The notes under the pieces: generated by a model
The model's input: the letters and a program-made list of their open reading frames with translations, nothing else
What the model was told of the DNA's origin: nothing
Databases searched by the model: none
In this document: piece after piece, positions 1-64,000 of the stretch
Layout of the letters: each line of letters opens with the position of its first letter
How positions within the stretch are numbered: the first letter of the stretch is position 1
NCBI GenBank assembly: GCA_015063895.1
Contig: SVTG01000003.1
Location: forward strand, 97,253 to 161,252
Origin: Oscillospiraceae bacterium
GTDB taxonomy: Bacteria > Bacillota > Clostridia > Oscillospirales > CAG-272
Reading direction: 5' to 3'
DNA length: 64,000 nucleotides
Program-made: the position numbers and the translations under genes

Positions 1-854
1 GACCCCTGCTCGGCGTGTCGAAGGAATCGCTTCTCTCTTATTTACACGGGCAGGGTCTTCCCTTTGTCACCGACAGCACCAACGACGAGCTTTGCTGTCA
101 GCGCAATTTTTTGCGTCTGCGCGTGCTGCCCCTTCTGCGCGAGCTACAGCCAAACGCCCCCCTGATGGCGGCACGCTGTGCCGAAGCGCTGACGGGTGAC
201 GAGCAATATCTTGATCGTCTTGCCGCCGATTTTCTTGCCGCCGAGGGCAACACCCCCACAAGGCAAGCACTCCTTTCCCTGCCACGCCCCGTTCTGGTGC
301 GCGTGCTGCGCAGGCTGCTGCCCGAGCCGCCGACCGCCCGACACGTAGAGGCGATCTGCGCACTGCTGTCGGGCACGCGGCAAAGCGCCAGGCTTTCTCT
401 GCCGCAGGGCACCCTGCTGCAATTACGCCGCGGCAGACTGCTTGTTGCCAAAAAAGAGGCGCCGCTCACCGCCACCGTGGCACTGCTCAGCGCGCACTCA
501 CTTGACACAGCCGCTGACCTGCCAAACGGTCTTGCCGTGCTCGGTGCGCTGAGCAAAGCACAGGAAGCGGCGCTTACCGCACGCTACGCCTATCATACAA
601 CGGCCCACGTCGCACAATCAGCCCTTGTCGGTGCGCTCTACGTGCGCACCCGCGAAGCGGGTGACGTGATCCTGTCGGGGCGCATGCACAAAACCGTCAG
701 GCGCCTCGGTAGCCTGTCGCATCTGGCGCCCACCGTGCGTGCACGTATGCCGCTGCTTTGCGACGAAGAAGGCATCGTAGCGGTGCCCTTCGGCCCGACG
801 CGTGACGGCGCGACAAAAAACGCAGACCTCACCGTTTACTTTTACTTTAACTGA
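1..854 (+). CDS. tilS: tRNA(Ile)-lysidine synthase, C-terminal part (5' truncated by window edge)
   Basis: Translation contains the TilS-like segment 'FVTDSTNDELCCQRNFLRLRVLPLLRELQPN'; lies directly upstream of ftsH as in many Firmicutes. Confidence 0.88.
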   Translation, partial: PLLGVSKESLLSYLHGQGLPFVTDSTNDELCCQRNFLRLRVLPLLRELQPNAPLMAARCAEALTGDEQYLDRLAADFLAAEGNTPTRQALLSLPRPVLVRVLRRLLPEPPTARHVEAICALLSGTRQSARLSLPQGTLLQLRRGRLLVAKKEAPLTATVALLSAHSLDTAADLPNGLAVLGALSKAQEAALTARYAYHTTAHVAQSALVGALYVRTREAGDVILSGRMHKTVRRLGSLSHLAPTVRARMPLLCDEEGIVAVPFGPTRDGATKNADLTVYFYFN

Positions 855-855
855 C

Positions 856-873
856 AGCCCCCTTAAGGGGGCT
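856..873. repeat. Perfect hairpin between tilS and ftsH
   Basis: AGCCCCCTTAAGGGGGCT palindrome; no T-run follows, so not a clear terminator. Confidence 0.5.
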
Positions 874-933
874 CCCCCCCATTGGAAATACCGCCCATCG
901 GGCTGTTTATATTTCACCCCCACGGAGGAAAAC

Positions 934-3102
934 ATGAAAAAACACATCAAATCCATTGTCCTTTATTTGTTGTTGATCGGCGCTGTCATCTTTGCGGTGG
1001 CCACCATCTACAACCACACCGAAAAGGAAAAAATCATTCTCGGTGACGTGGTCTCGTACTTTGAAGCGGATCGCGTAACCTCCTTTGTCATTGACGGTAA
1101 ATACTACATCACCATGAACGTAATCAAGCAGGACGCCGCAGGCAACCTGCAAACCAAGGAGGACGGCTCCTTTGACACGTCGGAGGTCGCGTATCAGCTG
1201 CGCTCGGTTGACCTGTTTAACGAATATTGCGGCGATTACGTGAAAAACAACCAAAACCTCAAGAGCTACGACATTGAGCCCCAGGCTGTGACCCCTTGGT
1301 GGGTTAGCATGCTCCCGTGGCTCCTGATCATCGTGGCCGCCTTCCTGCTCTATTTCTTTATGATGCGCTCGATGGCGGGCCCCGGCTCGAAGATAAACAG
1401 CTTCGGCAAGGCGCGCGCCAAAACGGTAAACGACAGCAAGGACCGTATTACCTTTGAGGACGTAGCGGGCTCGAACGAGGAAAAGCAGGAGCTTGAGGAG
1501 ATCGTTGAATTTTTAAAGGACCCCGCCAAGTTTACCAGACTCGGCGCCAAGATCCCCCACGGCGTGCTGCTTGTGGGCCCTCCCGGTACGGGTAAAACGC
1601 TGCTTGCCAAGGCCGTTGCGGGTGAAGCGGGCGTCCCCTTTTATTCCCTGTCGGGCTCCGACTTTGTGGAAATGTACGTCGGCGTCGGTGCTTCGCGTGT
1701 GCGCGACCTTTTTGAAACGGCACGCAAATCCCCCGCGAGCATCATCTTTATCGATGAGATCGATGCCGTAGGCCGTCACCGCGGCGCTGGCCTTGGCGGC
1801 GGTCACGACGAGCGCGAGCAGACCTTGAACCAGCTGCTCGTGGAAATGGACGGCTTTGGCTCTCACGAGGGTATTATCGTGATCGCCGCTACCAACCGTC
1901 CCGATATTCTTGACCCCGCCCTGCTGCGCCCCGGTCGCTTTGACCGTCAGATCACGGTCGATGCCCCCGACGTCAAGGAGCGTGAGGCAATTTTGCAGGT
2001 TCACGTGCGCAAAAAGCCGCTTGAGGCAACAGTCGACCTTGCCGTGGTTGCGAAAAAGACCGCAGGCTTTACGGGCGCCGACCTTGCCAACCTCCTCAAC
2101 GAAGCCGCCCTCCTGGCGGCACGCCGCAACAAATCTCTGATCGGCACCGATGATATCGACGATGCCTTTATCCGCGTCATTGCAGGCCCCAAGAAGGCCT
2201 CTCGCGTCATGAGCGAGCGTGAACGCAAGAACACGGCTTATCACGAAGCGGGCCACGCCATTGTGGCACACGTCCTGCCGCATCTTGACGCCGTACACCA
2301 GATCTCCATTATTCCCTCGGGCCGTGCACTCGGCTATACCATGAGCCTGCCCGCCGAGGACAAATACAGCGTATACAAGCAAGAGCTCAAGGAGCAGATC
2401 GCAGAGCTGCTGGCAGGGCGTGTAGCCGAAGCACTGATCTTTGGTGACATTTCAGGCGGCGCCTCCAACGATATTGAGCGTGCCACAAGCATCGCACGCA
2501 AGATGGTCACCCAGCTTGGCATGTCTGACGTGCTGGGTCCCGTCAAATACGGCACCAACGAAAGTGAGATCTTCCTTGGCCGCGACTTTGCGGGTGGGAA
2601 TAACTTCTCCGAGGAGGTTTCGGCTAAGATCGATGCCGAGATCAAGGCACTCATCGACGAGGGCTACGCCACCGCCGAGCGCGTGCTGAGCGAAAACCGC
2701 GCGAAGCTTGACTTCGTAGCCGCCTTCCTGTTGAAGAACGAATTGATGGACAGCGACCAGTTTGCTGCCGCCATGGACCGCGAGAGTGTTACGATCGAGG
2801 AGCTTGAGGCTATGGCCGCAGAAAAGCGTGAGCAGAGCCGCCGCGAGAACGAAGCGCGCGCACAGCGTCTGCGCGAGGAGGCCGAGGCCGCCGCACGTGA
2901 GGCTGCTGCCGCCGAGGCAGCGCTGATGGGCAGCTTTGCCGAGCACCCGCAGGCCCCCGACTCCGTACAGGACGCGACACCAGACACACAAAGCAACGGC
3001 AACGAGCCTGACGGCAACGATCCTGACGGCAACGATCCTGACGGCAACGATAGCAACGACAACGATAACAGCGACGTCACCGGAAAAGACACACAGGCTT
3101 AA
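934..3102 (+). CDS. ftsH: ATP-dependent zinc metalloprotease FtsH
   Basis: Walker [22 protein letters not shown] region, HEAGH zinc motif; start ATG at 934 after GGAGG; D/N/G-rich C-terminal tail. Confidence 0.97.
3007..3051 (+). repeat. 15-bp tandem repeat (3 perfect copies of CCTGACGGCAACGAT) in the 3' end of ftsH
   Basis: Read directly; encodes PDGND x3. Confidence 0.9.
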
Positions 3103-3106
3103 ACCG

Positions 3107-3148
3107 CACCGGGGGGCTATGCCCTTGGGTATCCCCCCTGTTTTTTAG
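3107..3148 (+). terminator. Rho-independent terminator after ftsH
   Basis: GGGGGG...CCCCCC stem followed by TGTTTTTT. Confidence 0.7.
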
Positions 3149-3157
3149 GAGTATGCT

Positions 3158-6112
3158 ATGGAAAACAAGCAAAAGCTCACCCTCGGTATCGACATAGGCT
3201 CTACCACTGCAAAGGTGGTGCTTGTGCGTGGCGAGGAAATACTGTTTCAGTGCTACGAGCGCCATTTTTCGCAAGTGCGCCTGAAGACCCTTGAAATATT
3301 AAAGCGCCTCGGCGACCTGATCGGCACCGAGCGCGTCAGCGTTGCCATTTCAGGGTCGGCAGGCCTTGGGCTATCACGCGCGGCAAATCTGCCCTTCGTG
3401 CAGGAGGTGTTTGCCACGGGCGAAACGGTACGCCACCTTGAGCCCGACACCAATGCCGTGGTTGAGCTCGGCGGCGAGGACGCCAAGGTCATTTTCTTTG
3501 ACGGCGGCACCGACGAGCGCATGAATGGCACGTGCGCGGGCGGCACGGGTGCGTTTATCGACCAGATGGCCACTCTGCTTGATCTCACCGTAGAGGAGCT
3601 GGATGCCCTCTCGCTAGAGGCCACGCGTATTTATCCCATCGCCTCGCGCTGCGGCGTGTTTGCCAAAACCGATATCCAGCCGCTGTTAAATCAGGGTGCC
3701 GCCAAGGCCGATATTGCGGCCAGCATCTTCCGCGCGGTTGTAAACCAGACCATTGCAGGCCTCGCGCAGGGGCGCCGTATCACGGGTAAGGTCATGTTTC
3801 TCGGCGGTCCGCTTTCCTTTAACGAGGGGCTGCGTCGCCAGTTCGTGCACGTATTGAAATTAACGCCCGAGCAGGCGATCTTTCCGCCGTATGCGCGCAT
3901 TTCCGTCGCACTGGGCGCCGCATTTTATGCAACGGGTCTGAAGGAGGATTTCGGCTACGACGAGCTGGTCACGAGGATCGAGCAGTCAGTCACCACCACC
4001 GCCACCACCTCCAATCTCGCACCCTTGTTTGAAAATCAGGCCGAGTATAAGCGCTTCCGCGCCCGTCACGCAGCGGCCTCGGTAGAATATACCGACCCCG
4101 CGACCTACCGCGGTAACGCCTATCTTGGTATTGACTGCGGCTCTACCACCACCAAGCTGGTGCTGATGGCCGAGGATCACAAGCTGCTTTATACATATTA
4201 TAATTCCAACAAGGGCAATCCCGTCGGGATCGTGAAGGAGCAGCTTGAGGAGATCTACGCCCTTTGCGGCAACCGTATCAAGATCCGTTCCTCGGCCGTC
4301 ACGGGTTACGGTGAGGAGCTGATCCGTCACGCCTTTCATCTTGACCAAGGGCTGGTTGAGACGATGGCACACTTTACCGCCGCCAGATATTTCAACCCCC
4401 GCGTTGACTTTATTCTTGATATCGGTGGGCAGGATATCAAATGCTTCAAGATCCGCGCAGGTGCCATTGACAGCATTATGCTCAATGAGGCCTGCTCATC
4501 GGGCTGCGGCTCGTTTATTGAGACCTTTGCCAAATCCCTTGGCTACGAAACTGCTGAATTTGCCAAGCTTGCCCTGTTTGCGAAGGCCCCCGTTGACCTC
4601 GGCTCTCGCTGCACGGTGTTCATGAATTCCTCCGTCAAGCAAGCACAAAAGGACGGCGCCACGGTCGGCGATATTTCGGCAGGCCTTTCGGTGTCGGTCG
4701 TAAAAAACGCCATTTATAAGGTCATTCGTGCAGGCAGCACCGAGGAGCTTGGTGACAATATCGTGGTACAGGGCGGCACGTTTTTAAACGATGCCGTGCT
4801 GCGCAGCTTTGAGCGCGAGCTCGGACACGACGTCATTCGCCCTGCCATTGCGGGGCTGATGGGCGCGTGGGGTGCGGCGCTGTACGCGCAGTCGACCGCG
4901 GGTGACACATCAACGCTGCTTTCACGTGAGGCACTGAAGCAATTCCGCCACAGATCCCGTGCCGCGGTCTGCCGTGCCTGCACCAACAACTGTAACATTA
5001 CCGTCAATACCTTTGCCGACGGCGAAACCTTTATTTCGGGCAACAAGTGCGAAAAGGGTGCGGGGAAAAAGGCGGCGGAAAATCCCCTGCCGAACCTGCA
5101 CGCCTTCAAGCGCGACGCCTTTGCGGCGCTGACCCCCGTTGTCGGCAAGCGCGGCTTTACCATCGGCCTGCCCTTGGCACTCGGTATGTACGAGCTTGGC
5201 CCCTTCTGGTATACGCTTTTCAAATCCCTTGGCTTCGGCGTGCGCTTTTCGGGCTTTTCCAACCGCAAGCTTTACGCCAAAGGGCAGTACAGCATCCCGT
5301 CGGATACCGCCTGCTACCCTGCCAAGATCATGCACGGCCACATTGAGCAGCTGATCGAGGACGGCGTTGACGGCATCTTTTACCCCGCCATGACACGTAA
5401 CGTCGATGAGCACGTAGCCGATAACTGCTACAACTGCCCTGTGGTCGCCTATTATGCCGAGCTGCTTTCGCATAATATGGACAGCCTCTCGCAGGTGCGC
5501 TTCTTCTATCCTTACATCAACGTCAACAACCACAAAAAGCTGACCGAGCAGCTGCTGACCTTTTTAAACACCGAGTTCGGCGGCTTTACCGCACGCGAGG
5601 TATCCTTTGCCGCACGCGCGGCCCGTATCGCTTATGACAACCACATGCGTCGCATTCGCCGAGAGGGTGAGCGTGCCGTTGCACGCGCCAAGCGAGAGGG
5701 ACTGCGCTTGATGGTACTGTCGGGCAGACCCTACCATATCGACCCCGAGATCGGTCACAGCATCGATAAGCTGGCCACCTCTCTTGGGTTTGTCGTGGTC
5801 AGCGAGGATGCCGTGGCACACCTGGCCTCCAGCCCCGCAAGACCCCTTTCCCTGAACCAATGGACCTACCACGCAAGGCTGTATAACGCCGCCAAATTCG
5901 TCACCGAGACCAAGGGGGCGGAGCTGGTACAGCTGGTTTCCTTCGGCTGTGGCATTGATGCCATCACCACCGATGAGGTGCGTGGGATCTTGGAGGACGG
6001 CGGCAAGCTTTACACACAGATCAAAATCGACGAGATCACCAATCTCGGTGCCGTCACCATCAGACTGCGCAGCCTGATCGGTGCACTTGACCAACAGGAA
6101 GGGAGGGGCTGA
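3158..6112 (+). CDS. Acyl-CoA dehydratase activase-related protein (two BadF/BadG/HgdC-type ASKHA domains plus DUF2229-like region)
   Basis: Two repeats of the ATPase signature (GIDIGSTTAKVVLV, GIDCGSTTTKLVLM); GGEDAKVI/GGQDIKCF motifs; Cys motif CRACTNNC. Confidence 0.9.
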   Translation: MENKQKLTLGIDIGSTTAKVVLVRGEEILFQCYERHFSQVRLKTLEILKRLGDLIGTERVSVAISGSAGLGLSRAANLPFVQEVFATGETVRHLEPDTNAVVELGGEDAKVIFFDGGTDERMNGTCAGGTGAFIDQMATLLDLTVEELDALSLEATRIYPIASRCGVFAKTDIQPLLNQGAAKADIAASIFRAVVNQTIAGLAQGRRITGKVMFLGGPLSFNEGLRRQFVHVLKLTPEQAIFPPYARISVALGAAFYATGLKEDFGYDELVTRIEQSVTTTATTSNLAPLFENQAEYKRFRARHAAASVEYTDPATYRGNAYLGIDCGSTTTKLVLMAEDHKLLYTYYNSNKGNPVGIVKEQLEEIYALCGNRIKIRSSAVTGYGEELIRHAFHLDQGLVETMAHFTAARYFNPRVDFILDIGGQDIKCFKIRAGAIDSIMLNEACSSGCGSFIETFAKSLGYETAEFAKLALFAKAPVDLGSRCTVFMNSSVKQAQKDGATVGDISAGLSVSVVKNAIYKVIRAGSTEELGDNIVVQGGTFLNDAVLRSFERELGHDVIRPAIAGLMGAWGAALYAQSTAGDTSTLLSREALKQFRHRSRAAVCRACTNNCNITVNTFADGETFISGNKCEKGAGKKAAENPLPNLHAFKRDAFAALTPVVGKRGFTIGLPLALGMYELGPFWYTLFKSLGFGVRFSGFSNRKLYAKGQYSIPSDTACYPAKIMHGHIEQLIEDGVDGIFYPAMTRNVDEHVADNCYNCPVVAYYAELLSHNMDSLSQVRFFYPYINVNNHKKLTEQLLTFLNTEFGGFTAREVSFAARAARIAYDNHMRRIRREGERAVARAKREGLRLMVLSGRPYHIDPEIGHSIDKLATSLGFVVVSEDAVAHLASSPARPLSLNQWTYHARLYNAAKFVTETKGAELVQLVSFGCGIDAITTDEVRGILEDGGKLYTQIKIDEITNLGAVTIRLRSLIGALDQQEGRG

Positions 6113-6113
6113 T

Positions 6114-7403
6114 ATGGCCACACAGCGCGTCATTTTTACCAAGGAAATGAAACGGGACTATACCATTCTGCTCCCCAATATGCTTGAGATGCACTTCAAG
6201 ATCATGGCAGAGATCTTTCGGCACGACGGCTACCGCGTGGAGCTGCTGCAAAACGAGGGACAGGGTGTAATTGACTGCGGACTCAAATATACCCACAACG
6301 ATGCCTGCTATCCCGCCCTTCTCGTGATCGGTCAATTCATCGACGCCCTGCAAAGCGGCAAATATGACGTGGATCGCGTGGCGGTGATGATGACGCAGAC
6401 GGGTGGTGGGTGCCGTGCCTCCAATTACATTACCCTCATTCGCAAGGCACTCGCCAAGGCGGGCTTTGCACAGGTGCCCGTGATCTCCTTAAACGTATCG
6501 GGGCTTGAAAAAAATCCCGGCTTTAAGCTGACACTCGGCTTCGGCAAGCGCATTTTGTACGCCGTATATTACGGCGACCTGTTGATGAATCTTGTCAACC
6601 AATGCCGCCCCTACGAGAGAACGCCCGGCAGCACGCAGCAGCTGGCTGATAAATGGGTCGGACACCTTGTCAAGGAGTTAAACAACGGCAAATCCCCCAA
6701 CTATCGCTCCGTGCAGGAAAATTACGTCGCCATCTTAAAGGATTTTGAGCACAATCTCCCCCGCACCGACACGAAAAAGGTACGCGTGGGGATCGTTGGC
6801 GAGATCTACGTAAAATTTTCTCCGCTTGCCAACAATCATTTGGAGGAATTTTTGGTAAACGAGGGGGCTGAGACCGTCATGGCGGGCCTGCTTGATTTCC
6901 TGATGTACACGGTTAACACCGCCGTAGTGGATTACCGCCTGTACGGCATCAAAAAGACCCGTGCTAAGGTGATGAAATGGGCTTATAATTATCTACATAA
7001 AAAGCAGCTTGATTTCATTCGCATGTACCGTGAAAACAGCACCTTTACCCCGCCCACCGATTTTGAAAAGACACGCGCCGCCATCAAGGGCTATATTGAC
7101 GAGGGCGTGCAGATGGGCGAGGGATGGCTCTTAACGGCCGAAATGCTGGAGCTGATCGAAAGCGGTGCCAAAAACGTCGTCTGCGCACAGCCCTTCGGGT
7201 GCCTGCCCAACCATATCGTTGGCAAGGGCATGATGAAAATTATCCGTGAAAATCACCCCGGCGTCAATCTTGTTTCCATCGACTATGACCCCGGTGCCTC
7301 GCGCATCAATCAGGAAAACCGCTTGAAGCTGATGCTGGCAGGGGCCGCTCGCGAGCTTGAAAACGAGCAAGCGGCAGAAAAAAAGGAGCCCGCACCCGTT
7401 TAA
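6114..7403 (+). CDS. 2-hydroxyacyl-CoA dehydratase-like protein (companion of the activase)
   Basis: Overlapping/adjacent to the activase; HgdB-like segments 'NDACYPALLVIGQF', 'QPFGCLPNHIVGKGMMK'. Confidence 0.8.
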   Translation: MATQRVIFTKEMKRDYTILLPNMLEMHFKIMAEIFRHDGYRVELLQNEGQGVIDCGLKYTHNDACYPALLVIGQFIDALQSGKYDVDRVAVMMTQTGGGCRASNYITLIRKALAKAGFAQVPVISLNVSGLEKNPGFKLTLGFGKRILYAVYYGDLLMNLVNQCRPYERTPGSTQQLADKWVGHLVKELNNGKSPNYRSVQENYVAILKDFEHNLPRTDTKKVRVGIVGEIYVKFSPLANNHLEEFLVNEGAETVMAGLLDFLMYTVNTAVVDYRLYGIKKTRAKVMKWAYNYLHKKQLDFIRMYRENSTFTPPTDFEKTRAAIKGYIDEGVQMGEGWLLTAEMLELIESGAKNVVCAQPFGCLPNHIVGKGMMKIIRENHPGVNLVSIDYDPGASRINQENRLKLMLAGAARELENEQAAEKKEPAPV

Positions 7404-7421
7404 CGATCCATTTCAAAAAAC

Positions 7422-7472
7422 AAAAGAGAGAACCAATCGGCACACCATGACCGAAGCGTTCTCTCTTTTTTG
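7422..7472 (+). terminator. Terminator-like hairpin
   Basis: AAAAGAGAGAAC...GTTCTCTCTTTTTT. Confidence 0.65.
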
Positions 7473-7533
7473 TTTCACCGCGCCACGCAGCGCGCATACA
7501 ATGGTAAAGAACCCGAAAGGAAGGAGCTCTGCT

Positions 7534-7755
7534 ATGCAATTTGACCGCACCGCACTGGAACGCCTGCTGATGCTAAACGACAAGCAGCTGGAGACCGTTG
7601 TAAAAAAGCTTGCCGAGGATTACGGCTTAGACCTCACGGCACTGAACGTTGACGCCACCAATATGAAAAAGCTGCGTCAGGCATTGCGCCAAGCCGACGA
7701 TAAGACCTTGCAAGGACTCGGTGAACAATTAAAAAACGGGAGATTAAAGCCGTGA
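7534..7755 (+). CDS. Small conserved-type hypothetical protein (73 aa)
   Basis: ATG after GGAAGGAG; overlaps next ORF. Confidence 0.7.
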   Translation: MQFDRTALERLLMLNDKQLETVVKKLAEDYGLDLTALNVDATNMKKLRQALRQADDKTLQGLGEQLKNGRLKP

Positions 7756-8069
7756 ACGGGGCGCAAGGCTCGCCCCCGACGGGCGAAAATGAGAGCGCCG
7801 AGCGAGAGGTGACGGCAAGCACCGGGCTTGACGACGAGTCCTTTTCCGCCTTGCTTGGCAGCATCGGCACCATGGCCCCTCTTTTCAGATCGCTTGGCAG
7901 CGTGATCGGCGCCAAGCCCTCCCCCGCGTGCGCCGCACGCGAGCATCTTTTGCTCTCCTTAAAGCCCTACCTCTCCCCCACACGGTGCGAGGCCGTTGAT
8001 TACCTGGTGCGCATCGCGCGGCTTGGCGATATCATTCATAGCCTTGAAAAAGGCGAAGGGAGGTCCTGA
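7752..8069 (+). CDS. Hypothetical protein (105 aa)
   Basis: GTG start overlapping previous stop; 'LLLSLKPYLSPTRCEAVDYLVRIARLGDII' resembles a clostridial small-protein family. Confidence 0.7.
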   Translation: MNGAQGSPPTGENESAEREVTASTGLDDESFSALLGSIGTMAPLFRSLGSVIGAKPSPACAAREHLLLSLKPYLSPTRCEAVDYLVRIARLGDIIHSLEKGEGRS

Positions 8070-8515
8070 TGTATATTCAATCCCCCACCCCCGAGGCGCA
8101 AGACGGCTTCACCCTGCCAAAGGGCTATAGCGGCAGTGCCTTTACCGCCAAAGGGGCACAAACGGTACAAGAAACGCCTACATCTGCCCCGCCCATGCTC
8201 GACGCATCGCCAACGCGATCCGAGCGAGACGCGCCCGACACCCCCGAGGAAAAAAGCGAAGAGGAGGCACCCCAAGGCGAGCAAGACCCCGCCGCCGAGG
8301 CATTTGCACCCTCACGCGAAAAGCGCGGCGAGGGGTCTCTGCTCACACGCCTGCCCTTCTTATCCTCACTCCTGCCGCCCGCGCGCCATAAGGACGGCAA
8401 AAGCGGACTGCCCGAATGGGCTGTGATCGGTCTTGTGCTTTTTTTGCTCCTCAACGACAGCGAGCGTGACGGCGATCTTCTCCCCTTCGTTCTATTGCTG
8501 TTATTATGGGATTAA
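8069..8515 (+). CDS. Hypothetical acidic protein with hydrophobic C-terminus
   Basis: ATG immediately following/overlapping the upstream stop; C-terminal 'WAVIGLVLFLLLNDSERDGDLLPFVLLLLLWD'. Confidence 0.65.
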   Translation: MYIQSPTPEAQDGFTLPKGYSGSAFTAKGAQTVQETPTSAPPMLDASPTRSERDAPDTPEEKSEEEAPQGEQDPAAEAFAPSREKRGEGSLLTRLPFLSSLLPPARHKDGKSGLPEWAVIGLVLFLLLNDSERDGDLLPFVLLLLLWD

Positions 8516-8556
8516 AAAAGCCCGACTTCCCTACGGTTGGAAAGTCGGGCTTTTGT
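8514..8556. terminator. Bidirectional terminator between convergent genes
   Basis: AAAAAAGCCCGACTTCC...GGAAAGTCGGGCTTTT. Confidence 0.85.
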
Positions 8557-8933
8557 TACCAGGTGAGCTTCAGGGGCTCTTCTAAATCCTGATATTCGCT
8601 GTTTTCACGACACGTATCGTGGTTTTCTACGATCAACACACGCGCATCGGGCGTGACCTTGATCGCGTGCCACGCACCGCGCCGCACGTTATAGATCCTT
8701 TCGCGCTCAAGCTCCACGACCTGCTTTTCAGCACCCAGGATCAGCTTTGCCCTACCCGAAAGCAGCACAAATACCTCATCGGTGCCAAGATGGCGCTCAA
8801 GATAGGTAATATTATCAAATTTTTCCGTGTAATTCAAAAGCGCCACGCGCCATGCGCCGTAATACATCGTGGGCTCATAGCCATCACCCAAATGCTCGTA
8901 AATCTCAAGATTTTCGTTTTCAAAAATTTTCAT
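8556..8933 (-). CDS. Cupin-domain protein
   Basis: Cupin-like pattern 'HLGTDEVFVLLSGRAKLILG...WHAIKVTPDARVLIVEN'. Confidence 0.75.
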   Translation of the reverse strand: MKIFENENLEIYEHLGDGYEPTMYYGAWRVALLNYTEKFDNITYLERHLGTDEVFVLLSGRAKLILGAEKQVVELERERIYNVRRGAWHAIKVTPDARVLIVENHDTCRENSEYQDLEEPLKLTW

Positions 8934-8949
8934 GCTGCTATCCTTTACA

Positions 8950-8975
8950 AAAGGGCGCCGACGGGCGCCCTTTAT
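8950..8975 (-). terminator. Hairpin downstream of the nucleotidyltransferase gene
   Basis: AAAGGGCGCC GAC GGGCGCCCTTT. Confidence 0.55.
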
Positions 8976-8981
8976 GATATT

Positions 8982-9887
8982 TTACTGATAAAGCGGCTCG
9001 GTGTAAACGCCTGCCTCGTGCAATGCCTTAAAGCTATCGATCACCGCGTACTTATCCTCCTGATAGGTGACGCCAAACCAGCGGTCGTTTGTCTTCAGCA
9101 CGCGAACGCTTGCCTTGCCCGTTTTGATCATGTCGTCAATGACCTTGGGTAAAAGATACTCAGCCTTGATATCCTCGGGCTTCAGGGCAGACAGGAACTC
9201 AACGAAGCCACCTTCCAGCTCGTCAAAGAAATCGGGGGTCAGCGCCCACATATTCATCGAAACGATCGACTGGGGATCGATCGGCGTCTTCTTGCCGTCC
9301 TCCTCAACAGCCGCGCCCTCGCCGTCGTGCACAAGACCGCCGGTCTCGACAACGCCTGCCAGATACCCGTCCTTTACGGTGCACACGCCGCGCGTAACGC
9401 CGCCGTTTTCACTCAGGGTGTTTTTCAGAATAAAGCCGGGCATGCAGAACCTGCCTGCCTTACCTGCATTTTCCACTAAGAAATCATGGGCAAGACGGAA
9501 GCCCTCCTTGCCGTAATAATCGTCGGCATTGATCACCAGGAAGGGCTCGTTGACGATGCCCTTGCAGGAGAGCACGGCCTGACCCGTACCCCAGGGCTTT
9601 TTGCGGTCGGGCGGGCAGGTGTAGCCGGCAGGAAGATTATCCTTTTCCTGGAAGGCGTATGCCACGGGGCAGACCTTTTCGATGCGATTGCCGATGATCT
9701 CGCGGAAATCGGCCTCAAGATCCTTGCGAATGATGAACACTACGCGGTCAAAGCCCGCTTCCAGTGCATCGTGGATCGAATAATCCATGATGATCTCACC
9801 ACCGGGGCCCACGGGCTCAAGCTGCTTGATGCCCTTGCCAAAGCGCGAGCCGATGCCTGCGGCCATAATAACAAGACTGGTTTTCAT
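8982..9887 (-). CDS. NTP-transferase family sugar nucleotidyltransferase
   Basis: N-terminal 'MAAGIGSRFGKGIKQLEPVGPGGEIIMDYSI' signature. Confidence 0.85.
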   Translation of the reverse strand: MKTSLVIMAAGIGSRFGKGIKQLEPVGPGGEIIMDYSIHDALEAGFDRVVFIIRKDLEADFREIIGNRIEKVCPVAYAFQEKDNLPAGYTCPPDRKKPWGTGQAVLSCKGIVNEPFLVINADDYYGKEGFRLAHDFLVENAGKAGRFCMPGFILKNTLSENGGVTRGVCTVKDGYLAGVVETGGLVHDGEGAAVEEDGKKTPIDPQSIVSMNMWALTPDFFDELEGGFVEFLSALKPEDIKAEYLLPKVIDDMIKTGKASVRVLKTNDRWFGVTYQEDKYAVIDSFKALHEAGVYTEPLYQ

Positions 9888-9930
9888 AAAAACTCCTTTC
9901 GAGAATAAATTCTCATCATATAATAAATCG

Positions 9931-11235
9931 TTATTTTGATTTCGGGGGATGGTTGGCAATGACGCCAAGCAGCTTGCCGTTTGCCTCGGCGACCGTCCCG
10001 CGCGCAGCGCGCAGACGGGAGGCGCGTGTCTTCCCGAGCGCGCTCACAAGAAGCACGGCGGCAAGATCAGCCATAGAGGCTACCGCCTCGGGGCTTTGAG
10101 AAAGTGCGGGGAAATCTACAAAAATATAATCGTAGCTCGGTGCCAGCGACGCGACCACATCACAAAGACGCTCGGAAAACGGCACGTCACAGGGGGAGAG
10201 CGTCATGTGACCCGCAGGCAGCACCGACACACCCTTAACGGGGGAGGCACACACCAGCCCCTCGGGCGACAGCGTCGCATCGGTGAGCAGATGACACAGC
10301 CCTCTTTCAACCTCGGGCAGATAGAAATCACTGCGTGCATCGCGCCGCAGATCGGCGTCGATCAGCAACACACGCTTCCCTGCCACGGCAAGCGAACGGG
10401 CAAGCCCCACCGCCACAAAGCTCTTGCCCTCCCGGGGCTCCGCTGAGGTCACGGCCAGCGTACAGGCGCCCGTCTGCTTTGTCACACGCGGCAAGCGCTC
10501 ACGTACGGCAAAAAAGGCCTCGCCTTCATCAAGCGGAGGGGAGATCTCGGGCAGGGTACCGAGCAAAAGCCCTTCGGGCAGCACGCGTGCCATCTCCTCG
10601 GCGTCACAGATACGGTCGGAAAACAGGAAAGCCAGAATAAAATACAAATACGAAAGCAACAGCCCGAGGCCTCCGCCGACAAGCCCCCACCATACGGGGT
10701 GCCACGAAGCACGCGCAGCAGGCGGCGCGGCGCGGAGCAGCGTCACCACGGTAAAATCAGCGTCAAGATTCGGCCAGGCATACTCCTGCACAAAAAGCGG
10801 AAATTCTGCCGTTATAGCCGCGATCACGGCATCGGCCGTTGCGGCATCTCGGGCGGTTGCGGTGATCTTCACCGTAGCAGACTGGGAGGTGGCACCGATC
10901 ATGTCGCCCAGCTGCTCCGCAGTCAGGTCAAGCGCGTGACGCGTCAGAACACGCGTCTTGAATTCATCGCTCTCACAGGCAAGGGCGGCATATTCCTTGG
11001 CAAGGCTTTGCACCACCGCAAGCTGAGAGGAGGTCAGCCCGTAATCCAGCAGCAGCTGCTCGGATTGCATATTGCGCACGAAAAAGGTTGCCGTTGCGCT
11101 GTATTTTGGCGCAAGCACTGTGCGGATCCCAAAGCCGCCAAGGGCGAAGATCAGCATTGCCAGCAAAATGGGAACGATGCGTTTTTTAAAGATCAGGATA
11201 AGGTCGCTTATCGTCAAGCGTTCGTTTTTCATCAT
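9931..11235 (-). CDS. Wzz/chain-length determinant-tyrosine kinase (BY-kinase) fusion, CpsD/CapB-like
   Basis: Two TM segments flanking extracellular region, then 'SAEPREGKSFVAVGLARSLAVAGKRVLLIDADLRR' Walker A/A'. Confidence 0.85.
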   Translation of the reverse strand: MMKNERLTISDLILIFKKRIVPILLAMLIFALGGFGIRTVLAPKYSATATFFVRNMQSEQLLLDYGLTSSQLAVVQSLAKEYAALACESDEFKTRVLTRHALDLTAEQLGDMIGATSQSATVKITATARDAATADAVIAAITAEFPLFVQEYAWPNLDADFTVVTLLRAAPPAARASWHPVWWGLVGGGLGLLLSYLYFILAFLFSDRICDAEEMARVLPEGLLLGTLPEISPPLDEGEAFFAVRERLPRVTKQTGACTLAVTSAEPREGKSFVAVGLARSLAVAGKRVLLIDADLRRDARSDFYLPEVERGLCHLLTDATLSPEGLVCASPVKGVSVLPAGHMTLSPCDVPFSERLCDVVASLAPSYDYIFVDFPALSQSPEAVASMADLAAVLLVSALGKTRASRLRAARGTVAEANGKLLGVIANHPPKSK

Positions 11236-11341
11236 ACCCTCCCTTCACAGCGGCAGTTAACAAGCTGTAGAGAATATTATAACACACCAAGGGCATAATT
11301 TCAAGTATTCCCACCGAGATACAAAAAAATTTATAAAAAAC

Positions 11342-11370
11342 TTGCACACACGCGGTGCGTGTGTTATAAT
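11342..11370 (+). promoter_or_regulatory. Sigma-A type promoter with a 19-bp palindrome filling the spacer
   Basis: TTGCAC-17 nt-TATAAT; spacer region ACACACGC GGT GCGTGTGT. Confidence 0.75.
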
Positions 11371-11393
11371 GTAAAAAAATCAAGAATTGGAGA

Positions 11394-12125
11394 ATGATCA
11401 TGGCAGCCTGGATCGACGCCGCCTTTCACGGCATGGACCTCGCGGTATTCACCTTCATGCACAGCCTTGCCGTATGGGCAGGCGAGAGCGCGGGGGCGGA
11501 CATCACCTCATTTTTAACGCATTTGATGAACTTTATCAGCTTTTTTGCACACGACGGGCTTTGTATGTTTGCCCTTGGCGTGGTGTTGATGTGCTTCAGG
11601 CGCACGCGCCGCCTTGGCGTTTGCGTATTCGTGGCAGTCTGCTGCGGCGGTCTTATTACAAATATCACCCTGAAGCCCTTGATCGCACGCGTGCGCCCCT
11701 ACGCCAATTACGACCATCTGGCCGCCACGGTACGCGAATGGTGGGTAGCAGTCGGCGAGGCGCGCAAGACGGAAAGCATCATCGGCTCCTTCCCATCGGG
11801 GCACACCACCTCGGCCACGGCCGCCATGGTGGGGCTGTTCTTAGCCTCGGGGCGCAAAAAGCAGCTCTGGCCCGTGCTTATTTTCCCATTTTTAATGGGC
11901 ATCTCACGCATTTATCTGATGGTACACTACACCTCGGACGTGCTGGCAGGACTGATATCGGGCACACTGGGCGCGATCGCCGCTTATTTTATCACCAAGG
12001 GCATCTTCGCCCTTCTTGAAAAATACAAGCACAAAAAGCTTTGTGCCTTTGCCCTTGACCTTGACGCGATCGAGCTTGTCAAAAAGCTCACCGCCAAAAA
12101 AAGCACCGAGGGAAAGGCAGAGTAA
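11394..12125 (+). CDS. PAP2-family phosphatase
   Basis: 'KPLIARVRPYANY', 'GSFPSGHTTSATAAM', 'SRIYLMVHYTSDVLAG' motifs. Confidence 0.92.
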   Translation: MIMAAWIDAAFHGMDLAVFTFMHSLAVWAGESAGADITSFLTHLMNFISFFAHDGLCMFALGVVLMCFRRTRRLGVCVFVAVCCGGLITNITLKPLIARVRPYANYDHLAATVREWWVAVGEARKTESIIGSFPSGHTTSATAAMVGLFLASGRKKQLWPVLIFPFLMGISRIYLMVHYTSDVLAGLISGTLGAIAAYFITKGIFALLEKYKHKKLCAFALDLDAIELVKKLTAKKSTEGKAE

Positions 12126-12146
12126 CGAACAAAAGGAGTAACGATT

Positions 12147-13439
12147 ATGTTAAAGGCCGGATTTGCAAAATTAGACGTCACGCCCCCCTTCGGCACGGGT
12201 ATTGCCGGATATTTCAGGGAAAGAAAGGTTAAGGGCATACTTGATCCCATCTACCTTTGCTGCCTTGCCGTGGAAAAGGACGGCGAGCGACTGCTGATCA
12301 TCACGGGCGACTTTATGGGCATCAAGATGGGCGTGTGCAAAAGGATGGCAGAAAGCATCGAGGCACGCACGGGCGTGCCCGCCACCTCGGTCATCGTGCA
12401 AGCGCTGCACCCCCACACCTCCACCGCACTCAATACGCAGCCGGTATTGAACCACGTGCACGAGGGTACCTATTTTGACCTTGTAATGATGAAGGCGGGG
12501 GACGTCGCGGAGCTGGCCCTGGCCGACCTTGAGGAGGCCACGGTGGCAGGCGCTACGGGTGAGGTCGCCGAAAAGATCTCCTTCGTACGCCGCTATTTTA
12601 TGAAGGACGGGACCGTGAAGACCAATCCCGGCTTCGACAAGGCTGCCGACATCATCGGCCCCTGCGACGAGCCCGATAACAGCGTCAGGCTCCTGCGCTT
12701 CAAGAGAGAAAAGGGCAATATCGCGCTGGTGAACTTTGCCTGCCACCCCGACGTGATTGGCGGCGAGCTGCTTTCTGCCGACTGGCCCGGCTTTGTCAGA
12801 CGCTTTGTAGAGGCCGAGCACCCGGGCACCGCCTGCATCTTCTGCAACGGCTTCCAGGGTGACAGCAACCACTTCCATTACATGAGCGGTGTGCGCAAGG
12901 GCGGCTACGAGCACAGCAGATTTATGGGGCGCGTCGTGGCCGACGCCGTAAATGCCCTCTGGGAGCAGGTCACCCCGATCAAGGCCGACTCGGTAGGCGT
13001 AAAAAGCGAAACCGTGTATACCAAGACCCGTATGGAGGAGCTGGAGCGCTATGATGAATTGAAGGCCTTCCACGACGCCTACTGGGCAGGAAAGCTCGAT
13101 TACACCCCCTCCGGCGAGGAGATCGCACGCGCACGCCGCGTGACTGACCTTCTCACTGCCCCGATCTTCAGACCCATTCCCGTGACCGTGGCACACATCG
13201 GTGACGTGATCCTTGCGGGCATCGGCGGCGAGCCCTTTACTTACTATATCAGAGCCGTACGCGCGCTTTGCCCCGACAAGACCGTGCTCACCCTGTGCGC
13301 GGCAAACGGCTTTGAGGGATATTTCCCCACCGCAAAGGCCTTTGTAGAGGGCGGCTACGAGGCTGCCTCCTCGCCCTTCACCCCCGCGATCGAAAACGAG
13401 ATCCTATCTACGGTTGAGAAACTGATAAAAGCACAATAA
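12147..13439 (+). CDS. Neutral/alkaline ceramidase-like N-terminal domain protein
   Basis: 'KAGFAKLDVTPPFGTGIAGYF', 'ALHPHTSTAL', 'NFACHPDVIGG', 'GFQGDSN'. Confidence 0.75.
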   Translation: MLKAGFAKLDVTPPFGTGIAGYFRERKVKGILDPIYLCCLAVEKDGERLLIITGDFMGIKMGVCKRMAESIEARTGVPATSVIVQALHPHTSTALNTQPVLNHVHEGTYFDLVMMKAGDVAELALADLEEATVAGATGEVAEKISFVRRYFMKDGTVKTNPGFDKAADIIGPCDEPDNSVRLLRFKREKGNIALVNFACHPDVIGGELLSADWPGFVRRFVEAEHPGTACIFCNGFQGDSNHFHYMSGVRKGGYEHSRFMGRVVADAVNALWEQVTPIKADSVGVKSETVYTKTRMEELERYDELKAFHDAYWAGKLDYTPSGEEIARARRVTDLLTAPIFRPIPVTVAHIGDVILAGIGGEPFTYYIRAVRALCPDKTVLTLCAANGFEGYFPTAKAFVEGGYEAASSPFTPAIENEILSTVEKLIKAQ

Positions 13440-13450
13440 CCTATAAATTC

Positions 13451-13490
13451 AGCCCCCGTGTGGCAACAAAGTGCCACACGGGGGCTTTTT
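13451..13490. terminator. Bidirectional terminator
   Basis: AGCCCCCGTGTGGCA ACAAAG TGCCACACGGGGGCTTTTT. Confidence 0.85.
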
Positions 13491-13491
13491 A

Positions 13492-14412
13492 TCAACCAAG
13501 CAGCTGCAGATCCAGCGCGAAGCGGATCGCTTCCATATTATCCTCGGAATACTCCAACTCCTCCGATACGGTGCGTGCCGCGATCACGGGTGCCAGTCCC
13601 ATTTCCAGCAAGGCGAGGAAGACACGAAGCAGCACCAGCGAGGCAGCTACGGCAAGGCAGGTCTCCCGCCCACCTTCCTCAGGCACCACGTGACGGAGGA
13701 ATAAATACGCCAAAAAGCGCTCGGCAAAAAGCGCCACCTCGGGCGATCGCTCTTGCCACGTTTTTTGTGTGGCAAGGCGCCACGCGCGCCCAAAGCGCCT
13801 TTTATCCTTTTTATCAAGATACTCAAGCGAAGCAAACAGCCGACGCCACTCGCGCGGTGGGAGAACGACTCCCCCGGCAAAGGTCTGTGTGATCTCGGCC
13901 AAGCGCACACCGAAGGGCGCGGCATCATTTTTCAGGGCGGCAAACAGTGCCGCGTGCGGCGAGGTGGCGGCATCGTCAAGCGCGAGGGGCGGCGCCTTGG
14001 CGTCAAGGCAAACGAGCGTGGTGTCATCGGGCTCGTGCAAGATCAGCTCTGCCGCCGTTTCGCATACGGCACCGAGCCCACATACGGTATGCCCCATAAC
14101 GGTATGGTAAAAGCGGGGGTGCTCACGGCAAATATGGCACAGCGCCCCCTCGCCGACCTCGGCAATAATACGGCAAAGCCCACGGCTGTCAAGGTGGGCA
14201 CAGCGCCCGTGTTTATCGGTGGCAAAGCAAGCGCCGTCCTCGCGCACGACAAGCGATGCGCGGATCGCTTCCCCGAGCGGGCCCGTCATGTTTTGATAAA
14301 CACCCAGCGTTTGTTCATCAATACCGATCTCCCACCCGGCACAGCAGGTATGGCTGCAATCCGCCGCCACACAGCGAAAGCGGCTGTAATATGCGGGAAC
14401 GTATACGGCCAT
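13492..14412 (-). CDS. FliB-like (flagellin lysine-N-methylase family) Cys-rich protein
   Basis: 'YYSRFRCVAADCSHTCCAGWEIGID', 'GLCRIIAEVGEGALCHICREHPRFYH'. Confidence 0.85.
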   Translation of the reverse strand: MAVYVPAYYSRFRCVAADCSHTCCAGWEIGIDEQTLGVYQNMTGPLGEAIRASLVVREDGACFATDKHGRCAHLDSRGLCRIIAEVGEGALCHICREHPRFYHTVMGHTVCGLGAVCETAAELILHEPDDTTLVCLDAKAPPLALDDAATSPHAALFAALKNDAAPFGVRLAEITQTFAGGVVLPPREWRRLFASLEYLDKKDKRRFGRAWRLATQKTWQERSPEVALFAERFLAYLFLRHVVPEEGGRETCLAVAASLVLLRVFLALLEMGLAPVIAARTVSEELEYSEDNMEAIRFALDLQLLG

Positions 14413-14422
14413 AGTCCCCTCC

Positions 14423-15385
14423 TTATTTTTTCAGATGCCTGTCAAGCACCGCCACAAGATTTTCGGCATACAGCGAAAAGCCCTCGTCGTTGGGGTGCAG
14501 ATATTCGTCCCGGAAGAAGACGGCAAGAGGAGGCACAAGCGTAAGACCGTCGATTACGGTAAAGCCACGCGTTTTGGCCTCGCTTGCCACCAGCGCGCGG
14601 CATTCCTCAAAGCTGCCCATTGCCTTTCCGTCGCGCTTGTCGCGCCAGATGGGGGTGATGACAAAGACCTTCTTATTTCCCCAAGCTTGTTTTACGAGAT
14701 CCAGATAAGCCCCCAGATGCACTTGCATCTCTGTCAGGCTTTTATAATGCGAAAAATCGTTGGTGCCGTACGCGAGGATCACAGCATCGGGATCAAAATC
14801 GGGCACGTCAAAGGTAGACTCGTGATAATATGCGCCGCCGATGCCCTGAATCACGCTATGGGCGTTGAAATGGCGCGTGGTGCGCCACGCGTAAGAAAAC
14901 GAATCGTAATCGGCAGCCCAACCCTGCGTAATAGAATCCCCGATGAAGAGCAGCTTACTATCGTGTCGGTGCGCGGTAAAGACAGCACCGTCGTCCAGCC
15001 GAAGCGCCGAGAGCGCACCGTGACTGTGACTCGGGAAGATCAGCGTCACGCGGTAGCTCCCGCTTGGATTGCCAAGTGCATCACAGAGCAGCATTTCCTC
15101 CGCCTTGCCCCGCTCAGCGCGCAGCTGACGGCGCAGCACTCCGTCAACGTATATCTCGAATTTTCCACCCGTTGCAGGGGTAAATCCAAAGGATTGCGAA
15201 TCAGTATGAAAATCGAGGCACACACCCGTGGTGCAACGGGCACCGCCACCAAGAAAATCACTTTGCGCCTGCCAGGCAGCCATTTGCTTTTCCGTGCACT
15301 TGTAAAAATGGATACCGTCCTCCAGCACAACGGTGCACACAGCACCGAAGGCAATGCTCTTTATTTGTTCAACCGTCAGATTCAT
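14423..15385 (-). CDS. SGNH/GDSL hydrolase (esterase)
   Basis: 'LLFIGDSITQGWAAD', 'AYGTNDFSH', 'DEYLHPNDEGF'. Confidence 0.88.
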   Translation of the reverse strand: MNLTVEQIKSIAFGAVCTVVLEDGIHFYKCTEKQMAAWQAQSDFLGGGARCTTGVCLDFHTDSQSFGFTPATGGKFEIYVDGVLRRQLRAERGKAEEMLLCDALGNPSGSYRVTLIFPSHSHGALSALRLDDGAVFTAHRHDSKLLFIGDSITQGWAADYDSFSYAWRTTRHFNAHSVIQGIGGAYYHESTFDVPDFDPDAVILAYGTNDFSHYKSLTEMQVHLGAYLDLVKQAWGNKKVFVITPIWRDKRDGKAMGSFEECRALVASEAKTRGFTVIDGLTLVPPLAVFFRDEYLHPNDEGFSLYAENLVAVLDRHLKK

Positions 15386-15496
15386 CGTTTCACCTCTTGC
15401 CGTTTCGCAGCACCACAGCCGCGTTTTCTTTATTATAGCATTTTTACCGACAAAAGCAAGTGCTTTTTCAAGAACACTAAAATTTTGACGCGGTAC

Positions 15497-15525
15497 TTGC
15501 ACAAAGCGCCGTTTTATGCTATAAT
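15497..15525 (+). promoter_or_regulatory. Sigma-A type promoter upstream of plsY
   Basis: TTGCAC-17 nt-TATAAT with TG extension (TGCTATAAT). Confidence 0.75.
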
Positions 15526-15576
15526 TACCGTGTATTGCTTGCCAAGCAATATCAAATCCGCGACGGAGGATCCTTT

Positions 15577-16395
15577 ATGTTTTGGATATGGGGCATTTAC
15601 AATCTGTTTGAAAACGGATTGCTCAATATGATCCGCACCGCCACCAACCCCGGTGAGATCGGCGAGGCTGTGCTGGTCGGCTGCGGCTTTATGGCCGTGG
15701 TCGTTATTTCCTATCTTCTCGGCAGTGTCAACTGGGCGCTGGTCATCTCAAAGCTCTTTTACCACGATGACGTGCGCAACCACGGCAGCGGCAACGCAGG
15801 CACCACGAACGTTTTGCGCACCTACGGCAAAAAGGCAGCGATCTTCACCTTCCTCGGCGACGGTCTCAAGGGCGTGATCTCCGTGCTGATCGCGTGCGCC
15901 ATCTTCGGGTATCCGATGATCGTGACCGAGGTAAACGGTGCCACCCATTACGACATCTGCTACACTTACCTCGTGACCGCCGCTTATCTTGCGGCCACCT
16001 TTGCCATCATCGGCCACATCTTCCCCATCTTTGCCAAATTCCGCGGCGGCAAGGGCTTTGCCACGTTTTTGCTCTCTGCCCTGGTGCTGAATCCCGCCAT
16101 CTGGCTGATCCTTGTGTCGATCTTCCTCATTTTGGTGCTCGGCGCCCATTACGTGTCGCTCGGCTCGATCGTCACCGCCGCCTTCTATCCCGTCCTGCTC
16201 AAATCCTTTGATGCGGTCTACACGCAGTACGGAGTCGGCACGCTTTTTGCCTTCTTTATGGCTGCGTTGATCGCGTGGAGTCACCGCACCAACATCAAGC
16301 GCCTGTGGAATCACACCGAGCGCAAGACCTACTTCTTTGGGCAAAAGCCAAAGAGCGAGAACGATAAAACCGACAAGCCAAAGGATACAAAATGA
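15577..16395 (+). CDS. plsY: Glycerol-3-phosphate acyltransferase PlsY
   Basis: 'LLGSVNWALVISKLF', 'HGSGNAGTTNVLRTYGKKAA', 'GHIFPIFAKFRGGKGFAT'. Confidence 0.93.
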   Translation: MFWIWGIYNLFENGLLNMIRTATNPGEIGEAVLVGCGFMAVVVISYLLGSVNWALVISKLFYHDDVRNHGSGNAGTTNVLRTYGKKAAIFTFLGDGLKGVISVLIACAIFGYPMIVTEVNGATHYDICYTYLVTAAYLAATFAIIGHIFPIFAKFRGGKGFATFLLSALVLNPAIWLILVSIFLILVLGAHYVSLGSIVTAAFYPVLLKSFDAVYTQYGVGTLFAFFMAALIAWSHRTNIKRLWNHTERKTYFFGQKPKSENDKTDKPKDTK

Positions 16396-17549
16396 ACGCT
16401 TATCTGAAATTCGCCACGCTCTGTCGCCAAGCGGCAGAGCGTGAAATGTTAAAAAAGGCAGTCTTTACCGCCCCCGTTGACAGCACGGTCGTGCGCGCCA
16501 CGGGAACCCTGCGCCGTGTAGGCGGTGAGGTCAAGATGCAGATCGAGAGCTTTTATCAGGACGGCAAAGCAAGACACGAAAACCTGCCATGCAACGAAAC
16601 GGGCGAGGCGCGCCTTGCCGAGATCGCCGCAGGCTTTGCACGTATCAATCTGCTCACGACCGTGGGCGATGCCGAGCTGCGTCAAAGCAAAAAGGGAGAA
16701 TGGCTGCTCCTTGGTGCCGACAAGCTGGCGCGCCGCTTACAATCGGGCGGTGCAACGGTTGAGGTCGGCGGCAACGACAAAGCAAAAAAACGGATCCTCT
16801 CGGGTGACGAGCCCTTTTTGAAATTGCTGGGCGTCAGTGATGAAAACGGCCGCGTGCACGACAAAAAGGGGCCGAAATTCCGTCAGATCAACCGCTTTTT
16901 GGAACTGATCCGCGATACGCTCCCCCACCTGCCGAAGGACAAGATCCGCATCTGCGACCTCTGCTGCGGCAAGAGCTATCTCTCCTTTGCGGTCTACCAC
17001 TACTTTGCCAACGTGCTGGGGTATACCGTGTCAATGACGGGCGTGGATCTCAAGCCCGATGTGGTCAGCACCTGCAACGAGGTAGCCGAAAAGCTTGGAT
17101 TCAAAGGCCTTCACTTTCTTTGCGGCGACGTGGCCGCCTACGAAAGCCCCGAAAGGCCCCAGCTGGTCATCTCCCTGCACGCCTGTGACACCGCCACCGA
17201 TCTTGTGCTTGAAAAGGGTATGGCGTGGGAGGCACGCGTTATTCTTTCCACCCCCTGCTGCCACCACGAGCTCAACCACACCCTGTGTTGCCCCACGCTC
17301 TCTTTTATTGCCGAGCACGCGATGCTCCGCCAAAAGCTTTGTGATGCCGCAACGGACGCGCTGCGCTTAAAGCTCCTGGAGGCAAACGGCTATCACGTAG
17401 CGGCCCTTGAGCTGATCGACCCCGACGACACCCCCAAGAACGTCATGCTGCGCGCCATTCGCCGTGAGGGCGAGGACGAGGCCGCACGTGCGCGCGCCAT
17501 GGCGGAATATCGCGCCGCACGCGCCTTTTTACTCGGAGGTGAAAGCTGA
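16392..17549 (+). CDS. Class I SAM-dependent methyltransferase
   Basis: 'KIRICDLCCGKSYLSFAVYHYF', 'SLHACDTATDLVL', 'CCHHELN'; 4-bp overlap with plsY. Confidence 0.83.
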   Translation: MNAYLKFATLCRQAAEREMLKKAVFTAPVDSTVVRATGTLRRVGGEVKMQIESFYQDGKARHENLPCNETGEARLAEIAAGFARINLLTTVGDAELRQSKKGEWLLLGADKLARRLQSGGATVEVGGNDKAKKRILSGDEPFLKLLGVSDENGRVHDKKGPKFRQINRFLELIRDTLPHLPKDKIRICDLCCGKSYLSFAVYHYFANVLGYTVSMTGVDLKPDVVSTCNEVAEKLGFKGLHFLCGDVAAYESPERPQLVISLHACDTATDLVLEKGMAWEARVILSTPCCHHELNHTLCCPTLSFIAEHAMLRQKLCDAATDALRLKLLEANGYHVAALELIDPDDTPKNVMLRAIRREGEDEAARARAMAEYRAARAFLLGGES

Positions 17550-18352
17550 TGGATACACGCCGCGTACTCAGCTACGTGCGTCGCGCGTGCGAGGATTATA
17601 ATATGATCGAAGCGGGTGACCGCATCGCGGTCGGCATATCGGGCGGCAAGGATAGCCTGACGCTCCTTTGCGCGCTGGCCGACATGCGCCGCTTTTACCC
17701 CAACCCCTTCGAGGTGGTGGCCATCACCGTGGATATGGGCTTTCCCAATACCGACTACACACCCGTGGCCGAGCTTTGCCGCACGCTGAACGTCCCTTAC
17801 CATATTGTAAAAACCGATATCTACGACGTTATTTTCAATATCAGAAAAGAAAAAAGCCCCTGTGCGCTGTGCTCCAAAATGCGGCGCGGTGCGCTGCATA
17901 ACGCCGCACGTGAGCAGGGCTGCCGCGTGGTGGCACTCGGCCACCATTACGACGACGTGGTGGATACCTTTATGCTCAATCTCTTTTACGAGGGACGCAT
18001 CGGATGCTTCCAGCCCGTCACCGACCTCACACGCGTTGGCGTGCGCGTCATACGCCCCCTCATCTATCTGCCCGAGCGTGTCGTGAAGACCTTTGCCAAG
18101 CGCGAAGATCTTCCCGTGGTGGAGTCGACCTGCCCCGCCGACGGGGAAACGCAGCGCACCGAGATGAATACCCTGATCAACACGCTTGACCGTAAGAGCC
18201 CCGGGCTGCGACACCGCATCTTCGGCGCTCTGCAGCGCGCGGACGTTGACGGCTTTGCCCCCCTGCCCCCGAGACCCAAGAAAAGCCGCAAGCAACCACA
18301 CGAGGAGGAGCCGATACTCCAAAGCAGTGAAAAAAGCGAAACGGGCGAGTGA
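17549..18352 (+). CDS. ttcA: tRNA 2-thiocytidine biosynthesis-type PP-loop ATPase (TtcA family)
   Basis: 'GISGGKDSLTLLCAL', 'CALCSKMRRGALHNAA', 'GHHYDDVVDTFMLNLFY'. Confidence 0.85.
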   Translation: MDTRRVLSYVRRACEDYNMIEAGDRIAVGISGGKDSLTLLCALADMRRFYPNPFEVVAITVDMGFPNTDYTPVAELCRTLNVPYHIVKTDIYDVIFNIRKEKSPCALCSKMRRGALHNAAREQGCRVVALGHHYDDVVDTFMLNLFYEGRIGCFQPVTDLTRVGVRVIRPLIYLPERVVKTFAKREDLPVVESTCPADGETQRTEMNTLINTLDRKSPGLRHRIFGALQRADVDGFAPLPPRPKKSRKQPHEEEPILQSSEKSETGE

Positions 18353-18368
18353 TCTCGCCCGTTTTTCA
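18336..18368 (+). terminator. Terminator after ttcA
   Basis: AAACGGGCGAG TGAT CTCGCCCGTTTTT. Confidence 0.75.
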
Positions 18369-18497
18369 CTTCAAAATCACCTATTTTTTTATAAAAACAC
18401 AAAAATTTGCAAAAAATTTCACAAACCCCTTGACAAGCACGCTTTTTTGTGCTAAAGTGTGTTCATTCCCAAGAAACAATCGGAAGCAGCATCGCTG

Positions 18498-18600
18498 TGA
18501 CCGTGCGTGGAGGAAGTTCCGGAGAATCCCGAAAGGGTGCCGAAGGTGCAAGGTGGCCATGCCGCTGAATCTCTCAGGCAAAAGGACGGAGCAAGCAGTC
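18498..18600 (+). ncRNA. Glycine riboswitch aptamer (gcvT element), apparently a single aptamer
   Basis: Hallmark sequence GGAGAATCCCGAAAGGGTGCCGAAGGTGCAA...CTGAATCTCTCAGGCAAAAGGACGGAGC upstream of an AGCS symporter. Confidence 0.93.
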
Positions 18601-18625
18601 ATATGTTTGTCTATCTTTTATTTTT

Positions 18626-18658
18626 GGAACTGCCTTTTTGGGGGCAGTTTATTTTTTT
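18626..18658 (+). terminator. Riboswitch expression-platform terminator
   Basis: AACTGCC TTTTTGGG GGCAGTT TATTTTTTT between aptamer and start codon. Confidence 0.8.
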
Positions 18659-18676
18659 ACTCGGAGGTAAAAAACA

Positions 18677-20155
18677 ATGCAAGAAGCATTACTCAAGGTT
18701 GTTGCAACCGTCAACTCGTACCTGACCGACTACGTGCTGATCTTCCTTTTGATCGGCGTTGGTCTGTACTTCACCATTCGCACCAAGTTTGTGCAGGTGC
18801 GTTGCTTCGGCGAGGGCATGAAGAACGTATTTGGCAAGCTTTCTCTGAAGGGCGGCGCTCAAAAGAGCGGCCTCTCCTCCTTCCAGGCGTTGGCTACCGC
18901 CATTGCCGCACAGGTCGGCACGGGTAACATCGTCGGTGCCTGCGGCGCGATCCTGATCGGTGGCCCCGGTGCCATCTTCTGGATGTGGGTCATTGCCTTC
19001 CTCGGCATGGCTACCATCTACGCCGAGGCAACGCTGGCGCAGAAGACCCGTAAGGTCAACGAGGACGGCACCATTGAGGGCGGCCCCGTTTACTACATCA
19101 AAGCTGCTTTCAACAACAAATTCGGTAAGTTCCTGGCCGTATTCTTCGCCGTTGCCGTTATGCTGGCGCTCGGCTTTATGGGCACGATGGTACAGTCGAA
19201 CTCGATCGCCGGCACCATGGGTACCGCGGTCGGCCTGGGCGAGAACCTTTACTGGATCATCGGTATCGTTGTGGCACTGCTGGCAGGCGTTGTCTTCCTT
19301 GGCGGCTTGAACCGTCTTGCAGCCGTCACCGAAAAGATGGTACCCATTATGGCGTGCCTGTACATTCTCGGCTCTCTGGTCGTAATTTTCGCACGCATTC
19401 AGTACGTGCCCGAGACCCTTGGCATGATCTTCAAGTATGCCTTTAACGCCAACGCCCTCATCGGCGGCGGCATCGGCTACGCCCTCAAGGCTGCCATCAG
19501 CCAGGGTGCAAAGCGCGGTTTGTTCTCAAATGAGGCAGGCATGGGCTCTACCCCCCACGCGCACGCTCAGGCCAACGTAAAGAACGCACACGAGCAGGGC
19601 ACCACCGCCATGATCGGTGTGTTTATCGATACCTTTGTAGTGCTTACCATGACCGCACTCGTCGTGATCTCCACCCTGTATGCCGGTGACGGCGTGCTGG
19701 GCAATACCCTTTCCTACAGCGCCACCAAGGGCGGACTGCTTGAGGCAGTTGCCGCAGCCTTCCCCAAGGCTAACCTTGCACAGATGGCCTTCGGCAAGGT
19801 GTTCGGTGAGACCTTTGGTAACATTTTCGTTGCCGTTTGTCTGTTCTTCTTCGCCTTCTCGACGATCCTTTCCTGGAACTTCTTCGGCAAGATCAACTTC
19901 CAGTACCTCTTTGGCAAGAAGTACACCGTGGTTTACACCGCGATTGCCGTGGTGTTCGTATTCCTTGGCTCGATCTTCTCCAACGACCTCGTTTGGGAGC
20001 TGACCGACTTCTTCAACTATCTCATGGTTCTGCCTAACGTCATTGCCCTTGTGGCACTTGGCAGCATGGTGGTTGCCGCCATGAAGGAGGGCAAGGAGGC
20101 AAAGGCCGCTGATGCTGCTGCCAACGCCGCCTTCGCTGAAAAGGACGCTGAATAA
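18677..20155 (+). CDS. Sodium:alanine/glycine symporter family (AGCS) protein
   Basis: 'VGTGNIVGACGAILIGGPGAIFWMWV', 'GLFSNEAGMGSTPHAHA'. Confidence 0.95.
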   Translation: MQEALLKVVATVNSYLTDYVLIFLLIGVGLYFTIRTKFVQVRCFGEGMKNVFGKLSLKGGAQKSGLSSFQALATAIAAQVGTGNIVGACGAILIGGPGAIFWMWVIAFLGMATIYAEATLAQKTRKVNEDGTIEGGPVYYIKAAFNNKFGKFLAVFFAVAVMLALGFMGTMVQSNSIAGTMGTAVGLGENLYWIIGIVVALLAGVVFLGGLNRLAAVTEKMVPIMACLYILGSLVVIFARIQYVPETLGMIFKYAFNANALIGGGIGYALKAAISQGAKRGLFSNEAGMGSTPHAHAQANVKNAHEQGTTAMIGVFIDTFVVLTMTALVVISTLYAGDGVLGNTLSYSATKGGLLEAVAAAFPKANLAQMAFGKVFGETFGNIFVAVCLFFFAFSTILSWNFFGKINFQYLFGKKYTVVYTAIAVVFVFLGSIFSNDLVWELTDFFNYLMVLPNVIALVALGSMVVAAMKEGKEAKAADAAANAAFAEKDAE

Positions 20156-20166
20156 TTTTAACACAA

Positions 20167-20207
20167 TAAAAAACTCCCCGATGGACCAACCATCGGGGAG
20201 TTTTTGG
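20167..20207. terminator. Bidirectional terminator
   Basis: AAAAACTCCCCGATGG ACCAA CCATCGGGGAGTTTTT. Confidence 0.9.
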
Positions 20208-20213
20208 TAATGC

Positions 20214-20888
20214 TCACAGCTCGTCAAAAGCGACAATATCGGTAAAATCCCTCACTGTCAATGCCGTTCCCTCATACAGCGGGTCACCCGGCTTTTCCAG
20301 CAGCTGTACCACGGCATAGACGTTGGCGTTTCTGGCCGCCTGCACACCCGAGCGAGAATCCTCAAACACAAGGCACACCGTGGCCGAAAGACCAAGCTTA
20401 TCAGCAGCGCGCAGATACACAGCAGGATCGGGCTTGCCGGGCAACGTGCCGTCGTCAAGCACGATCTTGTCAAGGGAAAACCATCTGCCTATCTCAAACT
20501 CGTCAAAATAGAACTGCACGTTATCGATCGCCGATCCCGTGGCAATAGTAAAAGGAATGCCAAGATCCCTAAGGTGCTCAAAATATGCCTGCGCGCCCTT
20601 AACAAGGTGAAAGGTCCGGTCGTCACGCTTACAAAGCGTGCGGTAAAGCGCCTCCTTTTCAAAGGCAAGACGCGTCAGCGCCTCTGGCGTCAGATCCTGC
20701 CCGAAGTAGCGCGGCAATATCTCATAATTTGACTGCCCGAGGCAATTTTGGCGCACCTCTTGCTCGGTGATCTCCACTCCTAGCCGTTCGCCAAGGAAGA
20801 TCTGCCAAGCCTGTTTGTGCTTTTCCGAATCGTAAAAAAGTGTACCGTTAAAGTCAAACAGCACACCACGGTAGCATGGCCTCTTCAT
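20214..20888 (-). CDS. HAD-superfamily hydrolase (beta-phosphoglucomutase-like)
   Basis: 'GVLFDFNGTLFYDSE', 'IATGSAIDN', 'KPDPAVYLRAADKLG', 'FEDSRSGVQAA'. Confidence 0.88.
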   Translation of the reverse strand: MKRPCYRGVLFDFNGTLFYDSEKHKQAWQIFLGERLGVEITEQEVRQNCLGQSNYEILPRYFGQDLTPEALTRLAFEKEALYRTLCKRDDRTFHLVKGAQAYFEHLRDLGIPFTIATGSAIDNVQFYFDEFEIGRWFSLDKIVLDDGTLPGKPDPAVYLRAADKLGLSATVCLVFEDSRSGVQAARNANVYAVVQLLEKPGDPLYEGTALTVRDFTDIVAFDEL

Positions 20889-20989
20889 CGTCGCACCATC
20901 CTTTAAAAAATTATATGTCCATTATAGCACGGTGACGATTTCATTTCAAGACAACACCCGAATTTTCTGTGCAAACTTTTCCTATGCTA

Positions 20990-21018
20990 TTGCATTTTTA
21001 TTTTTGCCGTGATATAAT
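20990..21018 (+). promoter_or_regulatory. Sigma-A type promoter
   Basis: TTGCAT-17 nt-TATAAT. Confidence 0.65.
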
Positions 21019-21067
21019 ATTAGTGTTGGGTATTTTCCCGATAAAATACATAAAGGAGCATTTCACC

Positions 21068-21313
21068 ATGGCAAGCAATTCCACGCTGACCGGCACCTAC
21101 GAGTCCCTTCCCAAGATCGCAAAGATCATTCTTCAGATCTTCCTCGGCGCGCTGATCTCCGGCCTTTACCGCATCTGCCGTTTCCTTGAGAAGCAGAACG
21201 TCGTGACCCTTGTGGTCGGTATTCTCTGCTTCGTAGGTCTTGGCTTTGTATTCTGGGTAATCGACCTGGTAACCGAGATCACCAGCGACAGAATTACCGT
21301 TTTGGCTGACTGA
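21068..21313 (+). CDS. Small membrane protein (81 aa), hypothetical
   Basis: ATG after AAAGGAG; two hydrophobic segments. Confidence 0.7.
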   Translation: MASNSTLTGTYESLPKIAKIILQIFLGALISGLYRICRFLEKQNVVTLVVGILCFVGLGFVFWVIDLVTEITSDRITVLAD

Positions 21314-21324
21314 CCAAGCAAAAT

Positions 21325-21352
21325 AAAAAAGCACCGCAAGGTGCTTTTTTAT
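21325..21352 (+). terminator. Terminator
   Basis: AAAAAAGCACC GCAA GGTGCTTTTTT. Confidence 0.85.
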
Positions 21353-21359
21353 TTTTCAC

Positions 21360-21388
21360 TTGACAAAAAACACCGTGGCTTGTATAAT
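21360..21388 (+). promoter_or_regulatory. Consensus sigma-A promoter for the GS-III gene
   Basis: TTGACA-17 nt-TATAAT. Confidence 0.85.
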
Positions 21389-21440
21389 TGCATTATATAT
21401 TATAAGTGTACCTTACTACATCTTGAAAGGCTAAACGACG

Positions 21441-23534
21441 ATGAACAAGAATCTGCCCCAATTATTCGGTAATATGGTATTTAACGAGGAGGTCATGCGC
21501 CAGCGCCTGCCGCGCGAGGTGTCAAAATCTCTGATGAAAACAATGGAGGAGGGCAAGGAGATCGACCCCTCTATTGCCGACGTCGTGGCAAACGCCATGA
21601 AGGACTGGGCCATTGAAAAGGGCGCCACGCACTACACGCACTGGTTCCAGCCCCTGACGGGTGCCACTGCCGAGAAGCACGATTCCTTTATCTCCCCCGC
21701 CCCCGGCGGTCAGATCGTAATGGAATTTTCGGGCAAGTGCCTCATCAAGGGCGAGCCCGATGCCTCAAGCTTCCCCTCGGGAGGTCTGCGCGCCACCTTT
21801 GAGGCCCGCGGCTACACCGCGTGGGACCCTGCCTCCTATGCCTTTGTGAAGGACGGCACACTCTATATCCCGACGGCATTCTGCTCCTACACGGGCGAAG
21901 CGCTTGACTCCAAAACGCCCCTTCTGCGCTCGATCGACGCGATCTCGCGCGAGGGCATGCGTATCCTGCGCCTGTTTGGCGATACCACCGCCAAGCGCCT
22001 CACCACGACCGTTGGTGCCGAGCAGGAATACTTTATCATTGACAAGGCCATGTTTGAAAAGCGCCGCGACCTCATTTACACGGGCCGCACCCTTTTCGGT
22101 GCCCCTGCCCCCAAGGGCCAGGAATTAGAGGATCACTACTTCGGGCCCCTGAAAACGCGCATTGCCGCCTTCATGGCAGAGCTTGACGAGGAGCTGTGGA
22201 AGCTCGGGATCCTTTCTAAGACCAAGCATAACGAGGCCGCCCCCGCGCAGCATGAGCTCGCCCCCATCTTTACCACCACCAATATGTCTGTTGACCAGAA
22301 CCTGCTGATCATGATCTACATGAAGCGCATCGCCGAAAAGCACGGCCTGGTATGCCTGTTGCACGAAAAGCCCTTTGCGGGCGTTTCGGGCTCGGGCAAG
22401 CACAACAACTGGTCGGTTGGTACCGATACGGGCAAAAATCTTTTCAAGCCCGGCAAGACACCTGCCGAAAACAAGCAGTTTTTGCTCATGCTCGCAGCCG
22501 TCATCAAGGCGGTTGACGATTATCAGGATCTGCTGCGCATTTCGGTGGCACACGCAGGCAACGACCACCGTCTTGGTGCTGCCGAGGCACCGCCCGCCAT
22601 CGTTTCCATGTTCATCGGTGACGATCTGCAGGCCGTCGTCGACGCCATCGTCAGCGGCACCGACTTCAAGGGCTCCGCGCGCGGCAAGATGAATCTCGGT
22701 ATCCCCTCGGTACCCACCTTCACCAAGGATACCTCCGACCGCAACCGCACCTCGCCCTTTGCCTTCACAGGCAACAAATTCGAGTTCCGTATGCTCGGCT
22801 CCTCGCAAAACATCTCGATGCCCAACGTGGTGCTCAACACCGCCGTGGCAGAAAGCTTCCGCCAGTTTGCCGACGTGCTGGAGAAGGCCGCAGATTTTGA
22901 CACGGCCCTCGCGAGCCTCATCAAGGAAACCTTCACCAAGCACCAACGCATTCTCTTTAACGGCAACGGCTATTCCGAGGAATGGGAAAGGGAGGCCGCG
23001 CGCCGCGGACTCTCCAACCTGAAGACCACGCCCGAGGCGATCAAAACGTTCACCGCCGAGAAGCACGTGGCGCTCTTTGCCGCCCACGGTGTGATGAGCG
23101 AGGTGGAAATGAAGTCGCGCGAGGAGATCATGTATGAAAATTATGCCAAGGTCATCAACATTGAAGCACAAACGATGATCGAGATGGCCGGGCGCGACAT
23201 TATCCCTGCCGTCACGCGTTATGCGGGGCACGTGGCCGAGGCCGCCAACGCCAAGCAGCAATTTGTAAAAAATGTTGACGTTTCCTGCGAGCGTGACCTC
23301 GTCACCCGCCTCTCGGCCCTCACCGCCAAGGCCTACGAAACGCTGGGTGCACTGCGCGAGGCAGACAACCGCGCCAAGGCAACCGTCGGCGTTGACAAAA
23401 TTGCCGAAAGCTTTCTTGAAAACGTCATACCGCTGATGCAGAGCCTGCGCGAAACGGTTGACGAGATGGAGACCCTTACGGCCACCGAATACTGGCCTGT
23501 TCCCGGCTACGGCGAGCTCTTATTCAGCGTATAA
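21441..23534 (+). CDS. glnN: Glutamine synthetase type III
   Basis: 697 aa; 'HWFQPLTGATAEKHDSF', 'GSGKHNNWSVGTDTG', 'NRTSPFAFTGNKFEFRMLGSSQN'. Confidence 0.95.
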   Translation: MNKNLPQLFGNMVFNEEVMRQRLPREVSKSLMKTMEEGKEIDPSIADVVANAMKDWAIEKGATHYTHWFQPLTGATAEKHDSFISPAPGGQIVMEFSGKCLIKGEPDASSFPSGGLRATFEARGYTAWDPASYAFVKDGTLYIPTAFCSYTGEALDSKTPLLRSIDAISREGMRILRLFGDTTAKRLTTTVGAEQEYFIIDKAMFEKRRDLIYTGRTLFGAPAPKGQELEDHYFGPLKTRIAAFMAELDEELWKLGILSKTKHNEAAPAQHELAPIFTTTNMSVDQNLLIMIYMKRIAEKHGLVCLLHEKPFAGVSGSGKHNNWSVGTDTGKNLFKPGKTPAENKQFLLMLAAVIKAVDDYQDLLRISVAHAGNDHRLGAAEAPPAIVSMFIGDDLQAVVDAIVSGTDFKGSARGKMNLGIPSVPTFTKDTSDRNRTSPFAFTGNKFEFRMLGSSQNISMPNVVLNTAVAESFRQFADVLEKAADFDTALASLIKETFTKHQRILFNGNGYSEEWEREAARRGLSNLKTTPEAIKTFTAEKHVALFAAHGVMSEVEMKSREEIMYENYAKVINIEAQTMIEMAGRDIIPAVTRYAGHVAEAANAKQQFVKNVDVSCERDLVTRLSALTAKAYETLGALREADNRAKATVGVDKIAESFLENVIPLMQSLRETVDEMETLTATEYWPVPGYGELLFSV

Positions 23535-23578
23535 AGCAAGACGGTGCATCGGCACCGCCCTTTCGGGGAGATCGGACT

Positions 23579-24679
23579 ATGACAAACACCTTCAAATTTT
23601 TAACCCCTCTTCACGGTGATTGCCTGACCAACAAGGCGGGCGTGCTCCGTGAGGACGGCAAGGCACTTCTCGTTACCGCACGCGTAGCGGCACCCGAGGG
23701 GCTGGAGATCACCATCAACGGCGTCGCCGCTACCTATGCGGCAGGGGCTTATTTTGCCACCGTACCGCTGACGGCCTACGAAAATACCCTGACCGCCAAC
23801 GCCAAAAGCGGCGAAGCGATCAAGATCACCGTTTACTGGCTGCCCCGCGCCACAAGCTGTTATCGCCTTTCGCTTGACGACAATATCCGATTTTTAGAGG
23901 ATATTGCAAAAAACCAAGACCGCTATCACTCGATCTTTGAAAATCCGTATCTGGCGATCCTGCGCGAGGCACATCTGCGCTTTGGCACAAAGGTGCACGC
24001 CAATTTGTTTTATCACACTGTCGAGGAAAACGGCTTCACACTTTCCGACATGCCCGATAAATTCAAGGCAGAGTTTACCGAAAACGCCCCGTGGCTGCGC
24101 TTTTCCTTCCACGCCAAGGGCGAATTTCCCGATAAGCCCTATATTGATACCGATTATCAGCGCATAGACCGTGACCGCGCACAGGTTGAGCGTGAAATTA
24201 TCCGTTTTGCAGGCAAGGCAGCACTTGCCCCCACCACCACGACCGTGCATTGGGGCGAATGCTCGCGCGAGGGCGTGCGTGCACTGCACGATGCCGGGAT
24301 TCGCGTGCTGGCCGGGTATCTTTTATGGAACGAAAAGCACAATTTCGGCACCGTTTCCTACTATCTTGACCGTAAAACCGTCGCGCAAAGCGCACGCTTT
24401 GGCATTTATAAGGATACGACTACCGATATCACGTATGCCAAGATCGACGCCGTATTGAACACCGCCACCAAGGAAGAGCTGATCGCCAAGCTGAACGCCG
24501 ACTTTGAAAAATACCCCCAAAAGGGATTTTGGGAATTTTTGATGCACGAGCAGTATTTTTATCCCGATTACCAAAAATACCTGCCCGACTTCCGCGCACG
24601 CATTTTCGCCGCCCTTGAATGGGCCGAGCAACACGGGCTCACCCCCGCATTTTTATCCGAAACGCATCTTGCGTGGTAA
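23579..24679 (+). CDS. Divergent polysaccharide-deacetylase-like protein
   Basis: 'CYRLSLDDNIRFLEDIAKN...KVHANLFYHT' pattern with an N-terminal beta-rich segment; family call tentative. Confidence 0.5.
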   Translation: MTNTFKFLTPLHGDCLTNKAGVLREDGKALLVTARVAAPEGLEITINGVAATYAAGAYFATVPLTAYENTLTANAKSGEAIKITVYWLPRATSCYRLSLDDNIRFLEDIAKNQDRYHSIFENPYLAILREAHLRFGTKVHANLFYHTVEENGFTLSDMPDKFKAEFTENAPWLRFSFHAKGEFPDKPYIDTDYQRIDRDRAQVEREIIRFAGKAALAPTTTTVHWGECSREGVRALHDAGIRVLAGYLLWNEKHNFGTVSYYLDRKTVAQSARFGIYKDTTTDITYAKIDAVLNTATKEELIAKLNADFEKYPQKGFWEFLMHEQYFYPDYQKYLPDFRARIFAALEWAEQHGLTPAFLSETHLAW

Positions 24680-24720
24680 AAAGCCAACTAACCTGCCCCC
24701 TTGTCGGGCACAACCGTAAA

Positions 24721-24758
24721 AGCAGCGCACCTGCCTCTTGGCAGGTGCGCTGCTTTTT
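24721..24758. terminator. Bidirectional terminator
   Basis: AGCAGCGCACCTGCC TCTT GGCAGGTGCGCTGCTTTTT. Confidence 0.85.
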
Positions 24759-24759
24759 A

Positions 24760-25647
24760 TCATAGTTCCTCACCGATCACAGCGGCGCGCTTTTGACGCA
24801 CAAACTCGCACAAAAACTTAAAAAACGCTGTGGCAGCGGGCTTGAAGCCCCCCTCGGTATTATTTTTTAGCAAAAGCGTACGGCGGCAATCCACATTAGA
24901 GATCGGCAAAAGCCGCACATCGGGGTCGGCACACTGCCCCCACGAAAATTCAGGCCAGAAGCCAACGCCTGCATGAGCGGCGATCAGCTTTTTTACCGAT
25001 GCGGGATTGTCGCTTTCAAACCCCACCTGCGGTACAAAGCCCGCCTGCAAGCAATAGCGGTCGCAAATACCGCGGAAATGACGGGAGCCACCCAACGCAA
25101 TAAAGCTTTCATTTGCCAGCTGCGACAGATCTATGCTGCTTTTGCCCGCATAGGCGCCACCATCGGGCACAGCGAGAAAGATGCGCTCTGTCAGCATCAG
25201 CACGTCCTCCCCCTTCACGGACTCGGATTGCTGCACGGTGCTGACCAAAATATCACATTCCACTCCATCAGCACTCTGTGAAAGCCTGAAATGCGTGGCA
25301 GGGTTCGCCTTCTGATATGCCACCACGGCATCGGTGACAAGAGAGGTCGCGGCCAAAACGTTTAAACGGATCGTTGCCGCCTCACCCTTGGCAAGATCGG
25401 CAAGCTCACGCGGAAGGCTCGACAAAACTGCTAAGGGCGCACGCAAACGCTCAAGTAAATATTCCCCGTATACGGTCAGCGTCAGCTGACGGCGCTCACG
25501 CTTAAACAGCATCACGCCAAGCTCGCGCTCAAGGCGCCCGATCGCCTGAGAAAGCGCAGGCTGTGCTACGTGCAAACGCTCGGCGGTGCGCGTCATATGC
25601 AAGCTTTGTGCCACGGCCACGAAATATTGCAGTTGTGTCAGCTCCAT
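24760..25647 (-). CDS. LysR-family transcriptional regulator
   Basis: 'MELTQLQYFVAVAQSLHMTRTAERLHVAQPALSQAIGRLERELGVMLFKR'. Confidence 0.95.
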   Translation of the reverse strand: MELTQLQYFVAVAQSLHMTRTAERLHVAQPALSQAIGRLERELGVMLFKRERRQLTLTVYGEYLLERLRAPLAVLSSLPRELADLAKGEAATIRLNVLAATSLVTDAVVAYQKANPATHFRLSQSADGVECDILVSTVQQSESVKGEDVLMLTERIFLAVPDGGAYAGKSSIDLSQLANESFIALGGSRHFRGICDRYCLQAGFVPQVGFESDNPASVKKLIAAHAGVGFWPEFSWGQCADPDVRLLPISNVDCRRTLLLKNNTEGGFKPAATAFFKFLCEFVRQKRAAVIGEEL

Positions 25648-25688
25648 TTTGATAACCCTCCATTATGGTTTCTATAACTATTATATAT

Positions 25689-25717
25689 TTGACATTATTG
25701 TTTGTCAATAGTATACT
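25689..25717 (+). promoter_or_regulatory. Sigma-A type promoter in the LysR/PQ-loop divergent intergenic region
   Basis: TTGACA-17 nt-TATACT; overlapping inverted repeat TTGACA(N8)TGTCAA. Confidence 0.7.
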
Positions 25718-25752
25718 GTAAATAAAGAAAAGTTTCCTGCGAGGTAACCGTT

Positions 25753-26028
25753 ATGGCAGAAATTTTTGAGGTCATTATGCTCCTTTGCTTCGGCCTATCC
25801 TGGCCGATCACGTTATGTAAGAAGCTGCGCACAAAAAGTGCCAAATCGACCAGCCTTGCCTTTATGCTGCTGATCCTGTTCGGCTACGCCGCGGGTATTA
25901 CCGCAAAAATACTGACCAGCGGCTGCAATTACGTATTTTACGTATACGTGTTTAACGTGATCATGGTGGTTGCCAATTTGGCTGTAACGCTTTATTTCCG
26001 CGCGCACGAAGCACGCGCAACTTGTTAA
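25753..26028 (+). CDS. PQ-loop / SemiSWEET-like small membrane protein
   Basis: 91 aa, three predicted TM helices, 'LSWPITLCKKLRTKSAKSTSLAFMLL' PQ-loop-type motif. Confidence 0.65.
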   Translation: MAEIFEVIMLLCFGLSWPITLCKKLRTKSAKSTSLAFMLLILFGYAAGITAKILTSGCNYVFYVYVFNVIMVVANLAVTLYFRAHEARATC

Positions 26029-26067
26029 AAAATCCCCTTGACCGTCCATGACGGTCAAGGGGATTTC
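26028..26067. terminator. Bidirectional terminator
   Basis: AAATCCCCTTGACCGTC CAT GACGGTCAAGGGGATTT. Confidence 0.88.
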
Positions 26068-26068
26068 G

Positions 26069-26575
26069 TTATTCGGAAACGATCTCCATGGTTTCGATCA
26101 CCACGGGGGTCATTGGCACGTCCTGCATATACCAGCCGTAGTTGCCGGTCTGCACAGCGGCGATCTTATCAATGACGTCCACGCCCTCAATCACCTTACC
26201 GAAGCCCGCATACTGGCCATCGAGGTGGGGGGCATTCTCGTGCATCACAAAAAACTGCGAGGAGGCCGAGTTCGGATCGTTGGTGCGTGCCATCGAAAGC
26301 ACGCCGCGCGTGTGCTTTAAGGTGTTGGTGCGGCAGCCGTTCATGGCAAACTCACCCTTGATGGCATCGCACTCCTTGTGCTCCATTTCGGTGGTGTAGC
26401 CGCCACCCTGCAGCATAAAGCCGGCGATCACGCGGTGAAAGATCAGACCGTCAAAAAACTTCTTTTCGATCAGGGAAAGGAAGTTTGCCACGGTAAGAGG
26501 TGCCATTTCGGGGTAAAGCTCGGCGGTCATGGTGCCGAAATCTTTTACGTGAATTTTGATTACGGGATTGTTCAT
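26069..26575 (-). CDS. Peptidyl-prolyl cis-trans isomerase (cyclophilin type)
   Basis: 'ELYPEMAPLTVANFLSLIEKKFFDGLIFHRVIAGFMLQGG', 'NSASSQFFVMH'. Confidence 0.95.
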   Translation of the reverse strand: MNNPVIKIHVKDFGTMTAELYPEMAPLTVANFLSLIEKKFFDGLIFHRVIAGFMLQGGGYTTEMEHKECDAIKGEFAMNGCRTNTLKHTRGVLSMARTNDPNSASSQFFVMHENAPHLDGQYAGFGKVIEGVDVIDKIAAVQTGNYGWYMQDVPMTPVVIETMEIVSE

Positions 26576-26602
26576 TTTTCTGCTCCTTTATATTCTTTTA
26601 AA

Positions 26603-27406
26603 TTACAGCGTCGTAAGATCAACGGTAGCACCCGCACAAATACGCACGGGAGCGTCGTCCACCGCGATCCACACGTCGGTGGCGGTGGGATTATATACCA
26701 CGGTGCGGTCTGCGGTAAACGCCAACGCGCGCAATGCCGTCAGATAATCGTAAATTTCAATATTGGTGGCGTACCATACGTCCTGAAGTCCGCCCGCCTC
26801 GGCGCAAAAGCGCTCAATATGTGACCAGTTATTCTTCTGATCAAATTCAAAGCTATGGCCCCACACGTAAAACAGCGGCAGGGGCATACGGGAGGATTTG
26901 AATTTTTCCAGCAGCTCAAAAAGCTTGGGGCTATCGTGATGACAGGTCGGGTGCCAGGCCATAAAATCATCGGGCAGCGCGAAGGAATCGGTGGATTTTA
27001 TCGTGCGTGCATATTTCATGCCAAGGCTTTTCAGCACCTCGATCATATGTGTGGTGTATACACCGAAGGGATAAGACATACCGCGCACAGGATAGCCGCA
27101 AAGGGCTTCGAGATTTTTGCGATCCTCCATCACCTCAAAATGCAGCTCCTCATCGGAGATCTTATCGCACCACGGGTGCGTGAGGGTGTGGACCGATATT
27201 TCATGATGGGCGAAGCGATCGCGTACGTCCTCGTGCGTGAGGCAGCGATCTGTACCCAAAAATCCCGAATTTAAATGAAACGTGCCGCGTATACCGTGCA
27301 AATTAAAAATTTGCACCAGACGGTTATCGACCTCGCGGCCGTCGTCATAGCTCATTGTCAACGCCCGTTTTTTGGCATCCTTGTAGTATTTAAATTGTAC
27401 CTTCAT
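26603..27406 (-). CDS. Polysaccharide deacetylase-family protein
   Basis: 'RALTMSYDDGREVDNRLVQIFNLHGIRGTFHLNSGF', 'SVHTLTHPW', 'MSYPFGVY'. Confidence 0.8.
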   Translation of the reverse strand: MKVQFKYYKDAKKRALTMSYDDGREVDNRLVQIFNLHGIRGTFHLNSGFLGTDRCLTHEDVRDRFAHHEISVHTLTHPWCDKISDEELHFEVMEDRKNLEALCGYPVRGMSYPFGVYTTHMIEVLKSLGMKYARTIKSTDSFALPDDFMAWHPTCHHDSPKLFELLEKFKSSRMPLPLFYVWGHSFEFDQKNNWSHIERFCAEAGGLQDVWYATNIEIYDYLTALRALAFTADRTVVYNPTATDVWIAVDDAPVRICAGATVDLTTL

Positions 27407-27785
27407 CGTTTGCCTCCTCAAATGCTAATAAAAAAAGCTCCTTAGCGCGCGTCTCGCGCTCTGCTAACATCAAATAGCCGAACAGTACCTCCATGCCCGT
27501 GGCACTGCGATACTCTGCCACCGTGGCATTTTTCGGGGTCGCGCTATGCCCTGCGTTTCGCCCACGGCGAAAGACGCCAAGCTCCTCCTCGCTAAGATGC
27601 GGCAGCAGCCTTTCCATCGCCTTTGCCTGTGCGGGTGCGCTGACGTAGCGGCGTGCGCGGTTATTCAGAGATTTAGAGGAGCCGTGCCCCTGCTCTACCA
27701 ACCGCCGCCGCACAAAAAGCTCGATGACGCTGTCGCCGTAGTAGGCCAGCGCCGCTGTGCTGACGGTACGAATATCCAATTCCAT
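27390..27785 (-). CDS. mrnC: Mini-ribonuclease III
   Basis: 'ALAYYGDSVIELFVRRRLVEQG', 'RGRNAGHSATPKNATVAEYRSATGMEVLFGYL'. Confidence 0.92.
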   Translation of the reverse strand: MELDIRTVSTAALAYYGDSVIELFVRRRLVEQGHGSSKSLNNRARRYVSAPAQAKAMERLLPHLSEEELGVFRRGRNAGHSATPKNATVAEYRSATGMEVLFGYLMLAERETRAKELFLLAFEEANDEGTI

Positions 27786-27786
27786 C

Positions 27787-28485
27787 TTATGACTCCTTTG
27801 CCACAGGCACGGGATAAGTGCCGTGCCAAGCGTCCTTGTCGATCTCCTCGGGCGGCGAGAGCTGAAGCTCCTCGGGTATGTGCGCGATCACGCGCAGATG
27901 AACCGGAGAAAAATAGCCCTTGTCGTCAAAGGAAAGCTCGTGATACCCAACGTTGGGCAGATACGGCACGCGGCGCCGGTGTATAAGCGGTAAGCCGAAC
28001 AGCTTTGCCGTCAGCAACGAAATCAGCGTACCGTGTGCCACAACCGCCACGGCCCTGCCGCGCTCGCGGTGCAAAATATCCAAAAGGGCGGCAAAGGCAC
28101 GCTCCTGTGCCTCGATAAAGCTTTCCCCGTCGGGCATACGCAGCTTTTCGGGGTCCTTTTTCCAATTGTGCCAGACCTCTGCGTAGTCACGCTTGGTCTT
28201 TTCAAAGGTGACGCCGTCAAGTATCCCCATATCCATTTCGCGCAGATCGTAAACCGTATGAATGGGCATATCACGCGTCCCACGCACGCCCTCGGCGGTC
28301 ATGACCGCACGCACAAGGGGGCTTGAATAGATCGCGTCAAGCGGCTTATCGGCAAACGCACCTCTGAGGGCATACGCCTGCTTCTTACCCGTTTCGTTCA
28401 GGGGCTGATCGGTTTGACACCCATTAAAGCTGCCGTGTAGATTATTATCGGTCTGCCCGTGTCTTACAAGATAAAGCGTCGTCAT
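27787..28485 (-). CDS. Histidine phosphatase-family protein
   Basis: 'TTLYLVRHGQTDNNLHGSFNG', 'IYSSPLVRAVMTAE', 'VAHGTLI'. Confidence 0.9.
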   Translation of the reverse strand: MTTLYLVRHGQTDNNLHGSFNGCQTDQPLNETGKKQAYALRGAFADKPLDAIYSSPLVRAVMTAEGVRGTRDMPIHTVYDLREMDMGILDGVTFEKTKRDYAEVWHNWKKDPEKLRMPDGESFIEAQERAFAALLDILHRERGRAVAVVAHGTLISLLTAKLFGLPLIHRRRVPYLPNVGYHELSFDDKGYFSPVHLRVIAHIPEELQLSPPEEIDKDAWHGTYPVPVAKES

Positions 28486-28566
28486 AAGAGCCCCCCTCTC
28501 ATACTGCTTCAGTATAGCATTTTTGGCGTACCGTGTCAAGCCTAAATATGATCTTAGGCCGTTGTA

Positions 28567-30828
28567 TTAAAGATGAATATGCCGATACGAGCTACCTGCC
28601 AGCAGTCGTGCCTCACGGGTGTGACAGGTGAAAAGCAGACATTGCCCACCGCTCTTGCAATACCCGTCAAGAAAGCGAAGCACACACGCCGCGCGTGTAT
28701 CGTCAAGCCGTGCGCACACCTCGTCGAGGAGCAGGGGCAGCGGCTCCCTCGTGATCATTTCAAGGAGCCCTAAACGCAATGCAAGATAGGCAACGTCGCG
28801 CGCCCCCGCGCTTGAATGCGAAAGTGGGAAAAGCCCTTCGTCGGTTTCCAAAAAAGCCACGAAATCCCCCGACATGTGTAAGCGCCCGTAAATGCCGCCC
28901 GTCAGCCGCTCCAAAATATCCGAAGCGCGTGCCGCGAGCGACGGGAGCACGCCCTCGCGCAACGTGGCATCGGCTGCCTCGAGCGCCTTTGCCGCCATTG
29001 TCACGGCGGCAAGCCTTTGGTTTGCCGCCTCAATCTTTGCCTCTACACGCATCAGCTCTTCCCGCAGCGCGACGGGCGACGCACCGCCCGCGAGGCACTC
29101 CGCCTCCTCGCGCTCCAGCGCGCGCAGGCGGTTGCGATACGCATTTATTTTTTCCTCGAGCTCACCGAAGGTAGCACCGCCCGCTTGTGCGCCGCCCTGC
29201 GCGGGCAAAGCGGCATAAGCCGCACGCAACGCAGGCAAAGCGGCCAGATCAAGGCCGTTTTCAAGCGCCATTCTGGCACTTTGTGCCCGTTCGTATGCCG
29301 TTTTTGCAGCATCGACCCGTACCCTTGCCTCACGGCAACGCGCCTGTAAGCTTGCCAACAGCGTTCGCGCCTCCTGCGCCTTGGTAAAAGCGATCCCGAT
29401 GGCAGCACAGGCCTTCTGCAACGCCAAAAGCGCCTCATCTTCCCGCGCCTTGGCCTCGCACACGTATTCTTTTGCACGGGCCAAGCGCTCCTGATAGACC
29501 TGCCATTGCGCAAAGTTCTCCTCACACCCCGACAAAAAAGTGCGCAAAAGATTGGCGCTCGGCAAGCCAAGCACCGCTAAAAGCGCTGCCTGTTTTCGTT
29601 TAGCACGCTTGCGTAAAAGCAACAGCAGCAGCGAAAGCAGCAGCAGAACGCCGCTGCCGACACCCAGCACCGCACGCACGGCAGGCAACAGGACTGCGCC
29701 AAGTGCGAAAAGAAGCAGCAGCACCGCGCTGAGCAGTGCAGCGCCACCACAAATCCGTGCCTGCTTTTGCCAAGCCGTCATGCGGCCCTTGACAGCCGCC
29801 GTACCTCCCGCTTCAAGCACCGCGCGCTGTGGGGCGGTAGGCGCGTGTCGCGAAAGCTCGCCTTTAGCCGCTTCCGCCTCCCCGTGGCAAGCCGCGTGCC
29901 GCGCAGCGGCGGCGCTGTACTCACCAAGAGCTGCCGCCGCGCGCTCCATTGCCTGCTCTGTAGGAAAGCGCTCACTTACCGTCTGCTCGGTCGCGTGCCA
30001 CGCAAGCTCTGCCTGCTTTTCCTGCTCACACGCGGCTCCCCACTCGTCATAGCGCTTCAAGGTCAACGACAAATGCGCCGCCTCCTGCCTTTCGCGCAGT
30101 GCCGCCAGCTCACATACCGCGGCATCAAGCTCTTTTTGAAGCGACTGCTTTTCCACCCCGATTCCGTAGGCACGCGCCGCTTTTTCCTGTGCCGCGTCAT
30201 AGGCCTCGGCAAGGGCGTTGCGCTCCGCCTCCAGCATCGGGATCTTACCGCCCGTTCCACGGTGATGCTGCAAGGCGCGCCGCGCCTCGTCAAGTGCTCT
30301 TGCGGCGCGCTCCAGGCGCGCGCCACCGGCACCCAAAAACAAAAATTCACTCACAGCGTCCCCTGTCTGTTCTCCGGAAATACCGTCAAGCTCGGACTGA
30401 CGCACACAGGCGCTGCTATGATAAAGCGCCAAGGGCAGCCCCAAAAAATATTCGCCGGCACTGAGCGTGCCAAGCTCGATCGGCTCACCCGTTTGGCGCA
30501 GGTAGACCTGCACGTGCTCGGTGGGCGTTTCCCTGCCGCCCGTCGTGTGCACCACAAGATCACGGCAGAGCACTACCTCCCGACCCTGCCAGAGAAAAAT
30601 AACGCGTCCCGCGGCGCGGTGTCCCTTGCGTGACAAACGGCGCGCACGCTCCTCGATCTCCTCGGCACCGCGGCGGCCAAAGCCGTAAAACAAAAAGCGC
30701 AGTAACGCAAGCAGCGTGCTCTTTCCGCTCTCATTGGGCCCCTCGATCACGTGCAGCCCCTCGCCAAAGGAAAAACGGCAGTGGGAAAGGCACCCAAACT
30801 CCTCGGCATATAATTCGATCAGCTTCAT
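28567..30828 (-). CDS. SbcC/YhaN-like SMC-type ATPase
   Basis: 'HVIEGPNESGKSTLLALLRFLFYG' Walker A, coiled coil, C-terminal 'HSSAGARDVAYLALRLGLLEMI...LLLDEV'. Confidence 0.82.
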   Translation of the reverse strand: MKLIELYAEEFGCLSHCRFSFGEGLHVIEGPNESGKSTLLALLRFLFYGFGRRGAEEIEERARRLSRKGHRAAGRVIFLWQGREVVLCRDLVVHTTGGRETPTEHVQVYLRQTGEPIELGTLSAGEYFLGLPLALYHSSACVRQSELDGISGEQTGDAVSEFLFLGAGGARLERAARALDEARRALQHHRGTGGKIPMLEAERNALAEAYDAAQEKAARAYGIGVEKQSLQKELDAAVCELAALRERQEAAHLSLTLKRYDEWGAACEQEKQAELAWHATEQTVSERFPTEQAMERAAAALGEYSAAAARHAACHGEAEAAKGELSRHAPTAPQRAVLEAGGTAAVKGRMTAWQKQARICGGAALLSAVLLLLFALGAVLLPAVRAVLGVGSGVLLLLSLLLLLLRKRAKRKQAALLAVLGLPSANLLRTFLSGCEENFAQWQVYQERLARAKEYVCEAKAREDEALLALQKACAAIGIAFTKAQEARTLLASLQARCREARVRVDAAKTAYERAQSARMALENGLDLAALPALRAAYAALPAQGGAQAGGATFGELEEKINAYRNRLRALEREEAECLAGGASPVALREELMRVEAKIEAANQRLAAVTMAAKALEAADATLREGVLPSLAARASDILERLTGGIYGRLHMSGDFVAFLETDEGLFPLSHSSAGARDVAYLALRLGLLEMITREPLPLLLDEVCARLDDTRAACVLRFLDGYCKSGGQCLLFTCHTREARLLAGSSYRHIHL

Positions 30829-31940
30829 AACAGCTCCCTCCCCGAAAGCGCGGCAAAGCCAAGGCGCAGTGCCTCGGCGGCAAGCGCGCGCTCCGCCTCA
30901 CTCTCGCCTTGAAGCCTCGGCAAGAGAGCACGGTAAAAGGCGCCAAACAGCCCCTGATCCTTTTGTAAAAACGCCGTGTCAAGCAGGGGCACGGTCTGAT
31001 CCTTCACCTCAAATAAGGCAAGTCCCTCCCCGAGGCGCAAAAGCGATGCCTTATCGGGGATACACGCGCTCGCCACCTGGCCCACAAGACAAAGGCGCAA
31101 CGCCGTATCGGGAGTGGGTGACAGCGTCGCTATCTCTTGTGCCACACGCGCGCGCACAGCCTCACCGTTTTCAGCACCCCCAACGTCAAGCTCGTGCACA
31201 AGAAAAACGGGCGCATTGCTTTTTAAGGGGGCAACGCTCACGCGACCTGCGTCTATGCTGACCAGTTGCGCCCCTCCGGCACCCGGCTCGTCAAAGCCGC
31301 GTCCCGCTAAAAATCCGCTGTATGCCGCCAGGGTCCTGCCGTAGCGACAAGGGGGCATAGGCTTGTGAATATGCCCCAACGCCGCATAGTCAAAGCCGGC
31401 AGCAGCCAAAGCCCCGGCGCTCAGCGGCGCGTAGGCCGAGGCACCCGTCATATCACTGTGCGCGAGTAAAATATGCGTCATGCCGTCAGGCGCTACCGCC
31501 TCACGGGGCAACGGCGGTGCCGCCATGCTCTCAGCAGTAAAGGCATAACCGTATACCGCAACACCCAACGCAGGAAAGCTGAAATACCCCAGCTGCGCCT
31601 CGTTAAACAAATATACGTTTGGGGGCAGCGGTATACTGTCCCAAAAGCCGCCCTTTGTATAAAAATCGTGGTTGCCGGGGGCGATCACGACGGGTACCCC
31701 CGTTTTTTCCAGCGCGGCAAAAAAGCGCCGCACGGTATCGGGATTCGGCATTACGGTATCAAAGCAATCACCCGCGAGCAGAACAAGCGACACACCCAGC
31801 GCCCTCGCTTCTTCGAGCAGCGCCTCAAACGCCTCGCACTGACAAGCGCGCCGCCGTGCGGCTGCGTGCGGCAAAAATGCCGAAAAGGCACTGTCAAGAT
31901 GCAGATCGCCTGCGTGCAGAATACGAAGCACCTCACTCAC
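30825..31940 (-). CDS. SbcD/YhaO-like DNA repair exonuclease (metallophosphoesterase)
   Basis: 'RILHAGDLHLDSAF', 'LAGDCFD', 'PGNHDFY'; 4-bp overlap with the ATPase. Confidence 0.87.
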   Translation of the reverse strand: MSEVLRILHAGDLHLDSAFSAFLPHAAARRRACQCEAFEALLEEARALGVSLVLLAGDCFDTVMPNPDTVRRFFAALEKTGVPVVIAPGNHDFYTKGGFWDSIPLPPNVYLFNEAQLGYFSFPALGVAVYGYAFTAESMAAPPLPREAVAPDGMTHILLAHSDMTGASAYAPLSAGALAAAGFDYAALGHIHKPMPPCRYGRTLAAYSGFLAGRGFDEPGAGGAQLVSIDAGRVSVAPLKSNAPVFLVHELDVGGAENGEAVRARVAQEIATLSPTPDTALRLCLVGQVASACIPDKASLLRLGEGLALFEVKDQTVPLLDTAFLQKDQGLFGAFYRALLPRLQGESEAERALAAEALRLGFAALSGRELL

Positions 31941-32025
31941 CTCCTTGCGCTCATACTAAAATGTTTATCTATATATAAGCATATCATATTTTATCGTCTT
32001 ATGCAAGCCTAACGTCTTATACCAC

Positions 32026-32054
32026 TTGATTTTATCACGGTTTCGTGCTACAAT
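32026..32054 (+). promoter_or_regulatory. Sigma-A type promoter
   Basis: TTGATT-17 nt-TACAAT. Confidence 0.6.
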
Positions 32055-32086
32055 AAATAAAACCTCTCCCGCCGAAAGGAGTTATT

Positions 32087-32971
32087 ATGGAACAGTTTTT
32101 AAAAATACTGACACTTGCCGCAGGCCCCGTTATCGGTGCCATTATCGGTATCTTTACCAACTATATCGCCGTAAAAATGCTTTTCCGCCCTTACCGCACC
32201 AAATATATCGGTAAGCTGCACGTGCCCTTTACCCCGGGCATTATTCCGCGCCGCCAGCCCGCACTCGCCGCAGCGCTCGGGCGCATGGTCAGCGAAAAGC
32301 TGGTGCGCTCAGAGGACATTCAGCGCGTGCTGCTTTCCGACGAGCTCACACACACCGTCGTGAGTGCCATTCTATCCCTGCCCCCCGCACGCGAATCGGG
32401 CAAAATGCTCATCGGTGACAATTACGAGGTGCAGCGCGCCAAGCTCCTGGATCTCCTGACCGACAAGATCGCCGCCGGCATCACGTCGCTGGATCTTACC
32501 GACCTCTTAAAGCAGGAGGGCGGCAATATCGTGGCGGGGATCGCTGCGCGCAACCCCCTGATCGGTATGTTTTTAAACGAGGGCACCATCGCCTCGCTCG
32601 CGCCGTCCCTAGCCGAGCATATCACAAAATTCGTAGAGGGTGACGGCAAGCTGAAGCTCCGCGCCCTGCTGGAGAGTGAGGCTGCCAAATTAGAGGAGAA
32701 GCCTCTGGGTGAGCTCTTCGGCCGCCGCGAGGACCTTGAGCCGATGCTGGCTAACGTATATCGCCGTCTTGTGAGCGACCACGCCGACACGCTGGCATCA
32801 CGCTTCCATATTGCCGAGATCGTTGAAAAGCGCGTATCGGCCATGCCCCCCGAGGATCTGGAGCATCTGATCCTTTCGGTGATGAAAAAGGAGTTAAACG
32901 ACGTCATTCGCCTTGGTGCCGTCATCGGCTTTATACTGGGCATTATCACCACACTTATCAATACGCTTTAA
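32087..32971 (+). CDS. DUF445-family membrane protein
   Basis: 'GAIIGIFTNYIAVKMLFRPYRTKYIG', 'FTPGIIPRRQPALAAALG', C-terminal 'GAVIGFILGIITTLI'. Confidence 0.88.
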   Translation: MEQFLKILTLAAGPVIGAIIGIFTNYIAVKMLFRPYRTKYIGKLHVPFTPGIIPRRQPALAAALGRMVSEKLVRSEDIQRVLLSDELTHTVVSAILSLPPARESGKMLIGDNYEVQRAKLLDLLTDKIAAGITSLDLTDLLKQEGGNIVAGIAARNPLIGMFLNEGTIASLAPSLAEHITKFVEGDGKLKLRALLESEAAKLEEKPLGELFGRREDLEPMLANVYRRLVSDHADTLASRFHIAEIVEKRVSAMPPEDLEHLILSVMKKELNDVIRLGAVIGFILGIITTLINTL

Positions 32972-32987
32972 TATACGGGAGGCTTTT

Positions 32988-35900
32988 ATGAAATATTTTT
33001 GGCGCGCGGCGCTGCTGATCCTCTTACCGCTTTTTCTGTTGCCGTGTCTGTTTGCCTGCACCGACGGCAGCGGCGGCGACGGCGGCTTTGACGGCTCAAC
33101 GTTATACTACCGCGAGCATTACGAGGATAAAGAAGCCGATCTCACCGTAAAATTAAAGGACGACCGTCTGCAATGGAAAAAGGCACCCACACGCGAGAGC
33201 TACGTGCTGATCGGTCTTTACAACGACAAGGGCGAGCGCGTGTTTGACGCCAACGGCGATCTTGTCGGCACGCTGGAGGCAGGCGATGCGCTGACCTGCT
33301 ATTGGGTGCCGAAAAAATGCACCGTTTATTACTACACCGTCAACGTAAACGGTGACGTATTGGCCACCAAAACCGAGCAGCTGGATTACGGCGCTGCCAT
33401 AGAAAATCTGCCCCTGCCGACCGAGCCCGAGGGCTATCACAACTTCAAGGGCTGGTGCCGCACCAAGGGCATTTATTGGGGCGACAATATCGTATCCGAC
33501 GGAACCGTGCCGGGCGAAGGCTACAAGACCCTGACCGCCGACAGCTATCCCTTTGCCGTCACGCGTGGGCAGGAGGCCGCCTCTTACGAGCGCGGTGAGG
33601 TCTATCTTTACGCCATGCTCGGCTTAAAGCGCTATACCGTGACGCTTGACTATAACGACGGCAGCGGCCGCACGGCAGAAAAGGAGATCGAGCACGGCGA
33701 AACCGTCGCTGACCTCACGCTTCCCACCGAGGAAACCGCCACACACGAGCTGCTGTACTGGAGCACGTCGCCCGATACGTACGTCGCACCCGAGGCCTTT
33801 ACGGGGGACCTCACGCTTTATGCTACGTGGGTGGCCTACCGCGACGTGACGCTCTATCTTGCCAAGGGCAAGCAGGGCGCGTTACCCGTGGTCACGCTCA
33901 CCGAAACCAAACGCGTTTACGAGAGCGAAACGCTGCACCTGACTCACGAGGCGCAAACGGGCTACACCCTGTCTTCCTGGCACAGCGATCTCTCGCTATC
34001 CGACACCTCGCGCGTGCCGAGCGGGCACGTGGCCTTTGCCAATCTGCAAAGCGCGTATTATCAGCACCTGGTCGCAACGGTTTACACCGTGACCTTCGGG
34101 ACCGCTGCGGGCGAGAGCGCTTGCGCACCCCTGACCTACACGATCGAGGACAGCCTCACGCTCCCCGTTTCTCAAAAAACGCATTACAGCCTGCTTGGCT
34201 GGCGGCAAAACGGTGAGGACACCTACACCACTATTCTGCCCGTGGGCACCACGGGCAACCTCACGCTCCTGCCCGTATGGCAGGGCGTGCTCTGCACCAT
34301 GACCTACACGCCCCCCTCGGGGATCCCGCAGGTCTTCCACGTGCGCTACGGCGAATATTATACGCTCACTACGCTCACCCCCGATACCGACAATCTGCGC
34401 TTTGACGGCTGGTTTGACACACAGGGCAGACGTCTGACGGGCCGCGACGCCGCTTCGCTTGGCGTTTATAACTTTGATGAGGAGGCCGTCACGATCACGG
34501 CAGGGTTTGTACCGATCTACCTCGTTTCGGTCACAGGCGGCACGCCGCAAACAGGCACCGTCACCTATCCCACCGCGCGCCTTGAGCAAAACGAGCCCTT
34601 TACCCTCACCGCGACCCCACAGTACGGCTATCGCTTTGTCGGCTTCTTTGACGAAGACGGCACGCTGGTATCGGCTGCCGCTACCTATACCGCCAATATG
34701 CCCGCAAGGGACCTGTGCCTGAGTGCCGTATTTGAGCCCGTTTCGGTAACCGTTACCCTGCAATCGGGCGAGGGCTATACCGACCGTCTTGACGGCGCAC
34801 CTACGCATACCCTGACCTTTGGCGCGTCCTTTACACTGCCCATTGCCTATAAGCAGGGCTACGTCTTTGGCGGCTGGGCCTATAACGGCAAAACGCTGAC
34901 GACCAACCGCGGCGAGGGCCTCGCGCCCTGGAGCTATGCCGAAGGCATGACGCTTACGCCCGTGTTCGTGGCGCTTGACCCACCCTCCACACTCATACTC
35001 ACGCTAAACGATCTGCTCGCCATGCGCGACAACCCCACGGGCAACTACTTGCTCGGCGCTGACCTTGACGTATCGGGCATCAGCTGGCAGCCCTTTGCCT
35101 TTGGCGGCACGCTTGACGGCGACGGGCACACCCTTTCGGGCTTTGACTTAGGTGCCACAGAGGGCGATCTCGGCGTCTTCACAGCCGTTACGGGTACGGT
35201 CCAGAATATCACCTTTGACGTAAAAATCACGCACTATCTCACACACCCCATCGCCCCCGTATCGGTCGGCGGCATCGCCGCCGTTTTATCGGGCACACTC
35301 TCACACGTGACCGTCACGGGCGAGGTCACAGCCGATCTTTCCTATGTCGGCGGTCTTGTCGGCAGTATGACGGGGGGCGTGATCGAATACGCCGAAAACC
35401 GCGCCAAGCTAACGTCCTTTTCCTACGAGGCCACGGCCGCCACGGGCGGTCTTGTCGGATATGCGGCCAAGGGCGCCAAGATCACCCAAAGCGCCAATCA
35501 CGGTGCAGTCGTCGGTGGCATACGGGTGGGCGGCATCGTCGGCTACAGCGAGAGCGACGACCTCAATCGCCTCACCAACCATGCGTCAGTGAGATCGAGC
35601 GAGAGGGGTGGCGGCATCGTCGGACACCTGAATATCAACCACTATGCCCCCGCAAACCTCTATCAGCTGACCAACAACGGCCCCGTTTCCTCCAGGCAAT
35701 ACGCAGGCGGCATCATCGGCCAGTGCACTGTGTACGTGAGCGATCAGGTCGTGACCGCCATGCTCTCCTATCTTTCCAACAACGGTGAGGTCATCGGTGA
35801 GCAGTACGTGGGCGGATGCATCGGATATCTGCACGCCAACGCCGCAAAGGAATACCACACCACCTACGGCATTACCGCACAAATGAGCAATTTTGCCAAT

Positions 35901-36782
35901 ACTGCCAACGTCACAGGCGAAACCTACGTGGGGGGTCTTATCGGCTACGCCTATACCCTCAACACAGGCTCACGCCTCATTCGCAGCACCTCGTCGGGCA
36001 CCGTCACGGCAGAAGCGATCGTCGGCGGTCTCGCGGGTCACCTTGAAAATATTGCTCTTGTTTCCTCTTCTAACAAAAACGCCGTCCTGAACGCCACGGG
36101 CTTTATCCTGACCGACGGCTTCAAGCGCGCCTTTGTCGGCGGATACGTCGGACGGGGCTACAGCGTTTCGGACTGCCACAACGAAACCGATATCACCTAT
36201 ACGGGTGCCGGCAGCTTCGTTGGCGGCATTGCGGGCTGCCTGGCTTCTGGTGCTGACAGCTGCACCAACGACGGCGAGATCACCGCCACGTCCTCGGTCT
36301 TTGTCGGCGGCATCGTCGGCGGCGTATTAGGGGAATGGGGTGCTTCCTTTACCGACCTCACCAACCACGGTGCCATCACGGGCAACGAGAGCGTCGGTGG
36401 CATACTCGGCGGCATCGAATCGGGGGCTGACCGCACAGGCGACCACGTTTATCAATTCATATTTGACGATATCTTAAACGACGCCGACGTGTCGGGTGCC
36501 AACTTCACGGGCGGCCTGATGGGTAAAATGGTGATCGATTTCAAGCGAAACGGTCCCTGGAATCCGCAGGTGATCGTCACGATGACCGATATCCGCGTGT
36601 CGGGCGACGTCACCGTTACGGGCACCACGGCCGTGGGGTATCTCATTGGCTATGCCGAGGCAAAATGCCAAGGCACGTGCAACGCCGCGCTCGTTACCTA
36701 TCAGGCAACGGGACGCTTCAACGGGCTTGTGCCCACCGCACAGGAGCTGGTCGGCTATACCGACGGCTTCACCGTTCCATAA
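32988..36782 (+). CDS. Large surface lipoprotein with InlB/Listeria-Bacteroides-type beta repeats and a C-terminal GLUG-repeat array
   Basis: Lipobox 'LFAC' after hydrophobic signal; repeated 'YTVTLDYNDGSG..FxGWxxxxG' modules and many 'VGGLVG/VGGIVG' repeats. Confidence 0.85.
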   Translation: MKYFWRAALLILLPLFLLPCLFACTDGSGGDGGFDGSTLYYREHYEDKEADLTVKLKDDRLQWKKAPTRESYVLIGLYNDKGERVFDANGDLVGTLEAGDALTCYWVPKKCTVYYYTVNVNGDVLATKTEQLDYGAAIENLPLPTEPEGYHNFKGWCRTKGIYWGDNIVSDGTVPGEGYKTLTADSYPFAVTRGQEAASYERGEVYLYAMLGLKRYTVTLDYNDGSGRTAEKEIEHGETVADLTLPTEETATHELLYWSTSPDTYVAPEAFTGDLTLYATWVAYRDVTLYLAKGKQGALPVVTLTETKRVYESETLHLTHEAQTGYTLSSWHSDLSLSDTSRVPSGHVAFANLQSAYYQHLVATVYTVTFGTAAGESACAPLTYTIEDSLTLPVSQKTHYSLLGWRQNGEDTYTTILPVGTTGNLTLLPVWQGVLCTMTYTPPSGIPQVFHVRYGEYYTLTTLTPDTDNLRFDGWFDTQGRRLTGRDAASLGVYNFDEEAVTITAGFVPIYLVSVTGGTPQTGTVTYPTARLEQNEPFTLTATPQYGYRFVGFFDEDGTLVSAAATYTANMPARDLCLSAVFEPVSVTVTLQSGEGYTDRLDGAPTHTLTFGASFTLPIAYKQGYVFGGWAYNGKTLTTNRGEGLAPWSYAEGMTLTPVFVALDPPSTLILTLNDLLAMRDNPTGNYLLGADLDVSGISWQPFAFGGTLDGDGHTLSGFDLGATEGDLGVFTAVTGTVQNITFDVKITHYLTHPIAPVSVGGIAAVLSGTLSHVTVTGEVTADLSYVGGLVGSMTGGVIEYAENRAKLTSFSYEATAATGGLVGYAAKGAKITQSANHGAVVGGIRVGGIVGYSESDDLNRLTNHASVRSSERGGGIVGHLNINHYAPANLYQLTNNGPVSSRQYAGGIIGQCTVYVSDQVVTAMLSYLSNNGEVIGEQYVGGCIGYLHANAAKEYHTTYGITAQMSNFANTANVTGETYVGGLIGYAYTLNTGSRLIRSTSSGTVTAEAIVGGLAGHLENIALVSSSNKNAVLNATGFILTDGFKRAFVGGYVGRGYSVSDCHNETDITYTGAGSFVGGIAGCLASGADSCTNDGEITATSSVFVGGIVGGVLGEWGASFTDLTNHGAITGNESVGGILGGIESGADRTGDHVYQFIFDDILNDADVSGANFTGGLMGKMVIDFKRNGPWNPQVIVTMTDIRVSGDVTVTGTTAVGYLIGYAEAKCQGTCNAALVTYQATGRFNGLVPTAQELVGYTDGFTVP

Positions 36783-36791
36783 TCAATCAAA

Positions 36792-36830
36792 AGCGCACAG
36801 CCTGCCGCGGCAGGCTGTGCGCTGCTTTTA
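36792..36830. terminator. Bidirectional terminator
   Basis: AGCGCACAGCCTGCC GC GGCAGGCTGTGCGCT followed by GCTTTTATTTT. Confidence 0.85.
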
Positions 36831-37331
36831 TTTTCCCGTGACGTATACGCACGAGCTGGAGATGCCGAGCGCGGTTGAAAGCAGCTCGGTCAGGCGCTGC
36901 TGCACCTCGGGACGGTTGCCACCCCGACACACCACACCGACGCCCCGCACGGCGGGGGGTGATACGCGCCGAAAAACAGCCTGCTCGCTGCTCCCTGCCC
37001 CCACGGTGGCAGGGCCATCTGACCCCTCACCCACGTAGCACACGCTATATCCCCCCTCAAAGCTCACCATCACGTCGGTATCTCCCACGCCCGACACAGC
37101 CTCGCAAAGCTCGCGGATCTCCTTTTCGAGCTGCGCCTCGTATGCGGCAAGCTCCGCCACGCGCGCCTGTACCGTATCGACCGTCTGAGCCTCATCCGTA
37201 TCGGTGTGAAAGCCACCGAACAGCAACAGCAGCACGCCAAGTAACGCGCCCCCTACCAAAAGCCACAAGCGCCCCTTTTCCCTCACAAAGGTGAGAAATC
37301 CCCTGCTCTTTCCCCCAAGCTCTCTCATCAT
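36828..37331 (-). CDS. spoIIIAG: Stage III sporulation protein AG
   Basis: N-terminal TM then 'LCEAVSGVGDTDVMVSFEGG', 'PAVRGVGVVCRGGNRPEVQQRLTELLSTALGISSSCVYVTGK'; operon context. Confidence 0.9.
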   Translation of the reverse strand: MMRELGGKSRGFLTFVREKGRLWLLVGGALLGVLLLLFGGFHTDTDEAQTVDTVQARVAELAAYEAQLEKEIRELCEAVSGVGDTDVMVSFEGGYSVCYVGEGSDGPATVGAGSSEQAVFRRVSPPAVRGVGVVCRGGNRPEVQQRLTELLSTALGISSSCVYVTGK

Positions 37332-37837
37332 CTTACCTCCGTTTTACAGCCGAGCCGCGCCGTCAGCGCTTCGCCAAGCTCGTGTGGATCGTGCAACAGC
37401 GCGCTGCCCGACAAATAGATCCTGATCTGTGACAGCGCCCCGTTTTCATCAAAATAAAGCCTCACGTCCGCCTGCCCCTCTTTGATACCGTATTCACTTT
37501 CAAGAAGTGCGAGCAGCCCTGCCTTGAAATCCGCCTCGCCTTGGGCTGTGACGGTTTTTTCAAATATTTCCTCATAGGTAGCGCTGTCTGCCGCCTCGGT
37601 ATCGAATATCGCACCGAGATCAAAGGCGGCATCGCTGTGCAAAAAGCCCACAAACGGGCGCAACGTGATCAATACTACCGCAAGCGAAACCAGCAGCCGC
37701 AGCGCCCTTTGCATGCCCTCACCCTGCCCCTTCGGGAGTAAATGCTCACAAAGTGCGGCGCAAATGCCCACCAGTGCCAAGGATAATACCGTTTGATTCA
37801 TAACCGCCACCTCATATCGCCGTTGCGGTGTGGGCAA
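37328..37837 (-). CDS. spoIIIAF: Stage III sporulation protein AF
   Basis: Two N-terminal TM segments and operon position. Confidence 0.85.
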   Translation of the reverse strand: MPTPQRRYEVAVMNQTVLSLALVGICAALCEHLLPKGQGEGMQRALRLLVSLAVVLITLRPFVGFLHSDAAFDLGAIFDTEAADSATYEEIFEKTVTAQGEADFKAGLLALLESEYGIKEGQADVRLYFDENGALSQIRIYLSGSALLHDPHELGEALTARLGCKTEVR

Positions 37838-38963
37838 GAAGGGACAGCGAAAAAAAGGTCATCGCAAACAAACAAGCGATCACCGCCATAAAGTACCCCC
37901 ATATAGCGGCTATTTCCGTCAGCAAGCGCTCCTCGCGCGCAAGGCCGAGCAGCCCTGCCACAGCCCCACCCAGCATAAAAGAAAGCCTGGTGAGCAGCAC
38001 CGATAAAAAAGTAGGCAAAAAGAGAAAAAAGACCAGCAGCACGCCGCCCGTGCCAACCACACCGCGCAGATACGACACGCTGCCTGCCACGGTCTTCAGG
38101 CTCTCGGACACCGACCCACCGACCACGGGTAAAAAGCTGCCCGCAGCAAAGCGAACCGTGCGCAATGCCAGTGTGTCAGCCCCTACCGCCAATGTGTGCT
38201 GTGTGCCGAGCGCAAAGCCAAGCAGCATCATAAAAAAGGAAAGCCCCCACGTGAAGGTGCGCCGCAGCAACGCGGCGATGCCGCGCAGGGTGGCTGTCCC
38301 CGTCGCAGCATCAGCCACCGCCAGCACCAAAAGCCCCTTGGCAACGGGCACCACCACACCGCTGCACGCCGTTTCAAGCAGCACCAGAAAGCCACTCATC
38401 ACGCCCTCGGTCGCCACCGCCGCACCCACGTTGCCACCCATGGCATAAAGTGCCCCCATTAAGGGGATCAGCGACAGACAAAGGGCCCTGACGGTATCGA
38501 AAAATCGCTCTATTTTTAAAAAATGATCTCCCTGCCCCGCTGTCAGCAGCAGCACGACCGACAGCGCAAACACCAGCGAAACGGCAGCACCTGTGCCGCC
38601 CTTGCCCTCACCGACTGCCGCACGAAAGGTAGCGCACAGCAAAAGGGCGCCCACGATCCTGGCAAGGAATGCGAGGCTTTGCGTGAGCGTGATGCCCGTC
38701 ACCTCACCCACGACGCGAAGGATGCTTTTCAGTGTGCTTGCCTCACCCACGCTCGCGCCCACGCCCTCGATATCACTTTCAAAAAAGCCCTCGGGCAAAA
38801 GTGCGGCGATCTCGGGCGGCACTGTGCTCACAAGATCTGCCCATGCCCCATACACTTCACTCTCGCTTGTGACCGTTTGCGCCGCGCAGATCGGCAGGGA
38901 CACCGCCGAAAGCCCCATTAAAATCAACAGGAAAAGCATAGCCATTTTGATACACCGTTTCAT
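37812..38963 (-). CDS. spoIIIAE: Stage III sporulation protein AE
   Basis: Multi-TM protein of about 380 aa with signal peptide; operon position. Confidence 0.9.
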   Translation of the reverse strand: MKRCIKMAMLFLLILMGLSAVSLPICAAQTVTSESEVYGAWADLVSTVPPEIAALLPEGFFESDIEGVGASVGEASTLKSILRVVGEVTGITLTQSLAFLARIVGALLLCATFRAAVGEGKGGTGAAVSLVFALSVVLLLTAGQGDHFLKIERFFDTVRALCLSLIPLMGALYAMGGNVGAAVATEGVMSGFLVLLETACSGVVVPVAKGLLVLAVADAATGTATLRGIAALLRRTFTWGLSFFMMLLGFALGTQHTLAVGADTLALRTVRFAAGSFLPVVGGSVSESLKTVAGSVSYLRGVVGTGGVLLVFFLFLPTFLSVLLTRLSFMLGGAVAGLLGLAREERLLTEIAAIWGYFMAVIACLFAMTFFSLSLLAHTATAI

Positions 38964-39343
38964 TTTAACAATTCTCCAATAACCTTTAACAGCTCGTCAA
39001 GCAGCGGCAATGCCAGCAGCAGGATCTCCAGCTTGCCGAACAGCACCACCCCTTCTGCCACGCTCCCCTCGCCAAGGTCACGGCAAAAGCCTGCCGTCCA
39101 TTCGCAAATAAGGCCAATGCCCACCGCACGCAGCACAGCACCTGCAAAATTAGCGCCGCCCGAGAGCGAAAAGAGTGTGTGAATGCGCGAGAGGAGCGGT
39201 GCATAAAGCCCCACTGCCGCACCAAGCAGCACCAGAGTCGTTACCAGCCGCACGGGTACGGCGGCCGTGGCGCGCAGCTCGCGCAACAGCAAAATAGTCA
39301 TCGCACCGAGCAGGGCAATGCCGCTGAGTTGCAAAATACCCAT
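38960..39343 (-). CDS. spoIIIAD: Stage III sporulation protein AD
   Basis: Hydrophobic 127 aa protein, 'LRAVGIGLICEWTAGFCRDLGEGSVAEGVVLFGKLEILLLALPLL'. Confidence 0.92.
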   Translation of the reverse strand: MGILQLSGIALLGAMTILLLRELRATAAVPVRLVTTLVLLGAAVGLYAPLLSRIHTLFSLSGGANFAGAVLRAVGIGLICEWTAGFCRDLGEGSVAEGVVLFGKLEILLLALPLLDELLKVIGELLK

Positions 39344-39537
39344 CAGAAGCCAAAAATACCCCGTACGGTATCAAACAAATTTCCGATCTCCTGCACCAGC
39401 ATCAAAAACACCACCACAAGTCCTGCGACCGTCACGAGCGTGGCCTGCTCATCTCTGCCGCTTTTTGATAAGATCTGTGCCGCGACCGTGACAAGGATCC
39501 CCACCCCCGCGACACGCAAAATCAGTCCTACGTCCAT
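39343..39537 (-). CDS. spoIIIAC: Stage III sporulation protein AC
   Basis: 'MDVGLILRVAGVGILVTVAAQILSKSGRDEQATLVTVAGLVVVFLMLVQEIGNLFDTV'. Confidence 0.95.
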   Translation of the reverse strand: MDVGLILRVAGVGILVTVAAQILSKSGRDEQATLVTVAGLVVVFLMLVQEIGNLFDTVRGIFGF

Positions 39538-39565
39538 TCCTTTCTCCTCCGATTATTTACTCTTC

Positions 39566-39611
39566 TAGGCAGGCGTGAATAATCCGCACTCGGATGATTT
39601 ACTCCTGCCTA
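39566..39611. repeat. 46-bp near-perfect palindrome sharing termini with the 50539-50817 element
   Basis: TAGGCAGGCGTGAATAATCCGCACTCGGATGATTTACTCCTGCCTA. Confidence 0.8.
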
Positions 39612-40085
39612 CAACAGCAACAGCACCAGCGCCACCGACAGCGCAGGAGGCAGCAGCCACGCCATGCGCTCACGCTTGGCAAGCTCGCGCCGCAGCTCCT
39701 CGCTGTACGGGGCAAGACGTGCAATATAATAATCCAGTGCCCTGAGCTCCTCCTCGCGGTAGCCTGTGCCAAGACGCCCCGCAAATTCTAAAAGCAAAAG
39801 GCAGATCTCGGGCGAGAGATAGAGCCTTGTGCTCTTTAAGAGGTCGGGAAAGCTTTGCGGCAGCTCACAGGCGCCAACGTCGCGCAAAAGCGCGTGATCG
39901 CACGAAGCCAGAATTTGTGAAACAGGCAACGAAAAGCAGTCTATTTGCACCCGTATGGCACGTAATAGGCGCAAAAAGCCCTCGGCTTGTACCACACGCC
40001 TTTTTTCAAAGGCGGCAAAAAACAGTCCGCCAAGCACCCCACAGCACAGCAAAAGCCCCACACCAAGCCATTTAAAAAAATGCAT
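39609..40085 (-). CDS. spoIIIAB: Stage III sporulation protein AB
   Basis: 'MHFFKWLGVGLLLCCGVLGGLFFAAFEKRR...LRALDYYIARL'; operon position. Confidence 0.88.
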   Translation of the reverse strand: MHFFKWLGVGLLLCCGVLGGLFFAAFEKRRVVQAEGFLRLLRAIRVQIDCFSLPVSQILASCDHALLRDVGACELPQSFPDLLKSTRLYLSPEICLLLLEFAGRLGTGYREEELRALDYYIARLAPYSEELRRELAKRERMAWLLPPALSVALVLLLL

Positions 40086-40992
40086 CTGCCCCCTCCCAGT
40101 CGACCACGTCATAGCAATAACAGAACTGTCCCTCGGCACGCGATAGGCCTATATAAGCACCAAACACACGCGCCTCGTGTAAAAGACGCATAGCAGGGCG
40201 AGAAAGCAGCTCTCGCACGTTTTTAGCGTGTGCGCTCGCGATCAGCGGCACGCCGCCCGTATGTGCCGATACGATCTCCTGTGCCTCGGCAAGATCGCCG
40301 ATCTCATCGCAAACGATCACCTCGGCACAAAGCGACCTTGTGGCAATGGCAATGCCGTGACCGCGCGGGTAACCCGACAAAACGTCAATAAGCAGCTCCT
40401 GCCCCCCGATAAAGGCGGCCAGCTCACACCGCGTATCCACCATAGCAACACGGCGCGGCACGGCGCCGCCTGCCAGGTGCGCGGCAATGCCGCGCAGAAC
40501 TGTGGTCTTGCCGACCCCCGGGGGCGCAAAAAGCAGCACGCCGCGCGTGCTCCCCAGCTCCTCAAACACACGGCAGGGCTCCTCACCCACAAGCGGAGGG
40601 GCGAGGTGCGGCACCCTGATGCAGAAGCCCGTAATCGCCGTGATGCCCGTAGGGCGCCCGCCCACCACACCGGCATGCCCCACCACCCCGATACGCACGC
40701 CGTTTGGTAAGGCAAGATAACCGTCGATCAAGGTTTCGGCGTGCGCATAGAGTGACCCGCTGCAGAATTTCATCAGCTGCTCCTGCATGTCCTGCTTTGA
40801 CATAACAAGGGGTAAGGGTATATTCTTGCCCCCCACCGTGACCGATGCCACGCGCTCGCAACGCAAACGGATCTCCTCGGGAAACAACCCCTCCGGCACC
40901 GCCGCCGCCAGCGCCACAGGCAGCTGCGGCGGCAGTAATGCCTCTAAAAACGGCGGCAATAGCCGCCTTTCATTTACCACGATACATTGCAA
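40072..40992 (-). CDS. spoIIIAA: Stage III sporulation protein AA (ATPase)
   Basis: 'GVRIGVVGHAGV', 'GVLLFAPPGVGKTTVLRGIAAHLA', 'VDTRCELAA'; start placed at TTG after GGGGGCGG (upstream extension to 41061 overlaps a promoter). Confidence 0.9.
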   Translation of the reverse strand: MQCIVVNERRLLPPFLEALLPPQLPVALAAAVPEGLFPEEIRLRCERVASVTVGGKNIPLPLVMSKQDMQEQLMKFCSGSLYAHAETLIDGYLALPNGVRIGVVGHAGVVGGRPTGITAITGFCIRVPHLAPPLVGEEPCRVFEELGSTRGVLLFAPPGVGKTTVLRGIAAHLAGGAVPRRVAMVDTRCELAAFIGGQELLIDVLSGYPRGHGIAIATRSLCAEVIVCDEIGDLAEAQEIVSAHTGGVPLIASAHAKNVRELLSRPAMRLLHEARVFGAYIGLSRAEGQFCYCYDVVDWEGADAFF

Positions 40993-41048
40993 CGCGCCGC
41001 CCCCTTTTTCGCTACTCCATTTTATGTAAAAAAACTGCCGAATAGAAC

Positions 41049-41077
41049 TTGACAACGACACGCCAATCTGCTATGAT
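41049..41077 (+). promoter_or_regulatory. Sigma-A type promoter for the pyridoxamine kinase gene
   Basis: TTGACA-17 nt-TATGAT. Confidence 0.75.
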
Positions 41078-41139
41078 AAAATATACAAAATTTTCACCCG
41101 TGCGCCATTCGCGCACCGCCACGCAAAGGAGCGTTTACT

Positions 41140-41988
41140 ATGAAAAGTATGGATAAAAAAGTATTAACCGTTCAGGATATCTCGTGCGTGGGACAGTGCT
41201 CTCTCACGGTTGCCCTACCCATCATCTCGGCCTGCGGCATTGAGACGGCCATTCTGCCCTCGGCGGTCCTTTCTACCCACACGGGCGGCTTTTCGGGCTG
41301 GACCTTCCGCGATCTCACCGACGATATTCCGGGGATCGTCGATCACTGGGAAAAAGAAAAGATTTCCTTTGACGCCATCTACACGGGTTATCTTGGCAGC
41401 AAGCGCCAGATCGCATTGGTAAAGGATATCTTTGCGCGCCTCACGGTCAAGGGCGGTGTGAAGGTGGTTGACCCCGCCATGGCCGACAACGGCAAGCTTT
41501 ACTATGGCTTTGACGAGGCCTTTGCACACGAGATGGCCACGCTGTGCGGTGCTGCCGACATTGCCCTGCCCAATATCACCGAGGCGGCTATGATGACCGA
41601 TATGCCCTTTTTGGCTGAGGGCTACGACGAGAGCTATATCAAGGAATTGATGAGCCGCGTACTGGCACTCGGTGCCAAGACCGTGGTACTGACGGGTGTT
41701 TCCTACAAGGAGGGAGAGCTTGGCGTTGCCGTACTTTCAAAGGGCGACAGCGCGATCTCCTACTACTTCCACGGAAGACTGCCGAAAAGCTGTCACGGCA
41801 CGGGCGATATTTTTGCCTCAGCCTTCGTCGGTGGCCTTGTTTCGGGCAAGACCGCACTGGAGGCCGCAACGCTTGCCGCCGATTTTACGGTTGCGGGCAT
41901 GCGCATCACCCAGCAGGACGACACGCATTGGTACGGCACCAAATTTGAAAAGGCCCTGCCGATGCTGGTTGCAGCATTAAATCAATAA
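41140..41988 (+). CDS. Pyridoxamine kinase / phosphomethylpyrimidine kinase-type protein
   Basis: 'TVQDISCVGQCSLTVALPIISACGIETAILPSAVLSTHTGGF', 'CHGTGDIFASAFVGGL'. Confidence 0.9.
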   Translation: MKSMDKKVLTVQDISCVGQCSLTVALPIISACGIETAILPSAVLSTHTGGFSGWTFRDLTDDIPGIVDHWEKEKISFDAIYTGYLGSKRQIALVKDIFARLTVKGGVKVVDPAMADNGKLYYGFDEAFAHEMATLCGAADIALPNITEAAMMTDMPFLAEGYDESYIKELMSRVLALGAKTVVLTGVSYKEGELGVAVLSKGDSAISYYFHGRLPKSCHGTGDIFASAFVGGLVSGKTALEAATLAADFTVAGMRITQQDDTHWYGTKFEKALPMLVAALNQ

Positions 41989-42003
41989 AAAAATCTGCTC
42001 AAA

Positions 42004-42042
42004 AAAAAGATCTGCGTTTTCACAAACGCAGATCTTTTTATA
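42004..42042. terminator. Bidirectional terminator
   Basis: AAAAAGATCTGCGTTT TCAC AAACGCAGATCTTTTT. Confidence 0.9.
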
Positions 42043-42292
42043 AGCGAAGCGTATCGGGTGGCAACGAGAGCAGCGCATCATAGGAAACCTTTAAAATGTG
42101 CTTGATCAAAATCAACTCATCGGCATAAATGTGACGCTGCCCCACCTCTATTTTCGCCACGGCGCTACGTGTAATGTCACACCCCGCAACCTGTAGCTTG
42201 GCCGCCAGCATTTCCTGTGTCATGCCTCTTTGCTCACGCAAAGACTTTATATTTTGTCCGATTATTTTTTCCACAATGGTATTCATGTTCAT
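42038..42292 (-). CDS. XRE-family helix-turn-helix regulator
   Basis: 'IGQNIKSLREQRGMTQEMLAAKLQVAGCDITRSAVAKIEVGQRHIYADELILIKHIL'. Confidence 0.88.
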   Translation of the reverse strand: MNMNTIVEKIIGQNIKSLREQRGMTQEMLAAKLQVAGCDITRSAVAKIEVGQRHIYADELILIKHILKVSYDALLSLPPDTLRL

Positions 42293-42321
42293 CTTCCTTG
42301 CACTTATTTTAGAACAAGCTC

Positions 42322-42374
42322 TTGACATTATTATAGCTTTGTGTTAAAATGAATTTGCACCCAAACGGGTGCAA
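42322..42374 (+). promoter_or_regulatory. Promoter with operator-like palindrome at the expected +1
   Basis: TTGACA-17 nt-TAAAAT, then TTGCACCC AAAC GGGTGCAA (42355-42374). Confidence 0.7.
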
Positions 42375-42403
42375 GGCAAAAATAGCTCTAAACGGAGGAC
42401 AGC

Positions 42404-42907
42404 ATGAAAACTGTAGTAACCCACCCTGTCTATGGTAAAATCGCACTTGAAGAAAGCTTTTTTTCAGGCAAAAAAAAAATTTTTATCAACGGTGTAATGC
42501 TCCAAAAGCAAAACAAAACCACATTTATCTATCAAAGTGAAAACGGCCCGATACCCGCCATCGTAAAGGGGAGCTTTTCCACAGGCACCTCCTTGCTGCT
42601 TTGTGGCGAAACGATCGCACTCTCCCCCCGCACCAGATGGTATGAATACGTTTTGTGTGCCTTTATTTTTGTTTTCATCATGATTTGGGGAAACAGTGCG
42701 GCGCTGTGCGCCATATTCCCCATTATTGGCGGCGCACTTGGCGGCGGCATCAGCGGTGCTGCCATGGTAACAAGCCTTGCACTGATGAAACGCACAAGAT
42801 CCTTTTTCTTAAAGCTGCTCATCAACACGGGCATTTTCCTTGTTACTCTGCTGATTTGCGGCCTGCTTGGCCTCGTATTCGCGCTGGCATTGAGTGCGGC
42901 GATATAA
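42404..42907 (+). CDS. Hypothetical membrane protein
   Basis: Good RBS (GGAGG), three TM segments at C-terminal half. Confidence 0.7.
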   Translation: MKTVVTHPVYGKIALEESFFSGKKKIFINGVMLQKQNKTTFIYQSENGPIPAIVKGSFSTGTSLLLCGETIALSPRTRWYEYVLCAFIFVFIMIWGNSAALCAIFPIIGGALGGGISGAAMVTSLALMKRTRSFFLKLLINTGIFLVTLLICGLLGLVFALALSAAI

Positions 42908-42910
42908 AAA

Positions 42911-42953
42911 AAGAGCCACCGTTTGCGGCAAGCAGCCGCAAACGGTGGTTTTC
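42911..42953. terminator. Bidirectional terminator
   Basis: CCACCGTTTGCGGC AAGCA GCCGCAAACGGTGG. Confidence 0.85.
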
Positions 42954-42965
42954 GTTTATTAAAAT

Positions 42966-44051
42966 TTATTTGCCGTCAGCGGCGCGACGTCCTTCAACAA
43001 GCACGGCAAGCGTTTCGCTGAGGAGCACACGCATCTCATCGGGCATATCGGCATAGGCGCCTAGCATATTCTTCAGGCTCTGGCGCTTGCCGCCGAGGAT
43101 CCCCGAAACGGTACTGTGCTCGGTCGCCTCCAAAATTGTAAACAGCGCCTCACAAAAGCGCCTGCGGCGCTCGGGGCTGGTTACACGCACAAAATGGTCA
43201 ACGATCGCCTCAGTCTTTTTACCAAAGGCCGTACGCTCGTCTGTGTATACGAAATCGGTACCCTCCACCTCCCAGGAATACCCGTCGTGCTGCAAAAGCC
43301 CCTTATTGGTGCTCTTTACCACCTTATAATTGGTATCGTGCTCAAGCAACACCGCCACGATAGAGGATTCGGGCAGATAGGTCATAATACGCTCACGCAG
43401 CTCGGCATACGCTGCACCCGTCACGGTGCTGTCGCAAAAGCCGGGGCCATCGTTATTATATACGGCGCGAATACGGGGACGCAGATGCTCTCCTGCATTG
43501 ACCGCGGCAAACATGGCAAGATTGCCGCCCTTGGAATGACCGCCGAGGAAAATGCGCCGCAAAGGATAGGCCGCCGCCACCTCACGCAGATACTGTGCCG
43601 CCATCAGCTGAGCGGGAACGGGACATTCGTAGCTCATACGAAAATCCTCCTTCCAGCCGACAAGGGTGTCGTTGGTGCCCTCAAAGGCAACGAAAATGTT
43701 CTGCCCCGGCAGCAGAAACGATACCGCCCCGAACTGCACACCGTGCGCCTTATCAAATACCTTTTTGGCACCAAAGGTGCGCAGCGCCGAAAAGCGCGGC
43801 GAGACCGTGAGCATATGCAATAAATGCTCGTGATTGGCAGAAATACTGCCCTCGGTGATGGTGGGGCGTGCGAAATACGCGCCGATGGCGTCTGAAAGAC
43901 GCACGGGCGCCTCGTTTGCCTCGCGCGACACCACGCCCTCAAAATCAATATATGCCAGCATTGAAAAAATCAGGGCATCGGGGGGCGTGAGAGAAGCGTT
44001 GCCAAACGACAGATCGCCACGCCAGATCAGATAATCAAACAATGAACTCAT
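42966..44051 (-). CDS. DUF2974 / Mbeg1-like lipase-fold protein
   Basis: 'FDYLIWRGDLSF', 'FVAFEGTNDTLVGWKEDF', 'IFLGGHSKGGNLAMFAAV'. Confidence 0.85.
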   Translation of the reverse strand: MSSLFDYLIWRGDLSFGNASLTPPDALIFSMLAYIDFEGVVSREANEAPVRLSDAIGAYFARPTITEGSISANHEHLLHMLTVSPRFSALRTFGAKKVFDKAHGVQFGAVSFLLPGQNIFVAFEGTNDTLVGWKEDFRMSYECPVPAQLMAAQYLREVAAAYPLRRIFLGGHSKGGNLAMFAAVNAGEHLRPRIRAVYNNDGPGFCDSTVTGAAYAELRERIMTYLPESSIVAVLLEHDTNYKVVKSTNKGLLQHDGYSWEVEGTDFVYTDERTAFGKKTEAIVDHFVRVTSPERRRRFCEALFTILEATEHSTVSGILGGKRQSLKNMLGAYADMPDEMRVLLSETLAVLVEGRRAADGK

Positions 44052-44116
44052 AAAAGCCCTCCTTTTTTCAGAATATGCGACGCTTTTTGCAAAAGTTCGC
44101 CCTCTTATGATAACAT

Positions 44117-44153
44117 AAAAAGCGGCGGTGTGTCAAGCACCGCCGCCGCTTTC
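44117..44153 (-). terminator. Terminator for the YgiQ gene
   Basis: GCGGCGGTG...CACCGCCGC stem with T-run on the minus strand. Confidence 0.65.
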
Positions 44154-44194
44154 ATTATTGGTAATATCGGGTAGGCTTCAAGCGCAATTTACGC

Positions 44195-46180
44195 TCACCT
44201 CTTGGGTTTGCCCCTCCCCTTTTGTGCGTTTTTAGCACCCGTTTTAGGCTTTTTGGCAGCCCCTACCCCTCTTTTTTCCTGCTTTGGGGGTGCATTTCGC
44301 TGTGCCTTTTGCGGCGTTTTCCCGCCCCGTTTGGCGCCCTTTTCCATCGCTGCATGACGGGGGACGCTGCCCGTTGCCCCACCTGCGGGGCGCACCAGGG
44401 CATGAGGGCCGTTGCCGATCAGATCCTCACGGTGCGCCAGGCGCAACGCCTCGCGCACAAGCGGCGCATTCTGCGGCCTGCCGTACTGCAAAAGCGCACG
44501 CTGCAGCTGCTTCTCGTGATAATCGCGCGGCACGAACACGGGCTTCATCGTCAAGGGGTCAAGGCCCGTATAAAACATAACGGTAGAGGCGGTGCCCGGT
44601 GTCGGATAATAATCCTGCACCTGCTCGGGTGCATATCCGTCACGCTTCAGACATTCCGCGAGCGCCACCGCGTCACCCAGCGTGCTACCCGGGTGCGAGG
44701 ACATCAGATACGGCACCAGATACTGCTCCTTGCCCATTGATTTCGTCAGCTCAAAGAAACGCCGACGAAAGCGCTCATACACCGCAAAATGCGGCTTGCC
44801 CATTGCATCAAGCACGCCGTCGGCACAATGCTCGGGGGCTACCTTCAGCTGACCGCTGACGTGGTCACGCACCAGCTTCTTAAAAAAGCGCTCATCGGGA
44901 TCGGCCAAGAGGTAATCAAAGCGAATGCCCGAACGAATAAAGACCTTTTTCACGCCGGGTAACGCCTCGATCGCCTCAAGGAGCTTGATATATTCGCTGT
45001 GATCGACCTTTAAATTCTTACAGGGTGTGGGGGCTAAGCATTTGCGATTTGTGCAAACACCGCTTGTCAGCTGCTTGTCGCACGCAGGCGCGCGGAAGTT
45101 AGCGGTAGGGCCGCCCACGTCGTGGATATAGCCCTTGAAGTCGGGCATCGCCACGATCTTTTTACATTCCTCCACCACACTCTCAATACTGCGCGAGCGC
45201 ACCGTACGCCCCTGATGAAAGGCCAGCGCACAGAAATTGCACGCGCCAAAGCAGCCGCGGTTATGCGTGACGGAAAAGCGCACCTCGGCAATGGCAGGCA
45301 CGCCCCCCTGCTTTTCATAAACGGGGTGGTAGGTCCGCTGATACGGCAGCGCATATACGCGGTCAAGCTCGTCGCGCTCCAAGGGAGGCATTGGCGGATT
45401 TTGCACCAGCATCTTATTGTCGTAATATTCAAGGATCGCCTTGCCGCTGATGCTGTCCTGATTGCGGTACTGCACGCCAAACGCCTCGGCAAGCTTTCTC
45501 CTGTCGCTCTTGAGGTCATTATAGTCAAAGGCCGCGGCCACGGGATACTGCACGGCATCGTCACGCGACGAGAGATAGACCGTGCCGCGCACGTCGCGGA
45601 TCTTCTTCACGGGCACACCGCGGTCAAGCAGGGCGGCAATACGCAAAAGGATATTTTCCCCCATGCCATACGTTAAAATATCGGCACGCGCGTCAACTAA
45701 GACCGAGCGGCGCACCTTGTCGTCCCAATAATCGTAATGTGCAAAGCGACGCAACGACGCTTCAAGGCCACCCACAATGATCGGCACGTCACCAAAGGCC
45801 TCGCGAATACGGTTACAATACACGATCACCGCGCGGTCGGGGCGCGCCCCCATCTTACCGCCGGGTGAATAATAATCGGTGGAGCGGCGCTTTTTAGCGG
45901 CGGTATAATGCGCCACCATGCTGTCAATATTCCCCGCCGTCACCAAAAAGCCAAGACGGGGGCGCCCAAACTCGCGGAAGGCCTCGGCACTCTTGTAATC
46001 GGGCTGGGCAAGAATTGCCACGCGGTACCCTGCCGCCTCCAGCACGCGCGAAATGATTGCCACGCCAAACGAGGGGTGGTCGACGTACGCATCACCCGTC
46101 ACATACACAAAATCGGGCGCCTGCCAGCCACGCGCCGCCATATCGGCGCGGCAGATCGGCAAAAATCCGCTGTTTTGCAT
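44195..46180 (-). CDS. YgiQ-family radical SAM protein
   Basis: 'SVTHNRGCFGACNFCALAFHQGR', 'KGYIHDVGGPTANFR', Lys/Pro-rich C-terminal tail. Confidence 0.93.
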   Translation of the reverse strand: MQNSGFLPICRADMAARGWQAPDFVYVTGDAYVDHPSFGVAIISRVLEAAGYRVAILAQPDYKSAEAFREFGRPRLGFLVTAGNIDSMVAHYTAAKKRRSTDYYSPGGKMGARPDRAVIVYCNRIREAFGDVPIIVGGLEASLRRFAHYDYWDDKVRRSVLVDARADILTYGMGENILLRIAALLDRGVPVKKIRDVRGTVYLSSRDDAVQYPVAAAFDYNDLKSDRRKLAEAFGVQYRNQDSISGKAILEYYDNKMLVQNPPMPPLERDELDRVYALPYQRTYHPVYEKQGGVPAIAEVRFSVTHNRGCFGACNFCALAFHQGRTVRSRSIESVVEECKKIVAMPDFKGYIHDVGGPTANFRAPACDKQLTSGVCTNRKCLAPTPCKNLKVDHSEYIKLLEAIEALPGVKKVFIRSGIRFDYLLADPDERFFKKLVRDHVSGQLKVAPEHCADGVLDAMGKPHFAVYERFRRRFFELTKSMGKEQYLVPYLMSSHPGSTLGDAVALAECLKRDGYAPEQVQDYYPTPGTASTVMFYTGLDPLTMKPVFVPRDYHEKQLQRALLQYGRPQNAPLVREALRLAHREDLIGNGPHALVRPAGGATGSVPRHAAMEKGAKRGGKTPQKAQRNAPPKQEKRGVGAAKKPKTGAKNAQKGRGKPKR

Positions 46181-46257
46181 ACCGTTTCCCCTCCTTTTTC
46201 AAAATCTCTGCTATTATCATACAGGATTTTACGTGATTTGTCAAGTGAGCAAGCCGC

Positions 46258-46298
46258 AAAAAAACGCCCTGCCATTGGTTTTCCAACAGCAGGGCGAT
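46258..46298 (-). terminator. Terminator
   Basis: GCCCTGC..TTGG TTTT CCAA..GCAGGGC with T-run on the minus strand. Confidence 0.7.
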
Positions 46299-46354
46299 AC
46301 AAGGCTATATCATCAAACGCACCTCACGGTGGTCTGCTACCCGGCAACGATATT

Positions 46355-47407
46355 TTACCAAACCATGCGGATCACATCCAGCAAAGCATTCATTTTTTGG
46401 CTTTCAAAGCTACAGATTTCACTGCCCATGGCTTCCCACTCGTATGCCTCTTTATAATAATCCGCTCTTGCCAAAACAGTATCCTCATAGTATGGCAATA
46501 ACGCAAACAGCACCGCATCATATTGATTTGTACGATACGTTACATATTGGCTTTGGGGATTACTGTGATACACATCATTGTAATATTGGCGGTTTTGATA
46601 ACGAAATTCAAGGCAGATGCTGTTAAGCAATATTCCTCTTGTTGACTCAAACTCACACGCGGTGGGCGAAAGTCTTGTTATTTCCCCCCGCAGCATCGCC
46701 ATAAACACATCATACACCGCTTGCAGTTCTGCACCCGTGAGCGTTTTGATCTCCCCTTTTTGAGAGATCACGATCTCATCGGGCAACGCAGGAAACACGT
46801 CACTTGAACGGCTATCAAATATATCGACATCCCCTTTTCCGGGCATATGCAATATTTGCTCGATATACGCGCACATCACAGCATCGTATATATACGCACT
46901 CTCACACGCAAGGCTTCGACTTTCCCCTCCGATTTTATACTCAACTCCGAACACGCTTGGGTTGATCAACACCGTGGGGTGCATCATCTTGCCATCATCC
47001 ATAATACCAAAGGAAAGCGTATCAAATACAAAGCGGTGCTCAAAAAGCTGTCCGCCAACGTACTGCCCTCCCGTATAATAATAGCGGTAATCGTAATGGA
47101 ACTCAAAAGACCATTTCTGATCCTTCGCCTTATCCTCAACGGACGGCTCTATGTCAATGCTTGCCTTTGAGATCGCACTATCAAGCAATCTATACATTCT
47201 GGCGCTTTGCACCGCATCCAATTCAAATGTTTCACCCTGATACGTGACGGTAACCTTATCGGGAGGAAGCAAAAAGAGGTCGCTTTCCACGGGGACACGC
47301 AACACACGCAGGCGCAGATACGGCACGAACCAAAACACCGAAAAAAGCACGGCAACAAGACAAAGCACAGCCAAAGCCACGCGCCATCTCTTACGGCTCT
47401 TACTCAA
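46355..47407 (-). CDS. Hypothetical membrane-anchored protein
   Basis: TTG start after AGGAGG; N-terminal TM 'WRVALAVLCLVAVLFSVFWFVPYL'. Confidence 0.7.
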   Translation of the reverse strand: MSKSRKRWRVALAVLCLVAVLFSVFWFVPYLRLRVLRVPVESDLFLLPPDKVTVTYQGETFELDAVQSARMYRLLDSAISKASIDIEPSVEDKAKDQKWSFEFHYDYRYYYTGGQYVGGQLFEHRFVFDTLSFGIMDDGKMMHPTVLINPSVFGVEYKIGGESRSLACESAYIYDAVMCAYIEQILHMPGKGDVDIFDSRSSDVFPALPDEIVISQKGEIKTLTGAELQAVYDVFMAMLRGEITRLSPTACEFESTRGILLNSICLEFRYQNRQYYNDVYHSNPQSQYVTYRTNQYDAVLFALLPYYEDTVLARADYYKEAYEWEAMGSEICSFESQKMNALLDVIRMVW

Positions 47408-47568
47408 AGCGGCACCTCCTTTATAAAACGCTGTGTGTATTTGGTTTGGGACGCCAACTGAAAACGCCCCTCTTAACACTTCAATTATATCAATTTTTAT
47501 GCGTTCTGTCAACAAAGTACACGTCTGCTGCCGCCGCGTGCTGATAGCGCCACCTTCATTACGACAAA

Positions 47569-47604
47569 AGGTCCGCGCAGATGCCAATGCATCTGCGCGG
47601 ACCT
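47569..47604 (-). terminator. Terminator of the GH78 gene
   Basis: AGGTCCGCGCAGATGC CAAT GCATCTGCGCGGACCT (16-bp perfect stem). Confidence 0.8.
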
Positions 47605-47613
47605 GAAACCGAT

Positions 47614-49854
47614 TTATCCGCTGAAATGATACGTGCCGCCGCCAAGCGTAGCGGTATAGCCGCTCGGGAGCGTTACGGTCGCCTCAGCGCCTGCGGGCAC
47701 GGTGATCTCATAGTAGACCACATCGCCCTTATAATACCAGTTGCTCTCAACGCGACCCGCCTCTGTGTCAAGGGCACAGTTCACAAATCCAAGACGCTTG
47801 TCGGGGTGAGGCGTTACGGTAAAGCGTGCGAAGCCGGGGGCATCGGGCATGATGCCTGCCACGACGCCGTACAGCCAGTCACAAACCGACCCGTAGGCGT
47901 AATGGTTAAAGGAGTTCATCGACGTGCTCCAGAAGCTGCCATCCTCCTTGAGGCTGTTCCAATGCTCCCACATGGTGGTAGCGCCGTGCGTAACGGAATA
48001 CAGCCACGAGGGATTGCGCTCCTCAAAGAGCAGCTGATACGCCACGTCCGTGTGCCCTGCCGCGTTCAAAACGTGCAGGATATAAGGCGTGCCGACAAAT
48101 CCCGTGGTCATGCGGCCGTCAAAGTCCTTGATGAGGTCAAGGAGCTTGGCAACAAGCCCCGCGCGCTCCTCTTCCTCACAAAGACCAAAGTGCAAAATCA
48201 GCACGATGGCAGTCTGCGTCATGCCGCGGCGAAACTCGTCGTAGGGCTTGCCCGCGGCGGTAAAGAAGGTAGCGGGAAACTCTGCCTTCGGAAGGCCGTT
48301 TTCCATAAAATAGGCGCGGAAGGCGCGGCGCACGTTCCCGGCCAGCGTACGGTATTCGGTCATATCCTCACCCAGCGCCTCGCCCGCCTTCACGACAAGG
48401 CAGGTGGAATAATAGAAGAAGGCAGAGGCAATGAGATCCGTGCAGGTGGCGCCCACGTAAACGTCGGGGCCTGCGTCCATCGCGAGCCAGTCACCGTAGT
48501 GCTTGCCGCCCAGCCACAAAAATTCCTCGGGGCCCGCGTTGTGCTGATAGCCTACCCATTTTTTCATCATTTCAAGGTTATCGCTCAGGAACGACTTGTC
48601 GCCGTACATACGGTAAAGCTCAAAGGGCACGATGGTGGCAACGTCGCCCCACGCAGCGGAAATGCGGGTTTCGGGGCCGATCTGTCCCGAGGTCGGCACC
48701 ACGCCCTTGACTGCACCGTTTTCCATCTGATCGGCACGCACGTCGGCCAGCCACTTTTTAAAGAATTTACGCACGTCGTAGTTATAGGCGGCCGTGCGGC
48801 AGAAGACCTGCGCATCACCCGTCCAGCCAAGGCGCTCGTCGCGCTGCGGACAGTCGGTAGGAATGTCAAGGTAGTTACTCTTTTGTCCCCAGATGGTGTT
48901 ATGATAGAGCTGATTGATCTTCTCGTTGCCCGTGACAAAGCGGCCCGTGCGACGCATATTGCTATGCACGGCAATGGCACGGAAGGCGTCAAGCGGCACC
49001 TCTTCTGCGGGGAACGCATCAAGGCGGATATAGCGGAAGCCCTGGAAGGAAAAGCGCGGCTTATACACGCGCTTGGTGCCATCGAGCACGTAGCAGACCT
49101 CATTGCGTGCCGAGCGATAGTTTTCGGTGTAGAAATTCCCCTCCTTATCCAGCACCTCGGCAAAGGTCATTTTCACGCACTCGCCGCGCTTGCCCTCGTA
49201 GGTCATTTCCACATAGCCCGCGAGGTTCTGACCGAAGTCAAGCACGCGCTCGCCCTTAGGCGTCACGATATAGGCAACGGGCGCCAAGCGCTCGTTTTCG
49301 ACGATATCCTCGCCGCGCTGTGCCACCAGCAGGAATTTTTCACCCGTCGGGTCGGGCAGCGCATTGCCCAAGAGCTTGATGGGGGCGGTGTAATCAGTGG
49401 TTTCACCGTGATAAATATCGGAGAAAAGCGTCGGGGTGGTATAGACCTCCCACGCACCGTCCGTCACGATCTTTTCCTCGGTGCCGTCGGCGTAAGCAAG
49501 CACCACCTCGGCGTTGACGGCGTAGTGATCGTTATAAGATTTACCGTACTCCTTCCAGCCAAGCGAGCCGACAGCCCAGCCGGGGGCAGCCACGACCGAC
49601 ACACGCCCGCCCGCGCGCAGCGGCTCGGTCACGTCGTAGGTAAAATACTGCAGGCCCTTATCGTAGGCGGTATAGCCGGGCATCAGCACACCCGTGCCCT
49701 GCTTTTTGCCATCGATATAAGCCTCGAACAAGCCAATGGCGGTTACCGAAAGCGTGGCACGCTGCAAGCCGCTTTTCGGCGTGACGGTCCTTTCAAACGA
49801 AACAGAAGCAGCCCCCACGTCAACGGGGCTTTTGATAAAGTTACCTGCGTTCAT
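47614..49854 (-). CDS. Glycoside hydrolase family 78 (alpha-L-rhamnosidase-like)
   Basis: 'GLFEAYIDGKKQGTGVLMPGYTAYDKGLQYFTYDVT', 'DCPQRDERLGWTGDAQVF', 'WEHWNSLKEDG'. Confidence 0.92.
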   Translation of the reverse strand: MNAGNFIKSPVDVGAASVSFERTVTPKSGLQRATLSVTAIGLFEAYIDGKKQGTGVLMPGYTAYDKGLQYFTYDVTEPLRAGGRVSVVAAPGWAVGSLGWKEYGKSYNDHYAVNAEVVLAYADGTEEKIVTDGAWEVYTTPTLFSDIYHGETTDYTAPIKLLGNALPDPTGEKFLLVAQRGEDIVENERLAPVAYIVTPKGERVLDFGQNLAGYVEMTYEGKRGECVKMTFAEVLDKEGNFYTENYRSARNEVCYVLDGTKRVYKPRFSFQGFRYIRLDAFPAEEVPLDAFRAIAVHSNMRRTGRFVTGNEKINQLYHNTIWGQKSNYLDIPTDCPQRDERLGWTGDAQVFCRTAAYNYDVRKFFKKWLADVRADQMENGAVKGVVPTSGQIGPETRISAAWGDVATIVPFELYRMYGDKSFLSDNLEMMKKWVGYQHNAGPEEFLWLGGKHYGDWLAMDAGPDVYVGATCTDLIASAFFYYSTCLVVKAGEALGEDMTEYRTLAGNVRRAFRAYFMENGLPKAEFPATFFTAAGKPYDEFRRGMTQTAIVLILHFGLCEEEERAGLVAKLLDLIKDFDGRMTTGFVGTPYILHVLNAAGHTDVAYQLLFEERNPSWLYSVTHGATTMWEHWNSLKEDGSFWSTSMNSFNHYAYGSVCDWLYGVVAGIMPDAPGFARFTVTPHPDKRLGFVNCALDTEAGRVESNWYYKGDVVYYEITVPAGAEATVTLPSGYTATLGGGTYHFSG

Positions 49855-49995
49855 TTTTATTCTCCTTTATAAGCAGTGACACAGACCCTTGCTATGCAAG
49901 GGTTGCACCTACTCCCATCATACCAAAAAACAAGCACTTGTCAAGCACCACCGCAGAAAAAATAAAAATCAGCACAAATACAGTTAAAATCAGGC

Positions 49996-50036
49996 CAAAA
50001 AAGCGCTCCGCCACGTGCGGCGGAGCGCTTTTATTT
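49996..50036 (-). terminator. Terminator
   Basis: AAAAGCGCTCCGCC ACGT GCGGCGGAGCGCTTTT. Confidence 0.85.
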
Positions 50037-50524
50037 TAATGTTTGCCGCCCGTCAGCATCTGCTGTAAGGCTTGGTCGTATGCTAACAGGATCTCGCATT
50101 TTCCGTCCCCGTTTTCAACAAAGAGCAAGAGCCCCTTGCGCGGTGCCATATCGGGATGATAGTTGTAGCGACGCGTGCCGTGCGGCGGCTTTGCGTTTTC
50201 CCCGTCAAGCAGCGATACCGCCACGATCTCCTTCAGTCCCACGCGGCACACCAGCTGCATACGGGCACCGCCGCGATAGGTAAAGACCTCAAGATCAACG
50301 CCGCCGTCATCGCGCGGGCGAACACGGTAAAGGTATTGCAAAACAAGGTAGCGTGCCGTGATCTGAATGAGTGGGATCAGTAAAACAAGCCCCAGGCATT
50401 GCAGGAGCGCGGGATATTGCGGCACCAGCGAGGAGGCGGCAAAGGATGCGACCGCCAGCAGCAGCAATGCCGCCGCCAGCAGCTTTGCCCTGCTGCTTGT
50501 GCGCGTTGGTCTTAATTCATACAT
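50036..50524 (-). CDS. Hypothetical membrane protein (162 aa)
   Basis: Two TM segments; RBS GAGGT 6 nt upstream of ATG. Confidence 0.7.
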   Translation of the reverse strand: MYELRPTRTSSRAKLLAAALLLLAVASFAASSLVPQYPALLQCLGLVLLIPLIQITARYLVLQYLYRVRPRDDGGVDLEVFTYRGGARMQLVCRVGLKEIVAVSLLDGENAKPPHGTRRYNYHPDMAPRKGLLLFVENGDGKCEILLAYDQALQQMLTGGKH

Positions 50525-50538
50525 AACTGCACCTCACT

Positions 50539-50817
50539 TAGGCAAGCGTAAATAATCCAAACTCGGTTTCAAGAAACAAATATCCGCATCTGCATCAGAG
50601 AATTTTCTTATAATATCCGCATATTATCGCAAAAATTCTCTTTGCATCTGCGAAGATTTGCTCTCTTAAAACTCGGAACGACCCTCAAGCTTTGATTTTT
50701 TGAGTGATTTTTTTACTTGGCGCTCGCCGCCAAGTGTGGACTTTGCAAGAGTGACAAGTACAAAAAGCGCCAAAAAGCAAGGCTTGAGGGCGGGTTCGGA
50801 TTATTTACTCTTGCCTA
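50539..50817. mobile_element. MITE-like non-autonomous element (279 bp, 26-bp TIRs, TA ends)
   Basis: TAGGCAAGCGTAAATAATCCAAACTC ... GGGTTCGGATTATTTACTCTTGCCTA (22/26 matching as inverted repeats), nested internal hairpins, no ORF of its own. Confidence 0.78.
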
Positions 50818-51527
50818 CCCGAAAGCGCGCTTGCCTCGTCCTTTGTCAGCTTGCGCGACAGCCATTCACTTTCAAAATGATACAGGCGCAGCGTGCCATA
50901 GGGTGTCGCCTCGTAATCAACGGCCTCGCCGTAGTAAATATCAAAGTAAAGCACAAGCGTGTCGTCCTTTACCGTCACGTCATCAAAGGTATAAACGAAA
51001 TAGGTATACAGTGCCGTGGTCGTCACGGTATGGGAGGTGGGCGCCGTGCGCGTTTTGGCAAGGCTCTCGCTCCCATCCTTATTGTCTGTAGGATCGTCGG
51101 GGGTCTGATCGGTGATCGTGACCAGTGATACGTCAAAGACCTCTGTACCGCGCGCAGGACGCTCGGCCAGCTCAAAATCGCGTTGCGTATATTTCAGGGT
51201 GCTGTTATTATAACGGAACAGCACCTGCACCTGAGAGATCTCGGGAATATACACAAACTGCGGCACGGAAAAATACCCGTAATTTTCCTCGCCCTTCGTG
51301 ACCGTGGCCTGCTCCTGCGTCAGCAGCTCGATATCCTCGCCCTTTTCGGCATAAAGCGCCACCAGCCGCTCGTTTGAAACGACCCCCTTTACCTCCTTCG
51401 GGATCTTGCCCGAAAAGTAAACGCGCCACAACAAAAATGCCACCATCACGAAAATAGCAAGCCCCAAAAGACCGTACAGGATCTTACCTGCGATCCACCA
51501 GTAATAGCTTTTTCTCGGCCTGGCCAT
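50805..51527 (-). CDS. Hypothetical membrane-anchored protein (240 aa)
   Basis: N-terminal TM; stop codon lies inside the right TIR of the 279-bp element. Confidence 0.72.
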   Translation of the reverse strand: MARPRKSYYWWIAGKILYGLLGLAIFVMVAFLLWRVYFSGKIPKEVKGVVSNERLVALYAEKGEDIELLTQEQATVTKGEENYGYFSVPQFVYIPEISQVQVLFRYNNSTLKYTQRDFELAERPARGTEVFDVSLVTITDQTPDDPTDNKDGSESLAKTRTAPTSHTVTTTALYTYFVYTFDDVTVKDDTLVLYFDIYYGEAVDYEATPYGTLRLYHFESEWLSRKLTKDEASALSGRQE

Positions 51528-51530
51528 GCC

Positions 51531-53183
51531 TTACACCTTTTCCCCGGCGAGGCGTCGCAGGGTCTTCATCACGTTATTTTCACCGCGGCCGAAATAATCG
51601 TGCAGGCGCTTGTATTCGGCATACAGCGCATCGTAAGCGGCGCGATTTTCAGCACAAGGATAATAGACGGTATCGGGCTGATCGGCCATTTTTTCAACAG
51701 CCGCGGACATGCTTTCATATACGTTCGCCGCAACCGCAGCGCAGATCGCGGATCCGTGCGCCCCCGCCTCGGCGGTGCTGGCCACCGAAATGGGCAGATC
51801 CAGTATATCGGCAAAGAGCTGCATCAGGAAGGCGTCCTTGCGCGCGATACCGCCCGAAGCGGCAAGCGCCTTGATCGGCACGCCGGCAGCGGCAAAGGCA
51901 TCAAAGATCACACGCGTTGCAAAGGCGGTCGCCTCAAACAGCGCGCGCATATAATCCTCGGGTGCGGTATGCAGCGTCATACCGACAAACACACCCGAAA
52001 GCAGCGGATCGCCCAGCAGATTGCGGTTACCGCTGAACCAGTCAAGCGCAAGAAGCCCCGTTTGACCGGGCGCCTTTTTCGCCGCACGCTCACTCAGCAG
52101 CCGCAGGACCGAAATGCCGCGTGCCTCGGCCTCCTTCCTGCATTCCTCGGTGGCGTAATGCTCTGCCGCGTATGCGAAATGATCGCCGAAGCAGCAAAGC
52201 CCTGCCTCATAGCCCCAGAAGCCCGGCAGTACACCGTCTGCACACATGCCGCTGATGCCGGGCACGTCGCATTTTTCACTCGATTGCAGGAAAAAGGGCG
52301 CGGACGTGCCGAAAATACCAAAGGCATCGCCGCTTTTGCAAAGCCCGAGCGCGCCGGCAGCGGAATGTCCGTCGGGACCTGCCACAGACACTGCCGTCCC
52401 CTCGCAAAGTCCAAAGCGTGCGGCAGCCTCCGCACTCACGCGCCCTGCCAGAGACCCCGTATCCAGCACGTCGTAGGGGAGCTTGTCAAGCAGGCCCGAG
52501 AGGCGCTCGTCAACCGCCTCAAAATAGGCACGCGAGGGGTAGCCCGCGCCCTTTTCGTATTGACTCTTGAAGGCGGCAAACAAATAGCCGCGCACAGGAT
52601 TACCCGTCAGCTGCCACGTGATAAAATCGCCTGACTCCATAAAGGTATGGGCAGCCTCATAGACCTCGGGGGCCTCTACGGCAGTCTGGTACATTTTCGG
52701 ATACGTAAAGGCGGCGGACATCGCGCCACCGCACAGCGAAAGCCATCTTTCGCCGCGCCGGCTTGCCACCTCGTTCAGGCGCTTGGCATAGGCATCGGCA
52801 GAATGGTCCTTCCACATTCTGACGTACGCATAGGGGTTTTCCGCAAAAGCCGCGTCAAAGCAAAGGGGGGTGCCGTTTTGATCAAGGGGCAGGAGCGTGC
52901 AGCAGGTAAAGTCAATGCCGATGCCCGCCACGTCAGCCGCCGCCACACCCGCGTTTTTCAGCACCGCGGGAATGACCTCGGCAAGAGACTCAAGATAATC
53001 TGCGGGGTCCTGCAACACAAAATGCGGGGGCAACGCCTTGCCGTTTGCCGCCAATACGGTATCCATCACGCCGTGACGGTATGGGGAAACTGCCACACCA
53101 AGCTCTTTGCCGTTTGCGGTATCCACCAGCACCGCACGGCAGGACAGCGAGCCAAAATCAACACCTATGGTATATACTGCCAT
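51531..53183 (-). CDS. Ribulokinase-like FGGY carbohydrate kinase
   Basis: 'YTIGVDFGSLSCRAVLVDTANGKELG', 'ALDWFSGNRNLLGDP', 'LAASGGIARKDAFLMQLFADIL'. Confidence 0.92.
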   Translation of the reverse strand: MAVYTIGVDFGSLSCRAVLVDTANGKELGVAVSPYRHGVMDTVLAANGKALPPHFVLQDPADYLESLAEVIPAVLKNAGVAAADVAGIGIDFTCCTLLPLDQNGTPLCFDAAFAENPYAYVRMWKDHSADAYAKRLNEVASRRGERWLSLCGGAMSAAFTYPKMYQTAVEAPEVYEAAHTFMESGDFITWQLTGNPVRGYLFAAFKSQYEKGAGYPSRAYFEAVDERLSGLLDKLPYDVLDTGSLAGRVSAEAAARFGLCEGTAVSVAGPDGHSAAGALGLCKSGDAFGIFGTSAPFFLQSSEKCDVPGISGMCADGVLPGFWGYEAGLCCFGDHFAYAAEHYATEECRKEAEARGISVLRLLSERAAKKAPGQTGLLALDWFSGNRNLLGDPLLSGVFVGMTLHTAPEDYMRALFEATAFATRVIFDAFAAAGVPIKALAASGGIARKDAFLMQLFADILDLPISVASTAEAGAHGSAICAAVAANVYESMSAAVEKMADQPDTVYYPCAENRAAYDALYAEYKRLHDYFGRGENNVMKTLRRLAGEKV

Positions 53184-53360
53184 TTCAAGCCCTCCTTTAT
53201 CAGGCACAGGAATATTATAACTATTGTATCACAAAACCTTTAAATTGTCAAATGATTTCTCTTGGAAACGGGCATATTTTTGTCACTGGCAGATTTTACA
53301 TATCAAAAAGCCCGCACTTGTATGCTAAAATAAAGAAAAAATGCCAAGGAGGTCTATTTT

Positions 53361-54683
53361 ATGAAACGACTGCTCGGCACCGTGGGCCTTTTTATCTGCG
53401 TGCTGGCGCTGACCGCAACGCCGCTGGCCGCCCTTACCCCTACATACACCGTCACGGGTGCCTATAAATCCTCTCAGTATCACAAAAATCTCACCACCGT
53501 CACCAAAACGGGCGACAAGGCGCTCGATACCGTGGCGGCGGCCCTCTCCCAGCTTGGCTACAACGAGGGGAACAGCACCGCGCAGCTCGGCGGCACCAAT
53601 AAAACGGGAAATAAAAATTTTACCGAATATAACCGTTTTATCGGTACCATTGGCGGCTCTTATTCCTATGCGTGGTGTGCGGCGTTCGTGTCGTGGTGCC
53701 TGGACGTGGCCGAGGCGGGGAGCGCCGCGGGCGGACGCTTTACCAGCTGCACGCTTTGGGTTGAAAAATTGCAAAAGCTGGGGCTGTACAGCACGCGCGC
53801 CTCGGGATACGTGCCAAAAACAGGGGATCTTGTCTTCTTTCGCAGTGCAGGCACCGCACGCGCCTCCGACCACGTGGGGCTGGTTCGCTTTGTGCAGGAC
53901 GGACGCGTTTTTACCGTGGAGGGCAACGCCTCAAACAAGGTGGGGCTACACGACTACGCACTGAAGGACACCTATATTGTGGGCTACGGCAGACCGCAAT
54001 ATGAAACCCTCCCCCTCGCGGGCTCTCCCGTCGCATGGGAGGATACGGCAGGCGGCCTTTACGTCATCAGCTACGATTTTGTCAACGTGCGCGAAAAAGC
54101 CGCCGCCACGGGCACCAAGCTCGGCACGCTTGCGCACGGCACGCTTGTGGAAGTGAAAAAAGCGGAGAACGGGTGGGGGGAGATCACCTACAAGGACAAG
54201 CAGGCTTACATATCTCTTGACTATGCCGATTTCATCACACCCGTGTTCTATCGCGTGAATTACCTGGCAAACGGGGGCGAAAACACGCCACCCACCACCT
54301 CGTATCTGAGTGTGACGGCCGCAACCGTCACACCCTTGGTGCCGACCCTTGCGGGGCACGTGTTCTCCCATTGGCAGGACGAAACGGGCAAGGCCTTTTT
54401 GCCGGGTGATACGCTGCCGCAAAAAAGCCTGACGCTAACAGCCGTATTCACCCCTGCCCCGGAGCCGCCGCAGGAAGACGGAGGCGCCGCCGACACCCCT
54501 GCCGAGGACGAAGGCGCCCCTCCCCCGTTACCCGACACGGCACCGCCCGATGCCGCGCCCCTACCCGATACCGAGGGGACAACGGATACCGCCCGCGCTG
54601 CCGCCGAGGCCGGCACAATATCGGGTGTGCTGGCCGCCGCTGCGGGGCTTTGGTGGGCAATGCGTAAATTCCATTTGATCTGA
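53361..54683 (+). CDS. Secreted/anchored CHAP-type amidase with SH3-like and InlB-type repeat modules
   Basis: Signal peptide; 'YSYAWCAAFVSWCLDVA', 'DHVGLVRFVQDGRVFTVEGNAS'; 'VNYLANGGENTPP...HVFSHWQDETG'; C-terminal TM. Confidence 0.8.
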   Translation: MKRLLGTVGLFICVLALTATPLAALTPTYTVTGAYKSSQYHKNLTTVTKTGDKALDTVAAALSQLGYNEGNSTAQLGGTNKTGNKNFTEYNRFIGTIGGSYSYAWCAAFVSWCLDVAEAGSAAGGRFTSCTLWVEKLQKLGLYSTRASGYVPKTGDLVFFRSAGTARASDHVGLVRFVQDGRVFTVEGNASNKVGLHDYALKDTYIVGYGRPQYETLPLAGSPVAWEDTAGGLYVISYDFVNVREKAAATGTKLGTLAHGTLVEVKKAENGWGEITYKDKQAYISLDYADFITPVFYRVNYLANGGENTPPTTSYLSVTAATVTPLVPTLAGHVFSHWQDETGKAFLPGDTLPQKSLTLTAVFTPAPEPPQEDGGAADTPAEDEGAPPPLPDTAPPDAAPLPDTEGTTDTARAAAEAGTISGVLAAAAGLWWAMRKFHLI

Positions 54684-54687
54684 TACG

Positions 54688-54740
54688 ATAGGCCAAGGAC
54701 AAAATGCGTCAAAAAACGCCCGCCTTGGCCTATATTTTTC
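54688..54740 (+). terminator. Terminator
   Basis: ATAGGCCAAGG...CCTTGGCCTAT ATTTTT. Confidence 0.7.
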
Positions 54741-54834
54741 TTTATTTATTCACATAAAATAAATCAATGTTCATTACGCATTCACATTTCGGTGTTATAG
54801 TAAAGTCATTCAATCTATAAGGAGGCTTATTATT

Positions 54835-57800
54835 TTGCTCTCTTTGCACAATATTGTCAAAACCTACGCCTCGGGTGACACCGAAGTCACGGCACTGCGC
54901 GGCATCAGCATCGACTTCCGCCAGAGCGAATTCGTGTCGGTCCTCGGCCCCTCGGGGTGCGGTAAGACCACACTGTTAAATATCATCGGCGGTCTTGACC
55001 GCTACACCAGCGGCGACCTTGTGATCAGCGGTCGCTCCACGAAGGAGTTCAGCGATGCCGACTGGGATACCTACCGCAACCACTCGGTAGGCTTCGTTTT
55101 CCAAAGCTACAACCTGATCATGCACCAGTCGGTACTGGCAAACGTTGAGCTGGCCCTGACGCTTTCGGGCGTATCGCGCGAGGAGCGCCGTGCGCGCGCC
55201 GTCGCCGCCCTTGAGCAGGTCGGACTCGGTGACCAGATCCACAAGAAACCCAACCAGATGTCGGGCGGTCAGATGCAGCGCGTGGCCATTGCCCGCGCCC
55301 TTGTCAACGACCCCGAGATCATTCTCGCCGACGAGCCGACCGGCGCCCTTGACACGCAGACCAGCGTGCAGATCATGGAAATTCTGAAAAGCATTTCCAA
55401 GGAAAAGCTGATCGTGATGGTCACGCATAACCCCGAGCTGGCCGAGGCCTATTCCTCGCGTATCATCAAGGTGCTTGACGGACAGGTGACCGAGGACAGC
55501 AATCCCTTCACCCCGGAGCCCGTCGCCCCCGACAAGGACGCAGATGAGGTAGAAAACGTTAAAAAATGCAAATGCGAGCGTGGGCGTCAGGAGAAAAAGC
55601 GCTCCATGTCCTTCCTCACCGCCCTCTCGCTTTCCTTCCACAACCTTTTGACAAAAAAGACGCGCACGCTGCTCGTTTCCGTGGCAGGCAGCATCGGCAT
55701 CATCGGCATTGCGCTCATTTTGGCGCTCTCCAACGGCGTGAACCTCTTTATTGCCACCGTGCAGGAGGATACGCTCTCGACCTATCCCCTCACCATTCAA
55801 AAGGAAACGCAGGATATGTCCGCTATGCTCGGCGCCATGACCGCAACGGGGGGCGGTGCCGACTATTCAAGCTCGGACAAGATCCACGTGGACGATTCGC
55901 TCGGCACCATGATGTCGGCGATGAGCGCCACGGTCACCAACAATCTCACTGCCTTCAAGCAATATATTGAAAGCCATCCCGACAAGCTGGCAGGCCTTGT
56001 CAACGACGTGCAGTATATGTACGATTACAATCTGCAGGTCTTTAACATGGTCAGCGTCAACAAGGACGGCTCCACCGTGACCGAAGCGCGTGAGATCGGC
56101 ATGGACGTGGTCTTTGATCACATGGGCAGCGCCTTCTCGGGCATGTCCGAGCTCATGGAGATGAGCGGCGGCATGGGCGGTATGAACGTCTTTTCCGAGA
56201 TGATCAACAACCAGGATCTGCTTGATCAGCAATACGACGTGATCGCGGGCAGCTGGCCCACCGCCTATAACGAGGTGGTGCTGGTGGTCAGCTCCAACAA
56301 TCAGATCGGCAAGATGACGCTGTATATGCTCGGTATGCTGGATCCCGCAAACATTGAAGAGGAGTTGAAGGATCTGATGGCGGGCGAATACGTGCCTGAG
56401 GAGGATCTTTCCTACACCTTCGAGGACATTCTTGCCACCAACTTCAAGCTTTTGACCACCGCGGACTTTTTTGCCAAGACCGACCGCACCTACCACACGG
56501 CAAACGGCGAGAAAAACGTGTGGACCGATCTGCGCGAGGGCTTTGACTTTGATAACGCCGCATTTGTCGACGAAAACGGCATCGATATCAAGATCTCGGG
56601 CATTATCCGCCCCAAGAAGGGCGTTGCCGCCACGAGCATTTCGGGTGCCATCGGCTACACCAAGGCGCTGACCGATTACATTCTTGAAAAGAATGCCAAC
56701 AGCGACGTGATCAATCAGCAAAAGCAAAATCCCGGTGTGAACGTGCTGACGGGCCTCCCCTTTGAGCGCACCCACTACACCCCCGAAACCATTCACGAGC
56801 TGGTGGATAAGATCGACGACGCCACCATGGATATGTTCTACGCCTATATGACGCAGCAGATCCTCAACAACCCCGATTTCTCCGACCGTATTGAGGTCAC
56901 GGATACCGAATCCTTCCTGGGTATGTTCATGCTGCTGCCCGCCGACGGACGCGCCGAGATCGTGAACGCGATCCTCACCGCCGCCAAGGAAACCCCCGCC
57001 AACGCCGACGGACTCACGGCCCTGTTTGGAGTACTGACCTCCACCACCGACGGCATTACCGTGACCCCCGATAACTTCGTGCGCCTGCTGCCCGTGCTTG
57101 ACCTGCAAACGCAGGTGATGATGGCACTCATGGGCGTGCCCAACACCACGGTCCCTGCCCTCTCGCTGCCCGGCCTTATCACGATGGCGGGCGATACCGC
57201 GATGCAGGCCATTTACGCAAGGCTGACCGAAAGCATCCAGCACATGACCGTCAACGAGGAGATCTTCACGGCCATTCTCGGCACGATGCAGCCCGACGAT
57301 CCCGCCTTTATCCAGCTGGAGGAGACGCTGTACTCTATGGCACCGCAGATCGATGCGACCCTTGACAGCGTGCTTGATACGCTTGACGATGTCGAGGCTG
57401 CGACCCCCGCCGCCATCAGCTTCTTTGCCAAGGATTTTGAATCCAAGGAAAAAATCGAAGCGTTCATCGCCGAATACAATCAAAGCGCCGCCGATGCCGA
57501 CAAGCTCGAATACTCCGATATCGTCGGCACCATGATGTCCTCGGTAACGATCATTGTCGATGCCATTTCCTACGTGCTGATCGCCTTCGTGTCGATCTCG
57601 CTGGTGGTATCCTCGATCATGATCGGCATCATCACCTATATTTCGGTGCTTGAGCGCACCAAGGAGATCGGTGTGCTGCGCGCGATCGGCGCGTCGAAGC
57701 GGGATATCTCGCGCGTGTTCAACGCCGAAACGCTTATCATCGGCTTTGCCGCGGGTGCGATCGGCATTCTGTTTACGGTCCTCGTCTGCATTCCCATCAC

Positions 57801-57969
57801 GCTGATCCTGCGGGCAGTGACCGACATTGCCAGCATCGCGGCCGTGCTCCCCCTCGGCGGTGCCATTGCACTGATCGTCATCAGCATGCTGCTGACGCTG
57901 ATCGCAGGCGTGATCCCCTCACGCATCGCCTCGAAAAAGGACCCTGTCGTTGCGCTGCGCAGCGAATAA
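54835..57969 (+). CDS. ABC transporter, fused ATP-binding and FtsX/MacB-like permease
   Basis: TTG start after AAGGAGG; '[18 protein letters not shown]', '[32 protein letters not shown]'; C-terminal '[28 protein letters not shown]'. Confidence 0.95.
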   Translation: [1044 protein letters not shown]

Positions 57970-57985
57970 TAAAGATCACATTCCC

Positions 57986-58024
57986 AAGGGTGGCGAAGCC
58001 GCGGCTTCGCCACCCTTCCTTTTT
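57986..58024 (+). terminator. Terminator
   Basis: AAGGGTGGCGAAGCC GC GGCTTCGCCACCCTT CCTTTTT. Confidence 0.85.
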
Positions 58025-58081
58025 GCGACGCTCCCTTGCATTAGCTTTACCTCGCCTTTTACCCCCCAAAAAAGACCCACT

Positions 58082-58139
58082 TTGTGATAAAAATAACAAG
58101 GTATGACAACTTGCTTTTTGCTTGTCAAAACTTTAACGA
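58082..58139 (+). promoter_or_regulatory. Two candidate Rex-like boxes upstream of pflB
   Basis: TTGTGATAAAAATAACAA (58082-58099) and TTGTCAAAACTTTAACGA (58122-58139) versus TTGTTAANNNNTTAACAA. Confidence 0.45.
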
Positions 58140-58198
58140 AATTTGGCGTTTTTTTCAAGTTTTTTACAAAAAAGGCATAAAATTTGTTTGCGTTTCCC

Positions 58199-58227
58199 TT
58201 GACTTCAAGGGTGCCTTGTGCTATACT
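58199..58227 (+). promoter_or_regulatory. Sigma-A type promoter of pflB
   Basis: TTGACT-17 nt-TATACT. Confidence 0.75.
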
Positions 58228-58244
58228 ATCTATGGCCGAAAAAA

Positions 58245-58330
58245 CGACGGTTGCAATCGCCAAATTGCAAGAGTACACCGGCCCGAATCGTAAGCCGACC
58301 GTCGGAAAACTGCCGCATGGTCGGATTTTT
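58245..58330 (+). promoter_or_regulatory. Candidate transcription attenuator in the pflB leader
   Basis: Terminator CCGACC..GGTCGG-ATTTTT (58295-58330) versus antiterminator CGACGGT (58245-58251)/ACCGTCG (58298-58304). Confidence 0.5.
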
Positions 58331-58374
58331 CTTTGTCAACCAATCTCAAAACAATATATTGGAGGTACGAATAC

Positions 58375-60603
58375 ATGAAACAAGAATGGCAAGGCTTTGT
58401 AGGCGGCGCTTGGGAAAAGGATATTGACGTACGTGACTTTATCCAGAAGAACTACACCCCCTACGACGGCGATGACAGCTTCCTCGCCGGCCCCACGAAG
58501 GCAACCCTTGACCTGTGGGCAAAGGTGAGTGAGCTCAAGAAGGAAGAAATTGCCGCAGGCGGCGTGCTCGATATGGATACCTCGGTGGTTTCCACCATCA
58601 CCTCGCACGCACCCGGTTATATCGAGCAGGAGAAGGAGCAGATTGTGGGTCTTCAGACCGACAAGCCCCTCAAGCGCTCGCTGCAGCCCTACGGCGGTAT
58701 CCGTATGGCTATGAAGGCCTGCAAGGATAACGGTTACAGTGTAGCACCCGAGCTCGTTGAGTTCTTCACCGAGCACAGAAAGACCCATAATGCAGGCGTG
58801 TTTGACGTTTACACCCCCGAGATCAGACGCTGCCGCACCAACCACATCATTACGGGTCTGCCCGATGCTTACGGTCGCGGCCGCATCATCGGCGACTACC
58901 GCCGTGCCGCCCTTTACGGCATTGACCGCCTGATCGAGGACAAGAATGCCCAAAAGGACAGCACCCCCTCTACCCTCACGGCAGAGGTCATTCGCGATCG
59001 CGAGGAGCTTTCCGAGCAGATCCGCGCCCTTGAAATGATCAAGGCCATGGCCGCCTCCTACGGCTGTGATATCTCGAAGCCCGCCGCCAACTTCAAGGAG
59101 GCTGTGCAGGCTACCTACTTTGCATATCTTGCCGCCGTGAAGGAGCAGAACGGCGCCGCCATGTCGCTTGGCCGCACCTCTACCTTCCTTGATATCTACG
59201 CTACGCGCGATATCGCCAACGGCACGCTGACCGAGAGCGAGGCACAGGAGATCATCGACCACTTCGTGATGAAGCTCCGTATGGTATGCTTTGCGAGAAC
59301 CCCCGAATACAACGCCCTGTTTGCAGGCGACCCCACGTGGGTAACCGAGTCGATCGGTGGCGTCGGTGTTGACGGCAGACACATGGTCACCAAGACCTCG
59401 TTCCGTTTCCTCAACACCTTAAACAACCTCGGTGCCGCACCCGAACCCAACCTCACGGTCCTGTGGTCCGAGAAGCTCCCGGACGGCTTCAAGCGCTTCT
59501 GCGCCAAGGTATCCATCGAGCACCACGCCGTACAGTACGAGAACGACGACCTGATGCGTCCCGTTCACGGTGACGACTACGGCATTGCCTGCTGCGTATC
59601 CTCGATGAGAATCGGTAAGGAAATGCAGTTCTTCGGTGCACGCGCCAACCTGGCAAAATGCCTGCTTTACGCCATCAACGGCGGTGTCGACGAAATGACC
59701 GGCACGCAGGTAGCCCCCAAGTTCCAGCCCATCACCTCCGAGTACCTGGATTACGATGAGGTTATGGAGAAATACAAGGCCATGATGGAGTGGCTGGCAG
59801 GCGCATACGTGAACGCCCTGAACGCCATTCACTATATGCACGACAAGTACTGCTACGAGCGTGCACAGATGGCCTTCCACGACAAGGAGGTCCGCCGCTG
59901 GTTCGCAACGGGCATTGCAGGCTTCTCTGTTGTGGCTGACTCGCTTTCCGCCATCAAGTACGCCAAGGTCAAGGTTCTGCGCAACGAGCAGGGTATCGCC
60001 ACCGGATTTGAGACCGAGGGTGACTTCCCCAAGTACGGCAACGACGACGACCGCGTAGACGAGATCGGAAAAGAGATCCTGCGTTTGTTCATCACCTACC
60101 TGCGCAAGCAGCACACCTACCGTGGCGGCATCGCAACCACCTCGATCCTTACCATTACCTCTAACGTGACCTACGGCAAGAACACGGGTGCCACCCCCGA
60201 CGGCAGAGTCTGCGGCGAGGCATTTGCACCCGGTGCAAACCCCATGCACGGCAGAGATGAAAACGGTGCCGTTGCATCGCTGGCCTCTGTTGCCAAGATC
60301 CCGTTCCTGGATTCGCAGGACGGCATCTCCAACACCTTCACCATCGTTCCCTCTGCACTCGGCAAGAACGAGGAGGAGCGTGAAACCAACCTTATAGCTC
60401 TCCTTGACGGCTACTGCAAGAAGGGCGGCTTCCACCTCAACGTCAACGTGTTTGACCGCGAGCTGCTGCTTGACGCCCAGAAGCACCCCGAGCTTTACCC
60501 GCAGCTGACGATCCGCGTATCGGGCTACGCCGTAAACTTCATCAAGCTGACCAAGGCACAGCAGGACGAGGTTATTTCGAGAACCTTCCACGGCTCTATC
60601 TGA
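58375..60603 (+). CDS. pflB: Formate C-acetyltransferase (pyruvate formate-lyase)
   Basis: '[26 protein letters not shown]', C-terminal glycyl-radical loop '[29 protein letters not shown]'. Confidence 0.97.
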
Positions 60604-60604
60604 T

Positions 60605-61333
60605 ATGGTGGGGCATATTCACTCTATTGAGACCTTTGGCACAGTAGACGGGCCGGGCGTGCGCTTCGTGGTATTCTTTCAAGGATGCCCGATGCGCTGC
60701 CTGTACTGTCATAACCCCGATACATGGATCGCGGGGGCGGGGGAAAAACACTCCGCCTCCGATCTCATTGCCAAGATGCTGCGCAATCTGAGCTTTTATC
60801 AGACGGGCGGCATTACCGCCACAGGGGGCGAGCCACTGCTGCAGCTTGATTTTCTGATTGAGCTGTTTGAGCTTGCCAAGCGCCACGGCATCCATACCTG
60901 TCTTGATACGTCGGGCATCACCTTTCACGAGGCACCCGCCTATCTTGAAAAGATCGACCGTCTGCTTGCCGTGACCGACCTTGTCATGCTTGACGTCAAG
61001 CACGCAGATGATCGGGCACACCAAAGGCTGACGGGCTGTAGCAACACCCCCGTGGTGGCCTTTGCCAAATATCTTTGCCAAAAAAAGATAAAAATGCACG
61101 TGCGCCACGTGCTGGTGCCGGGCTACACCGATGCCGAGGCAGATCTTGCCTCCCTTGGGCAGTTGTTGCGTGATTTTGACAACATTGAAAAGATCGAGGT
61201 GCTGCCTTACCACACGCTCGGCAAGGCCAAATATGAAAATCTCGGTATTCCCTATCCCCTCGGCGACACCCCCCAGCTGACCGTGCGCGATGCGGCAGCA
61301 GCGCTTGCCGTGATCAAACGATACATGAACTGA
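60605..61333 (+). CDS. pflA: Pyruvate formate-lyase activating enzyme
   Basis: 'GPGVRFVVFFQGCPMRCLYCHNPDTW', 'TGGEPLLQLDFL'; directly after pflB. Confidence 0.96.
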   Translation: MVGHIHSIETFGTVDGPGVRFVVFFQGCPMRCLYCHNPDTWIAGAGEKHSASDLIAKMLRNLSFYQTGGITATGGEPLLQLDFLIELFELAKRHGIHTCLDTSGITFHEAPAYLEKIDRLLAVTDLVMLDVKHADDRAHQRLTGCSNTPVVAFAKYLCQKKIKMHVRHVLVPGYTDAEADLASLGQLLRDFDNIEKIEVLPYHTLGKAKYENLGIPYPLGDTPQLTVRDAAAALAVIKRYMN

Positions 61334-61367
61334 AAAAGGTGTAGCTCCCCGCGCTGCACCTTTTTCT
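61333..61367 (+). terminator. Terminator
   Basis: AAAAAGGTGTAGC TCCCCGC GCTGCACCTTTTT. Confidence 0.8.
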
Positions 61368-61400
61368 GATAACTGCTTTACGCACACAAAGGAGAAGGCT

Positions 61401-62849
61401 ATGATATCTGATATAACACCCGCTCGCCTCATCGGCAACCTTTATTTTGTCGGCACCTATGCCGCCTCCTCTCACCTACTGGTGAGTGATGAGGGGCTGA
61501 TGCTGATCGATACCGGCTATGCCGAAAATGCCGAAACGATCGTGGATTCTATTCAAAAGCTGGGCTTTGACATCAAGGATCTGAAATATATCCTGCATTC
61601 ACACGGGCACGGCGATCACACCGATGCCACGGCAGAGCTGGTCAAGCTGACAGGTGCCAAGACCTTTCTCGGCCGCGAGGACGTACGCTATATCAAGGGC
61701 TTTACCCCCGATTATTTTTACGAGGACGGCATGACCGTACGTCTGGGTAATACCGCTGTGCGCTGTGTATTCACCCCGGGTCACACCGAAGGTGCATATT
61801 CCTTTTTCTTTGATGTAAAGGAAGGGGAAAAAACATACCGTTGCGGCATGTTTGGCGGCGCGGGCCCCAATCAGCTGAAAAAGGATTATATGCACCGTCG
61901 CGGCGTTTCCTATCTGATGCGCGGTGCATTTCTCCGATCGATCGAGCGAATGAAGCAAGAGCACGTTGACGTGTTTATCGGCAACCATTGCTGGCACAAC
62001 GCAACAAAGGAAAAGCTGGCGTGTATGGCAGCAGCCGACGAAAACCCCTTTATTAACCCCGGCGAATGGATGCGTTTTCTTGAAAAATCCAAGAAAAAGC
62101 TCCACAACATCATCGCCGAGGAGAGCCGCACACACTTTATCAACTATGCGCATCGCGGCGCCTCGGAATATGCACCCGAAAACACAATGATGGCCTTTTA
62201 TCTGGGGCTTTATATGGGTGCTAACGGTATTGAAACCGACGTGCGCCGTACCAAGGACGGTGTACTTGTGCTCCACCACGATAAAACGCCCTTGCGACTG
62301 ACGGGCAACGAAACGCCCATTTGCGACCTCACGCTTGCTGAGCTGAAGGCCCTGCACTTTGAAAAAAACGGACACACCGATACCGTTGTGACGCTTGAGG
62401 ATTTTTTGCGCCTGCTCGGCGGCTTAGATATCCGCTTTGCCATTGAGCTGAAGGCAGCCGATATTGAAGAAGACGTAGCAAGGATGATTGAGCGCTACGG
62501 CCTTCGGGAAAAGGTCTTCGTCACCTCCTTCCATTTGGAGTATCTTTGCCGCCTGAAGGAGATAGCCCCCGCCCTGCGCGTCGGCTGGCTCATTTCTGAC
62601 CTCAACGAGCAGACCGTGCCCGCCCTGCTTCAGCTCGGCGGTGAGGAAATTTGTCCGCGCGCCGATACCGTCACACCCGAGCTTGTCGCAGCATGGCATG
62701 CGCTTGGTCTTAACGTGCGTGCGTGGGGCGTTTCAAACGAAGCGCTGATGCGCCACGTTTACGATTGCGGCGCCGACGGCATGACCGTAAACTTCCCCGA
62801 TAAGCTCACCGCGTATATCAAAGAGCAGCAAAACGAACCCACACCGTAA
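61401..62849 (+). CDS. Fusion of metallo-beta-lactamase-fold hydrolase (N-term) and glycerophosphodiester phosphodiesterase (C-term)
   Basis: 'HSHGHGDHTDATAE', 'FTPGHTEGAYSF' (MBL) and 'YAHRGASEYAPENTMMAFYLGLYMGANGIETDVRRTKDGVLVLHHD' (GDPD) in one frame. Confidence 0.9.
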   Translation: MISDITPARLIGNLYFVGTYAASSHLLVSDEGLMLIDTGYAENAETIVDSIQKLGFDIKDLKYILHSHGHGDHTDATAELVKLTGAKTFLGREDVRYIKGFTPDYFYEDGMTVRLGNTAVRCVFTPGHTEGAYSFFFDVKEGEKTYRCGMFGGAGPNQLKKDYMHRRGVSYLMRGAFLRSIERMKQEHVDVFIGNHCWHNATKEKLACMAAADENPFINPGEWMRFLEKSKKKLHNIIAEESRTHFINYAHRGASEYAPENTMMAFYLGLYMGANGIETDVRRTKDGVLVLHHDKTPLRLTGNETPICDLTLAELKALHFEKNGHTDTVVTLEDFLRLLGGLDIRFAIELKAADIEEDVARMIERYGLREKVFVTSFHLEYLCRLKEIAPALRVGWLISDLNEQTVPALLQLGGEEICPRADTVTPELVAAWHALGLNVRAWGVSNEALMRHVYDCGADGMTVNFPDKLTAYIKEQQNEPTP

Positions 62850-62884
62850 AAAAGCAGGGCTTGCCCCATGGGGCAAGCCCTGTG
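62849..62884. terminator. Terminator between convergent genes
   Basis: CAGGGCTTGCCCC AT GGGGCAAGCCCTG with A/T-runs. Confidence 0.8.
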
Positions 62885-62888
62885 TGTT

Positions 62889-63059
62889 TTATGCCTTGGC
62901 GTTGCTTTTTGGCAAAATATCGCCGATCGCACGTGCCGCCTTGGCGGTTTTTTTCACTACACGGCGCGTTTCACGCTTGCCGCCTACCACCATGCCGACC
63001 GTGCCGCCAACAACCATGCCTGCCAGCAGCCCCGCCGCCGTCATCGTTGCCTTATTCAT
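62889..63059 (-). CDS. Small YtxH-like protein (56 aa), not in the supplied ORF track
   Basis: MNKATMTAAGLLAGMVVGGTVGMVVGGKRETRRVVKKTAKAARAIGDILPKSNAKA; GGGGGG-type RBS upstream; terminator downstream. Confidence 0.75.
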   Translation of the reverse strand: MNKATMTAAGLLAGMVVGGTVGMVVGGKRETRRVVKKTAKAARAIGDILPKSNAKA

Positions 63060-63170
63060 CAAAATCCCCCCTTTTGCACTCCTGCATGCTTAGTTTGTAC
63101 AAAAGCGTGCGTTTTATGCGCGCAGCTTACGCCAAATCAGGAAAAATTTGAAAAAACCGCACCGCGCTTA

Positions 63171-63199
63171 TTGCAAAGCACAAAGAAAACCATTATAAT
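63171..63199 (+). promoter_or_regulatory. Sigma-A type promoter
   Basis: TTGCAA-17 nt-TATAAT. Confidence 0.65.
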
Positions 63200-63241
63200 A
63201 ATATATGATGAAAACAGCACTTACCGCAAAAGGAGAACCGT

Positions 63242-63955
63242 ATGGAACAAATTTACACCATACCCGTGAACGAAGCGTTTGATGCCTCGCGTGCCGATCA
63301 TTCATGCGGCTGCCCGATGTGCGCCCTGTATCGCAAATTAGAGGAAAACGAGCTTGAGCTCATTCTCGGTGCCTCAATGATGGAGCCCGACGTGCGCATT
63401 CAAACCAATAAAGAGGGCTTTTGCCGCACGCATTACGACATGATGTTTGTGCGCAAAAACCGCCTTGGTATGGCACTGACGCTGGAAAGCCATTTAAAGG
63501 AATTGCAGGGTGACCTCAAAAGCGGCTTTATCGGGTCGCTGATCCAAGGGGCCGATGCCAAGCCCACCAAGCGCATCAAGGCGCTGGAAAATTCTTGTTA
63601 CGTGTGTCGCCGTATCGATTTTCATTTTCAGCATATGGCACAGACCGTGATCTATTTATACGACACGGTGGAGGAATTTCGCGAAAAGCTGGCCGCCCAG
63701 CCTTATTTTTGCCTGCCGCACTACCGTTTACTCTTAGAGCGCGGCGATGCACGCCTTGGCAAAAAGCGTATGGCGGAATTTACCGACGCCATCGGACGCG
63801 TACAGAACGCGTATCTTGCCACCCTTACCGAGGATATCAGTTGGTTTTGTAAAAAATTTGACTACCGCTATGATGCCGAGCCCTGGAAAAATTCCAAGGA
63901 TAGCGTAGAGCGCGCCATTAAGTTCCTACGCGCCGACCTACACAGCAACGACTAA
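63242..63955 (+). CDS. DUF6062-like Cys/His-motif protein
   Basis: Duplicated CxxC...CxxH pattern: 'CGCPMC..GFCRTHY' and 'CYVC..YFCLPHY'. Confidence 0.7.
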   Translation: MEQIYTIPVNEAFDASRADHSCGCPMCALYRKLEENELELILGASMMEPDVRIQTNKEGFCRTHYDMMFVRKNRLGMALTLESHLKELQGDLKSGFIGSLIQGADAKPTKRIKALENSCYVCRRIDFHFQHMAQTVIYLYDTVEEFREKLAAQPYFCLPHYRLLLERGDARLGKKRMAEFTDAIGRVQNAYLATLTEDISWFCKKFDYRYDAEPWKNSKDSVERAIKFLRADLHSND

Positions 63956-64000
63956 CGTGCAGCTACTGCAACAAAAGCAAGGAGAAAGCTATGAAGTTGA

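Follow-up and report, generated by a model that had tools for sequence, protein, structure and literature searches.

Small mobile elements whose transcripts are predicted to fold tightly have been described in several bacteria, and the closest of them to the element reported here are RUP, Correia/NEMIS and ERIC. Like it, they are small and intergenic, carry TIRs that end in TA, and are accompanied by a TA duplication (PMC2229807, PMC3049150). RUP is thought to be moved by IS630-Spn1 (PMC2229807, PMC3049150). They are about 100-200 bp long and form one long hairpin, whereas the present element measures 276-280 bp and is built of a TIR stem and two arms. It is further set apart from their published descriptions by the opposite polarity of its arms, strong compensatory evolution and the lack of a resident transposase.

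Three other systems share part of this design. The CIR elements of Caulobacter and Brucella consist of two long hairpin arms with a linker between them and have TA at their termini (PMC2229807), but they are without TIRs or end-to-end pairing and expose GANTC in a loop; the element described here has ends that are paired along ~25 bp and GYGG-like loops (GCGG and GTGG), which places it outside the CIR group. REPINs likewise consist of a hairpin with compensatory changes, have a fixed length and form tandem clusters (PMC3116915). Unlike them, the present element has a TA target duplication and TIRs of 24-26 bp, and the RAYT resident in its host neighbours another palindrome. The IS630/Tc1/mariner transposons resemble it in their TA target, its duplication and the length of their TIRs, but neither a PF13358 transposase nor an autonomous copy was found in any host examined. 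These published accounts describe MITEs with one hairpin, CIRs that have two arms and no TIRs, and REPINs whose hairpins show compensatory changes; the combination found in this element is not among them (PMC2229807, PMC3049150, PMC10969869, PMC3116915).

The element and its surroundings

The window, by which we mean the whole stretch of 64,000 nucleotides that was analysed, holds one full copy, flanked by two genes on the same strand (Table 1). An earlier note, made from the letters of this DNA, had described a 279-bp MITE-like element here, and the element, its ends and its interior repeats all lie where they had been placed, the repeats AGAGAATTTT/AAAATTCTCT, CCCTCAAGC/GCTTGAGGG and ACTTGGCG-CTCGC-CGCCAAGT being present letter for letter. 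Two details needed revision. The 26-bp inverted ends are real, but they agree at 23 positions and not at the 22 that had been counted. The hairpin proposed at 50715-50735 exists as sequence, but the conserved consensus fold does without it: there, AAGT (50732-50735) is paired with ACTT (50740-50743), and GTGG forms the loop between them. No open reading frame of the element's own stands out, as had been supposed. The TAA of its right TIR (50805-50807, read on the - strand) is the present stop codon of the 240-aa gene.

Table 1. Positions of the element, its parts and its neighbours in the window
Feature	Position	Strand	Evidence or remark
Full element, family A, TA at both ends	50539..50817 (279 bp)	+	4 full genomic copies; copies in relatives; empty sites of other copies
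TA, left half of target duplication	50539..50540	.	single-TA empty sites for L015, L026
TA, right half of target duplication	50816..50817	.	single-TA empty sites for L015, L026
Left TIR	50539..50564	+	outer TAGGCAAG and inner ATCC(G/A)AAC conserved
Right TIR	50792..50817	-	23/26 to left TIR
Arm A, long imperfect hairpin, better folded on -	50566..50672	-	apical loop GCGG on - (50617-50620)
Arm B, long imperfect hairpin, better folded on +	50682..50790	+	apical loop GTGG (50736-50739)
162-aa gene, no Pfam family	50036..50524	-	start codon 15 bp from element
240-aa gene, no Pfam family	50805..51527	-	last codons and stop inside right TIR

The TIR pattern has four matches in the window, against none expected. 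Folding of both strands, which had been proposed as a check, gave energies far beyond chance on each: -116.2 and -122.2 kcal/mol with RNA parameters (z of -10.9 and -11.9 against shuffled sequence), and a z of -11.0 with DNA parameters.

Dispersed copies and empty sites

The genome from which the window comes (G000, 1.86 Mb in 36 contigs) contains four full copies that are 96-100% identical, plus several fragments, and matches were found in 16 genomes among 59 relatives. A search of 21 genus genomes for the TIR pattern, with one mismatch allowed, found it in 12, in copies of constant length; a reversed control pattern gave no match. Full copies depart from the usual length in one instance, of 328 bp, and TIR pairs at any spacing other than this and ~280 bp were absent from the loci fetched, plasmids and unbinned metagenome contigs lying outside that search. 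Insertions occur in either orientation. The named records with full copies are ruminant-gut MAGs, for example RGIG and SIG from sheep, water deer, roe deer and yak.

To find empty sites, the flanks of 21 copies were joined with a single TA and the genus was searched. The site of a copy on contig C14 of G020 is empty in G014, with flanks 98% identical and exactly one TA, and that of a copy on contig C80 of G012 is empty, again with one TA, in both G000 and G015. Another site is known in three states, being full in G014, internally deleted in G020 and empty in G003 and G019. At the window site itself nothing interrupts G012, whose sequence has, however, diverged precisely at the insertion point. 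The TA target duplication, with which the earlier note had found the ends compatible, is borne out by single TAs at the empty sites of other copies.

The element is jumping DNA, and the genus of uncultured bacteria from ruminant guts in which it occurs carries it in many copies. The MITE-like reading gains its support from the copies in its own genome, their constant length across the genus and the single-TA empty sites. The defining attributes of a MITE are present: TIRs, no transposase gene, a length within 50-500 bp, dispersed copies, and a target duplication seen from empty sites; insertion is TA-specific. An autonomous element with matching TIRs, which is common for MITEs though no strict part of their definition, did not turn up in the loci fetched. 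A locus-specific structure, which the earlier note had set against its own reading and which is taken here as regulatory and not mobile, found no supporting point and is in effect ruled out by the dispersed copies and the empty sites.

Insertion also leaves its mark on neighbouring genes and on other copies. In 7 of 27 classifiable copies (read from -2 gaps), the neighbouring gene uses the element's initial TAG as its stop codon. In G018, copies follow one another head to tail every 276 bp and have one TA in common (CTTGCCTAGGCAAG). Such arrays were seen on its contigs C21 and C18 (L063-L065); several run to contig ends, which suggests that they represent longer, collapsed arrays.

Phage and plasmid collections held no match to the element. 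One record filed as viral (L136, IMG/VR UViG 3300018475_004864) is probably not evidence of viral carriage, because a bacterial MAG contig with the same element copy matches it at 99.97% identity over 3869 bp. The contig search also returned many matches to the TIR pattern in distant taxa; these stand alone, with no second end, and are due to chance. Further MAGs have TIR ends that are related but enclose other interiors, at L079, L080, L106, L116, L119, L128 (MAG RUG14213) and L087 (Ruminococcus sp. SUG119).

Sister families and derivatives

A recurrent flank adjoining family A, GGTTCG(A/G)TTCCCGTGCGGC, was considered as the end of a tRNA; no tRNA was found, and it turned out to be one end of a sister element. 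This family B has the TIR TAGCCGCACGGGANTCGAAC, a length of 279-280 bp and the same Y fold, and examples lie directly beside family-A elements (L019:1208-1486 and L057:7044-7323). A and B stand in tandem with one common TA in G002, G012 and RGIG9844. A third family, C, with the TIR TAGCCAGGCGAAAATAATRCGAAC, occurs in G007. Across the three families, the plan of the fold, arm lengths of 110-112 and 113-116 nt and the apical hairpins are kept, and most other sequence, the TIRs included, differs. In kind they are TA-duplicating MITEs, and they constitute new families, distinct in design from RUP, Correia and ERIC as these have been described.

Shortened forms are also found. A 46-bp derivative at 39566..39611 consists of two family-A TIRs only, its arms lost, and abuts a decayed right-end remnant (CCGATTATTTACTCTTCTA) at 39549-39567 with a TA in common. 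Mini-elements of ~75 bp (L069, L090, L006, L066) keep the TIRs and lack most of the arms; several would be accounted for by a deletion between the direct repeats GCAAGAGTGA, which in related copies lie at positions 4-13 and 207-216. Right-end fragments (L084, L059, L062, L007, L021) start near position 202, and left-end fragments (L058, L060) stop near position 78. These recurrent breakpoints are the apices of the two hairpin arms, and cleavage of the hairpins is one possible cause.

A conserved fold with opposed arms

An RNAalifold consensus drawn from a MAFFT alignment of 30 copies comprises a TIR stem and two hairpin arms of ~110 nt, with 92 pairs in all. Compensatory changes, on both sides, occur in 44 of the 92, and 96.4% of cells are paired. 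Doubly changed cells number 183, against 45 in shuffles that leave relatedness in, and none of 500 such shuffles reached so high a value. Sliding by one column lowers pairing to about 50%; as this same alignment had served to derive the structure, the comparison is generous. The middle of the TIR, a hexamer in the left end, is not conserved between lineages, but the two ends covary. The whole element is one conserved fold, kept by compensatory change.

The two arms favour opposite strands. For arm A the - strand gives the better fold in 29 of 30 copies, and for arm B the + strand does so in all 30; families B and C have the same polarity. When the pairs common to the predictions for both strands are counted, arm B has 17 G-U and 3 A-C cells, and arm A 13 and 25. 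A mutation bias acting along the whole strand would give both arms the same sign and cannot be the cause. The preferred strand of each arm is the one with its 3' end at the nearer terminus, which would be the transferred strand in DDE transposition.

The history of the pairs depends on which copies are compared. Between lineage consensuses, 1687 changes are compensated, against 973 that are one-sided and broken and 942 that are one-sided and still paired; these counts are pairwise and not independent, the same ancestral changes being counted repeatedly. Among copies within one genome, 36 paired cells have changed, of which 34 are one-sided, one is compensated and one doubly broken. Where two species carry a copy at one and the same site (L027/L031 and L029/L030), 14 pairs have changed; none of them is compensated and 10 are broken. 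Both of the latter samples are small. Compensated changes among spreading lineages, with few among recent or same-site copies, favour selection during spread, and the fold appears to come under selection as the element propagates and not at its resident site. A two-arm fold with arm-specific strand polarity, maintained in spreading lineages and not in resident copies, is an unusual constraint and a well supported one.

These observations bear on two further explanations. Correction of quasi-palindromes is an established mutational process, and the element is strongly palindromic. It might then be an ordinary MITE whose imperfect palindrome is continually corrected by template switching during replication, so that compensatory pairs arise without selection. 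We regard this as rather unlikely. The changes within genomes and at shared sites, uncompensated with a single exception, argue against it, and against selection at the resident locus; the conservation of apical loops and arm lengths also counts against it, and it does not predict an excess of G-T over A-C that runs in opposite directions in the two arms.

Alternatively, transcripts of the element might act in the cell, for example as an RNase III substrate, a transcript insulator or a small RNA, and so select for the fold. Such a mobile RNA would be consistent with the tolerance of G-U by arm B on the + strand and by arm A on the - strand, with the position of the window copy between two same-strand genes, and with the processing of related MITE transcripts in Neisseria (PMC10969869). 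It is nevertheless unlikely: resident same-site copies decay without compensation, insertions lie in either orientation, neither a promoter-like site nor a convincing terminator was found in the element, and an Rfam search of it returned no family above the gathering score.

Search for the mobilising enzyme

Searches for a mobilising enzyme covered the PF13358, DDE_Tnp_1, rve and Y1 families. The earlier note had pointed to IS630/Tc1/mariner transposases; the TA footprint agrees, but no IS630-type transposase or autonomous partner with these TIRs was found. PF13358 is absent from all 21 genus genomes, G000 included, and from four other element-bearing genomes. It occurs in 17 of an order sample of 295 genomes, in none of the f1-family genomes listed, and the PF13358 loci that were fetched are without this TIR, nor did an autonomous transposon with the same TIRs appear among the fetched loci. 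DDE_Tnp_1 (IS4/IS5-type) is likewise absent from the 21 genus genomes. Transposases of the rve family were rejected as mobiliser, being present in only three genus genomes and without such TIRs. The genomes are metagenome bins, which often lose plasmids and repeats, and an external source of the mobiliser is therefore plausible.

Y1 matches, of IS200 or RAYT-like type, were found in 10 of the 21 genus genomes. One of these, in G000 (L177, G000:C17:21013-24321), is a divergent, single-copy RAYT-like gene that is absent from the window; the palindrome GTAGGGGACGGCGCCCTCGACGTCCC occurs three times within the gene or close to it. Single-copy RAYT-like genes in several hosts, G000 among them, together with the compensatory hairpin changes, fixed length and tandem clusters known of REPINs (PMC3116915), invite a reading of the element as REPIN-like, moved as single-stranded hairpin DNA by a RAYT (Y1, HUH) enzyme. 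This is quite unlikely. Y1 enzymes would not be expected to duplicate a TA target, a Y1 match is missing from the copy-rich G018 and is of IS200 type only in G012, and no resident RAYT linked to the element was found. The Y1 and RAYT genes were judged unrelated to it because they carry their own palindrome, which in G000 both neighbours and interrupts the RAYT.

Discussion

Whatever moves it, the element is mobile, duplicates TA, keeps a constant length and compensates its Y fold. The reading that we prefer, with a probability of roughly 0.6, is that of a non-autonomous, TA-specific transposon (MITE) that is moved in trans by an enzyme outside the assembled host genomes and that needs a folded, single-stranded form to spread. 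It inserts at TA and duplicates it, and the transposase is most probably TA-specific, of IS630/Tc1/mariner-like type, and carried elsewhere. Those copies would propagate in which the fold is kept, and a folded single strand, of DNA or RNA, or the hairpin arms beside each end, may take part in transposition. The window copy sits between two genes of a putative operon and provides the upstream gene with its stop codon; its presence there calls for no host function. Against this reading stand the 25 hosts without an autonomous partner or IS630-type transposase (21 of the genus and four further), and the fact that no observation requires a single-stranded step in a mariner-type reaction.

A bolder proposal, which we hold as a tentative possibility, is that small mobile elements of this kind form a superfamily whose only way to propagate is as a folded single strand. 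Its two hairpin arms, each read on the strand with its end at that arm's own terminus, would be recognised by a non-DDE enzyme or by RNA-dependent machinery that still leaves a TA duplication. If true, secondary structure would be obligatory for transposition outside the IS200/IS605 and REPIN systems.

The tight folding of bacterial MITE transcripts has usually been remarked on and left without explanation. Here, spreading lineages, recent copies and old same-site copies are brought together in one data set, and pairing is maintained by double changes only in the first of these. This makes it directly testable whether the fold is needed for jumping or for tolerance by the host. The element is also the sign of a TA-specific mobilising system at work in gut bacteria, in whose genomes few conventional transposases turned up.
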